Shown here: positions 1-64,000 of the stretch, in pieces
Layout: the number at the start of each line of letters is the position of its first letter
Numbering within the stretch: the stretch's first letter is position 1
From: Antedon bifida
Lineage: Eukaryota; Echinodermata; Crinoidea; Comatulida; Antedonidae
Assembly (NCBI GenBank): GCA_963402885.1
Contig: OY727102.1
Span: 12,710,001-12,774,000 of the forward strand
Length of the DNA stretch: 64,000 bases
Direction of reading: 5' to 3'
Notes under the pieces: model-generated
The model's input: only the letters and a program-made list of their open reading frames with translations
Told to the model about the DNA's origin: nothing
Database searches by the model: none
Made by a program: the position numbers and the translations under genes

Positions 1-599
1 ATCAGGTGATCGATCCCATAAATAACATAGCATGCATTCATGCTTAGTTGTTAACCATTGTAATTTAGTGATCAATCCTAAGTGAATTGGTATGGCCTAT
101 AGCCTATAGGTCTATTAAGCCATACCCCTGAATAATCAACCTACTAGCCAGCTGACACAGTGCAATTCGGGTCGCAAGTACGCATGCTTTATTTTAAAAT
201 ATGACATATATACATGGTTCTCATGAGTGCTGTATATCTCCACATACAACAATATATGCCCAATAATTATCATAGAAATACGGTAATATTGTTAGGTTAG
301 TTGTGGTATATGATATTATGATATAATGGAGAAGCACCTGTGATGTACCGATAATGGAGAAATATAGATACAGTTCCGAGAATCGGGTGCACAAAGCTAC
401 CTTTTATGAATACGGACCTGAAAAACCTCCTTCCACGAGAGGCTCTCGTGTCCAAATAAATGGGGAAGAATAGGTATACTGTCGTGAGAAAATCGATTAA
501 TCAAGAGTCGTCACAAATCGAAAGCTCTCAATTGAGGCAACGATTATGAGAAACGCCACCAAATGTACTTTACATTTTGGATGTGAGTGACATCCCTAG

Positions 600-735
600 A
601 TGTAACGCTGACGTTGACGACGCAACGTAAGCGAGTTGACGACCAATGACAAGCATCGACAGTTCGAGTAATCCATAGCTTTAATTTGTCAGTCATGTTT
701 GCGTCATTGTGTTGCGTCTCAGGTGGTAACCAATC
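600..735. repeat. Degenerate TWA-type MITE copy
   Basis: Contains GACGCAACGTAAGC on one side and TTGTGTTGCGTCTC on the other, plus the internal words CCAATGACAAGC and AGTTCGA. The same words occur in the better preserved copy at 43304-43457. The GGTTCCCACTAG ends are eroded (GGTGGTAACC remains), so the borders are approximate. Confidence 0.5.
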
Positions 736-1252
736 ATTAATTTGCGAGTTACGTATTTGCTGTTGGATGTTTTATTGAATTATTAGGTTGACTCTAAATA
801 CACAATTTGCCGATTCATCAAATGTACAATACATCCACTGTAGGCTCAAGCAGTAAGCAAATTAGTTGTTCATTGAATCTAATTGAATAAATTGCTTAGG
901 CCTATAATTGAAGATACTCAAGCACCAATCTCTGATTAGATGAAGTTTTTAGTAAATTAGTTCGGGTAATTATTTTAAAAGACATATTAAATGTTAAATG
1001 CTTTAGATGTTTTGTTGGATATGTTGTATAGCATCAAATACATTTTACAATTTTATCTTGTATTTGTGTACCGCAACCAGATTGAACTGGGGAGCTGAAT
1101 AATGGAGTACCTCACGATTGAAAACACATTCTATAAACTCCGCAACTCCTGTTCAATGGAAATGAAAATCGCATTTCGCTGTGGAAAATAATAGTGCAAT
1201 TGTTTTTTTCTGCGGGTTGAATTCGCGCAAATATATTTGAAACGGGCCTTAA

Positions 1253-1335
1253 GCCTTGTCTACACTATCAAACTTTTAATGACAAAAAATGTGATGTGCC
1301 CATATATGGACATGATGATGTCATATCACTACTTT
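1253..1335 (+). repeat. TTAA-type MITE, 5' half only
   Basis: Begins right after TTAA with GCCTTGTCTACACTATCAAA and continues with the family's internal words GTGATGTGCCCATATATGG and GATGATGTCATATCACTAC. It then stops without the matching right terminal repeat. Full-length relatives lie at 22927, 37776, 51130 and 58069. Confidence 0.75.
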
Positions 1336-3014
1336 CTGTATCTTTAATTACTTTAAAAAAATATCTGTAAAACGTTACCTATAAGCCATTTCAACTTTTA
1401 ACTTTTGTTATGCTCAATATTTTATCTTTTTCTTTTTTACTTATTTTATTGTTGTATACAGTATTTCTTTTTATGTATTTTGCATATTTGTATTGTAGGG
1501 GCCCTCACGAGACAAGCTATTGCTTCCAGGGCGGGCCCCAGTTATTATTGTGAAATAATTGAATAAATGTGAATGAATAGTGTAGTGCAATCAAATGCGC
1601 ATAATAATAATAGTAACTAGAAAGCCACTCCGAGAGTGCATACCTCCGCCTACTGTAAAATTTTCCTACATAAGATTTCTCCGGGAAAAAAAAATATATA
1701 TATTTGTGCATGCGAGTTTGGTGTAATGGTTATGTAACAAGCCTTTCAATTAACAATAGCTTCAGTTGAGTAACAATAGAACAGCAACGCGAAAATCAAA
1801 CGAGTGAATTTGAAAAGAAATAGGTTTTTTTAAACTACTCGCATAAAAAATAGTGCACATTAAATCAAATTATGTTTTAAATTAAATTTAAATCACCAAT
1901 TATAACTCTTGCCTCTTGTACAAAAATGAAGTTTTTTGGACAAGTAGTTCTTGAGAAAATGCAATTTCAGTTTACTTGTTAATTTAAGACTGCTCAGCGG
2001 CTTTTGAAAATTCTGTCCTATCTTTTAACACTAGCAGGTCTGAAAATAATTCTAAAAAGTGGTCCAGAATTGGGACCATGGTCCGGATTTTCACCAAAAA
2101 TGGGCAGTCTCGTCCTTGCACCAGTCGACATGTATGGCAGTAATTTGGAGTCATTCGAATCAAAATTGTGAGCGCTAGAGTGATGACAAACAAACACAAA
2201 CACACAAACCAAACAGATCAACATACTTGGCCAATTTTCAATTTGGCCAAGTAACAAACACACGCGATCGATTACATATACCTCCTTGGCGGAGATAAAT
2301 AATATAAGGAATTAATAGGCATACAAATCGAATAGAAAACATTGTAGGGTTACAGAAATATTTATTAGCACATACTTAGGATTCATTTTAACGGTTGATA
2401 AAAAACAGATAATACAGAAACAACTTGCACTTCATTACGGCCGTAGGATTAAAATGTTATGATTGAAGTGTAATCAAACTTAAGTGTAATCCTTCTTTTG
2501 ACAAGATGTCCCTCAAAACTATAATAAAATAATATAATAAAACTAAAAATAAAGATGAATACAGTAAATACTTTGAATACGACATTTTGTGATTTTAATA
2601 AAGTTTTTGCCAACAAAAAAGCTTATAAAAAAGACAAAATAAACAAGAAATATTTCTTACAAAAAACGCCGCTCGACATTTTAAAATTAATCATTGTTCT
2701 TTCTTCAGATATATTAAATGATTAATTATTAAAAAGATGTCCTTTAATCGCAAAAATACATACAAATCAAAGATAGTTCTTTAATTATGAATCACATTAT
2801 TAATTATGACATAACATTACAAATATTGAAATACTATAGACTACATTATACTCATACTGAACAAACAATACTGTTCGGAGTTCGGTTAGGGTCTATGATA
2901 CAGTTGTTTTATGTGAAACACATAGATGCTACATCACGGACACATCCTAGATCGGCTATCCTTCACATAAAATCGTGCACGGGGAACAAAAATGATATAC
3001 GTATTTTGTTAACA

Positions 3015-4781
3015 TTAATCAGATGAACATTTGATCATACGACGAAGAGTAACACGCATAGTAGGCTGTGATAGTATTATGGCCAACGGGTTCATGATAC
3101 TGTTTGCATACTTAAATACATACGTTACCCTGAATAAAATACTTAAAGGTTCATTCTTCGATTCAACTGAGGGCGTATGTTGCTGCCAAGCCAAAATTAT
3201 GGTTGAAAGAGAGTAGCCAGACCAAGTCAAAACAAAAAATAGTATGATTAGACAAAGGGTTAAATATGTTTTGTTACTGCCGCGAAACCATTTCTTTTTC
3301 TCATTTTCTTCTTTACCATTGCCAGTTATTCGTCCACCTTTCGACTTACACATTTGTGTATCATCTGATAAAGTACTAGTTTTACTAGATTTTCTTTCAA
3401 TTTGTCTGTCAGATGTAGCAGATTCTTTGCGCGTGGTTGTAGGTTTATTACAATAAGAGGAGGTAGTCATCTTGTCTGTTTCCAAATGTGGAGGTATATT
3501 CTCACATATTGTGGAAAGTGGTCTGTCACCGTGAGATATGGTAGATTGTGTATCAGCAGAAGATATATTAGTTTGATGGTGAGACGATGCAGAACGTTGT
3601 TTATAAAGCCATGGGCGATTATGTTTATCGGAAGGTGTGGTAATGTGCTTGTTGTCGGAAAATATCGAAACACGTATGTCATTTTCAGATTTAAGAGTTT
3701 TGACTGGTGTATCGGAAAGTGTTAAAGTTGTCTCGTCTAAAGATTCACTAGCCAATGTGTGTTTAAATGTCGTGGCTTGCTCGTCAAAGGAGTTACCGAT
3801 TGGTAAATGTACGCCTTTTTTGTCGAGAATTTTAGTTTGTTTTTTGGAAAATGTTATTTCTCCATTGGACGTTTTGTTGTCTGTTGGTAATCCACCCGTG
3901 CTGTCGGAGGATGAGCGTCTATGTGAGTTGATCTGAGATGCGTTATTTCGAACAAGCGCATTTCTATAAACTGGCATTTCGAAACCAGTATTTATGTATT
4001 TACAATATGAATCGATATCTGATAATGTGCCTATTTTATGATGCAGATTACTATCTGTTATTTGTGTTAATGATGTGCTAGTAGGCCTCATAATTTCAGA
4101 TTTATTTGGCGATTTTAAACTTAATAATGATTTGTTAGAATTTCGTTTCTTTAACTTATAAAGTATGTTTCCGTAAATTAAACTAATGATAAGCCAAGGG
4201 CCCCAGAAATATATGCCGGTCACAAACGCAGCAGACCAGACGTAGTTGTAGTATTCCGGCAGTGTATAAAAACTCGTGTTTTCAGGTTCTTGTAAAATGT
4301 CCAAAGATGTTTTCAGAGGCATCCATATTACTACAGAAACCAACCAAGGCGAAGCACACGTGACCACTGTCTTTATTTTACTTCGGTTAATTCTGTACTT
4401 GAATGGAAAATATATTGCATACAGTCTATCAAAAGCAATTGTTATGATGTTAAGGTTGGATGCTAGTAGAAGGATGTTGTGGATGTCTTTGACAACCAGA
4501 TTTCCTTTGATGCAATGTGGATCATCTGGAAGAGCGAAGCAGATTCCGCCGATCAGAACGATCAAACCCGTTGCTAAGTCTATCATATTTAGGTTTATAA
4601 TATACCTGTTTGCGTATGTGCGTAGTTTCTTCTCTGTCATAAATGCTAACAGCGTAATAGTATTGATGAGAATAATCGTTACACCGACCAAACAAGTGCT
4701 TGCAAGTATTGATATTCCTTTTTGACTGTTACCATCTTCATACGTTGTTTCATCAATCGTCAAGTTGGTCAGATTATCCAT
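3015..4781 (-). CDS. Divergent aminergic-like orphan GPCR (rhodopsin class)
   Basis: Encodes a 588-residue seven-helix receptor, expected at the plasma membrane. The N-terminus carries two N-glycosylation sequons (Asn3, Asn6). TM1 has its Asn (Asn40), TM2 its Asp (Asp68), and TM3 ends in Asp-Arg-Leu (118-120) followed by IYFPFKYR, closest in feel to muscarinic and histamine receptors. A Ser/Thr-rich third cytoplasmic loop of roughly 300 residues precedes TM6 and TM7. Start choice: the frame runs 10 codons further upstream, but TTTATTTTACAG (acceptor at 4786-4788) sits four bases before ATG 4779-4781, so upstream codons are intron and the 5'UTR is spliced. Oddities: no Cys in the second extracellular loop although Cys90 is present, His101 where amine receptors have Asp, the TM6 Pro is missing (TWSGY), and NPxxY reads NPLAI. 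Family membership is secure; the ligand is unknown. Confidence 0.87.
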   Translation of the reverse strand: MDNLTNLTIDETTYEDGNSQKGISILASTCLVGVTIILINTITLLAFMTEKKLRTYANRYIINLNMIDLATGLIVLIGGICFALPDDPHCIKGNLVVKDIHNILLLASNLNIITIAFDRLYAIYFPFKYRINRSKIKTVVTCASPWLVSVVIWMPLKTSLDILQEPENTSFYTLPEYYNYVWSAAFVTGIYFWGPWLIISLIYGNILYKLKKRNSNKSLLSLKSPNKSEIMRPTSTSLTQITDSNLHHKIGTLSDIDSYCKYINTGFEMPVYRNALVRNNASQINSHRRSSSDSTGGLPTDNKTSNGEITFSKKQTKILDKKGVHLPIGNSFDEQATTFKHTLASESLDETTLTLSDTPVKTLKSENDIRVSIFSDNKHITTPSDKHNRPWLYKQRSASSHHQTNISSADTQSTISHGDRPLSTICENIPPHLETDKMTTSSYCNKPTTTRKESATSDRQIERKSSKTSTLSDDTQMCKSKGGRITGNGKEENEKKKWFRGSNKTYLTLCLIILFFVLTWSGYSLSTIILAWQQHTPSVESKNEPLSILFRVTYVFKYANSIMNPLAIILSQPTMRVTLRRMIKCSSD

Positions 4782-4784
4782 GAT

Positions 4785-4800
4785 TCTGTAAAATAAATTT
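4785..4800 (-). promoter_or_regulatory. 5'UTR splice acceptor that sets the GPCR start
   Basis: On the minus strand TTTATTTTACAG ends at 4786 and the exon begins AATC followed by ATG at 4781. It implies at least one non-coding upstream exon and argues against the TTG-initiated extension to 4811. Confidence 0.65.
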
Positions 4801-5022
4801 CGTTCAATCAATCACTCAATCGATCAATCAATCAATCGCATAAAATTAAATTCAAATACGAGTATTATGACCATCAATGTGATAGGCTAATTCTTCGTTG
4901 TCTTTTACTATTCAGAACCTCATTAATATCGAACTTACACAAAAACGGTGCCATTATGACGTCATAGTTTGGGACGTTAAGTTATTAATGCTTTGTTAGA
5001 ACTACGATTTTTTTTATCTAAA

Positions 5023-5107
5023 GCTCTATCTACACTATATATACACTATATATACACCCAAATATGGTAGTGATATGACATCATAATGGGCACATCACAT
5101 TTTTTAC
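5023..5107 (+). repeat. TTAA-type MITE, truncated
   Basis: Starts GCTCTATCTACACTAT, then a short TATATACAC duplication, then CCAAATATGGTAGTGATATG and GGGCACATCACATTTTTT. The right terminal repeat is missing. Confidence 0.65.
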
Positions 5108-6329
5108 AATGTATATTTTTCCGTGATGATCATTGTAATGATGATTCTGATTTATGTATTTACCTGGGTTGCTCAACAGTTATTATAAACAGTTTCAAGT
5201 AGTCCTTTCTTCAACAACGTCTTATTTTGATTGTATTTTAAAAGCTTGATGTATGCTTTCCAAACGATTTCTACTCCTCTTGCACCTTTTTACTACAAAT
5301 TAATATTAAATTAAATTTCATTAAGCAATCGAACATAATCATAAGGTAACTATAATCAAGTGTAATCAATATTGTCTACGGCCTAAAGATATTGAAACTG
5401 AATTGCTGAATGCAACTAATAATAGTTGAATATCTAACTGAACCGCCATTTAAAAATCAGTGAAACTAAATCACAATGAACTTTAAGTGGTTTTTAGTTA
5501 CGTAAATACAAACCAAAAAAAATGAATATCGATTTTGAAAGGAATAGCAATGTTTTGGTACCTTAATTTAAAGTCATTATTAAACTTAAGGAAATTGAGT
5601 CGATTGAACGCTACTTAACGTGATGATCGATAACAATAGTTTGTCAAAGTGGATATTATATGATATTAAAATGACATATTCAACAACAACTATTTAAATA
5701 TATATTAAAAAATATTCCTAATAAACAAGTTGGTATATAATATCAAACCTACGTACCGTACTGAAGAATATTAGAAACCCGATGTTCTTCCTCGATTTTG
5801 ATGTTTCCGACCTTAAACCTGGAACGATGATAGAATGAATTGCCAGAGGAAGTGTTGTTTTATTTAAAAAATGAGTATGTATACTAGAAAATACAGCAGT
5901 CGCATGATTGGCTAGTCTATGACATGAGGCGTAAGTATAATTAAGTGGTATATAACCATTTTTAATAGGCCTAGATGTTCGTTATGAAAACAGTTATGTT
6001 CAATTAATAAAATCAGGACTAAAATTAAATTGACCTTTAGAATAAAGATTGTTATTTAAAGACATTCGATATTTTTATCTTGCTCACTAAATGTGCTTAT
6101 ATTTTATAATGTGTTTTAAATGAAATTTTACCATGTATGGCTTATTGAAAGTTGACGGTCCTGAATATGTACTGGTATAAGAGGGCCCCGAATACTGACA
6201 TCTTTTTTGTCCTGCTAGAAAAATACAGTTGAAATATATAAATTAAGCATTCAGAGAGAATTAATTATACAGAGACCACCAAACGGCAGATACGATACGA
6301 GAATCGTGATTTTATTGTCGATTGATTGA

Positions 6330-6420
6330 TTTGATTTGAATATATTAGAAAAATCATCATAAAGATACATACAAAGTGATAACATAAATTACTGACACTA
6401 AAAATAAATATATTTATAAA
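6330..6420. repeat. Dispersed repeat shared with 39790-39890
   Basis: Both loci share GATTTGATTTGAAT, AAATCATCATAAA and CATACAAAGTGATAACATAA in the same order and orientation, with scattered differences. Probably the 3' end of a retrotransposon; no coding part is recognisable here. Confidence 0.5.
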
Positions 6421-6877
6421 AATTAACTATGCATTTGCTGCAATGAATAAGTATTGTTTGAGAGTTGTGTACTAGCTGATAATTAGTTAATTTAACCATG
6501 GTCACTTAACACTTGACTTAAAAATAATTATTAAGTAATTAAAATACTTTTTTAATTGGAAATTTGTATCTAATTTTAGCTCTATAAGCATTGTGTTATA
6601 TAATATATTGTTTGAAGGTTTTCAAGTCAATATGTTGAAATAAAGTATAGGCCTATCGTATACCACATTTATAATTCAGAACTGAGAAACAGTTCTTTTC
6701 AGAACTATATATACGTGCTGTACCACAAACTGTATATTTATTATAATATACTTTGTAACATGTACACTAGTCACGGGTTATTATCATTTTAAAGTTAAAT
6801 AACAATCAGATATGTATTATTATAGATAATACAGAAAGTTTTAAAAAACAAGACATGTTGATAAATTATCTTATGAG

Positions 6878-8650
6878 TTAACATACAAGTAAAAAAAAAC
6901 ACAAGCAGAAAAAATGGGCAACCTTGACGTACTCCACATTCCATATTAAAACTTTTTGAAACCCATCCGTTATTTTAACCATACATCTAGTACCTGTGTA
7001 TATTACATTTATCCAATGTACAAAAGATAAACCAAAACCAAATTTGTTTAGAACATTTAACATTAGTTTTCTATCTATTGAGTCGAAAGCCTTAGCAAAG
7101 TCAAGAAAAATCATGGCTCCTGGTATTTGCTTTTCTTTCGTATAAGACAACACATCTTCAACCATTCTAATATTTTCTCCCCCAAATCTCCCATTAATAT
7201 ATCCTTTTTAATCATTACTGATAATAGACCCTAATACTTTTGTTAGTCTGTTTGAAAGAGCACGTGCCATTATTTTGTAATCTACATTTAACAATGTAAT
7301 TGGTCTCCAGTTTTCGAGACACTCTCTCTTTCCACTCTTAAATAAAAGATTTATTACACCTAACCTCTATGAGTTACTTAAACTATTATTGTTATAACTG
7401 TAATTTAAAGAATTACACAAAATATATTTTAGATATTCCCAAAAATGACGATAGAATTCGACACTTAGTCCATCAGAACCTGGACTTTTGTTCAACTTCA
7501 TGTTAGATATTGCTTTTGTTAGTTTTCCTTCTGTTAATATTCCCTCACATTCCATTTTATCTTTCTCCGAGAGTTTTTTAACTGTAGTATTTTGTAAATA
7601 TTTATTTTATTTTTTGTTAGAATTTTATTTGAATACAGATGTTCATAGAATTTATTTTGTTCCTCTAGTATCTCGTGAACATCTGTGGTATGTTTTCCAT
7701 TCCTTTTTAAGATCATAGTAATGTGTTTTCTTTTTGCATTATTTTTCTCTAATCCTAAACAAAGATTGTTATTTCTTTCTCCCTTTTCAAACCATTTAAC
7801 TCTTGATCTGACTATGGCGCATTTTGCTTCACAATGATAAATCTTGTCTAAACCTAAGTCATTAGTTTCATTTTTTAATTTTTCTTCTATATTTTGATCG
7901 TATGCGATATTACTGTAAGTTTGTTCGTTAATGCGTTGACTTCCATAGTTAGGTTTAACTTATTAACATTCATCTCTTTTCTTTATTTTGCAGAAAATTC
8001 TTTTATTTTTTTTTAAAGTAGTTCCCACAGTACGTCCGAAGTAAGATTATTTTCATTTTTTTATATTTTCAATAATCCTTTTTTTTTATGTTGTATTCTT
8101 CATCTTTACACTAGTTAATTTTCCATATTCCTGGACCAGTTTTTTGTTGATTATTTAATATTTTTAATGAGATAGCAGCTTGATGGTCAGAAAATATTGA
8201 TGGTTTTATGTTGGTAGACATCACATCACCATTTTTATAAAGGGCACTTGAGATGCACCAAAGATCTAACCTTCTTTTGCCTCTCCACGTACATTGAGTT
8301 TTTGTTTTGTGATACTGTCTCCATATATCTATTAATTTATTTTTTGTCGTGCAATTCTTTAAAACAGATGGTGACTTGTCGTATTGATTTACACTATTTT
8401 TTTAATCTAATTTCCTTTCTAAAATACAATTCATATCACCTCCAATAATCATTCTACCTTCTTCGTCTGTATATTTACATTCAATATCACTTTGATCTGG
8501 CTTAAAAAATAATTATTGATACACCCCTACTATTACTTGTACCAAAACTATGAAACATGACTCCATTCCACAACAAATTGTTACATCTTAAAGTGTGTTT
8601 CTTGGAGGAATGCAACATCAAATTATTGATCTTCCAGCCATTTAAATATT
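6878..8650 (-). mobile_element. L1-like non-LTR retrotransposon ORF2 remnant
   Basis: Decayed LINE ORF2 in several frames on the minus strand. Endonuclease motifs appear in order: LQETH (8593-8607), IIGGDMN (near 8430-8448), a TW-RLD stretch (near 8250-8300) and SDH (8183-8191). Reverse transcriptase follows: SPGSDGLSVEFY (near 7450-7490), then IFLDFAKAFDSIDRK (near 7070-7115) and an FGFG...WI..IY block. The sequence is lost before the catalytic FADD/YxDD box. Multiple frameshifts and stops mean it is inactive. The combination SPG-DG-x2-EFY with an APE endonuclease points to the L1/Tx1 group. This is family knowledge, not a search result. Confidence 0.85.
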
Positions 8651-8699
8651 TTCTTCTTCTTATAATTTTCTTATTCGTTTTTTTTTTCTAATTCAATAA

Positions 8700-9060
8700 T
8701 TATATCAAATTTACTGAGTTAACAGTTGAAGCAAGAACAACGTAATTTAACTTACTGAATCAGATTTTCTATCTCTCTTTTCAACATTTTTTGCTCCACT
8801 TTCAGTAAGCTTTTTCCTTTTGCTAGATGCAAACTGCTCTCTAGCAACTATCGCTTTGGTATTAGAGGCATCTGTTTTGCTAGTAGTTGCGAAATCTGTA
8901 ATTTTTCATACCCTTGCTTATATTACTTGCTCTCTCAACAGCTTTATTTGTCTGCTCAACATTGCTTGCTTTTTTTTATCATCTCTTTTCTTTGCTTCTT
9001 ATTTTCATTCTTTTGGTCTGATTTATTGTTTTCACTCTGAAATGTGATTTAACAATTTTC
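8700..9060. other. Low-complexity stretch between LINE fragments
   Basis: T-rich sequence with no family motif; on the minus strand part reads as a Lys/Glu-rich stretch that could be upstream LINE sequence. I cannot assign it. Confidence 0.35.
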
Positions 9061-9061
9061 T

Positions 9062-9410
9062 CTTTTCAAGTTACTCTTGTTTTCAATTTGCTGAATGGAT
9101 TGAGGTAGGTTATTTCAAGCCTTGATGCCTGTATAATAAAACGTTTTAGGAACTGAAAAACCATTTACACTACTTATAGTCATAACGGTAGTTAGATGAA
9201 ACTCTTTTAAACTTTTCAATCAAATTAATAAGGTACTGATTTTCCATATCTTATGCTTTGACAACTTCTATACCTCTAGACATAATTGACCGATTTGGTT
9301 TAGTTCGTCTTTACCAATATGTGTTTTTTTTTTATTTAATATAAACCTAGCAACTTTATTTTGAGTGGTTTGAAGTCTTTGTTTAAGTTTTTGAGAAACA
9401 CCTGAAAACT
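9062..9410 (-). mobile_element. LINE ORF2 C-terminal fragment
   Basis: Read on the minus strand the translation gives LKQRLQTTQNKVARFI, then GKDELNQIGQL, then, after a frameshift, VPKTFYYTGIKA followed by a stop and NNLPQSI. These are the usual motifs downstream of the reverse transcriptase in non-LTR elements, where the stop stands in place of the Trp of the WNxLP motif (TGG to TGA). A second Trp-to-stop change lies just upstream at the minisatellite border. Inactive fragment. Confidence 0.75.
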
Positions 9411-10283
9411 AGGAGCAACATGCATAGTCAAAGTGACAATGAGTGCATAGATTGCCTGATCTCAATTCAATATAGGCAAGTTATGCTAGGAGCAACATGC
9501 ATAGTCTAGTCAAAGTGACAATGAGTGCATAGATTCCCTGATCTCAATTCAATATAGGCAAGTTATGCTAGGAGCAACATGCATAGTCTAGTCAAAGTGA
9601 CAATGAGTGCATAGATTCCCTGATCTCAATTCAATATAGGCAAGTTATGCTAGGAGCAACATGCATAGTCTAGTCAAAGTGACAATGAGTGCATAGATTC
9701 CCTGATCTCAATTCAATATAGGCAAGTTATGCTAGGAGCAACATGCATAGTCTAGTCAAAGTGACAATGAGTGCATAGATTGCCTGATCTCAATTCAATA
9801 TAGGCAAGTTATGCTAGGAGCAACATGCATAGTCTAGTCAAAGTGACAATGAGTGCATAGATTCCCTGATCTCAATTCAATATAGGCAAGTTATGCTAGG
9901 AGCAACATGCATAGTCTAGTCAAAGTGACAATGAGTGCATAGATTGCCTGATCTCAATTCAATATAGGCAAGTTATGCTTGACGATAACTTGAAAAAGTG
10001 ACAATGAGTGCATAGATTCCCTGATCTCAATTCAATATAGGCAAGTTATGCTAGGAGCAACATGCATAGTGAAAGTGACAATGAGTGCATAGATTGCCTG
10101 ATCTCAATTCAATATAGGCAAGTTATGCTAGGAGCAACATGCATAGTCAAAGTGACAATGAGTGCATAGATTCCCTGATCTCAATTCAATATAGGCAAGT
10201 TATGCTAGGAGCAACATGCATAGTCAAAGTGACAATGAGGGCATAGATTCCCTGATCTCAATTCAATATAGGCAAGTTATGCT
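9411..10283. repeat. 77/82-bp minisatellite derived from LINE coding sequence
   Basis: About eleven tandem units. Starts of AGGAGCAACATGC at 9411, 9488, 9570, 9652, 9734, 9816, 9898, 10053, 10130 and 10207 show unit lengths of 77 or 82 bp; the 82-bp form carries an extra CTAGT. On the minus strand the unit encodes CHFDYACCS, the conserved segment that normally precedes the LKxRLQ motif of the adjacent LINE fragment at 9062-9410. One internal unit (near 9979-10000) ends with the same TTGACGA-AACTTGAAA word that joins the last unit to the plus-strand LINE fragment. Confidence 0.92.
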
Positions 10284-10650
10284 TGACGACAACTTGAAAT
10301 TGTGGACGTTATCGCGCAAACAAACATTACAAAACAATTTAAAATGGGTTAAAAATTTCCCGAAAATTGCACAACGTATTATTAAAGCTGATCTAACGCC
10401 TTGTTCATTTATCTATGAAAAGAGTATTTTTGAAAAAGTAAACAATATTATGAAAGACCCCACTCATCCGTTACATTACTGTTATAACTTAAATAGATCA
10501 GGTATTAGGCTACGACCTCCAAGAGCAAATCTTTGTAGAACTAGAAAATCCTTCGTTGTAAATAGCATTCATATTTTTAATTCTATTCTGTTAGTTAGAA
10601 CTAGCCTACTATTAGGCCTTATTTATTTCTGTACAAAATTATACCAGTAA
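10284..10650 (+). mobile_element. LINE ORF2 C-terminal fragment, opposite orientation
   Basis: Open on the plus strand to a TAA at 10648-10650. The translation contains the tail signature of non-LTR retrotransposon proteins: DPTHPLHYCYN, then SGIRLRPPRANLCRTRKSF and SIHIFNS. The upstream part (LDDNLKLWTLSRKQ) runs straight out of the last minisatellite unit. It is a different LINE copy from the minus-strand fragment at 9062-9410. No catalytic domain is left. Confidence 0.75.
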
Positions 10651-10938
10651 ATGGCTGAATTAATTTTTGATTTTACATGAATATACAGGAAACAACATAA
10701 ATACGTTGACGTAAGTTTGACATTACAATTCTATATACAGATCCAGAACTGCATAATAAATCATTATGAAAAAAATGTTATTAAATATTATAATTATTAC
10801 TTTTAAAACGTTCCATTTTCTGTAGGCCTATATAGGCATCTTTTTTGTATTTTATTCTGGTGGATCCGTTGTTGGCGCGCTAACAATTATCTATCAATTC
10901 TTCTCTCTTCCCCCACAACAGTGCAGTCGTCCAGTAGT

Positions 10939-13474
10939 ATGACGGGGGTTGTGTTTGGTGGTTCTGGTGGTATAGGGAGGTCTATAGCATTACATCTTCT
11001 AAAAAACAAGTATAATGTTGCTATTCTTGGACGTAATTTAGAAAAGTTACGTGCAGCAAAAGATTATATTGAATATGAGGCTTCAGGTTAGTGTCAATAA
11101 GACCAGGCAATGAAGTATTAGGCTAGTAGGTCTAGCTAGGCCTAGGCCTAGGCCCGGGCCGCATGTGCTCGGGCCTAGGCCTAGTATTAAAGTGGCTAGG
11201 ACTAGGCCATCCGGCCTAGCTAGGCCTACCTTTATTTAGCTACGACGTGTTACTGATAGATATAGATAATTTCTAATTCTTTCTCAGTATGCCCTGGTTG
11301 GGCCGTAATTGAAACTATACAGGCTAGGCCTACAATACACCCACCATTTGTGTATACTATACTGTATTTACTATTAAAATGTGTGTAAATTTAATTTACA
11401 GTCACTGTAAATGTTTACCTGATAATTAATATGATGACAATAATATAACTATTGTAATTTGTATTATGTGTGTTTTTGTTTCCTTAAAAAGTGTTTTGAT
11501 TCTAATTTTTTTAGCAGATAACTCTGAAACACATGGCAGTGTCTTACCAGTAGTCTGTGATGTTACAAACCCAAGCACTGTAAAAAACGGGTTGCAGACT
11601 GTAGAAGAGGTATATGAAGGAAATGTTGATGTCATGGTGAATGCAGCTGGTATCACACGAGATGGACTCCTTCTGCGGACTTCGCCAGATGCCATCGAAG
11701 AGGTGCTGCACACCAACCTTCTAGCATCAATAATCACCAGTCAGGCAGTCTTAAGAGGCATGGTGAAACGGAAAAAAGGATCCATTTTGAATATTGGTAT
11801 GGATTGTATGCATGAACAAGTTCAGGTGCTATTCAATAGACATTATTTATGACTTCTACATTACATTAAGATCATACAACCAGTGGGCATCCAATACTTG
11901 AAAAGAAGAGGAAATATGGTTGTGTGCTAGCTGCCATACACCCATACACAAATGTTTTTACTATTTTAATAAATGTCATCTGCATTGTTAACTTGTGGCA
12001 ATTTTGTTTTTTGAAATTTATATTTTTAGCTCTGGAAATTGTTTTCACTCAAAGTGTATGAACCCTGTTTAAAAATTACAGTATACTTTCCCCATATTTG
12101 TAAAACCTTCAAATGTAAATGCCTGCATGTTTGTATATAACCGATTATAATACACGATTTCTTAATATTTTAGGGAGTGTTCTTGGTCTACGTGGCAATA
12201 CAGGCTCAACTGTTTACAGTGCCACTAAATCTGGCCTCATTGGATTTACTAAATCACTAGCTAAGGAGGTAGCCTCAAAGAATGTCTCTGTCAACCTTAT
12301 TGCTCCAGGTACATAATACTAAGTTTTATAACACACCTGATTGTATTCATGTCTGTTAATTGTGCATCACATGCCGTTTGGTATAAAGGTGCGCTTATGT
12401 CGACACAGAACTCAATTCAACTGAAAGGAACTTATGTTAAATTCTCGAGCAACTAAACATAACTGAAGGAACCAGCGAGCGAGCGCTTCTATCGACACTG
12501 AAACTGATTGTAACTTGTCATGGTTACCATAACATGCGTGCAACGCAATTCGTAGTTGTATAGTAACCAGTATGCACAACTGCTTATAAGGAAACATCGA
12601 ACTGACCACTACTGGTTACGTTACCCATACTACATATGTGACACGATTAAATGTTTTCAGTTGCGCTCAAGTTGCAGTTACTTGAGAGCGTTTACGTCAA
12701 CACAGTTGAATTGAGTTCCATGTCTTGTTGATATCTACTGTTGATAATGAACAGATCTAATATCAGGCAGGCATGGGGAATTTTCAAATTTCCAGTTAGC
12801 TATATATTGTGGTACCATTAAGTGTTAAATTTGCTTATGCTTGTATTTTGTATCTTTTAACAGGTTTTATCAGAACAGATATGACAAAGTCTTTATCGGA
12901 GGATCAGTTTGCGAAAACAATTCCTTTACAACGATTTGGAGACCCTTCGGAAGTAGGCAATGTTGCCATGTTTCTTATAAATTCTACATATATCACAGGA
13001 CAGGTGTGAATGATTGATAATAAATTGTATTATGTCTCTCTATTACTCAGAGACTGAATAAATGCATGCAACAACATTCAAGTAACTGTAACATTTATTG
13101 TCGGCCATTACAATAGTGGAGCTGTAGATTGGTGGTTAACGTGCTTGCCCGGTCCGGGGTTCAATCCTGACCTAGTACCAGGGTTGTAACTCACGACTCT
13201 TTCAACTCCACTCCTCAAGCCTAAAATAAGACTTTTTATAAGCAAGTTATAAAATAGTTTATCCATCCTGTAATTGGCGAGTTTGTGCTCGCTGTTGGAT
13301 GCGTATGAAATAAATAAAATTACTACGTAACCACAATACATTCCTTCTCATTCCAGAGGGCGCTATATTACTTTTAGTACACAACATGAACAACATAATT
13401 GAACAAAATAAGTAATGTAGTTTTTCTTGTTTCAGGTTATTGTTGTTGATGGAGGTCTACATTTGAACATGTAG
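10939..13474 (+). CDS. CBR4: CBR4-like 3-oxoacyl-[ACP] reductase (SDR family), five exons
   Basis: Complete 246-residue short-chain dehydrogenase. Exons 10939-11086, 11518-11796, 12174-12308, 12864-13003 and 13436-13474 all have GT/AG borders and compatible phases (1,1,1,0). NAD(P)-binding GGSGGIGR is at 7-14 and NAAG at 91-94. The catalytic set is Asn116, Ser144, Tyr157 and Lys161 (YSATK), followed by VNLIAPG, TDM and the C-terminal ITGQVIVVDGG. The length and the PGF-TDMTK and IPLxRFGxxxEV signatures match vertebrate carbonyl reductase 4 (about 237 residues). In mammals CBR4 pairs with HSD17B8 as mitochondrial beta-ketoacyl-ACP reductase, using NADPH. The ATG gives the expected N-terminus directly before the Rossmann motif. 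CCCCCACAACAG at 10911-10920 resembles an acceptor, so the 5'UTR may be spliced. Exon 2 has a tandem acceptor. The gene looks intact. Confidence 0.93.
11087..11517 (+). other. CBR4: Intron 1 of the CBR4-like gene
   Basis: 430 bp or so, donor GTTAGT. It carries a GGCCTA-rich block at 11135-11228 including a perfect 15-bp inverted repeat (11142-11156 with 11170-11184, 13-nt loop). Confidence 0.8.
11511..11517 (+). promoter_or_regulatory. CBR4: NAGNAG tandem splice acceptor, CBR4-like exon 2
   Basis: The intron ends TTTTTTTAGCAG. Using the TAG puts exon 2 at 11515 and adds one Ala; using the CAG puts it at 11518. Both keep the frame, giving 247 or 246 residues. Confidence 0.7.
12387..12725. repeat. 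Inverted-repeat element (MITE-like) in CBR4-like intron 3
   Basis: The ends carry GAACTCAATTCAACTG (near 12408) and its complement CAGTTGAATTGAGTTC (near 12703-12718). Both ends are also followed inward by sequence rich in GAGCAACT/AGTTGC words. No coding capacity. Exact borders and target duplication are unclear. Confidence 0.65.
13110..13215 (+). mobile_element. tRNA-derived SINE head in CBR4-like intron 4
   Basis: GCTGTAGATTGGTGG resembles a pol III A box, and GGGGTTCAATCCTGACC contains a B box (GGTTCAATCC) about 45 bases later. It lacks tRNA acceptor pairing, so it is read as a SINE rather than a tRNA gene. Confidence 0.55.
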
Positions 13475-14345
13475 AAAATGATGCCATGAGAATGTTTGAT
13501 GAACCAAAGGGACATGTGGTAAATACAAGTTGATTTTGATCAAAATAATTCATATTTAAAACTGTTTTATGCAAAACACAATTCTTTTGAAAAACTATTT
13601 TGCACCTATGGGGTGTTTCTCGTAGTAGACTTGACTTGCCCCAAGTCTGTATTGTCTTTTTTTTTACATTAATAGTCCATCCGTCAGTGGTCCATTTTTT
13701 GTCTGGAAAATACAGACTTATAAAATGCATATAGAAATTGATTTGCAGACCGCAAACATAAGATATGAATAACGTAGGTTATCATATTTCATCTTATATC
13801 ATATTTTACTAAAATATATGGTGCGGTCGGTGTGTAAATAAGGATTGTGAATCAACCATTGAAACAATCGTCATTTTTTTTTTAAATCTTACATTGCAAA
13901 GCTTAAACAATTGACTGAAGGTTATTATCAAGTGTTAACATGTTAACATATAAAATGGCAATAGGTACATACCACTGCCAGCCCACATCGATCAATAGAT
14001 AATGAATTTATCTCTGCATAAGTGTGATTGTTTGCGGAGAAGCTAGCCTCAATCAAGACGAGTTATTTATAAGACAACCAGGCCTAGAAGATCTTTTTTT
14101 TTCCCCATCAAAACATCTCGCAAAGAAACGATTTGGAGTACAGTACATGTTTCCATGTACGTGTGTGTGTGATCATTATGTCGCCGAACATAACAGAGCA
14201 CATTTTATATTTTTCAAAAGATGTAGCATCATTCTTTCAAGACATTTTTTGTTTAACAATAGCATTCTTTACAACTGATACCAATTACTGTATATATTAA
14301 TGTTATTTGTAAGTATCAGATAAGCCATCATTGGAATAAAACTTA
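13475..14345 (+). other. 3' flank / probable 3'UTR of the CBR4-like gene
   Basis: Non-coding. The first well-placed plus-strand polyadenylation hexamer I noticed is AATAAA at 14335-14340, followed by a second AATAAA-containing run near 14380. Whether the transcript reaches this far is not shown by the sequence. Confidence 0.35.
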
Positions 14346-14439
14346 AAATATATGACAACGTTTTATAATTTGTGTTTAAATAAATAAACATATATTTAAA
14401 CATTGATTATTATTGTCTTTAATTTCAAACTCATTGGAA

Positions 14440-15960
14440 TGTAATGCTTCTTGATGTAGCACCATTCTTTGGTTTCTTAAAATATCGATGTAGCACCATT
14501 ATTGTTGTCTCTTAAAGTATTGATGGAATGCCATTCTTTGGTGTCTCCTCAAAGTATCAATATATCAGCATTATTAATGTCTTATCTCTGTCTTATTTGT
14601 GTCTCTTAAAGTATCGATGTAGCACCATTATTGGTTTCTCCTAACATACCGATGTAGCACCATTATTGGTGTCTCAAAAAGTATCGATGTAGCACCATTA
14701 TTGGTGTCTCCTAACATATCGATGTAGCACCATTATTAATGTTTTTTAAAGTATGGATATAGTACCATTATTTTGTGTCTCAAAGAACCGATATAGCACC
14801 ATTCTTTAGTGTCTCCTCAAAGTATCAATATATCAGCATTATTAATGTCTTATCTCTGTCTTATTGGTGTCTCTTAAAGTATCGATGTAGCACCATCATT
14901 GGTGTCTCTTAAAGTATCGATGTATCACCATTATTGGTGTCTCTGAAAGTATCGATGTAGCACCATTATTGGTGTCTTTTAAAGTATCGATGTAGCACCA
15001 TTATTGGTGTCTCTTAACATATCGATGTAGCACCATTCTTTTGTGTCTTTTAAAGTATCGATGTAGCACCATTATTGGTGTCTTTTAAAGTATCGATGTA
15101 GCATCATTATTGGTGTCTATTAAAGTATCGATGTAGCACCATTATTGGTGTCTTTTAAAGTATCGATATAGCACCATTTGGTGTCTTTTAAAGTATCGAT
15201 GTAACACCATTATTTGTGTCTCTTAAAGTATCGATGTAGCACCATTGTTGGTGTCTTTTAAAGTATCGATGTAGCACCATTATTGGTGTCTTTGAAAGTA
15301 TCGATGTAGCACCATTATTGGTGTCTTTTAAAGTATCGATGTAGCACCATTATTGGTGTCTCTTAACATATCGATGTAGCACCATTCTTTTGTGTCTTTT
15401 AAAGTATCGATGTAGCACCATTATTGGTGTCTTTTAAAGTATCGATGTAGCATCATTATTGGTGTCTATTAAAGTATCGATGTAGCACCATTATTGGTGT
15501 CTTTTAAAGTATCGATATAGCACCATTTGGTGTCTTTTAAAGTATCGATGTAACACCATTATTTGGTGTCTCCTCAAAGTATCGATATAGCACCATTATT
15601 GGTGTCTCTTAAAGTATCGATATAACACTATTCTTTGGTGTCTCCACAAAGTATCGATATAGCACCATTATTGGTGTCTCTTAAAGTATCGATATAACAC
15701 TATTCTTTGGTGTCTCCTCAAAGTATCGATATAGCACCATTATTGGTGTCTCTTAAAGTATTGATATAACCCTATTCTTTGGTGTCTCAAAGTATCGATG
15801 TAACACCATTCTTTGGTGTCTCCTCAAAGTATCGATGTAGCACCATTCTTTGGTGTCTCCTCAAAGTATCGATATAGCACCATTATTGGTGTCTCTTAAA
15901 GTATCGATGTAGCACTATTCTTTAGTGTCTATTAAAGTATCGATATAGCATTATTCGTTG
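14440..15960. repeat. 35-bp minisatellite with ~349-bp higher-order repeat
   Basis: About forty copies of a unit built from AGTATCGATGTAGCACCATT and ATTGGTGTCTCTTAA. The first third is more diverged. A block starting CTCTTAACAT at 15011 recurs almost exactly at 15360, a shift of 349 bp (about ten units), with the same private variants (CTTTTGTGTC, CATCATT, CCATTTGGTG). It therefore arose by duplication of a multi-unit block. Not coding. Confidence 0.93.
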
Positions 15961-17335
15961 ATGTTCACATTTTCATAACATTCCCAGTACAATTGTGGTC
16001 CCTTTGATATCCCGTGTGTGTTGATGGAGGAAAAGATTGCACAATAAACTAACTTCCTTTTTCATGTCTTCTAATTTTAATGTCCAAAGAAGGTTAATTA
16101 GCTATTGAATTCAGGAAAATTGATAGGCTTATATTAATTTCTGACTTCATCAAATCGTATTAAAATACCTGTATCTTCAATATCATATATTGTCGCTTAA
16201 TGCACAAAGGTTCTTCATGCTTCACAATATTAGGCCTACCCCGATAATGTTTATTAGGCCTACCCCGATAATGTTTAAATCAAACACGTGCTGTTATAAA
16301 TCTTGTGTTATGACCTATACCAGGAACCCATTTGTACACCTGGGTAGAGATCTTATTAAATTTTAACAAGGCGATCTAACAACAGGATGATGAGCTCCGG
16401 AGATCAAAGGGTTTATCCGTGGATCCGACAGTTCCACGCCCATCATCAATAGACACCGCGCGTCGCGGAAACATTTACATAGCACAGTGCAGTTGGTATT
16501 TGTCGCAGCCACACATAAGATCAAAGGACTGTTAGGAGTTCCTATCTGGGCAGGGCGTGCTCAATGTCCTGTGTTGTTGGATTGCTTTGATTTTAATAAT
16601 AAACATGTGTTAATGTAAGCTTATGTAGTACGGAAGGAACATGTTGTAGTTGTATTTATCCTTAGATTTAATTAAAATTCGTCTGATCAAATTACTAGGT
16701 TCGTGCTGATTAGGGAGCATTTTCTCCCTTGTGATGTTATCTCATCAAATTTATTCCGGTAATGTTAATTGCGTTATTACAATGCCGGGTACACAACATG
16801 GATACAAATCATCCTCCATGATGATGTATGTATAAAGGGCAACTTGACTTAAATAAATAATATTACCAAATTTGAAGGGGAAAAATATTATGATAATATA
16901 AAGTGGCTGAAATAAAATTATAACAGAAGACAGTAATTGGTTTCATAATCTTCTGTTTTATTTGACAAATAATCTACCGTATATAAATGTATATACATGC
17001 TGCTATATCATTTTAAAACATATGTTTAGCTAAAAGTGAAATTGATACTATATTACACACAAGTCATTGTTGTAAAGCATAATATTAATAAGATATAAGA
17101 AAACACATTCTTGAATGTTAAAGCATCGTTGGGAAAGACGTAATTTATATCTTGAATCTACAATTTGATCGACATAAAAAATACACACTCAGTTTCAGCA
17201 TCGACTTGTGTAATTTTAAATAACGTACTTTAATTCGTCAATAGAAACAATTTATTCAAACAAAATATTGTGTTCGCGCGTGTTGGTGGTTCCTACCCAC
17301 CAACTTTAGCAAATTCTGTACCCATAGAAACAGCT
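15961..17335. other. Non-coding region
   Basis: No gene seen. A tandem duplication of AGGCCTACCCCGATAATGTT lies at about 16231-16278. The remainder is unique-looking AT-rich sequence. Confidence 0.5.
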
Positions 17336-17344
17336 TACCCGGAT

Positions 17345-17668
17345 GCGATATTTCTTTTCGTACATAAGTTGGGGACCCCTCATGAAACTAAAACAAAAAT
17401 ATACATGAATATTCATTAGTCATATACATAAGGTGTAACGTAAGAATTGAGCTAACTACAATTCGCTACTGCAAACGCTTTCCGTCGAGCCATCTGTGTA
17501 GTTGAGTGGATTAGACTATGGACGTTACATGTCGATGTATGGGGTTCGAATCCCATGAGCAACTTCTTTTTACTTTATAGTGAGAGATTATTTACAGGTT
17601 TAGGTTTAGTTATAATAGTTCGGCTCTCACATAAGGGGTTCCCAACTTATGTACGAAAAAAAAATCGC
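17345..17668. mobile_element. MITE with ~40-bp TIRs, 9-bp TSD and internal pol III boxes
   Basis: The 324-bp element is bounded by a perfect 9-bp duplication TACCCGGAT (17336-17344 and 17669-17677). Its ends are inverted repeats: left GCGATATTTC then TTTTCGTACATAAGTTGGGG; right CCCAACTTATGTACGAAAA then ATCGC, with few mismatches over about 40 bp. Inside lie TAGTTGAGTGG (17499-17509) and GGTTCGAATCC (17543-17553), matching the pol III A and B box consensus at tRNA spacing. The acceptor stem does not pair, so it is not a functional tRNA gene. A 9-bp duplication suits Mutator-like (MULE) elements; that assignment is an inference. Confidence 0.82.
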
Positions 17669-17679
17669 TACCCGGATAA

Positions 17680-20600
17680 ATAAGCCTAAGTGAAGCCTTT
17701 TGACGATGTCATATATATAACATATACAAGTTTTCCATTGATAGACCTATATTAATGTACAAACAATATTATATTTCTTGGTTGACGTTCTCACATAGGC
17801 CTACATTTTGTTTTCCAACAGAATAATAGATTAATCAGTTAGTCAGATAAGGTTTGTGAGGAAAATCTCCCTCACACATTACAGTAAGTTTAAAGTCACG
17901 TGAACCGACATTTGGATTCATATCTTGAGGCAACCGAGATATGGTGATCGCATGTAATGTATCGCAACGAATAAAGTTAAATTGTGAGAAATTATTTCTG
18001 AATTTGGGGTAGTAGGTCACTTATTGCTACCCAAATTATAACTTTATCAACAGAAAATTATAACTTGATTGGTTACATATAATGTTTCTGAAATTGGCTG
18101 CCATCCAGTTTAACAGTGATAAAGATAAAGATGTTTTAAAAATTATATTATAATTCGCAATGTTTAAATTCATTAAAAATGTCATTTTGCAGCCAAGGAG
18201 TGACATTGCATCTTTAAATGTGACATTTTTCCGTGAATAATATTTATATTTCTATCCGAATACTTATCAAGACCTGTCTATGCAATGAATGTCCCAGTGA
18301 GCAAATGTTAACAGGCTTAAAGTGAGGCAGCCAACGATGTTCTTAGATTTCTTCTATAATAGCTTTTTCAATGCAATTGCCACGTGACCAGGGGGAATAC
18401 TGCTGTCAAATGCATCTATGAAATGTACTAATGGTAAAGGCTTGCTGACGCACAAGCAAAGACGATTTACGTTTGTAAATGTAAACATAGTCGTGTTAAA
18501 GATGCACTAAATTAAATTTGAAAAAAAAATAAAACGTTTCAATGAAAAGGTCAGTTTTGGTTGATATTGTTTTTTAAAATTTATCTTTAACAATACATTC
18601 AAATTTATTTTTGTGAAATTTTCCCCGAACAAGATGAAAGGCCAGCCACGTGCAGTTTTAGTAAAGTTACTACTTCGGTAGACCATGCGTTGGTTACCCA
18701 CCCACAGAGCGCAAAAATGTGACGAAGTGCTACAGTATGTAGTGCCTGATCGATTTTTAATTTCTATGAACATATTGCAAATATCCTATAATCGCCTCGA
18801 AGAAAATCTTGTGCATATTTGGGATGAGTTCACAGTCTACCCTTAATACATTTTTATAATATCGAATGATACGACATATTTTCACGCGACAACCTTTCAT
18901 TATTTGAAATACTTATACATGTCTGCTACTTGGTCGTTTTATCGTGGTAAATTGCACGATATTTAGAAATGAAATTGTAGACATACAGTTCGTTATTAAA
19001 TAAATTCGTAAATTATATACATTCTGTCCTTATATTCCTGTATATATATTATCAGCTAAGCTAATGTTCTGGTCCGTAAATATGGTACAATTTTTTGATC
19101 CCGTTGTTTTTACAAATACTACAAAATTGTAAGTAATCGTGTCTATAGTCTGTCTATTCATTCGGTCTAGTGAGATGTCAGAACATTAAGTCAAGTCATT
19201 TGTAAAATGTCTATTGTAGTCGCATGCATCATTGTCACACCGGTGGTAGGTCCTACATCTGTCATTGGCATTCTTATCAATATGTATTGATACCTATCAA
19301 TAACACATCTGTACATAACGATACTTAACTTTTAACACTGAAGGAAACCCTTGTAGAACAACGCATATGATAACGATTGTTTTCAGTGTGCGCTCGACTA
19401 AACGCGCGTTGTTGTCATACTATAATCATATGTGGAGATACATTGCAAAGAATCGAGTGAAATTAGCAGTTGACTAAAGCTACATTCGTTTCTCGGAAAG
19501 GAAGACGGCGCCGTTCAATTCTGTAATTGCGATTTCCAACAACACGGCGCCGTCTTCTTTCGTTCCGTGAAACGTAGCTTTACCCGTAAAGGCGCGCCTG
19601 AATTGTGCATTCGGCATTCGTGGCTTTTCTGACAACATTATAGACGCGTTTATGATGAAGTTAAACGTACCACAGATTAATGGAGCACTTTTTTGTAGTA
19701 GTGATTAGCCTGCCTCTTTAAATCATTGACCTTATTTGATGGATTGCCTTCTTCGAGCACTGACGTCACAGCAAAATGATTAAACCATTTATACTGCATT
19801 ATGTTTTGCTTAACCACATCATAAATCATTTATCGTTTTATGTGATAAAGATTCATCGTTTGTATTTATTCAATAATTCGTCCGTGTCAGAGAGAAAAGT
19901 GACGCGTGCGTTCAAAGGTAAGTAATAATGTAATTACCGTATAAACAACCTCCCATTAACTATTTAAAAATAAACTAGCACTAACGGTAGTGAAATTATT
20001 GAGTTATAATTATCATCCGCGTATTTGAACCAAATTGCGAAATGGCGAAAAACCCTGGAAAGTCCAGCTTTAATTTGAACATTCTCAAGAATTGTTCCCA
20101 ATAAAAGAATATTAAACTTGTTGCGTTATTGGTGCGCTGCGACGCTCGACATAGTAAAGCCCGATTATGAACGAGACCACAAAGTACAATTGTTTGTATT
20201 ATCCGAATCGAAAAATCGCACTTTAAAATAATATTATGTGAACATGTTTCATGGAATATAATAAGAACCCGTTATTCTCAGTTCTCGGCAAAATGTTCTA
20301 GTTTAAACGCACGTTTCTCATTTAGAATATTGTATATAACTTTAATAAAAAAAGATGATGGCATTTGTTATTATAACACCACCGGCCCTCGTAGTTTACA
20401 GTAGGCAACTCAATGATTGTATCCATGGTACAGTATAGGTTAGTTTTGGTTAATTTTCGGTTGTATGAGTATTCTCTGCAATTCAAGTATGCTTTTCACA
20501 GGGTTTCCGTATTGAAATTCCAACTTTATGATACGCTTGAAAGCTTTTTTTGTGCGTGTTATACCGACATTACGTTTTATAGTTTCTCGCTCAAGTATGG
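17680..20600. other. Non-coding region downstream of the orexin-type receptor
   Basis: No exon-like sequence found. It contains a fold-back element at 19476-19578 and a CRE-type TGACGTCA at 19761-19768. Confidence 0.5.
19476..19585. repeat. Fold-back (hairpin) element
   Basis: Left arm TAAAGCTACATTCGTTTC then GGAAGACGGCGCCGT; right arm ACGGCGCCGTCTTC then GTGAAACGTAGCTTTA. The arms can pair over about 38 bases around a roughly 30-base loop. GGCGCC-containing arms in an AT-rich background suggest a small MITE. A looser relative may lie at 42690-42870 (CCGTCTTCGTTCCGTGAAA). Confidence 0.7.
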
Positions 20601-20620
20601 TATGGTGCATACGTTAATAT

Positions 20621-23600
20621 CTACGCTTGCGTTATGCAGTGGTGGTCTTTCCGTGACATCCCAGTTTGATGGTGTTGTTGTAGCATCGGTACAAACTCGG
20701 TTACTTCGGCTGCTCGATTATTTCTGCTGTCTGATGGAACCGGTGTGTGAGTAACTAAAGTGGCCTGGCGGCTAATCAGATTCGATGGCTTTATTAATGG
20801 TCGACGACTTGTATCACAACATATCTTGCAACAGGATAAAGAAGACCGAAATTCTCTCCGAAATTTTGCTGTTGGGATAAAATATATATTACTTTCCTAT
20901 ATTTAATAAAAACATTGAATGTACATTTATTAGGCTGAGCTCAGGTTGAGGTCGCATTTGAAGCGAACCTCTTATTGGGACACCCCTATTGAAAGGACAC
21001 CACCTCTATCAAGGGACACCATCCCTATCCAAAGGACACCACCTCTATCAAGGGAAACCACCCTATTCAAAGAACACCACTCTATCAAGGGACACCATCC
21101 CTATCCAAAGAACACCACTCTATCAAGGGACACCATCCCTATCCAAAGGACACCACCTCTATCAAGGGAAACCATCCTATTCAAAGAACACCACTCTATC
21201 AAGGGACACCATCCCTATCCAAAGGACACCACCTCTATCAAGGGACACCATCCCTATCCAAAGGACACCACCTCTATCAAGGGACACCATCCCTATCCAA
21301 AGGACACCACCTCTATGAAGGGACACCATCCCTATCCAAAGGACACCACCTCTATCAAGGGACACCATCCCTATCCAAAGGACACCACCTCTATCAAGGG
21401 ACACCATCCCTATCCAAAGGACACCACCTCTATCAAGGGACACCATCCCTATCCAAAGGACACCACCTCTATCAAGGGACACCATCCCTATCCAAAGGAC
21501 ACCACCTCTATCAAGGGAAACCATCCTATTCAAAGAACACCACTCTATCAAGGGACACCATCCCTATCCAAAGGACACCACCTCTATCAAGGGACACCAT
21601 CCCTATCCAAAGGACACCACCTCTATCAAGGGAAACCACCCTATTCAAAGAACACTACCTCTATTAAGGGACACCATCCCTATCCAAAGGACACCACCTC
21701 TATTAAGGGACATCACCCCTACCCAAAGGAGACCACCTCTATCAAGGGACACCACCCTATTCAAAAGACACCACCTCTATGAAGGGACACCACCGCTATC
21801 AAGGGACACCACCCTATTCAAAGGACACCACCTCTATGAAGGGACACCACCCCTATTCAAAGAACACCACCTCTATGAAGGGACACCACCCCTATTCAAA
21901 GAACACCACCTCTATCAAGGGACACCACCTATATCAAGGGACACTTTCTCCTGAAACGAACGAGCAACTTAATGTTTTAACACAACATCCAATGCCTATT
22001 TATTGGTATCCCCTATTAAGAGGAAGCGTTTTTTCCTGGAAGTGTTACCGTTTTAGAGTAGAACTCAAGAACAGTTATTTTCCTTTGATTTTAATTTGCA
22101 CAAAAGTTTGTATTTTGGGTCTACAATTCTCCCGTTTATATTTGAAATTTAATAGAGGTTTTGATCAGATCAGACGCTGATAATTTGTGACGTAACAGCG
22201 GCACTTGAATGAACAAATAGGCTTTCAGTAATATTTTGCTTACCACTCATAAAGTTGTAGATAATCGGATTGATGGCGCTGTTCATATACACAAGTAGGT
22301 AGGAGACTAGTATTGATATATGAACTCGTCTGTCAATCGACGGATCCGAGTACGTGTCTAAATTGTTGAAATATTCGAATGTTCTTTAAATGAAAAGAAA
22401 GAATAATGATTTAGTATTATTATATTGTGTATGACATGATGAGAATACCCACTCATGCATACTGTACTATGATTGGTATGAATACGCTTTCGAATAGGAC
22501 CGTGTTCTCTGATAGGACTGGAACCCAGATCACCATTGTTATACCGCCAAGTAATGGCCGAGCAGTGTGTAAAGTAAGACCTACATGATAGATTGATTCT
22601 TTAGTGCATTATGTCGTTGCTCGTCTCAATGGACCTTTACAACTCAGCCTAAAAAAAATACTTAGGCCTAAGCCTGTTTTCCTGTCGTCGTCGCATCGAA
22701 TAACGTCGACAGGAAAACATGCTTTAATGTCCACCAAAACTGTGTCGTGTCTCCACGCGCACAGTAGTGAACTAACATGACGTAATTAGTTCATGGTTAC
22801 TGTACGTCGTTGCAAATCGAGTGCTCCCACATCCCCTCTTCATGGTGGAAATTACACATTTCATAACTGAACCAAATACTGTAGTCAATACGAATGTCAA
22901 AATGTGTCGACAATTGAAAATATTAAGCTCTTTCTACACTATCAAACTTTATAATGACAAAAAAAATTGTGATGTGCCCATATATGGATATTATGATGTC
23001 ATATCACTACCATATTTAAGCATATCACTACCATAATATGGGCACATCACATTTTTTTGTCACATAAAGTTTGATAGTGTAGACAGAGCTTTAAGCATTG
23101 ATTCGAATAGTGTTACCATACTCAAGCGATTCTAAAAATAAAGAATTCAATGTTCAATATATCTGGGCATTCCATTTTTAGTATCAATCGGATTTTACCA
23201 AAATCTTTACGCTTTATTTTATGAAATCTCTTGATATTGTACTTTTAAGGTGATTGTTATGAGAATTTGCTTCATACTTACCTCATAAGATTGATTATCC
23301 TAAACGGCAAGTAGCACAATCCGAATGCGGCAACTACTGCGATCAGCATCCGGGCAATTTTGCGCCTCGATAATACCTGCGCCTGCGTGGTACTAAACCG
23401 ACGTCCTAACTTCTTACGTCCATTCGCAACTGTCCCTGTACTATATTCCTCCGTTGGAATTTCCGACCAAAGACGAACGCACACCCGAAAATATGAAACC
23501 GAGATGATCGTCAATGGAACGAAATACGTCACCAGTGCGATGAATACTCGGTATGACTTGTACATCCGTGTACCAATCCAATCAGCCTGTGCACAAAAAA

Positions 23601-26600
23601 AGAATAAAAAGTATATTTATTATTGTAGTCACTTAGTAAACTTATTACCACTTGAAGTGCTATCTAAGTAAAGTGCAAATGACTAAGTATCGTAATTAAC
23701 GTCTTCAGTGTCCTTGTAGCTGAGAAAAGTATCACAACTAATAACGATAAATTTAGTTTTAAGTGCACAAAGGATCGACTATAATTAACGTATTGTATTT
23801 ACCGGAGAAATATCTTCATTGTGATGATTGTGTGGGCTTATCGATATTAAACACTAACATTATACTTGCTCATAAAAGTCGAAATGGTAAATTATATTAT
23901 TACTCTATTTCATGTGTTTAAGTTCTACTACATAAGAAAAAGTATCTCTTATCTCTCTCCTCCTACCTCTCCCCTCCCTTTCTCCCTGCGCCATAAGCGG
24001 TGTTTTGATAACGGACCAAAAATATATAAAAAATACATAAATAATTTAATCAAATAAAATACAAAAACACCACAAAGTCTCTGCAATTTCTTAATTTGAT
24101 GAATAATACTGAAACTAAAGCTAAACAATGTAGATAGGAATAATATGCATGCGCATAAACCAAGGCTTTTATATGCGCAAATGAATTAACCCAGTGAAAA
24201 ACCTAATAAATAGACGTTCCGTTGCAAAAACGCTACAAACGTTGACGTTCCATTTATAAAACGCGTTCAGACGCATCCAAAAACGTAATATAATGGACGA
24301 CTATACCTGCAAAGCGCGTCAAAATGCGTCCAAAATAATAAATAGACGTTCCCTGGGAAGACGCGTTTAACGTTTTTAATTTGCGACGCTATAATACATT
24401 TTAAAACAAAAACATATAGGCCTATATAATAAATATTTTTCTATTAAAAATAATATAATATAGGCCTATATTTGGTTTCTATCTTCTAACAATCAGACTT
24501 TTACTGTGTTCCGTCTAGTCTGCTATCTAGCCCACGGTTGTCTTATTCCTGAGGGATTAATTAATGCATAATATATATGTGAGAATAGAATAATAAATAC
24601 TATTATCACAACCGTGTCGTGTCAATTCAAATAACATTATTCGTTGTGATACTTCGATCAATCGTGATGCATTAACACGACATAACTTTGAACATAATAA
24701 TGACCATTATTATACTATGTATGTCGAACATGAGATTTGCATGACCCATATATCGTATCATTTTTTCACCTCAGCTATAATAAAACTACTCCATTCAAAA
24801 TATCACCGTGTTGATACAAATTACAGTGAGGTTTGTAATATTGTATACGTAATTTGACCTAGATTTAGTAACTTTAAGGAGAGAGTTCAAACAAATTAAC
24901 AGTTTTTCAATGTTGTTAGTGTCCATTAAATAAACATAAATGTCATGTTTGATAATTATATTGATTGTTAGAGTGCCCTCTATGTCGCAGCAAACTTTGA
25001 TAGATTACTTCATGCTTACTGAAGGCTTACTAGTTCCATCCTTCAAAATGAACGAATGAAGCAACTCGAGCTTGAATAAGCGATTCTCTGGGTAGACATA
25101 CATTTTAAGCGCCTCGCTCGATTGATATCAATGCCTCCTAGACATACTTTTTGTAATCCTTATAGTACGGTACCTCGCTCTAGGCATTTTAACGACAAGC
25201 CTTAATTTTGTAAGAGCAATCGGTTAGGCCAGACGTAACGTTAATGTTATTGGTTTTTCGTGTAAGAAATTTACTGGGTTAAGGTCACCACAGGTGTGGG
25301 GAATCGGTGATCCATGCGTTTCATAACATTTGAAATTTCACCTACGAAAGAATGGCGCTTGAGCACGTAATCGTCGCTGGCCCACGCACCCACGTACTAG
25401 TGGAAACAAAAGTACGTCCCCAACATTGATAAAAACTTGGGTCTTTTGACTAATAGTTCTATTTGACGACATTAACTAATGATGTTGTCAATACGTAAGC
25501 GATTGAATCATGATTTCGTCGTTTGGCAGGTGATGTGGTTTAATACAATCTACATTTACAGTATTATGCGTATTAAAGGATATTATTACATCAATACATC
25601 CAAAGCGTTTTTTCCAATATAAGAACATTTAGATTGAGCAAGTTTATTTTTAACTTCGTATTATTAGATTATATAAGATAGTTTGTATTATAATAATTAT
25701 GCATTTTATAAAATGTGCATCTACTGCTGTCGTATATAGATATTAATTAAACTTCCTCCAATCAGGCGAGTTTAAAAGATCAGGTGCAGGCAAAACAATT
25801 TCTGTCGATCATACATTTCTAATAAATGTTTTGGATTTTTGTTTGTGGGGCGGGGCGGAATCCCCTTCTTTTGTACGCATATTTTGAAAAAAGGAAAATT
25901 TTGAAAAAAAGAAGAGGTTATCAAATGGCCAAATCTTAGTAGTAATAATAACTTATAACTAATAATAAGTCATAATTATAAAAATCATCTTGGTCAGTTG
26001 AAATTGAAACGAATTAATTCCAGCAATAACATTTTATACAAATAACTAGCTAACTTTGTGGATTAAGATATATCAGCAGACAAATTAGTTACAAAAACGT
26101 TTTATCACCTTAACAAGCAAATAACTCATCGTTGTCACAACGGACAATAATTGATTAGTTTACGATGCTATTGCTTTGCTCTTTAGCACCCATCAAAAAG
26201 TTTGAAAATACCCCAAACGTCCGTGAATCAATACTTTCAGATTTTCCCCATTCCCTCCTCAAAGTTAATAATTTAGGACTTATAACAGTAGAAGCGCTAT
26301 TTATTACACCCCCGAGACCCGGTATAGCGTCCCCTTAATATGAGTGTCCCTTAATAGAGGTTTGCCGTAGTGTTAAAACATAATATTGCCTGTCGCGTGG
26401 TGAAAGTGTCCTCCTAATATTTCTATGATACTGGGCAAATCTAGATACAGTAGCGAGTATCGGGTGTAATAGGAGTGTCCCCTGAATGGAGGTGTCAAAG
26501 GAAGCGTAAGGAAGGAGGGTAAAAATAAGGCTATTTAAAAAACTATTTTACAATACCTGATAGCATTCTGTCAGCCAATTTTTATCTGGGAAAAACGTCT

Positions 26601-28992
26601 GAGTTGCCAAGTTTTTGCGTGTGGTTCTGAAACTTGTTGGTATTACGATGCATAAAGACAGTATCCAGACAATTGCAATTATCGCAAGGGTTCTTTTGGT
26701 GTTGCTATGGAACTGAAAAGAGCGACATATTGCCAGGTAACGGTCAACGGCTATCACTGTTAACGTGAATATTGATACACACACTGATACCATCTGAAAA
26801 GATATGAAATGTTATGTTACCAGTGAATTGGGTTCGAATCTCAACCGTAGTCATCAGATGCAAGGCAAAAGCTCGTTCGGTCATGGGAAGTTGCACATCT
26901 TTAAGAGCTGCAACTAAAGTTTAGAAAATGAAAGTTCCATGTAACTATCATAGGTAACCGTTTCCAGGACAATATAGTTATTTGGATTAGAAAAGTATAA
27001 CACTTTAAATTTGGTATGTTTGTCCTATCCTTTTTCAATTAACAACTGTTGTGATGAAAACAGACAAAAGGTTGTCATTTTCTTTGGCAGGTGTGAAAGT
27101 TCTCTCCTCAGCTTGAAAGGAGGGGTAGAAGATGAACTAAACAGCACGCCCCTGACAAGCCATGCAGTGTTCCACAGGTTATCTGGAGAGGTTTTTTTTT
27201 TAAATTTACATTCATCCGTCTGAATTTCACGTCAGTTTTGCTAAATATTAACTGTACATTAATTTATAGTGTTGGAAAGTCGACATATGGAGCAATTAAT
27301 GAAATCGCTAAGTAGCTTTATTAAAATAGTTATACAAACATGTATTGATGAAGATCTTATTATTAGCCTTATATAAGAACCATATGGTATTCCGTAATTT
27401 AAAGCCAACCTTTGGACTGGAGGACGTTTGTGACGATGTGCTTTCATGGATGAAAAAACATAGACCTATGTTATTTTCATAATTTGCGTGAGGTAGGTGG
27501 TTAGATGGGAGTGGGATAGGCGCCATCTTGTTTGGGTGGTAAATGATTTTGGAATTTCATTTTTCTTCGGTAACATAGACTGTTATTTTAAAACAATTTG
27601 ATGTTTATGTTTAAATGTTGTATGTTTCGGTGTCAATTACAGTTTATTGAACGTTTAACCATTCTCCCTTTCCTCTTCCTCAATGTATGACTTATAACTA
27701 TCTTGTATATGAATTTGCTTATTTGAATGAAAAGGTTATTTAGTTAAAATAAATCCAATAAATGCTGATTGTCGTTATGTGACATTGCTATAAAAGTATT
27801 TCATCAATAATAAATTCAATTCCAATGACGTTGCTTGTGATTACTTATTCAATGATCTTTTTCACATCTATGTTCCTTAACAACATTAATAATTCATATA
27901 AACATTTTCATTTATGTGTATTTTCCATCCATCCGTTTGAAGTACCGGCTCCGGCCAAAACTGTTTGATTTTATTCATTAACAATTTATTGAAAAACATG
28001 TTTTTTTCTAGATTTCTGGTTAGGATACATAGTTATAAATAACAAATAATGAAAAAAAAAATGAATTGAATAGAGAAAAAAGTTGCAAATAATAAGGTAA
28101 ACCCACTTAACAATTTACACTGTTTTTTAAGTACCAAAGTCACATTTTTCCTTTATCGAAGGTCCTTATACACATACATTTCGTGTGAATAACAGAATAG
28201 TACATATATTTTTAGTTCTTAACTCTACCCAACTTTACGCCCACATCTTTGCTTGTATTTCAAAATAATCGTGTATACTTAACTTAAGAAAGCTGAAAAT
28301 ACTTGTATTACTTCTATCAGGAAATATTCGGAAATAACATTCCCTGGCTGTTTAAGAATCATTCTAGGAGGAATGGCCCACCAGTCTTTCAGACCCGATT
28401 TCCTTTCTGGTTTATTTTGTTTGTTTTTAACTCGAATCTATATTAGGTTCAGGACGACCAAATTAATATAATCATTATACAGAAGAATTATATAGTTTCC
28501 ATTGTATTAGGCCTATATATTTCTTTGATAAAAGCTCCGACGTACATGTATTCAATTTATTATGAAATATACTGAAAAAATGTTTAGCCCGAGTTAACCT
28601 GGTAGTCCTCGTGTATGTGTTACGATTAGTATTTTATTGAGCAAAACAAATGAAACTCTTACCTGAAAGTAGTGCATAAAGCGACACGATATTTCACCAA
28701 AGAACCACGAATCCGAAACGGTAACGGTAAGTAAAAACGGCAAACAAATCAATATCACTAGCATATCAGCCACTGCTAGGTTCACAATATAGAAATTGAC
28801 TGGTGAGCGCATGTGTGCGTTACGTATTACCGCAACGCATACGAGTAAGTTACCAACTAACGCAATGACAAATACTACAGCGTAAACGCCGATCATTACC
28901 CATTCAAACGTTTCGGGAAATACTTTTTTGCGAATTTCTTTGTATAAAACATCCCGAATGTCGTAATCTTGATCGGTTTCGTTGAAAGACAT
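20621..28992 (-). CDS. Orexin/allatotropin-type neuropeptide receptor (GPCR), five exons
   Basis: Complete 419-residue receptor on the minus strand. Exons 28992-28663, 26793-26557, 23586-23282, 22383-22244 and 20868-20621 have GT/AG borders and matching phases (0,0,2,1). The sequence shows an N-terminal sequon (Asn4), VGNLLVCVAV in TM1, NLAVADM in TM2, SDSWFFGEISC with Cys103 before TM3, DRY at 127-129, Cys187 in the second extracellular loop, ARRKxARML-like RRKIARMLIAVV into TM6 with CYLPF, and NPIIYNF at 329-335. The tail starts KFRREF and has CCKICC (350-355), likely palmitoylated. The FPETFEWV start, WFFG and CYLPF features are those of orexin receptors and of insect allatotropin receptors; such receptors normally couple to Gq. 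Start: ATG 28992; the 27 codons upstream begin at TTG only. All key residues are intact. Confidence 0.93.
20869..22243 (-). other. Intron 4 of the orexin-type receptor gene
   Basis: Donor GTAAGC at 22243 and acceptor TTTTATCCCAACAG ending at 20869. Most of the intron is the 39-bp minisatellite. Confidence 0.85.
20975..21950. repeat. 39-bp bipartite minisatellite inside receptor intron 4
   Basis: About two dozen copies of two similar half-units, GGACACCACCTCTATCAAG and GGACACCATCCCTATCCAAA. The unit length is a multiple of three and stop-free in several frames on both strands, which creates long spurious reading frames. Variants with ACCACCC and GAACACC mark the edges. The half-unit resembles dispersed fragments at 26320-26500 and 30848-30870 (CCTCTATTAAGGGGACA). 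Confidence 0.93.
22384..23281 (-). other. Intron 3 of the orexin-type receptor gene
   Basis: Donor GTAAGTATG at 23281, acceptor TTCTTTTCATTTAAAG ending at 22384. It contains a full TTAA-type MITE at 22927-23089. Confidence 0.85.
22927..23089. repeat. TTAA-type MITE, full length
   Basis: Preceded by TTAA; starts GCTCTTTCTACACTATC and ends GATAGTGTAGACAGAGC. The interior holds CATATATGGATATTATGATG and its near inverse, so the element is close to palindromic over 163 bp. Confidence 0.85.
23587..26556 (-). other. Intron 2 of the orexin-type receptor gene
   Basis: Nearly 3 kb, donor GTATTG at 26556, acceptor TTTTTGTGCACAG ending at 23587. It contains an element with a repeated AATAAATAGACGTTCC (about 24206 and 24343) and ACGCGTT words, and a degraded dispersed repeat near 26310-26500 (GTCCCCTTAATA, GTGTCCCTTAATAGAGG). 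Confidence 0.75.
26794..28662 (-). other. Intron 1 of the orexin-type receptor gene
   Basis: About 1.87 kb, donor GTAAGAG at 28662, acceptor CATATCTTTTCAG ending at 26794. Near 26829-26842 a GGGTTCGAATCTC word looks like an isolated pol III B box, probably a SINE scrap. Confidence 0.75.
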
Positions 28993-31490
28993 TACTTTTA
29001 ATCGGATCGCACAAAATATGCTATTGTATTCCAGTGGTGGTATGGCTCGAATGCGTTCGTTAAAAGTTCGCAAATGTTGAATTGCACCTCATGATCTCAG
29101 AGATTAATTCATAAAGTCAAAAGCTTCTTGATCTCGATCAGTTCGCTAATGAGTCTGGATGTCAAAGCACGTTCAATTTATACCGTGGTTCCAGTCTTGT
29201 AAATTAGTCTTTTCCTATACTTATCAACTCCTATAGTATAAAATAAAAACAATACATGAAGGTGATTTGAAGAAGCGAATTGGCTGTGTACAGCGCATTG
29301 GCTGTGCTCCGTTAGTAGATATCATTTGTTCAAGCAAAGTTGTAAGTTTAAATGCAAGACGTTCGATAATGGAGACTTTATGCAAATGAATTATAATGAC
29401 TATACGCATGCGTAAACATTATCTCTTGATGGTACCATACACAAACACACAAATGTTTGCATTTTAAAGGTGAAATTCGCGGCTATCGTTAGTGTCCGAT
29501 CTAGGCGGATAGTGTCAAAAGAGGAGCCGGTTAACTTCACGTTGCGGCAGCCAGGGAGATCAGCCAACACAAATTGGCGTGTATTTCCGCCGTTACTGTA
29601 TTTCAATTCATGTCGTGACGTAATCAATCCAACACGGACTTACAATATTACAGAAACTCAGATATATGACTATATTATACAAACGGGAAAAAAAGATTAT
29701 ATAAATGATAATTAATTATAAAATGAGAATATATACGCGCTATAGATAAAACAAACCGTTTACTAGTTATATTTGTATGACTTTGTAGCTGTCTACATTT
29801 TATTCACTTTGATAGTTTATTAATAATTATCTTTGTCAAAAGAAAACGTTTATTGAAACTGACATACGTTTAGATTATTAATATACCAGGATATCAATTC
29901 GCTTCTTATTAATGAACCGTAATCTGAAATAACCGTTAGATATAGCTCCGGTAAGCTTTCATTTTCTTAATACTTCAATGACAGGATAATGAGACTGTTG
30001 TGATTTAACGACAGTAAACAAGAAACAAGTTCTGACAAAATATAGATACTTGGTTATAACTCTAAGCTACGTTCACACTGAGCCCGGATTCCGGTCCGGT
30101 GGCCAGATAAAAACAATGTTTAACAATGTTCCCACTCGTGTGATCGGAAAAAGTAACATATCCCTGACTTTTTTTCCAGCCATATTCACGCGAATAAACC
30201 CGTGCTCTGATCTGTTTATTTTTTTTTATTTATTTATTTATAAACATATTTCTACTGGATGACAATATCAACGTTGTCCCACAAAGGGGACATTGTTGTT
30301 TTTCAAAAGGTCCAGCATAAAACATAACAATATACATAATTATATAATACATAGTTTCTTAAAAATTGCTAAAATTAAACAGTCTAAAAATACTAAAATG
30401 TGAGAACCATATATTAAAAATACAAAATTATGATGAAAAATCCAAGTTAAAAAGATGTTCATAAAATTATTTATTTTATTTCGTAGGGCAAAGCTACCTT
30501 TATTTGCCACGTACAAAATAAATATAAATAAGTGATGTGATCGGTTTCGCATTTTTTTCGCTTCACAAAAGGTAAATTGATGTAATAATACGCGTGCGCA
30601 TTAACCAGCGCTTTCGATTCGTACGAATACAATCGCCTTTATAACATTGAAAAAAAGACGTTAAATTGCACATATTAAGCTGACATGCTTCATTGTATAA
30701 TCTTTCTATTGCTTTCTTCTTTTTATTATGTATTACTGATTATTAATGTGTAAACACATGTTGTAACACTTGTCATGTAGCTATGTATGTTTTCCTTTAG
30801 CATGTGATAGAATATAAAGATAAACTACAATAAAAACCTTCCTTGTGACACCCTCTATTAAGGGGACAGTCGGGTTCCCGAGATGTGTATGTACAAAACT
30901 ATACCTCTTTAGTTTGATCATACTGGCATCATTATACCACATATTATATTAAATAAACAAATTGTCAGCATAAAGAACGTAAGCTGATGTATGCATACAT
31001 GATTTCAGGGTTTGTGAACGCGCGTATAGTTTGTGTGTAGAACTGTGAAGAAGCAGGTCTCGTGCCTCGTTATTTAACGGTTTTACCTGGAAAACGATAA
31101 CCTTAGGAAACACGACTTGTCTTAGACTGGCGGCAGAGATACGTAGAAAGTACAATTATCTGTGACATCTAAATTTTATATGTCACTTATCGTTAACTAA
31201 CATTGATTGTTTCCGTATTTTGTAAAAAAAAAAGGTGAACGTTTTTTTCATTCCTGGAACGACTTAGACCTTACAACTCTCCAAGCTTATATTATAACGT
31301 CAAGAACACAAACTTTAACACACATATCTAACGTACGCTCATAGTACGGTGGGCTTATTTTAGTTTAAGCAATGTTGTTTATCGATATTGACTGATTGGG
31401 TTTGGTAGGCATGTCTTGCACTGCAGTGGTTTTGAGAAAAAAAAATTCGAACGTAATAATTTTACTTTATTATTATAGAACGTCGAAAAT
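28993..31490. other. Upstream flank of the orexin-type receptor, no second gene
   Basis: Presumably promoter and 5'UTR followed by intergenic sequence. I see no recognisable TATA box or start site. It includes a CTCTATTAAGGGGACA dispersed repeat near 30850 and an A/T-rich retroelement-like stretch near 30205-30330. Short frames here show no family features. Confidence 0.4.
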
Positions 31491-31502
31491 CTTAATTAAT
31501 TG

Positions 31503-31662
31503 TAAGGGCCACTCCAGGTTTAAAACTTATTTTGGTTGATATAAAATAGGCATAATAATTAATAATAAATAATTGTTATCACCAATATAGCTATTAATTA
31601 TATATCTATATTTTTTTTATATTAACTAATAATTATTTTTTCCTGGAGTGGCCCTTTAACTC
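31503..31662. repeat. MITE with AGGGCCACTCCAG ends
   Basis: Left end TAAGGGCCACTCCAGG (31503) and right end CCTGGAGTGGCCCTTTA (31643-31659) are inverted copies flanking about 120 bp of A/T-only sequence. The right end is the first unit of the following tandem array. Confidence 0.75.
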
Positions 31663-32200
31663 GTTGTTTGCCGGAGTGGCCCTTTAACTATTTTTTTCCG
31701 GAGTGGCCTTTTAACTCGTTTTTTGCCGGAGTGGCCGTTTAACTCGTTTTTTCCGGAGTGGCCCTTTAACTCGTTTTTTCCGGAGTGGCCCTTTAACTCT
31801 TTTTTCCCCGGAGTGGCCCTTTAACTCGTTTTTCCCGGAATGGCCCTTTAACTCTTTTTTCCCGGATTGGCCCTTTAACTTGCTTTTCTCGGAGTGGCCC
31901 TTTAACTTGTTTCCCCCCGGAGTGGCCCTTTAACTCGCTTTTCCCGGAGTGGCCCTTTAACTCGTTTTTTTGCCGGAGTGGCCCTTTAACTCGTTTTTTT
32001 TGCCGGAGTGGCCCTTTAACTCGTTTTTTTTTCAGAGTGGCCCTTTAACTCGTTTTTTGCCTGAGTGGCCCTTTAACTCATTTTCCCCGGAATGGCCCTT
32101 TAACTCGTTTTTCCCGGAGTGGCCCTTTGACTCGTTTTTCCCGGAGTGGCCATTTAACTCGCTTTTCCCAGAGTGTCCCTTTAACTCGTTTTTTCTGACC
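31643..32200. repeat. 27-30-bp minisatellite grown from the MITE end
   Basis: About twenty tandem copies of CCGGAGTGGCCCTTTAACTC followed by a variable T-run. The unit equals the right terminal sequence of the adjacent MITE plus flank. The T-run length varies, so spurious frames on both strands come and go; it is not coding. Confidence 0.92.
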
Positions 32201-32259
32201 TTATAATAGTGAATACGTTGCATCCTCTCAGTATTATTTGTCGCCACATTTATTGACTT

Positions 32260-35200
32260 TTATATAACGATAAATGATCGCCACCAACGCATTTTTATTT
32301 ATTTTTTTATTTATAAATTGTTAGATAGTTCCTTTTAAAGACTCTTTAATTTTATATCTATCATTTGTGTTGATATGATCTCGTAGAAGGACACCTGTTT
32401 GATGAACGAGCTTCCGCTGCTAAATACATATATTATTATTGTTGTTGTAATGGGTATCAAACGTGAAAACATCACTTTGCTATCGTGTTTATATAAGGAG
32501 AAGAAACCCTTTTTAAAATATAAATATGCCTACATGAGGATCAAATCTCATCATTATACACGGTTTAAACGTTGTGCCCAAATTGAAATTTGTTTTTTTT
32601 TCTGTTCAATTCTTTCTATTCTAAATTTGATAAAATGGTTCGAAAAGTAATTTATACTGAATTATATAATAAAACGAGACCATAACAATAGTATATATTA
32701 TTGTCATTATAGATTGCTTTAGCCTCTATTTCGTATCACACGTCATTGTATTTCGGTACATTCAACGATAAATTTCTATTAAATGGTTCTATTCAATGGC
32801 CATTTTTTGTAAAAAAATGTGAGATGTTTATGCCACGCGATAGGCCGGCAAAATGCGACACTGAAACGTAATCTGTAAAATGCGCCGTCTAAAATTGCTT
32901 TGCTCCGCGGTCAACATTTTGAGCACAGTCTTTTTTCCTCGGCCTGAGCCTTTGTTAACAGCTACGCATTTGTGTTAATTAATTAACTTAAGACAGTAGG
33001 TATGTTGTAAAAACGTAATCGATTATTTAGATTCATTGAAAAGAGAAAATAATCCTGATTTAAGTTGTTTTTTCTCCTCATTCAACTGATAAACATTATT
33101 AACATCACTATTTGTAACTAATTAATCAAAACATAACAGTATCCAAGCCTATATACATGGCGCCAACTTGAAAAACACGTCTTGTTGTTTCTATATTATT
33201 TATGCCTTCACTTAAAAACAATTTATGTCTTTCGGTAGTTAACATATTCTTCAATTGACGAAATAAATTTGATTTTCTTGATATAAAAATGATTTTACAG
33301 TTTTACTTGGTGAGGAGTCATAGTGTCGCGTATAATCTTAATATCAAATTTCATTGAAATATTCTTCTATTGAAGCAACATTTTACAGTATACTAAAACG
33401 ATGCTAAAAAGGGTTTGATCCGGTCGAGGGGATGTTTGTCACAGTCTGGCGTTATATAGCCGCTGTTCTCCCACCGGATACGGAGGTAATGGTCTATTTA
33501 AACGTCGTGCACTCATAAAAAGATTTAAGAAGTAGGAGTTTTTACAATAACTGTGGTTATTGGAACCTATTTTATTGTCATTTCTTAAAAATACACAGCT
33601 ATCACCTATATGCAATGATTATGATTTACAAATGGAATCTGGATTAGGCTTAGCTGACGTAAACACTCTCATCATCCTCCGATCAGTTGTATTTTTGTTG
33701 TATTGTTGTTTGTCCTTGACTATACGATTTTTAATACATAGTTGCAATCACTAAAGTGGATAAAACGTACTTTGGCTGATGTGTGGTTCTAAGAATATTA
33801 TACATCGCTCGCTCAGTGTCTTGAATTCGCTGTTCTGACGACCAACTCGTAATTTATGTAAACAAATTAATGTTAGACCTATATTAATGAACCAAACTAA
33901 TACTACGGTAATCAGTAGAAGAGATAGCTTCCCATACAATAGACAAAACGCATAGCAACATGTTTTGTTCACTTATCAAGCTTTAAGCCAAACATTTGTT
34001 TGTTCAGTTCTGTCACTCCTAACATTTTCCAATTTTTTACTGAAATGTCCGTATCTTAATATTTATACTATTGTCCTAATTCTTCAAATTACAGACTTTT
34101 TATTTTATAAATTTTGAATCTGCTTAAATGGTAACATTAATATTCACCGTGTGCAGGCCTATTACATTTTTTTATATAAACAAGAAACATATGCACCATA
34201 AATGTTAGTACTTTGGCCATTGCTTTTTAGTCCTCCAATTTCTGGGGTAAGTTATTAAAAGCATGTTCTCATTAGTAAGGTCCTCTTATCGACGATTGCG
34301 GTGAATTTCAAAAGAACGAAATAGTATGTTCACAACGGAACGCATTTTAATTTCAATATGTATATGTGTAGATGACAAACCAAGGTTAAAGTGGAATCTC
34401 GATGATATTAGTGGTGTCAATACATTACATATGGGGGTAATTTACTTTGATCTAAGAAACGGGTGTGAACATACATCAGTGTATATTGCATATGTGACAT
34501 AATATATAGAATATTTCTATATTTGAAAATATATAAACACCACAGGCACAGAACAAATTCTAAACCGCCCGGTGATATACTGAAAATGTATTAATTAATT
34601 TGAAACGATAAGATAAGGAAATCTGAGAGAATGAGAAAAGGCCCCAACCGAGATTTGAACCCGGAACCTCTTGCTTGATATGCAGATGAAATATAGAAAT
34701 ATTCTATCTATTGTATCTATTTGAAAATATAAAAACAAAAATACATTTAACGTTTCACTAATGTAGCTTATTCTTTTTTTTAGCTAAAAAAGCATTGTTT
34801 GATAAATACACTAATTTTCTTTGTAAGAAATCATTTGTTGCTAAGTTGAGTTTTTCGTACAAAATTAAAAAAAATCCTTCATTCTGAAGCTATTGTTCTT
34901 ATTTTATTTTCATAATTTGAATATTGAATAATATTTTAAACTATAAACATAAACATTGTGTTTTATGTTGGTTTATTATTTTGAAATTAATCTTGATAAA
35001 CCACGAAAATGTAGTTCTACAAAGACTGTTCTATCTACTGTATTTGGAGTGGAAAAGTGTATCCATGTCAAGAGCTTATTATGTTTTTATACTAGAAAAA
35101 CAGAGACAGCCGAATGTATACTAATATGCTTAAAACAATGTGTTTAGTGACTTTGCCTATTCGTAAAATTGCTGTTCATTCTTGATGAAAACACGAGAAA

Positions 35201-35500
35201 ATAATCATCAAAGGACAAGTTTAGATGACGCCACGTAATCTTTCATATTCAGTAAGAATGATTGTTGGCACATCGATGGGGCTGTGTAATAGTAATGCAT
35301 TACCAACGAACCTCCTTTCTGTAACTACCTTATATGGCTTGCTTTTTGGAAACATGGCAAAACGTCATTGAACAGAAAATTGATAATAATTTATATTAAA
35401 AAGTCTTTCAAACAAGAGAGATCATGTTTTTGGCAAGATAGAGACAGATAGTAATGCATAGATTACCAAACTAATTTAAATCATCACGCTGTTTTCCGTA
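32260..35500. other. Intergenic, no gene seen
   Basis: AT-rich; the only structured item is the antisense SINE at 34535-34690. No exon with family resemblance was found on either strand. Confidence 0.5.
34535..34690 (-). mobile_element. tRNA-related SINE, antisense
   Basis: On the minus strand GAGGTTCCGGGTTCAAATCT contains a B box (GGGTTCAAATC); the other end carries CCGGGCGGTTTAGAAT. A second copy in the same orientation lies at 52165-52310, with matching order of motifs. Similar AT-rich sequence (TATAGAATATTTCTAT and TATAGAAATATTCTAT) flanks both sides and may be a target duplication. Confidence 0.6.
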
Positions 35501-35507
35501 TATACTC

Positions 35508-36310
35508 GATGTGAAACGAACGTTTAAAAAAAGAAAAAAAAAGGTTTATGTGACGTCACATAATATTTAAAGCAGCGAAACTAAAATTTTGACGAATAGA
35601 GTTAAAGAACGATGATTAATACGGTAAAAAATACAGTTAAAGGATTGCCAACGTGTTTTTTATCTTCTTATGTGTAAACTCGTTATGAAACACGGTAAAA
35701 CATCATTTGAACTTGAATGAAAAGTTTATATGACGTCACATTATATTTCAGGCAACGAGACGAAGATCTTGACGAATAGAGGTAATGAATTGCTAGTGCC
35801 TGTTTTAGATTATCACATATCCGTACTTATGTAAACTCGTTATGGAACATGGCAAAACAAATTGTTTGAACTTGAAAGTTTATATGACGTCACATATATT
35901 TCAAACAACGAGACGAAGATCTTGACCAATAGAATTAATGAATTTCCAACGTTATGGCGCGCTGAAGGCTACCATTTATTCGAAAATAAACTGAGTATCT
36001 ATCAAAACCTATCTCTATTAAAATACATATCTTTTAGGTTCTATCTCTATTAAAACCAATCTTAGTTTTAAATTCTCTTTAGCAGAGATATTTCTATTGA
36101 AAACTAAAATTAATTTACTGTATAAATTAAAAAGATCCGTATTCCGAATAAGTGACATACAACTTGTAAAGTTGTAATATTATTCTTATGTAAACTCGTC
36201 GGCGTGCATGTTTTCACTTTTAAACTTGACGAGAACAAAGTAAAACATCGTTTACAGTTTGAAAAAAAAAAACTTTTGACGTCAGAGAATCGTTCAACCA
36301 TAGAGGTAGT
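35508..36310. repeat. Diverged ~120-bp repeat series with CRE palindromes
   Basis: Four related blocks start near 35508, 35676, 35834 and 36190. They share GTAAACTCGTTATG, a purine run, TGACGTCA, and GACGAAGATCTTGACGAATAG or its variants. TGACGTCA occurs at 35551, 35731, 35885 and 36277. Weaker traces precede them near 35190 and 35350. No coding capacity. Confidence 0.75.
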
Positions 36311-37196
36311 ATATCGGACGGAAATGAACATACAAAAATAACGAGTTTGTTTACAAAACGTATCTTAATCATGTTGTCATTAATTGGAACAGAATACCGA
36401 CACAGCTTCTACGCCGTCAATTTGTTCTCGCCAAGGTGTTAAGATTTTTCGAATAGTTTCACTTTTTTATATGCACGGATAAATTTTTGTTATGTAACAC
36501 TTTTCCTAACAGTGTGCATATTAATGTTTATGATCATGTTGGTAATCCTTCTATCAATCTTACTTGTCTGCTCAATGTACATTCTTCGATCCCAGGATGT
36601 TTTTGTAACCAAGTTTTGAGTAAACAGAAATTATTTTATTGGCCTGTTTATTTGGATGTTTGATCATTGTTCGTGTTAAATTGCTTCCGAAAAATGCATA
36701 TTTTATCCCGAATCTTACTTATAACGTACAAAAAACACACATTTACACATTTTGTGATATTTCAATTCATAGCCTAAATCGTATTACAAAAAAATAAAAA
36801 AATATTCTGTGTCGGCTTATCTCAAAATGTTGAAACAATCTGACCGTTTTGAATAGAATAATTGAATAGAATTTACCGTTGAATGGAACGAAATTACCAA
36901 CGCCATGTGATACAAAATCAACCAATTACATTGATATAGATATATTTTTCGTCTTATAAAGATAATTTAGATTTAGATTTATTGACCAATCATATTTAAA
37001 AAGCTTAACCTATTTATTGGATTTCAATGAATTATTTTTATTTCTACTGATGTGTTTAATCGATTTAACATTGTGGAACTTGAATAATTCGGTCTATGAT
37101 CAATGTTAATCTCATCTAGTTTAAAAATACTGAGTCGTATTCATGTTGATTGATAACTTTTTATTAAATTATTTTTGCCTCTGTAAACGTCTTTAA

Positions 37197-37350
37197 GGCC
37201 AATTTACACAGACGAGCGGTAACGTAAGCGGAAAACAAAAATATAGAATTTATGTTATTTCATGAGTGCCATTACACACAGAACGCGGTCGGGCGGTTGG
37301 TTGAGCGAAACAAACCCGCCCAGGAACAAGCAACGCGGTGTAGATTGGCA
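37197..37350. repeat. MITE with GGCCAATTTACACAG ends
   Basis: After TTAA the element starts GGCCAATTTACACAGACGAG; the right end TGTAGATTGGCA is a worn inverse. A better preserved relative is at 44441-44795. Confidence 0.6.
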
Positions 37351-37775
37351 TTTACGCTAACACGCGCTTGGGCTAAAGATTAACATTTTATTGGAGGCCT
37401 AATAAAAGTTGAGTAATATATAGTATGTTGCCATATGGTTAATGTTTAATAAAATAAGAATTGTTTTGCTGTTATTGGAATGGCAAAACAATTTGCGTGG
37501 TCATTATAATCATTTAAGTATCTACATATTAAAAGTAATCCGTCTTAAATGAATGTTGTCTTAAGTTGAGTCAATTTTCAATTATTACTCGCTTTCTTCA
37601 ACCACAGAAAATTTTAAAATAAAGTAAGAGATCAAAATATTTTTATCTGCAAGCCCGTACTCAGAACATTTAAACATTTTTTTTAAAATGGAGGCCCCTC
37701 TGCGTAGCTGTTTGTGTGATTTAGTAAGCTGAGCGAAAATGTTTTGACTGTTGTGGAAGGGAAGGATACTCTTAA

Positions 37776-37906
37776 GCTCTATCTACACTATCAAACTTTA
37801 TGTGACAATAAAGAAGTGATATTCCCATATATGGACATGATGATGTCATATCACTTCCATATTTGGGTATATCACTACCATATTAGTTTGATAGTGTAGA
37901 CAGAGC
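37776..37906. repeat. TTAA-type MITE, full length with TSD
   Basis: TTAA at 37772-37775 and 37907-37910 flanks a 131-bp element running from GCTCTATCTACACTATC to GATAGTGTAGACAGAGC. Best copy for defining the ends of the family. Confidence 0.88.
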
Positions 37907-38549
37907 TTAACAAACAAAGCTCAGCTTCACATTGGTCAGGGGAAATCCAGCGTCATCTGACGTACAGTACTCCAGTGACGGGTCTCAATTATTTTCTACC
38001 CTGTATATGTCTGTTGTTCTTCAGTGAACAGTGAAGCATGTACAGTATCATTTTGCACCATCCACACAAGCCAGAACTGCTCCTCCAATTTATCTTTGCC
38101 GTTGGTTGATCTCCAGATCACCGGCTCAGACACAATACTTTCCCTCGCATCTTTTTTTGCCCCAAGAGAGGAAAACAGTTTTGCTCGGAAGACCTGATAA
38201 CGTAGAGTTACATACAATCGACCTGAAATATCTTGTAATAATATCGAGTCAAAGTAATGGTATTGATTCGAATAGTATTTCAACTAACTTACTTGCTAGA
38301 AAATCGAACATTTGACATTTTATACGGCTGGTAATTGATATTTTGTACTACTAATGGATTGTAACCTTTGAAGATGATCTTAAAGAGAAATAGGACGATA
38401 TACTGTAATTATTAACAATATGGCATTTTAGTACAGTTGTTGGGGTGGTCCATACGGCCTTACCGCGTTGAAACACCGGTTATCGTGTGATCACGTTAAC
38501 AATACGTTAGACCCGGTCAGAGCATGGATGAAAGAGACCATCTGAGAAT

Positions 38550-38890
38550 ATTTGGGTGCTGTATAGACTTTTCAGAGAGCGATATGAAAGCGTAATAATT
38601 TTCGAGACCTGTCTGTGAATATTGCTTGTATCCTCAGGCAAGATACTTTACTACACTAGATACATTATTTTTTCCTCGTCCTTCGGATAGGACGTAAAGC
38701 CGTTGCTAAAGAGTGGCATTTGCTTACGTTGCGTAGATTGCGTTACGTTGCGTCGCTAGTGGGAACCACGCTTAATGTACACGACAGAACTCAGACCCGG
38801 TACTATTCGTAAAAGAGTAGTGGATCGTCTCGTGAAGGATCATATATCATGGTCCTGTACTGGGCCCCCTGGGAGGACAGTCTCGTACTG
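38550..38890 (+). mobile_element. SINE interrupted by a MITE fragment
   Basis: CTCGTCCTTCGGATAGGACG followed by TAAAGCCGTT is a retroposon body that recurs in marine invertebrate genomes (recalled, not searched). At about 38718-38772 it is broken by GCTTACGTTGCGTAG ... CTAGTGGGAACCACGCTT, the right half of the TWA-type MITE. The body then resumes with CATGGTCCTGTACTGGGCC. Confidence 0.5.
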
Positions 38891-39789
38891 ATGAGGTCAT
38901 CACAAATAATATATTTAATAATAATAATAATAATGGAAATTTGTAAAGCGCAAGCATCCGTCTAAAAAAAGACGCTCACTGCGCTACTGACTACAAAGAA
39001 CATGAAAAAAGTTACAAATCTTAAAGACTACAAACATTACAAATACGCTACAAGTTTTCAGGATAAGACTAAGACTAAGTTTGTGACATAATAATTAAAA
39101 TGAGTGTACATGGGGTTTAACCTGTATATTCTTTAGGCCTATCGTAATGTAACGGAACTGTTTTGAGAGCTCGTAGCTCCATCTAAAGTCTGTCCAGCTA
39201 ATTGATATTGATATTTTGACATGATACACAAACACAGCTAAAGACAATCTCGGGGTAATTACGGTAGAAAAGAAGGCAACAAGAGGAAGAAAAATGACTT
39301 GATGAAAAGAAAAAAATAATAAGATTCAAAGATTATTAAAAGAATCCAATTAATCCACGTCTAGCCAGAAGAGAAGAAAACAGTTTATAACTATTACATG
39401 ATGACATTAATAAACTAAAAGAGAAATTCAAACAAAACACACGAGAGTAAAGTATTTAAGTAATCTAGGTTGTAGTCAGCAGACAAGAAACTTAGGTGGT
39501 GTTTATTGTCTTTAGACATAATACCGTACTATAGAATCGGGTGATATTATGATAACACAACTCTCTTTCTGAAACCCAACATTGATAGAATAAGTTACGA
39601 ACCGGACCGCGGACCAGACTGGTTGTAGAATTTCACACATTAATAATAGAATGTGCTAATAAGCATTAATCGAAATGTCTACTAATCAAATTAAACAATA
39701 TAATATATCGTATACTCCAGGCAATTGAAATATACGTTGGCTGTCATGATAGGATTAAGTAATATGAAAATAATTATTACTGTGATCAC

Positions 39790-39970
39790 ATGGTCAGTTT
39801 GATTTGATTTGAATTTATTTGGAAAATCATCATAAAAAAAACATACAAAGTGATAACATAAATTACGGACATTACAAATAATACATTTATAAGAGATTTT
39901 CCAGGATAGCCCAAAAAGCTTATCAGCTTATTTCCATTGGGATCGTTAAACAGTTTAATTCTAAAGTAAT
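39790..39970. repeat. Dispersed repeat shared with 6330-6420
   Basis: Same GATTTGATTTGAAT, AAATCATCATAAA and CATACAAAGTGATAACATAA words as at 6330-6420. It extends further, to ATTTCCATTGGGATCGTTAA; probably a retrotransposon 3' end. Confidence 0.45.
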
Positions 39971-41249
39971 CATCAGACTGAAAGACTAATAAGAATGTTG
40001 ACATAACACATTTTAAACACTAACTTTTAAAGTTTAAAAATATTATAAAATTTATTTCATTGATAACCTACTTATTCAAAGTCTACGTGTTAATGATTGT
40101 CATATTCTAAGAAATGGCACCGTTTTTACACTTCTTACCGCTTCGTGGGCACTAAGGCATTCGACCGAGTTCTTAATAGTCAGATAAGTAGGTCGAACTG
40201 TCACCTTTGTATTAAGTATTTATCATTTCAGGCCCCATAAAGTTAGAATATATTACTATTAGTAAACTATATGATATTAAGCGTAATGATCGTATTGCCT
40301 ACGTTCCAATAACAACGAGAAAACAAATTTAATGAGGTATATGATTCTGTAGACAAGCATAGCCAATTTGACCAACATGCCATCCTAGCAATTACAAACG
40401 TACAGACAATTTAAGGTTTTTGTTTGAATACACTAAGATGAGATTGTGTCTACTGGCATGGAAATAAATTACATAAATAATTCCACTCGTATAATTAGTG
40501 TTTAATCATGGCTTTTAATCCAAAAGGTCCGTTTATACTATACGAACGATAAACAACGACAATAAATAGATAAATATACATTTTTCCTACTGTAAACAAA
40601 AGATACTATTTATTCTAAATGTTATGGATAATATTATCCATAATATTTAAATGTCTCTCCCATAAAAACAATATTTTCACAAGTCTAATCAAATGGCATT
40701 ATGATCATCAAGAACATTTAAATCTTTCCTAATTTCTTTTTGTTTTCGGAGAAAAAATATATACTTATCGTTTTATCGTCCTAGTAGGCTTATATACGGG
40801 TCTTAATGAAGTATTCTGTTGACTCCTCCCATAACAACACACCAATCATCGTAATGCTTAATTCAAACGGTTTGATCACCATTGTTTAAACAAGTAATAT
40901 TTCTTACAAAAAACGCCGCGCATCTGACGACAACTACCGTCTACATGCATCGCAATATCAGAAAATGTTTTCATAGACTCTCTTTTCCCAGACGTGCTTT
41001 GGGGTGTGCGCATGCCCAGTCCGAGTTTCCAAATACCCATTTTTCAGCCTTCATAAACTATAAGCTACCGCATGGTAACTGTTTCCTAATGCTTCCGTTC
41101 TCTTGAATATAACCGCCTAAAGGAGCGACGCGAAAAAAAACTGTTTCAAAGAGTAAATATCAGGCTTACAGTTCTTCTTCGCCAAACACTCAATCCAAAC
41201 CATTCAACAACGATTTATTAATCTCCAAATCCACACCGTTCATTGAAAT

Positions 41250-41625
41250 GCAACCTACTTACTTAGGTTTACTTAGGTGATATACTGGACGCAGGACTAA
41301 AGTCCTACATATCCAGATCCAATTGGTCCAATCCTGGTATTTTGAATCCTTAACTTGTGATCGTATATTACTGGTTGATTCGGCCAGAATGTGTCCAGAC
41401 TATTTTTAAAACTGTTTAGCGAGGTTGCTGTCACAACATGTTCAGGTAGTGCATTCCAATTATCGGTTATACGGTTACTAAAGGAAAATTTCCTTTTATC
41501 CAAATGGGAAACTCTCTTAGCTAGCTTAAGAGAGTGCCCCCGTGTTCTATTAGATACATTTAGTTTTAGGAAATCAGATACTGTTTTATCATAATAGCCA
41601 TTATCATAATAGCCATTATTCATCG
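41250..41625 (-). mobile_element. CR1-like LINE 3' end
   Basis: The minus-strand translation carries RGHSLKLAKR, then FSFSNRITDNWNALPEHVV and SLNSFKNSLDTFW, the C-terminal signature of CR1/L2-type reverse transcriptase proteins. The frame ends at a stop near 41297 and is followed by a short 3' end with CCTAAGTAAGTAGG-type repeats, typical of CR1 3' tails. The catalytic domain is absent (5' truncated). Confidence 0.8.
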
Positions 41626-41639
41626 TACTGAGCTCCTCA

Positions 41640-43160
41640 GGTCCCGTAACGAGTTGACATTTTGTAGGGGAAAATAGTCTTCATTGGGCTTTAAAACTCC
41701 CCTAGAATTAGGCCTTGAGCCCTCAACATCATTACTCTTCAAACTGTCTCTTTTAGATTTTAACGTGAGCAGCCCACGTTTTTTTAACGTAAAGCTGATA
41801 TGAATAGCACCCAACTTCAATGATGGATGTATTATTTTCAAGTCGTAAACATACTGTTATACGTCTCCAAGGCATAAGACGTGCGTACAATAACGACTAA
41901 CGGAGCATTTTGTAATTTGTACACAATTTAATAGACTTTAATCTGATTGATGTTAGTTTTGTATCTAAATTGTTTCCTGTTTGTTAAAGCTACCACCAGC
42001 CCTATAAATGATTATTTTCCTCTGTGGGAATCATAATTTAATTGAAAATTAAATATTATTTAGTATTTGTTTTTATTTAAAAAAAGTCTTAAACTATAAA
42101 TGCGAAATCAACTTAAAGTCTACTTCGATGTGAGTACAATAGGTTCACCGCGGCCGTGCTAATAAACCGTATTGATGATTGTATCATTATTTAATACTGA
42201 ATTATCATTTGACAGATTTTTATTTTTTTTTAAACCAATGTAATGCACAGAACGTCACCATTTGACAGGGAATATCATAATTATAATATAGTACTTAAGA
42301 CTGACGAAATTTTGATATACTATTGCGAAAAATATGAGAAAAAATGACGTTTTGTGGCCTGGCGGCTCTGTATCATCCCCAGGTGACAATCCTGGACAAT
42401 CACACTGGTTCTGTATTAATGATAGAGCATTGTAATTGAAATTTAAAAACCATTTTTTAAGAACATGTCAATTACGGTACTGATCAAATATTCAATGCAA
42501 TAGCTGGATGGGATCCCAGATTAGTATTTGTACATGCACTCTACACACCATGGAGATACCTCTTTGATGGCGCTAGTGACACTCCGTTATGCGTGATTGA
42601 TTATTAGGATAACGTAATGAATAAACGGCATAAATAAGGAGAAAGGGAAAGTTGTAATGGTGTTTAAACAGTGGCGTTCAATGTATATAACAAAAGGGCC
42701 CCGTCTTCGTTCCGTGAAAAGGAAACACTGTGAATGTGATTAACAATGTTTATTGTGTCAAACGATAATTATATTCGGAAAGGAATGCAGCGCCGTTTAA
42801 ATGTATTTGATTTTCCATTAGTTAACAACGGGGCACAATCTTCCTTTTCGTATGAATGCAACTTAACAATGTTTTGAGTCAAACGCGATCGAGAATTACA
42901 TAAGGAACCTGGTGGATGTTTATTTTTGAAAGCAACTAATCTGACTTTAATGTAGTGATTGACTAGTCACGATCGACCAACATTCTGTATTGGTTATAAA
43001 ATATGTTAACATTGGATTTAACAAACATGCATGAATTAATCTAAAGTGTTATTCACCTGGACAAAACTAGGTGATACATTGAAGTTTCAGATAAAATCGA
43101 ACTGTCGCTTTTCATTGGTGAACTCGCTTGCGTTGTGTCTCTGGGAACCAACCAAGCATT
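41640..43160. other. Non-coding region
   Basis: No gene seen. A GC-richer stretch near 42690-42870 (CCGTCTTCGTTCCGTGAAA ... AAGGAATGCAGCGCCG) may be a relative of the fold-back element at 19476. Confidence 0.4.
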
Positions 43161-43162
43161 AA

Positions 43163-43457
43163 ACGGGTGGTTCCCACTAGCGACGCAACGTTTAAACGGA
43201 ACCTACGCAACGTAAGAAAATGACCTTTCAATAATTGTGCTTGCTCCCGCCCTCGTGTCGTCGTCGGCAGCTGTGTTGCGTCGTTTGTGGGAACCACGCT
43301 TTAAGCTTGGTTTCCACTAGGACGCAACGCAAGAACGTAGACGCAACGCAAGCAAGTTGACCAATGACAAGCGATAGTTCGATTAATTTATCGCTTGTGA
43401 TTGGTCAAATCTCTTACGTTGCGTTAGGTTGTGTTGCGTCTCTAGTGGGAACCACGC
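43163..43457. repeat. Tandem pair of TWA-type MITEs
   Basis: Copy 1 runs from GGGTGGTTCCCACTAG (about 43164) to GGGAACCACGCT (43300); copy 2 from AGCTTGGTTTCCACTAG (43304) to CTAGTGGGAACCACGC (43457). They are joined by TTA. The two interiors differ, so they are distinct subfamilies rather than a local duplication. Confidence 0.8.
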
Positions 43458-44440
43458 AGTAGTGTGAACGTAGCTTTACGAGTGTGTTAAATGTGGTTTT
43501 TTTTTAAACGTTGTTAAAGATCGAACCGTAATTGTAGTGGCTGACCACTGATTGTTTTGGGCGGTTTTCATTCATTAACTGTGTCTCACTGACTATAGAA
43601 AAAAAAGAATAATTGAAAGTTAAGATCATCTCTAAATTGATTCCGCACGCCGCAAGGCGGTTAACTTTTTGTTTACGTTGAATCTCTAAAGACGAATGCG
43701 TTGTTAATCGGTGCTGTTGGTTGGTTATTAAAGATTAAGTCGTTTGTCTTGACCCACATGTCCCACTAAAATAGTGTAATTGTAGCCTATTCTCGTACAA
43801 TGTCGTGGTTAACAACACGAACTGCTCTTCCATTTCATGCGACCGTATACGGGCCTAGGGCAGAAAAGGTGATGACATAACAAATACTTTTAGGAGGTAT
43901 AATCAGTGATTCATGTGGGAGAGAGGGTGTAGTTTGCAGACAGATACTTCAGGTGCTGTTATCTGTCTCTAGATAATATGATATCGCACGAGCATTTGGT
44001 GCAAAAAGCATGCTTATGTGAGAAGAATTTTCACACTTTTTATTTACAATTTCTGAATTATCATAAACATGTTTTAATATATCATTTTGAATTTTTATTT
44101 ATATTTTGTTATTCAAACTATCGCGACAAACAACATTCGTCTGTTTGTTAGTCGGCTGTATGCATTTTAAGTAGAAGGCTTATACAGTAGAAAGATCAGC
44201 ATATATTTTCTTTCAATTCTGTCTGTCAAATTAAATGTTAACTCTGTTACTTCAAATGACGTATAAGATCCGATACATGATACGATTATTGGACATTTAC
44301 ATTCACATTACATGTTTGCGTAAACAAACTTTCAAATTGCTTAGTGTCATGACTTTACTGAATTTCGTTTTTGAAGGTTTGTACACACGTCTGAAACGGG
44401 TTTCTGTTTCGTCTTTCGTTTTTCTTTTGGGTCACCTTAA

Positions 44441-44795
44441 ATGCCAATTTACACACGAGACGGTAAGCGGAAAACCGCGTAGCTTGTCCCACGTAGAGTC
44501 TGTATTTATCCTAAAGCTTGGTTCCCACTAGTGATGCAACGTAACGCAACCTACGGAACGTAAGAACATGCCCTTCAAATAAGTGTGTTTGCCCCCGCCT
44601 GCGTGAAATCAAACCTGCGATTTTTACAGCAATGTTGCGTCGTCGGTTCCCACTTGCGATTACGCAATACATCACTTTGCGTCGATACGTCGCTACGTTA
44701 CCTTGCGTTGCGTTCTAGTGGGAACCACGCTTAAGCGGAAACCGGCCGTGCGCTCCGCGTTTGTTAATGTTAGCGCTCGTCTGTGTAAATTGGCC
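44441..44795. repeat. MITE with another MITE nested inside
   Basis: The outer element is flanked by TTAA (44437-44440 and 44796-44799); its ends are ATGCCAATTTACACACGAGA and CTCGTCTGTGTAAATTGGCC. A TWA-type MITE (44515-44731) sits inside it with a TAA duplication, so it inserted later. Confidence 0.82.
44515..44731. repeat. TWA-type MITE, full length with TAA duplication
   Basis: Ends AGCTTGGTTCCCACTAG and CTAGTGGGAACCACGCT are inverted copies with one mismatch. TAA lies on both sides (44512-44514, 44732-44734). A 3-bp TWA target duplication is characteristic of PIF/Harbinger elements. Confidence 0.85.
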
Positions 44796-44799
44796 TTAA

Positions 44800-46150
44800 A
44801 GCACCTTTGCCGACAACCAACCTCCGTTCGCACAATCCTGGTTCCTATTAGGACGTAAACGCAACAACATATAAGCGCAACGCAAGTCATTTTACAAATC
44901 AGTACGCGTACGACGTGATGTATCATCATCATGTACAGGACGGGTCAGGTCCGGCGAATCGAACGTGAATATTTCGTTTTCACGTGCTGGAACATGTGCG
45001 AAATACACTTAAGCCTCGCGTGGGTTTACGCGAAACAAGCTCTCTACAACTGGCGTAGTCGAGATATCGCTAAATTTTAAAAAGCGTTGTCACGAAAGGA
45101 AAGGTGGTATCGCGCCTTATATAATTCATACAACTTGCCACTGAGCATAATATGCGCATATTTCTGCCAGAGTTGGGCCCTTCTTATTTATAGTATTATT
45201 TATTTATTTATTTATTGACGGCGTCGTCAACTATCTATATGATCAATATAATCTCATTCTTCCCTGGTAGGGTGTACCTTTTCCCGCCAAAGATAATATG
45301 CCTACTTTATATACAGGTAATAAATTCGACCATATTCGTCTTCATTTATCTAACTAATCTGTCATCCGTAAAATTTAGAATTGAAATTTAAATTGTGTTT
45401 ATAAACACAGATGGGGATTTAACCAAACCCGTCAGTTTATGCGCATTCATTTATATTTACCACGACGAATTATAGTGTTGCTTGACTTTTCTTTATACAC
45501 AGCATTACAGTAAAGATACACTTATTACATAACCATACAATATTATATAAACTGACAGTCGTTAGGCCTACCTTACTTAGCTTTTTCTTGCTTTGGTTTA
45601 CATCTGATTGATACTAAATGACGTGCGAATATATTATCACCGTTCTTTTTACCCAGAATATTGCATCGTACAAAATGTAAGAAATCATATAACAGGTTGA
45701 ATTGAAATAATTAACCATTCCAATAAAGGCACCGCCCCTATCACCGATACTACTAGTGTGTTGGAGGAAGGAGGGAGGATTTAGTTTCTTCATGTCTCAA
45801 ATTGTAATGCTTAAAACATAAACATACGTATTTTAAATAACTTACATTAAATAGCTTACCTGCACCTTAATCACACGGATGAATCTTCGTCGATTTTAGT
45901 TTGAAAATACTAAGCAAGCATTAGTGATGTTTCCACTCAGATTGCGGCTTTGTCGGCATAATATGGGCAGGCATCCGGATAATGTTGACACGACTTACAC
46001 CTCATTACACGCATCCATTGGCCACAATTATCTAAAGAAATTAAGATTCGGAATTAGAAGTGTACATAAACAAACCCCGTGTGTGAACACGGTCAAGACC
46101 CTAACACATTGGCGAGGGGGTGTACACTGTTTTAACGATAGGTATATTAG
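44800..46150. other. Non-coding region
   Basis: A fragment resembling the TWA-type MITE lies near 44825-44900 (CCTGGTTCCTATTAGGACG). Nothing else is recognised. Confidence 0.4.
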
Positions 46151-46246
46151 GCTCTGTCTACACTATCAAACTAGTTTGACAAAAAAGTGATGTGCCCAAA
46201 TATGGTAGTGATGATGTTACATAAAGTTTTATAGTGTATACAGAGC
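46151..46246. repeat. TTAA-type MITE, internally deleted
   Basis: Starts GCTCTGTCTACACTATCAAA and ends ATAGTGTATACAGAGC, with only about 60 bp between the ends; shorter than its relatives. Confidence 0.8.
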
Positions 46247-46383
46247 TTTAAACTTGGTTCCTTGTTGCGTCCACCTAATAAGAAACAATATTTAAGACAG
46301 CGACTTATAACACATTGTATACGCGGAAATGGAAAATGGCAGATGTGTAAATTGACTTTTTGACAACTTTAGTAAGTAAGGTA

Positions 46384-46730
46384 TAGTCAGGCAGCATTTG
46401 TATTTTACTTCATATATTTAGCCAAGTTTGATTTTTCACTTTTAAGTGATCAAGGACATCACAACGAACAACTTCCAACTTGTTGTCCAAATTCTAAACG
46501 AGTTTTTCATTCGCTGGGGGCGCTTTTTCAAAATGGCGGCTTATGCTATCAAGTACTTATATCTCGGCAACCACTAATCGTAGAGACTTGGTTTTAATCT
46601 TAAAATGTTCGTAAGATACATATTTCTATTTACTCTAATGAAACATTTTGACCAGAAATGACTGAAAATGCCATTTCTGACCATTTGACCTTTGACCTTC
46701 TATCATCATATCTCGGTAACTAATGGTCAC
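46384..46730. repeat. Left terminal inverted repeat of the 46384-49170 transposon
   Basis: Matches the complement of 48830-49170. It contains a perfect DR1 nuclear-receptor element (TGACCTTTGACCT, 46686-46698). Confidence 0.85.
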
Positions 46731-47033
46731 ACAGACTTGAAATTTGTTTCAAATTGTTCGCAGTATGCCTTTTTATATTTACTGTAATTAAATGTTTTGT
46801 TTTAAAGCAAACAGAAATGCCATATCTGACCTCTTGCCCTAATGCATGTAATATCCACAACTGAGAGACTATAGATTTGTCTAGTATTGTTTATAACTTG
46901 TACCGGTACTTGTGGTTTTGTTGATGATATCCCTTGTTCCAAAATCAATATTTCAAATCACCAATGGAACTGTTATAATAAATAAATACATACTATAAAT
47001 ATTGATGATAGATAGTCAGATTACCCTCTCCAG

Positions 47034-48345
47034 TCAATAAAGTTCATCGATATCGTCTACTAGCTCTACATTCTCACATCCATCACCACACTCACATGCA
47101 TCAGTACAGAGCAAGTTGTTTTTCTTACAACTACAGCGATTTGTTGAGCATGAACCATTGCAGGTACATCGACGAATTTCTAGAAGAGCTTCTGGTGCTG
47201 GTGGATTGTTGCAAAATACCGGCTTCAAGTGGCCATCTTCTAGTTGCCAGGAGTAGTCAGTTGCTGGTGGAATAGATGGAGTTGGCTTGCATGATGAATT
47301 CCATACAATAGACATGTAGTATGCTCTTTCCACGTGTGGTCTAAGAGTTCCCATGGTTGGAGGTAATTGTTGTCCTTCCTTGCCTTTCTGTGCAAATAAC
47401 ATCCATCTCAAGTCTGTGACATAATCTGCCTTGATCTTAGAAGTACTGTATAATATGCAAACATATCTTTCCATTTACCTGAAAATCCAATTTGGTATTT
47501 CAGAGGTCAGTCCATATACAGCAAATGCATCTAGTATTTCATCGTCACATTTCATAAGTGCTTTGAAATGGGCGGACACTCCTTTTCCAGCAAATGTACC
47601 TGTGTTATCTGTAAATGCGTACCATCCAATCAGTGCTGCTGATATTTGTTTTCCAAGTCGGTAATAGCATTCCCATATAGGTATTTTTTCCCCTATTTTC
47701 CTACAAAATGTGGTCATTGGAGGAAGTAGAGGATAGCTTCCTGTTAAAAGGATAAAGACAACAGTATCTACAGAAAATATGTCAACATTGGCACTTGGGT
47801 CTTTGTTCATACAATCAAAGGCATTCAATAAGACCAGTTGGTCCCCTTCTTCCAATGTGTGTTGTCCGTGTGTCATCTCTGGCATCATGATAATTTCTGA
47901 GAGATTGCAGTTTGCCATCATGGACATGTGATGTGTTACTAGGACCTTCTTCGTGTTGTTCTTGAAGTGATTAAGTATCTTCTATGACAGGTATTTTGTA
48001 AGTTCAGCTTTGGTCTCTATGTACGTGCGATAAAAATGTCTTAATGTTCTTAATCTCAGTGTTGTCATTGACATGGTAGTGAATGGTAGTTGTTTTCTGT
48101 GTTCTCTTATCTCGTGTAGATTCTTTTAAAGATCCTGATAGATATTGATCAAATAAAAGACGAACTTCATCATATGGTTTGCTCATACCAACAATCAGGT
48201 TAACAAATTCAGATGCAAAGTCAGAAGCATTGAACTTATCAGACACCTTCTTTACCATATTGACGACACACATTCCATCAATAATTAGGATTGATGCTGC
48301 TTTTGTATCATCTTTCTGTACAAGCCTGCTGAAACTATGCTGGAA
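47034..48345 (-). pseudogene. Transposon-encoded FEN/XPG-like nuclease with CXC tail, broken
   Basis: One protein family can be followed over the whole span on the minus strand. The N-part has ILIIDGM (near 48270, a candidate catalytic Asp) and RLLFDQYLSGSLK. The middle has HTLEEGD, VDIFSVDTVVFILL and GWYAF-TFAGKG; the C-part has LPPTMGTLRPHVERAYY and PPATDYSW. The end is a CXC domain with spacing CxCx3Cx4CxCx6Cx3CxCx3C. It resembles a large uncharacterised family seen in cnidarian and echinoderm genomes, where the middle motifs usually read DTDV and TGCDT. Here one Asp is Val and the Gly-Cys pair is missing. Breaks: a frameshift near 48010-48025, TAG at 47982-47984 and TAA at 47475-47477. 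Upstream exons, if any, are not recognised. The copy is almost certainly inactive. Confidence 0.75.
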
Positions 48346-48829
48346 CTAGTTTATAACTATTTAACTAAGGCCTCTCTGTACAACATTTATATCAGCATAG
48401 GTACATTATTATACAAGTAAATGTATATGTACTAATAATAAGTATGATTTCCCAGCAAACACTATTTAAATCGGTTTAAAAAACACTTGCCATTTAAACT
48501 CATGAAATCTAATCTGCTTGAACTTTCAGCCAATCACAGGCTAGGATTATGTATGGAGATATGGCTTTTATTTATTTTAAAACTTTAATTTCCAAGCTTA
48601 AGTGAATGTTTTAAAGCATCAATAATTGAAAAATCAATAATGTGTTACAAATATAGATGTTCTGAGCAATCTGTCGAAAAATGTTATGGATATCACACAG
48701 GCTATGGTCAAAGGTCAGATATGGTTTTTCCGGCCATCTTGAAACAAACCTTTGCATTAAAGCAAATAGAAACATGTATTTTCTGAACAATTTGGGATAA
48801 ATATCAACTCTTTCTGACCAATAGTTATT

Positions 48830-49170
48830 GAGATATGATAAGATCAGGTCAAAGGTCAAATGGTCAGAAATAGTATTTCTGGTCATTTTAGGGCTAAATG
48901 TTCCATTATAGTGAATAGAAATATGTACCTTACAAACATTTTAAGACTAAAACCAAGTCTCTACGATTAGTGGTTGCCGAGATATAAGTACTTGATAGCA
49001 TAGACGGCCATTTTGAAAAAGCGCCCCCAGCGAATGAAAAACGCGTTTAGAATTTGGACAACAAGTTGGAAGTTGTTTCTTGTGATGTCCTTGATCACTT
49101 AAAAGTGAAAAATCAAACTTGGCTAAATATATGAAGTAAAGTTAATATAGTGACAAATGCTGCCTGACTA
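48830..49170. repeat. Right terminal inverted repeat of the transposon
   Basis: Complement of the left repeat. It carries the DR1 element AGGTCAAAGGTCA at 48846-48858; a further DR1-like site, TGGTCAAAGGTCA, lies just inside at 48705-48717. Confidence 0.85.
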
Positions 49171-49195
49171 GTAAGTAAGTAAGTAAGTAAGTAAG
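49171..49195. repeat. (GTAA)n microsatellite at the transposon edge
   Basis: Six GTAA units follow the right end; the left flank also has AGTAAGTAAGG. The element probably landed in this microsatellite. Confidence 0.8.
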
Positions 49196-50270
49196 AGAGC
49201 GGTTTGGTTGGCTGGAGGACGTTGGATAAATTTCCTTTGTAATAGCCTCACAGGATCGACCCGACAAGTAACATCAGTTTCTACGGTTTTAGTAGGCCTA
49301 CAATACAATTTGTACAGGATGGCTTAGTACAGCTTTATAGCCTACGCGTGCGTTAAACGTTGATATAACACAGTTTTTTTACGCCTGCGTTCAAATTTTG
49401 ATAATAATATCACGAATTTTGTACGTGCGTTTAACCGCTGATAATATTACGGCTTTTGTGCGCGTGTGTCGGTTTAATGTTGCCGACGCACAACGCGGAA
49501 TCAGTCGTCAGTTTGTAAAATCATTTACGAAATATTACTAGCATTGCTTTGTTTTCAAATAATGTTTATTGACTAAATATATGTAATACCTGTATCAGCT
49601 TTAAAAGAAAACGATAAATCAACTGTAACAACCAGGCCATACAATAAAATACGACTTTAGGGTTTTCTTTTCTGAGTTAACAAAAAAAAAAAAACCTGTA
49701 GTGAATAAACGTAAACTATACTAATGCATTTTCAATCTTAGAATTGCATTATATTTTGTTCGTTAAAAAAAAACACTTTTAAAAGCAAATCGCTCTAAAC
49801 AGGAAACAATTCTTTGATTTATAACGGAAGGCCAAGTACGCCAAAAAATGCCGAAAGCAATACCTCAATAAATAAAAATTACGAAAGGTTATGGTTTATG
49901 CAACTATATTTGTTTGCAGTGAAAGATATACTTAGCCTAATTTAACTATCAAAACAAATATGAGGAATAACGTTTGTCTGTAACACCTGCATTTCCACAG
50001 CCGACGCCAAAGATATTATTATTTTACTGTGAGGTTTAATAGCAGACATTGTAAATTTAGATTATTGAATTGTGGGTAAAAGGCCGTAGATGCTGCTCTA
50101 ACTCATCACAAATAAGAGAACCGAGATTTATGGTATGATAATAAATCAGTATAATTCACACTTATAGTGTGTAGTGCTATGTCGTTGACATGGAACATCT
50201 GATTTGTTTCGGTATCATATCTAGCGACACTAAACAACTTGCTGTATCGTGTCTGCTGACGATAATACAG

Positions 50271-50368
50271 TGATATGCCCAAATATGGTAGTGACATGAC
50301 ATCATCATAATATGGGCATGCACGTCACATTTTTTTGTCATATATAGTTTGAGAGTGTAGACAGAGAT
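50271..50368. repeat. TTAA-type MITE, left part missing
   Basis: Begins inside the family at TGATATGCCCAAATATGG and ends GAGAGTGTAGACAGAG. Confidence 0.7.
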
Positions 50369-51129
50369 TTATACAATTACGAAATTAACTTCTTTTTTTT
50401 AAATCAGAGTAAAATATCATTATTAAATGGAGTGATTACGTAATTTAATGAGGTATTTCGTCAAAGTCTTGATACATGTTGTAGGCCTATACATCATTCT
50501 ATAAAACAACATTTAAAACAAACAAATTTGTTGCTTTAGTGCAGCCGCCAAATGAATGTCAGCGCACCATAATTCAGGTTTCTAACTATTCAGTAACATC
50601 TATCTAAATGACAGTTGCAGAATCAGGATACAGTAAGCATATTCTCTACGTCATGATATTGGGGGCTCCTAATTGTCATCTTACAAGCCTTTTGTTTTTA
50701 ATATCGTACTTATTGTTCATCTTAATAACATTGGCCTTGTAGACTTTACAGATTATTCGGCAGACTATTAGGCTGTATATAAAAGATGTCGACAGTTTAC
50801 GTTAATCGATTCCAAGCACTTAAACACAATGATTACACTACTTTTGAACATTCAGAATACAGACTTTAAAAATTACTTTAGAATATAGGATACTCACGTG
50901 TAATTTGAGGGTTAAAATCCTCGAGTACACATTTGCCATCATTAGCTGTTTGATGTGTCTATCACACATGTTACACTAGGTAATTGGTTTTTAGATGTCT
51001 GTTAAAGACACTCACAGTATCCGATCTAATGATGTTTATGTGAACGTTAAGTGTGATGATGGTGTGACGATAGAGATGATTCTGCAATGATGATGCTGCT
51101 GAAATGATGCCCCAGTTTATAGATTTAAA

Positions 51130-51278
51130 GCTCTGTCTACACTATCAAACTAGTTTGTGTGATGTGCCCAAACATGGCAGTGATATGGTCAAATATGGTA
51201 ATGATATGAAATCATCATGTCCATATATGGGCACATCACATTTGTTTATCACATAAAGTTTGATAGTGTAGACAAGGC
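51130..51278. repeat. TTAA-type MITE, full length
   Basis: Runs from GCTCTGTCTACACTATC to GATAGTGTAGACAAGGC, followed by TTAA; the left flank reads TAAA, a one-base change from TTAA. Confidence 0.85.
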
Positions 51279-52164
51279 TTAACATTGGTTTATATTATTT
51301 AAAAAAAATATATTATTTCGGATCTATTTCCAGTTTATTCAATGTTTTATTCAAATGTTTGCATTGGATCATCAAACAGAAGATCTTGACAAATTCCTTT
51401 ATACTTTTATTTATTCCGAAATTCCTTCATGTGTAAAATAATTAATTTCAGTTAATTATTTTATCTGTGAATGTAGTGTTACCATTTATTACTGTCGTTA
51501 GTATAATATATTCAATGCCTATCATATATTCCTGTGTGTAATCCCTAGAGATCACGCTTAGAACAAAAAAGATAGTTAAATTTAAATTATTTTAAAATGC
51601 TATAATGTATGCTGTCTCGTTTGTATATATTCAATGTTAGATCAAATTGTTTGTATAATGCGATCATTTTGTTTTTAATAATAATTTAATTCAGTATAGA
51701 AGTATTTCCGATGGTTCGTTAACCAAAGTGTCCTTGAAATGAAAAAATACAGTATTTCATTTTTTTTTTTGTCTTTTGTGAGATTCACTCACCTTTATTT
51801 TCATTTCATTACATCATAATGATAATTTTTGTTTAAAGGTCATTTATTGAGGCATTCATTTCAATATTACAACACTACGGTATTGTACAATAAATTTTAT
51901 ATTCATCATTAAACATAATTTAAGTGAAAAATACATCAATTAGGCCTAAAGCAATGCAACATAACATAAATTAGTTTTTTTTGTCTTTTTACTTTTTCTT
52001 ATGTTTGTTTTTCTAGATTCAGGTGGCACCATTTTTTAAAACATTAATAATAAGACCAATATACTTAAAAAATCAAATATTAATTACGATATTCTTAAAT
52101 TTATTATTCAATTTTTTTGGAAGAATTGGGTTTGAGAGTAAGGCTTCTTGTGATTATATAAATT

Positions 52165-52310
52165 AACAGGCAGGATGCAAATTAAACCGCCCTGGGTTCT
52201 TATACTGGAAATTAAATAATGCATTAACAGCGAAGATGAGGAAATGAGAAATGAACAAAAAGAGATTCTAACCCGAAATTTTCTGCTTGATTCACATATC
52301 CTATGATTAT
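52165..52310 (-). mobile_element. Second copy of the 34535-34690 SINE
   Basis: Shares TAAACCGCCC, TATACTG, the GAAGAT-AGGAAAT-GAGAA series and the TGCTTGAT word near its end with the copy at 34535-34690. Its B box has decayed to GATTCTAACCCG on the plus strand. Confidence 0.5.
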
Positions 52311-55059
52311 AATCGTTATTATAATATATCATTGTTTACATTTATTCCAAAATGAAAACTTCCTTTGAAACCAATACTGTATTGTTATTTTTTTAATGTT
52401 TCCCATTTATCTTATAGATGTCCTCTTAAAATTATATGAGATCGTTCAAACATTAAAGTAAAATAATAAATTTGACATTAATATACCGTACAGTCTATTA
52501 GTATAATTAAAACATTAGTATTACTATTTTTAGATTTACATTTTAATGCACTACCGCAGAAAAAAAAATCGATAGAGCGTTTTTAGTTTTTAATTAATCA
52601 ATACTACTTTAATAATAACCTTTGACTTCCACATACAAATGTTATTTTCTATTTTATAATTTAGCATGCACAATGCACTCCGAACAATACATTCTTTAAT
52701 AGTGTGTAGCTATCAAAATGATGAGTATGCCTACATAAACGTAACGTAAAACATATCAAAACTGCACAAACGCAAGCAATTTGATTCCGCTTTATAGGGC
52801 TATCCTAAAGGAAGGCCTTTAATGTAATCACATTTGATGGACCATCCAAACTGTCGAGCTTATACGCATGCGTATTCATGTTTCCATCTTCCTAATCTCT
52901 TTCTACGCATGCGTATAAGCTAACGCTTTAGATTCGCGCAAACAAATTCACCTATTGAAAAATTTGTTTAAAGCTTGGTGGTTCCCATTTTGGTATACGA
53001 CGCAAGGACGTAAATGCACCGCAACACAATCACGATGCAATCACGCGTACTTGTAGGGCCTACTTGATTTGGTAAACTCACTCACTAGGCGCATTACTGC
53101 GTTGCGTTTAAGTTTGAATGTAATACTACACAACTTGGTATACTTTTCTTTAAAGCTTGTACAAGCACAATGTTGTCATCATCTCTTGCACTTGTCGTCT
53201 TCCTTGTGAATAAATAGCTTCTTAATTTCTAACTTATGATCTTTTTAATTTTTGGTTATTTACATTACAACTTGTTGAATTGTTTGTATAATCACGACAG
53301 AAATAAATGTTTTTTATTTTTGTTTATCTTTTTTATTTCCAAGGCACATATTTTCTACAAAGCAAAAATTACTGTACTTCGAACAAAAAAAAACCTTACT
53401 GAATTAAGATTTATTGCTTGGATTTAATTTTGACGATGTAAGAATAAAAAGGGATGAACAGAATGTTTTTGGATTATTATCGTAAGTAGTAAAACTGTCG
53501 ATACATAATACATAATAAGTTCATTCCAAATAAATATAGCGTGAGTGATCGTTGAATTATTGAAATTAGGCACCGCTTTGGAATAATGTGAAGTTCACGT
53601 GCTACACAGACACCATTGTATTGCTATTTTACAGTACACCAGACGACAGAGGGCACGTTATATAATATTTCGATGCATGTTGAAGATACGAAATACTCGA
53701 GATTTTAATAAGTACTTGTGACCACACCAATATATCGATAACTATATCAGACGCTATCGTGGAAAAAAAACAAAACAAAATACACAAGGACAAAAAAGCA
53801 AGTACTTATAAGTAAAGTACTTGCTTTTATAAAAATACTTGGCAACATTTTATTTTGCCAAGTAAAAATATGGGAAATTGGATTGTTTTACATTGTGTGG
53901 AAATTCAAAATAGGTTTTTACAAAAAAAAAGTGAAACTCGATATACGGTTTTTGCGTCTAACGGAGCCACACACTGATTGTAAAATCATTCGTTTGATAG
54001 CTAACGGGCAATCGTACCTAATCTATAAATTACGATTAGCGTCATCTAATGTCTCATTGGATTTTGAAATGACAGTTTTGCAGTCCCCAGCTCACGTGAA
54101 CACAGCGTCAACAACATCCCAATCACGCACAAGGCCTACTTTTTGTATTTATCATGCCTAACATACATACAATAAGACAAGATATTATTTACATTTACTT
54201 TACTTAAACAGTTTAACCTAGATATTTTAAATTCCATATAATAGTAAAACTTATGTTTTACATTAGTAGGCGTAAGTCTGGCCTTTCTCTACAGGTGTAT
54301 CCTTGCCATGGTTAAGCATGTTCCTTCATATTACAAGCGGCCTGGCAGATGAACGATGTGCCTAACATTTAGTATGTTTACCCACACATTAATAATAGGT
54401 GGCCACTACCTAGGTCATAGCCGAGGGGCTTTATGAAACCGATCCACTTTCTTCGTGTCAGGAGTCATTCATCCAGATGGCAGGTAGAAATTATTCTTGT
54501 TTTCTTTAATTCTAAGATAATTTCTATGAAAATAAGCCTTGTGTGGATAAACAGAAATGTCGTTATATGCATTTAACAAGGGAAGGTTATTCAAATACCG
54601 ACCAACCACATCGCCAAACGCAAATAAAAGCCTATAAGTAAAGTTACGGTGTTCCTATTTTTGTACCTTCTCGTTTACTAAATCTGAAACTGACACAAAA
54701 TGGAATATTGATCGTATACTGTACTGAACCCCTTCAATTTTACAAACGAAACCAGGCCGGTTATTCACGGCATATTTACATTTTCATCCTTGAAAATTAA
54801 TATTGCTGATATTTCAAATAATACAAAATCTTTATAAATCATTGTTTATAATTATAAAATACATAGCTCGGAAGTGATTTGAAAGTTCAATTGTTTCTAG
54901 TATAATAAGGTTCTGACGCCGGATTCAATTCTTCTATTATCTAGTTATTGCTATTTTCAATCAACCCTTAAGGCTAAAAGAGATTGTCTGGATTGGATAG
55001 GTGTAATTTTCATCAGAACGGATCAAGATCTTGGGGAAAATCTGTCGAAATTGGAGCGA

Positions 55060-55690
55060 AATTCAGATCAATCCAACTGAGGAAGATCAATCAAAGTGAA
55101 GATCAATCCAACTGAAGATGATCAATCCACAACTGAGGAAGATCAATCCAATTGGAAAAGATCAATCCAACCGAGGAAGATCAACAAATAAGAGACAAAT
55201 CAATCCAACCTTGGAAGATCAATCTATCGGAGGAAGATCAATCCAACTGAGAAAGATCAATCCACCTGAAAACGATCAATTTATCTGAGGAATATCAATC
55301 CAACTGAAGAAGATCAATATATCTGAGGAAGATCAATATAACTGAGTAAGACCAATCTATCTGAGGAAGATCAATCTATCTGAGGAAGATCAATCCAACT
55401 GAAGATCAATCTATCTGAAAAAGATCAATCCAACTGAAAAAGCTCAATCTATCTGAAAAACATCAATCTATTTGAGGAAGATCAATCCAACTTAGGAAGA
55501 TCAATCTATCTGCAAAAGATCAATCCAACTGAAGAAGATCAATCTATCTGAAAAACATCAATCTATCTGAAGAAGATAAATCCAACTGAGGGAGATCAAT
55601 CTATCTGAGGAAGATCAATCTATCTGAGGAAGATCAATCCAACTGAAGAAAATCAATCTATCTGAGACAGATCAATCTGATGAAGAGCAT
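55060..55690. repeat. 19-bp GATCAATC minisatellite
   Basis: About thirty copies of GGAAGATCAATCTATCTGA alternating irregularly with GAAGATCAATCCAACTGA. Two unit types (CTATCTGA and CCAACTGA) are interspersed. Stops occur in the frames; not coding. Confidence 0.92.
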
Positions 55691-55699
55691 TAAAAAGGT

Positions 55700-58060
55700 T
55701 ATTATTTCTGGTCCAATGTTTTTATTTTTTTATAATGCTTATACAACTTTAAAAATGTACTCATTTTGGATTTTTACTATACCTAATAAACAAATGCAAC
55801 ATATTTTATTTCAACACATCGTGTTAAATAGTTACATAATGACAATCCTATGATGAAGCTATGCTTCGAACTACGGCAGGTGTTGATCTAAAAAAAAACC
55901 GCGTTGCACAGCAAAGCAGATATATCTCTCAAATGTCGTGAATTAATAAAGGTTTCATGGCCTAATAACTATTGTCCAGAATAAACAACGTCATAAAATT
56001 TGATGTGGATAAAATGTCATAACTGCTTATCAGGAAAGCTATAGCAATAAAACTCGCATAGCACGATTAAGTCTTAATAAATGTTACATAAATAATAGTA
56101 TATGACACGTGAGAGTTAAGAACAACAAATTAGAACATTGGATTTTAAGACGAAATAATTCCTATTGATTCAGAAAATGTATACATAATCCGAGGAGCGT
56201 AATTTGTTTCCCCAAAGAGTTCCTTTGAATTCCAAGAGATTTTAAGAAATTTCCTAAATATAACTGTACCTATCCCTCTAAATAATCTCTCTTTTTTCAT
56301 TCTTCCCTGCTCTCAACAACATAAACAAAAAAACACCCAATGAAATCAACGGATTTCGAACCAAGATGTCTGTTCCGCAGAACCGTTGACGTAACACCCA
56401 TTTCTGATGTCACTAGGTATACCTTAACTGTCCATTGACAGTCGTTAGGCATATGAACTTTAGTGTCTAGGTCTATTAAAATACACCTATAATTTATATA
56501 TAACCTAATGTCTAGTGTATTAGACTGTAAAAAAGTAATTTTACTCCATCGAATGCATGATTCTGAACCATTTTCAAGCATTTTTAAATCGATATACGGT
56601 CTATCTGAAATAATACCTATATTACAGTACTGTAGAAACATGACCTGAACGCCTGGATCTGATTTGGAGGGTCATTCCTCATAAGTTGAAATAAAAATAA
56701 AAATGACACGTACTTAAATAAACATTATTGACAGAAGACTTTTAAAAGTAGTTCAACCCTCATGAGTAGTATAGTAGGTTAAGTTCATTAAAGTTGGCCT
56801 AATTTCAAACACCATTGAGAACATTTGTGAATAATACAGCCAGTCGGGTAGTCAAGGGACTAAATGAGACATAATGGTTGTAAGATGTGAGCAATAGTGA
56901 GTAGGACATTGGTTTATAATTGCCTAAGACCTATTTTTTTAAATTTTGAACAAAGTAGAGACGTCATGCCGTTAAGTGTTAAGTTAGATAAATGAAATAA
57001 TAATTTTGTCACGTTTTAGGCATGGAAGGCCTACGTAATTCAGAAATATTATAACGCTTCGATATACAATCTTTTTCAACATGCATTATATGCATATATA
57101 TTTCATAGACGAAATTCTGCCTCCAGACAAGATTGAGATATGGCGCTCTCTCTCTTCACGTTATTACGATAGCCACCCAACATGGGAGAATCGACAGTAT
57201 TGTAGAGAAAGCAATCGTGAATCGTTTTTTTAATGTTGTATGTATATGTAGATGTATTTAAATAATAGTCACCAAACTCACAAGCACTCGCTTCTCTTTT
57301 TTTCCTTTTTTTTTTGGTGTACTGTTGGGTGATGTTGTAAAACTGTAAATTGTAAAAATTGTAAATTGAAATTGTAATTGTGAATTGTGAATAAATAATG
57401 TCATCAAAGACCATAAGCGACCCTTAATAGTAACCTTATGATACAGGCATCACATGTGATACACATAATATGCTGTATTACCGAATATTCAAATGTTGCT
57501 GTATGTGTAGATACACTGAAAACCAGGTAACATTCGACACTACAGTTAAGCGGATGGGTCAGAAATGCATGCCATTATAATATTTGATCGTGATCAAGAC
57601 AATCTTGTGTGAACCAGTATTGTACTTACGCTCACGTTTCAGATTTTGATAACGCGCGTCAATTTATGTAGTCCGAGTTCCAGACGGAGTTTTGACTTAA
57701 TATTAGTAAAAAGAGAGAAATATTTTGACACATATGGCGTTTCATACATATACTACTTGAGCTTGTAACCATCGAAAAGCCTCGAAATAACTACAGGCTT
57801 AGGGCAAGTCTACAATTTATGTTGTCCGTTTTATATCCAGATTGAATTAGAGTTTGCAACAGTCTAATGTTTAACCAACATATTGCGTGAAACAGACAAA
57901 CCACGTAGGCCTATTCTAATTACGGTCACGTTTCAGAGTTTATATCGCGCGTCAAATCATGTTTATCAAGTGTACGTGTTTTGGATATTTAGATGTAGAC
58001 GGACGGCACAGTCTAATTTTAAACCAAGATCTAGCAAATAACGTCACATATGAACCAGAT
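55700..58060. other. Intergenic, no gene seen
   Basis: AT-rich. Short open frames lack family features or convincing splice sites. Confidence 0.45.
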
Positions 58061-58068
58061 TAACCTAA

Positions 58069-58219
58069 GCTCTGTCTACACTATCAAACTTGATGTGATA
58101 ACAAATATCCATATATGGACATGATGATGTCATATCACTACCATATTTGAGCATATAACTACCATATTTGGGCACATTACACTTATTTTGTCAAACTAGT
58201 TTGATAGTGTAGACAGAGC
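58069..58219. repeat. TTAA-type MITE, full length
   Basis: Runs from GCTCTGTCTACACTATC to GATAGTGTAGACAGAGC over 151 bp; flanks are CTAA and TGTA, so the duplication has eroded. Confidence 0.85.
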
Positions 58220-59794
58220 TGTACGCTATCTAATTACACTCACGTTTGCTGCATAAACGAAATCAGTATATGTATCATGATATACATTGATGTATCCTCG
58301 CGAAAAACTTGCTTGCGATTAATAAGGAAGCACTAATTAAGCAAATTGTCTTTTAAAGAAAAACTGGGCCGAATGTGACCTAGTTTCAAAACATGTCCAG
58401 TTCAAATCTCAACCTCATGAGCATTCTGTAATTATTGTCTCTAATTATCTACTTCTTTAACTAGGGGCATTTCTTGATTGACAGTAATGATATTGGTCTA
58501 TCGGGAGGAGTTTGATTAAGGAAACTGAACATTGAGAATACTGCAATTGGCAAGTGCTTTATAAAAATTACATATTCCTCACTCTAAAGGTTGTTTTCGT
58601 TCTGTACAACTTTCTAATTACGTTTCCTTAACTTTCAATACAAAGTCATTTGTCAAATGTGAACATGACTAGAATATTGGTATAAACAAGTTATAAGCTT
58701 TCAAACGGCTGTATCTAAATAAACTCTTTTGATGTATTTAATATGAAACATTTAAAAGTTAATAAATCTGGGACATCAGTTATGTATTGTCCCCCAAAAG
58801 CATGAACAATTAAGATTAATTAAATCAGACTTTGAATTAGTTATTTTTTACAGTAGAAAAAAAACCCGAAAAAATGTTTTCACTTATAAAATGACAAAAC
58901 AAATGGTTAAACAAAAAATCCATTTGATTGATCGATAAATTGATTGATGTTACGCAGCAAATCTAGCACACAGATAAAGAAAATAGATATATACATACAT
59001 AAACATATATACGTTTGTGTGATGATAACTAAACAGGTGGTTTTGAGCTCGATCTTTCTGACCTTATTAATATTCATGAGGAGGACGAATATGAATATTC
59101 ATTTAGATTGAACATAGCGAGAATAGGGTTAGGGTTAGACTGCTTTCGGTTTTTTTCGACTCCACAGTTCATTTTGTAGGTCGGTCGGTCGGTTGGTCGG
59201 TAAACACTAACTTAAGCACGCGACTGCAGCCATGTATATGGCCTTGTTTTTTAGCTTGTTGAACTCTGTATGTTGTTAGTACGTCGAGTATAAGTTTACA
59301 TGAGCTCGTATGATATAAAGTATTAATGAAATACATTGGGAGATTGAGTTCCACATACTTCATCAGAGCTCGTTTTTATTTTTAGCTAATATGTTTAAAC
59401 TAATGAATATTCGTCATGAATGTTACTGAAGCAACTGAGTGAGGTCGACCAAAAGAACAGCGTAATTCAGTTGACCATTCGTTCTAAGTGCCTTATGTTA
59501 TTATATATGGCTCCAGTTTTAAGTCACGTACGAGTTGTGACGCAGAAACTGTAAAAATAACAGGTCTACAAATTAATAAGAATTGACTGGAATCGTTTGC
59601 GAAATCAATATATAATAATAATAAAATGGTGTTGTAAGACCATCAATCATTGCCCTAACACATATTTTAAAAGAATGTACGTAAAGGAAACATCGCGTAA
59701 ATATTGACGCCGTTAAATTTCCATTTTGATAATTCTTTTTTCCTTTCTTTCTTTTTTTGCAGAATACATCGTTTATTAAAATATCATGACTAAT

Positions 59795-59990
59795 GCGCGG
59801 AGAGTTGCATGCGGTAGCCGAGTGTAAACTTGACTATCATACAGAAAGACCCGGGTTCAATTCCAGATATAAACAGGTCCTACCCCACTGTATCAGCTGT
59901 AAATGAGTACCTGGTTGAAGAATACTTTGGAGGTAAAGGTGTGGAAAGGAACTGCCACTCTACCACAGGTTTAGTACAATGATCTCATTC
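59795..59990 (+). mobile_element. tRNA-derived SINE
   Basis: A-box-like TAGCCGAGTGT (59815-59825) and B box GGTTCAATTCC (59854-59864) lie at tRNA spacing. They are followed by a non-tRNA body with CCCACTGTATCAGCTGTAAA and GAGTACCTGGTTGAAGAATA. The body wording is familiar from SINEs of marine deuterostomes (recalled). No acceptor-stem pairing. Confidence 0.65.
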
Positions 59991-61424
59991 ATCTACGTTC
60001 AGAATAAATATGGGATACTCTACCTACACGAGTAATCAAATGAGTAGAATGTTGACGTCATCCGTTAAGGTTTACTTGCGCTGCTCCTGCGAAAACTCCC
60101 TAATACCAATGTTTGTACGCATCTTGTGGCTTTGTGCATCACAAATACCCACATTTTGAAAATTAATTGTTTCCCTTTTTCGCATGTTTAACCTTTTTTA
60201 TAAGCTGGTTCATAGAATGACACTTAACATTTGTACTAGAGCCAGTAGTACTCATGTATTTAATCAAACATTAAAGAGTAATTTTCACTAATCCAAATTA
60301 TGCAAATGAGACTCGACTACGCGCGCGTATAACCACATGTTTATGTATACAATTGAACCACTATCTGTGCTGCGGAAAGGTTTAAGTACCATAGGTTATC
60401 CGATGATTTCTAAGAGTGAAGTATAACACACAACACTATAAGTTACTTTAACCTATGATAAATGAGCTGTACTAAATCATTAGAAACGTGGGTTACTATG
60501 GGAACGAGACACATTTGTACATTTCTTCTAGGTATAATGTGATGTTGAACAAATGGTTGTTTTTTTGTATTATGAACGTTAGACAAATTAAAACGGAGAT
60601 AAGCACGTATAGAAAATATTGAGTATCAAACTAGCAGTAAAATTTAATAGAAATGCTTCGATTCATTTAGCGTTGTTCCGTCAGAGTGACAGATATATAG
60701 AACAATATTACATTTAAAACAGCAATATTGATTGGTGTCTCTAAAATTCAATATAAAATATAGACACTGTATTTTACAGAAAAAAAATCAATTATATGGC
60801 TGTCGTTATCAGTATGTGATATGAAAATAGCCGATACATTAAATGGCGTATTAGGTACAATACAAACGTTATCTGACTTAATTATCATTACATACAGTAC
60901 TCAGCACCTCTCTAACAAAAAAGAAAACTGTGTTTTTGTAAAGATGAGACAGGTAATACAGTAGGCCAATAGTACAACATCAGTATCGTTAACAAATGCA
61001 GAATGGGTGAGTTATTTCTCCATGGGTGAACTGACCAACTAACATTCTTAAAATATCCTCGTCTGCAGACACCGTTGCTGCAAAATACATTCACATTATA
61101 TCTTGTCTGCAAAAAGAAGGTACTGACAGAGATAACGTATTAGTATTATTACACACCTATTCATGTATCTAACTGACTTTCAATAGTAAGTTAGACACTA
61201 TCTAGTGACAGCTGGAGAATTGGATGTACAGAGAAACCTGATGGATGTAGTGTGTGCAAAAAGTGTCTATTTTAGATTTTGAAGAGTTGAACATGCAGAT
61301 AATTGACCATTGTGTATAAAGACATGGAAGAAAGATGACATGGACTATTTCGAAGCTTGGGCATGAGCAGAAAACACAAGTAATCGTCACTGATAGAAGA
61401 ATGCTAAAGAAGGAGACAAAGACT

Positions 61425-61492
61425 GAGAGAGGGGGTGGGGGAGAGACGGGGGGGGGGAGAGACGGGGGTGGGGGGAGAGACGGGGGAGATAG
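61425..61492 (+). repeat. G-rich purine tract with G-quadruplex potential
   Basis: Four or more runs of three to ten G separated by AGAGAC or T, all on the plus strand, e.g. GAGAGACGGGGGTGGGGGGA. The apparent proline-rich and glycine-rich frames across it are composition artefacts. Confidence 0.85.
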
Positions 61493-62214
61493 CACGAGAC
61501 GTAGGATCGGAGAAAGAAATAGCGACTATTTTAAGAAAATAAGAAGATATTTGCTACACTGAACAAGTTCAACTGCCATCGAAGATAATATTTGCAGCAG
61601 GTACCGGCCTTAAATAATAAACTAGTGTGCAAATAGAATTTTTTCCTAATTTCTACAGTGAAATTTACTAGTGACGTAATCGTTGATTTTCTAGATTTGC
61701 AATGCATGAGATAATCATATTTATAAGAATATCCTTTTTGTATGATTTGAAATGTTAACATAATATGTAGCAAAGACAATACTGCCGTACTATAAATTCT
61801 ACTTTGACCTTTGATTTTCGACCTCGTATATGCTGTAGGCCTATTTCAAGTGTAGAAATCGCCAATGTTAGAAATTGTTAATATCAATAATTGTATATTT
61901 ATTTCCTTTGAGTGAAAATCGATAGCGAACTTGATGCTATTTGGCTTTTAAGTTTATTTAACTCGAAGGTCAGTGTTGCAATTTATGCTAACAATAATGC
62001 ATTATAATAATATTGACTTTCATTGTGTATCGTTTGTTTATTGTTCTAATTGGTGTGATTGCATTTTTTAATTAGACCTAATGGCAATTGAGTTTGTTTG
62101 GTGGTGAAACGAGTAATTACGGTAATCACTAAAATAAACATAAACGTGGTTCCATATTGCGTTCAAATGTGGACAATATTAAACCATTGCATTTAAACAT
62201 TCATTGTTATCTAA

Positions 62215-62617
62215 AGATTGGTTCCCACTAGCGACGCAATCTACGCAACGTAAGGAAATGCCCTTCCAATAATTGTATTTGCCCCCGCCTGCGTGAAGTA
62301 AAACCTGCGATGTTTGCAGCACTGTTGCGTCGTCGGTTCCCATTTGTGATTACGCAATACAGTTTGTGTCGATACGTCGCTGGTTGAGTTGCGTGATAGT
62401 GGGAACCACGCTTTAAGCTTGGTTCCCACTAGCGACGCAATCTACGCAACGTAAGGAAATGCCCTTCCAATAATTGTATTTGCCCCTGCCTGCGTGAAAT
62501 CAAACCTGCGATGTTTACAGCACTGTTGCGTATTCGGGTCCCACTTGATTACGCAATACAGTTTGCGTCGGTACGTCGCTGCGTTGCGTTTAGTTGCATG
62601 CTATTGGGAACCACGCT
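62215..62617. repeat. Head-to-tail pair of TWA-type MITEs
   Basis: Copy 1 is 62215-62412 (AGATTGGTTCCCACTAG to GGGAACCACGCT), copy 2 is 62416-62617 (AGCTTGGTTCCCACTAG to GGGAACCACGCT). Copy 2 has TTA on both sides (62413-62415 and 62618-62620). Interiors are nearly the same. Confidence 0.87.
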
Positions 62618-62639
62618 TTAGGGACGATGTCAACATTAT

Positions 62640-64000
62640 TCTACTGCAGTTTCTGTAGTAACTACGAATGTAAACTAGAATGTCTGGTGCTGATTAATGT
62701 AACTTATTTTGAAAATTATTACTTTAAAATTGTTCTAAAACCCTCCGATAATTTTATCTATTTAGTATCATTTTTTTTTATAAGAAACTAAAAAAAAGAA
62801 AATATGATGCTTCTTCCAGTGCTATGTAAACACGAATAATAAATACAATTTAAAGAGAACTAAAATCACAATAACACAACTACCAGGAGACGATTTGCAC
62901 AAGATATTACACTTTAAAACGCGGCTGCTCTCTTCTATGACGTCGACGTGCCGCTTTTTTATTGTGAAGTCTAAACCCCGTTTGTCCTCTTGTCTTGTAA
63001 AAGTAATATTTACTGTCAAAGTCAAGTTTAAGACGTGACGTAACGTCAGTAATACAACACCGGAGAAACCTTTTATCATGTAAGCTTGATTGCTTAAGAT
63101 TATACTTGAGAGGAACACTGGCATACTCTGTTGCAATGACTGCTTCCATCCATTAGGGCGAGACAATAGGTCCTTGCCCTTCACGAATAGCTTACTCGTG
63201 TATTAAGTAAAGAGCTTGTGTTCTGTTATACACCCTGAGTATACACGTAGCCCGAAGCAAAACTATTCAATACGTTTAGATAAAACATAGATTTTACAAA
63301 ATATTAAATAATAAAATATTGCTATGGTAATATGAGCTCAGTGTAACCTAAAGGTAAAATCATATAATTAAGATAAAATATTTCATTTTACAAAATACTA
63401 ATCTTCCATATTACCCATGAGAAAAGTCAATATAACATAATGGGAAATTGTGTAATAATATCCAACAACAAAAAAACATCACCAAATTCGTCAAGAAAAA
63501 AAAATAGATTTGGGAAAAATCGCTGTGTAACATGTAATCAAAACCATGCAATTTTACAAAATAATAATAAGTAGGCCTAGCTATGAAAGCAATCTTAATG
63601 TAACCTAAATTAAAATCATCTAATAAATTAAGGAAAAAGTCGAAGCAACATAAAATAGAAGCTTCATGTAATACAATATACATCATTATTTTACAAATAT
63701 AAGACGTGTTTTTGTATATGCGATGCGGATACAAATTTGACGGAAGTAAAAGACATTCAATGAGTTAGATCAAATACGCCCAATTTGAATGAATTATTGG
63801 ATTTAATATGTAGAACATATCATTTAAGTTAAGCGGTGTAATGTTATCGTTTTTCATAGCAATTTCTAAAATGTACATTTATTTATTTTAAAAGCATGCA
63901 GCAACCTGATTTTTTGCATAAAAAAAGCTTTTAAGCTATAACAAGAGCGTATTGCTATTTCGTCGCAGAGGGCTCGCGTTTAGTATACTCGTAAAAAGGA
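62640..64000. other. Window end, no confirmed gene
   Basis: AT-rich non-coding sequence except for the possible exon at 62907-63149. Confidence 0.4.
62907..63149 (-). CDS. Possible terminal exon, unknown protein
   Basis: An 80-codon ATG frame with balanced, GC-richer codon use than its surroundings. It reads through SRLKLDFDSKYYFYKTRGQT and ends in a strongly basic tail (KKAARRRHRREQPRFKV) before a TAA. GCAACAG near 63130 could be a splice acceptor, so the start is uncertain. I do not recognise a family. It could equally be chance; no partner exon is visible in the window. Confidence 0.25.
   Translation of the reverse strand: MEAVIATEYASVPLKYNLKQSSLHDKRFLRCCITDVTSRLKLDFDSKYYFYKTRGQTGFRLHNKKAARRRHRREQPRFKV

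Follow-up and report, generated by a model that had tools for sequence, protein, structure and literature searches.

An element with long inverted repeats (TIRs) enclosing a single decayed gene, the product of which appears to join a FEN/XPG-like nuclease to a CXC cysteine-rich domain, raises the question of whether such a protein can be the transposase and to which group of DNA transposons the element belongs. The element considered here lies in the genome of Antedon bifida, in a 64,000-nucleotide stretch of contig OY727102.1 that is referred to below as the window. The present analysis indicates that it is very probably a recent, non-autonomous internal-deletion derivative of an AcademX-like DNA transposon, intact relatives of which encode a probable DDE core together with the FEN/XPG-like nuclease and the CXC domain; as judged from the sequences, the proposal that the window gene is by itself the transposase is not supported.

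The transposon occupies positions 46384-49170 of the window (2,787 bp), exactly the limits given in an earlier sequence-only reading, and its outermost bases (46384-46401 and 49153-49170) are complementary at 18 of 18 positions. Agreement between the flanks stops after exactly 3 bp (GTA/GTA) at the ends of the element. The inverted repeats noted in that reading are real, but their length of about 345 bp was an underestimate, the full TIRs extending over 478 and 488 bp (Table 1); they are 83.4% identical over 488 aligned positions (83% over 487 nt in an ungapped comparison). They enclose one minus-strand gene in three open pieces, in agreement with the single decayed gene recognised earlier. 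A small MITE-like inverted-repeat unit (window 46151-46246; 22-nt arms, 91% alike and 52 nt apart, GCTCTGTCTACACTAT) is situated just left of the element. Elsewhere, the window carries a 39-bp unit repeated about 25 times in an array (20977-21944), more than one of its forward frames being open. Three further pieces, at 3015-4811, 28594-29088 and 11430-11852, come from host genes: two of them represent receptors of the rhodopsin family (7tm_1, E=3.3e-24 and 6.2e-18), and the third is an exon of a short-chain dehydrogenase (E=2.3e-19).

Table 1. Features of the element, in positions of the window
Feature	Position	Strand	Remarks
Target-site duplication GTA, left copy	46381..46383	.	Flank comparison
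Left TIR	46384..46861	+	478 bp, tip TAGTCAGGCAGCATTTGT
3' piece of broken gene	47034..47474	-	C-terminal 146 aa, CXC domain at end
CXC (Tesmin/TSO1-like) cysteine-rich domain	47067..47174	-	Pfam TCR, aa 101-136, E=0.15 on the piece alone
Middle piece of broken gene	47475..47981	-	Second half of FEN/XPG-like nuclease: EEGD, DTV for DTD, TDNTGTFAGKG block
5' piece of broken gene	48004..48345	-	First half of FEN/XPG-like nuclease: IDGM and LFDQY blocks; 44% to L059 aa 1190-1285
Stretch shorter than in 3.0-kb sisters	48343..48480	.	About 137 bp unaligned versus about 360 bp in L013
Right TIR	48683..49170	-	488 bp
Target-site duplication GTA, right copy	49171..49173	.	Flank comparison

The genome search with the element end that had been proposed on the basis of the sequence did recover further copies. 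The 17-base tip has 45 exact occurrences in the 315.6-Mb genome and the same pattern read backwards has none, and a chance origin is excluded. The first 317 bp of the element match at least 41 places (35 at 81-100%, five at 75-77% and a single short stretch at 85%), a lower bound as scoring covered the best 40 of the 835 candidates from a first look. Twenty loci were fetched, comprising eighteen further loci of the window family (L009-L026; L011 carries a TIR only) and two more divergent ones (L027 and L028), which have the same exact tip and a TIR only about 74% alike; in the sequence fetched for these two, neither the nuclease nor the core left a trace.

Target duplications of exactly 3 bp were observed in 14 of the 15 copies tested, the window copy included, with triplets that vary from site to site (GTA, TTC, TAA, TTA, TTT, TAC, ATA, GAA and TGA); L019 is the sole tested copy without a duplication. 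L011, L021, L023, L025, L027 and L028, being truncated, interrupted or with the second end not found, were excluded from this test. The flanks of L018 and L020 are identical and represent one insertion duplicated together with its surroundings. Six of the 16 copies measured have a length of 3,008-3,051 bp. Pairwise divergence in the gene region of ten of the 16 copies aligned has a median of 1.6% and a range of 0.6-2.5%, the window copy differing from the other nine by 1.3-2.0%. Since ten copies differ by so little in the gene, the family is considered young and the window element is taken to be a recently inserted member of it. Two of the loci, L009 and L012, are palindromic, with a spacer of about 0.4 kb flanked by inverted arms of about 1.2 kb that are 96% alike, and L023 and L025 share part of their sequence. 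As L009 and L012 are 98.7% identical over the whole length and yet occupy different sites with different duplications (TTC and TAA), the palindromic form itself must have moved.

The acidic blocks IDGM, LFDQY, EEGD and TDN are all present in the window gene, with the DTD block reading DTV, and its C-terminal piece shares 26-46% identity with the corresponding ends of the five full-length relatives that were read. In a protein search of the genome with the CXC piece (best 150 of 298 candidates), 21 matches have at least 86% identity and the rest 24-53%. Twenty of the 21 are located in 17 copies that have one TIR or both, and the last, a 39-aa remnant, belongs to L018, in which both TIRs are present. 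The gene and the TIR thus travel together, because all the high-identity CXC matches sit in TIR-bearing copies. TIR copies without the gene combined with paralogues without the TIR, a pattern that the sequence-only reading had named as contrary to its view, were not what was found: the high-identity matches, 21 of 21, lie in TIR-bearing copies, and it is the divergent L027 and L028 that show no sign of the gene in the sequence fetched.

Among the CXC-search matches listed, there are also single open frames of 1,458-1,801 aa. Six such loci were read, with five distinct frames of this length range (measured from stop to stop), and these relatives have at least 1,000 further residues upstream of the nuclease-CXC part. 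Their element structure could be delineated as follows, with the outer tips of L059, L060 and L061, each known from one copy, less certain as they were chosen jointly by ends and duplication: L059, 6,145 bp, tips TAGTGTAGGC, duplication ATG; L060, 6,843 bp, tips TAGTC[C/T]ATGGG, TIRs 99.3% identical over 686 aligned positions, duplication AAA; L061, 9,519 bp, tips TAAGCGGAGGTCC, TIRs 98.4% identical over 740, duplication TAA; L062, 6,789 bp, perfect 16-bp tips TAGACTGTGGGCCAAG, duplication TAA; and the pair L063 and L064, copies of one 9.2-kb element with short ends CAGTCGG and 4-bp duplications (ATCT and TATT). L063 (C8:6763859-6773077, 9,219 bp, open frame of 1,801 aa) and its C12 copy L064 show 99.97% identity across 7.6 kb and 99.94% across the final 1.8 kb, and the 9,219-bp element has, to judge from this identity, probably moved very recently. 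A third place, C9:14743715, shows the same CXC match and frame length as these two. With the window family, L060 and L062 share only the outermost bases (TAGTC and TAG, respectively). From the N terminus onwards, their proteins appear to consist of a cysteine/histidine-rich part, a putative RNase H-like DDE/D-type core, the FEN/XPG-like nuclease and the CXC domain.

The assignment of a core to the middle region is based on conserved residues. Alignment of seven middle regions revealed 13 invariant positions, among them D69, D235, H264, D479 and E483 (7/7), with spacings of 155-200 residues for D69-D235, 28-32 for D235-H264 and 241-256 for D235-E483; D, E and H make up five of the 13, a modest excess over expectation (p ~0.02). 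Several DDE transposases have three acidic residues and, a short distance beyond the second of them, a histidine motif, and the middle region, with its invariant D, D, GxxH and D/E, is likely to be the catalytic core. In PMC9587614, Academ is listed among the DDD/E superfamilies and a C/DxxH motif is described in five others, of which the GxxH of the middle region may be the counterpart. A profile of the middle region compared with the solved structures identified no transposase, the best of the irrelevant-looking matches being at E=0.0075 and 0.085, and, as a contrast to the nuclease profile, no nuclease; a profile comparison of the nuclease with the middle region showed no relation.

These results bear on an unlikely alternative, namely that the relatives constitute a separate DDE superfamily outside Academ, endowed with their own FEN nuclease and CXC tail and related to the DUF6589 proteins. 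No Pfam or NCBIfam transposase family matches the five full-length proteins at E up to 1, and the core is linked to a single family, Pfam DUF6589 (PF20231), which matches one of the seven middle regions over profile positions 64-365 of 410 (E=2.1e-5) and a second at E=0.03, both below the Pfam cut-off. A genome-wide search for DUF6589 (E up to 0.01) gave two places, both at loci with a CXC match, as compared with none in the 14 control genomes, and a search of a literature library under its name or accession gave no relevant paper. It also speaks for a separate superfamily that the Academ identity is derived from described features and not from aligned sequence. Against it stands the joint occurrence of 3- and 4-bp duplications with a nuclease, as reported for AcademX in PMC10045372, according to which AcademX makes 3- or 4-bp and AcademH 9- or 10-bp duplications, related to the encoded nuclease and helicase. 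Similarly, the 100 curated bivalve Academ elements reported in PMC10294476 have a mean of 5,565 bp, near the 6.1-6.8 kb of three of the elements found here, the other two being of 9.2 and 9.5 kb.

The relation of the window family to the full-length proteins was examined with the L059 frame as the reference. Since the window gene aligns to L059 only at aa 1190-1602, and its best sister L017 from aa 1109, the family keeps roughly the last (C-terminal) third of the full-length protein. Searches of the 19 window-family loci with the first 1,000-1,250 aa of the five full-length frames detected no core sequence inside the family elements; the only match was in L026, to aa 75-163 of L059 (34%, E=4e-8), an N-terminal part with YHR.CY and CxxC residues. 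The second half of the nuclease begins within about 30 bp after this piece, which is absent from the seven sisters compared. L026 is thus a differently deleted sister, and its sequence is direct evidence of descent by internal deletion. The parental element accordingly coded for no less than the N-terminal and nuclease-CXC portions, and by comparison with the relatives it would have encoded the core as well.

A co-occurrence count gave a similar picture. A core match within 6 kb upstream was found for none of the 20 window-family CXC matches, and for 26 of the 62 divergent ones. The count used 82 of the best 150 CXC matches (of 298 candidates) and 50 of the 81 core matches (66 of 397 candidates scored), so that the other 36 divergent matches include elements missed by the L059 core query (L063 and two sisters) and possibly also matches left out; none of the core matches left out, among those listed, is near a window-family CXC place. 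A full-length parent with the TIR of the window family was not found among the matches listed, and the parent may have been lost, unassembled, missed by the search or replaced by cross-mobilisation from a relative. L017 (6.5 kb) was considered as a candidate parent and rejected, its extra 3.5 kb being a separate nested element without any frame above 91 aa and without a match to the five full-length proteins; the insert (3,502 bp, ends GGCTGGTATTCATGAAAGGGGACTA) has inverted ends of its own and a 4-bp TAAG repeat. In L023, where the palindromic family copy ends near 5400, a stretch at 5525-6761 consists of a TIR-like part (69-73%) followed by core-end and linker matches; the portion 5904-6357 matches aa 1001-1158 of L061 and aa 835-924 of L062. 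The core-end stretch apparently belongs to a neighbouring, more divergent element.

The proposal that the FEN-CXC protein is the transposase itself and the 3-kb element complete and autonomous is very improbable when weighed against these observations. It would account for the recent spread of the family, for the short architecture of most copies and for the lack of a core copy beside this TIR among the matches listed, and it has in its favour that L017, alone among the 16 family copies, keeps all the acidic blocks and the CXC domain in one unbroken frame of 502 aa. Of the other copies, L015 has a longest forward frame of 499 aa, with DTG where DTD is expected, and the rest have 116-424 aa. 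Against the proposal, the full-length relatives carry at least 1,000 extra residues with an invariant D-D-E, the N-terminal coding sequence in L026 implies that the short form is derived, and the palindromic L009 and L012, without a complete gene, have also moved. Moreover, differences between the copies in the leftover frame are distributed evenly over codon positions 1, 2 and 3, at 28, 43 and 37 for 108 singleton sites and 8, 4 and 7 for 19 shared two-state sites, five multi-state sites being set aside; by this measure, with the shared sites few, no purifying selection on the leftover nuclease frame is visible and nothing indicates that the spread depended on the protein. The mechanistic claim that a flap-endonuclease-type enzyme without a DDE core moves a long-TIR element and makes 3-bp duplications has a very slender chance of being correct; if true, a self-sufficient FEN-CXC element would represent a nuclease-only mode of cut-and-paste transposition. 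With regard to the view of the sequence-only reading that the gene is a transposase rather than a host gene, the DNA is indeed mobile and not of the host, but the gene alone would not be a whole transposase, since the full-length relatives show it to be the C-terminal third and searches of the family loci did not reveal the core.

The identity of the nuclease part, proposed earlier from the acidic motifs, gained support from profile comparisons. Exonuclease 1 accounts for five of the six PDB matches of the nuclease-only profile (best E=0.012 for the whole sequence), with the VFD...SKE.ER..R and GCD...G.G blocks aligned in the correct order (E of 4 and 35 for each stretch alone), and XPG_I matches one of eight nuclease regions at E=0.0042, below the Pfam cut-off, the other seven being without an XPG match. 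The acidic blocks of the family nuclease are in order and the scores are borderline, at the level of sequence only; they are supportive of a FEN/XPG-like nuclease. The CXC tail that had been recognised along with these motifs was likewise recovered, the LIN54 CXC structure being the top match of the relatives' profile that includes it (E=0.0021). Capture of a host repair nuclease gene (EXO1/FEN1-like) by a TIR element, which the resemblance to Exonuclease 1 might suggest, is hardly credible and was already disfavoured, as the two are only remotely similar (E ~0.01) and several divergent transposon proteins, with different TIRs, have this nuclease-CXC unit at the C terminus.

The window element is therefore best explained, with the high probability given at the outset, as the deletion derivative of an AcademX-like transposon, and its mobilisation may be envisaged as follows. 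A full-length element would supply the DDE core in trans, the derivative would be cut out, and it would be pasted at target cuts staggered by 3 bp. The CXC domain may help to grip the TIR DNA, and the FEN-like domain may act at the transposon ends, where it would trim flaps or the second strand while the element is excised or the gap repaired. Large proteins that have a FEN-like nuclease and then a CXC domain at the C terminus and no Pfam or NCBIfam transposase match can be viewed as transposon proteins with a probable DDE core. The near-identical 9-kb copies and the TIRs that are 98-99% identical are signs of recent activity in the Antedon bifida genome. A concrete test becomes possible of why a DDE transposon should carry its own flap-endonuclease-like enzyme, for which the 3-kb derivatives, in which the nuclease part is separated from the rest, are natural substrates.

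A comparison with the known systems helps place the element. To Exonuclease 1, FEN1 and XPG, the nuclease shows a remote similarity, in the ordered acidic blocks, the GCD...G.G block and the best PDB matches; the host EXO1, FEN1 and XPG repair enzymes are not known to have CXC or DDE parts. The Kyakuja-Dileera-Zisupton (KDZ) elements have large DDE transposases with cysteine clusters, and neither KDZ nor an associated CxC Pfam family was detected in the five full-length proteins (E up to 1) or the seven middle regions (E up to 10). PIF/Harbinger elements target TWA, with a 3-bp duplication of TAA or TTA, and were rejected since the duplications of the family include GTA, TTC, TTT, TAC, GAA, TGA and ATA besides TAA and TTA. 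Kolobok elements have TTAA as the target duplication and were likewise rejected, those of the family being of 3 bp and varied in sequence. The likeness to DUF6589 proteins consists in the weak match over the core region noted above. The original description of Academ reportedly includes an XPG nuclease and a cysteine-rich finger. AcademH, described as belonging to the same superfamily, differs in its helicase and 9-10-bp duplications; a Pfam scan of the five full-length proteins (E up to 1) gave no helicase family, and the duplications here are of 3-4 bp. The difference from AcademX is that the window copy is without the core altogether, including the region with the invariant D69, D235, H264, D479 and E483 of the seven relatives, for which no structure match was obtained. 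With AcademX, the elements share 3-bp duplications (14 of 15 window-family copies, and L059-L062) or 4-bp duplications (L063 and L064), a FEN/XPG-like nuclease, borderline in score, in one protein with a putative DDE-like core in the full-length relatives, TIRs, long proteins and a size of several kb. Since 3- and 4-bp duplications occur together with a nuclease as reported for AcademX (PMC10045372), the Academ affiliation suggested in the sequence-only reading finds support in the nuclease-type, Academ-like profile, and membership of an AcademX-like group, defined by described features and not by an aligned reference sequence, appears probable.
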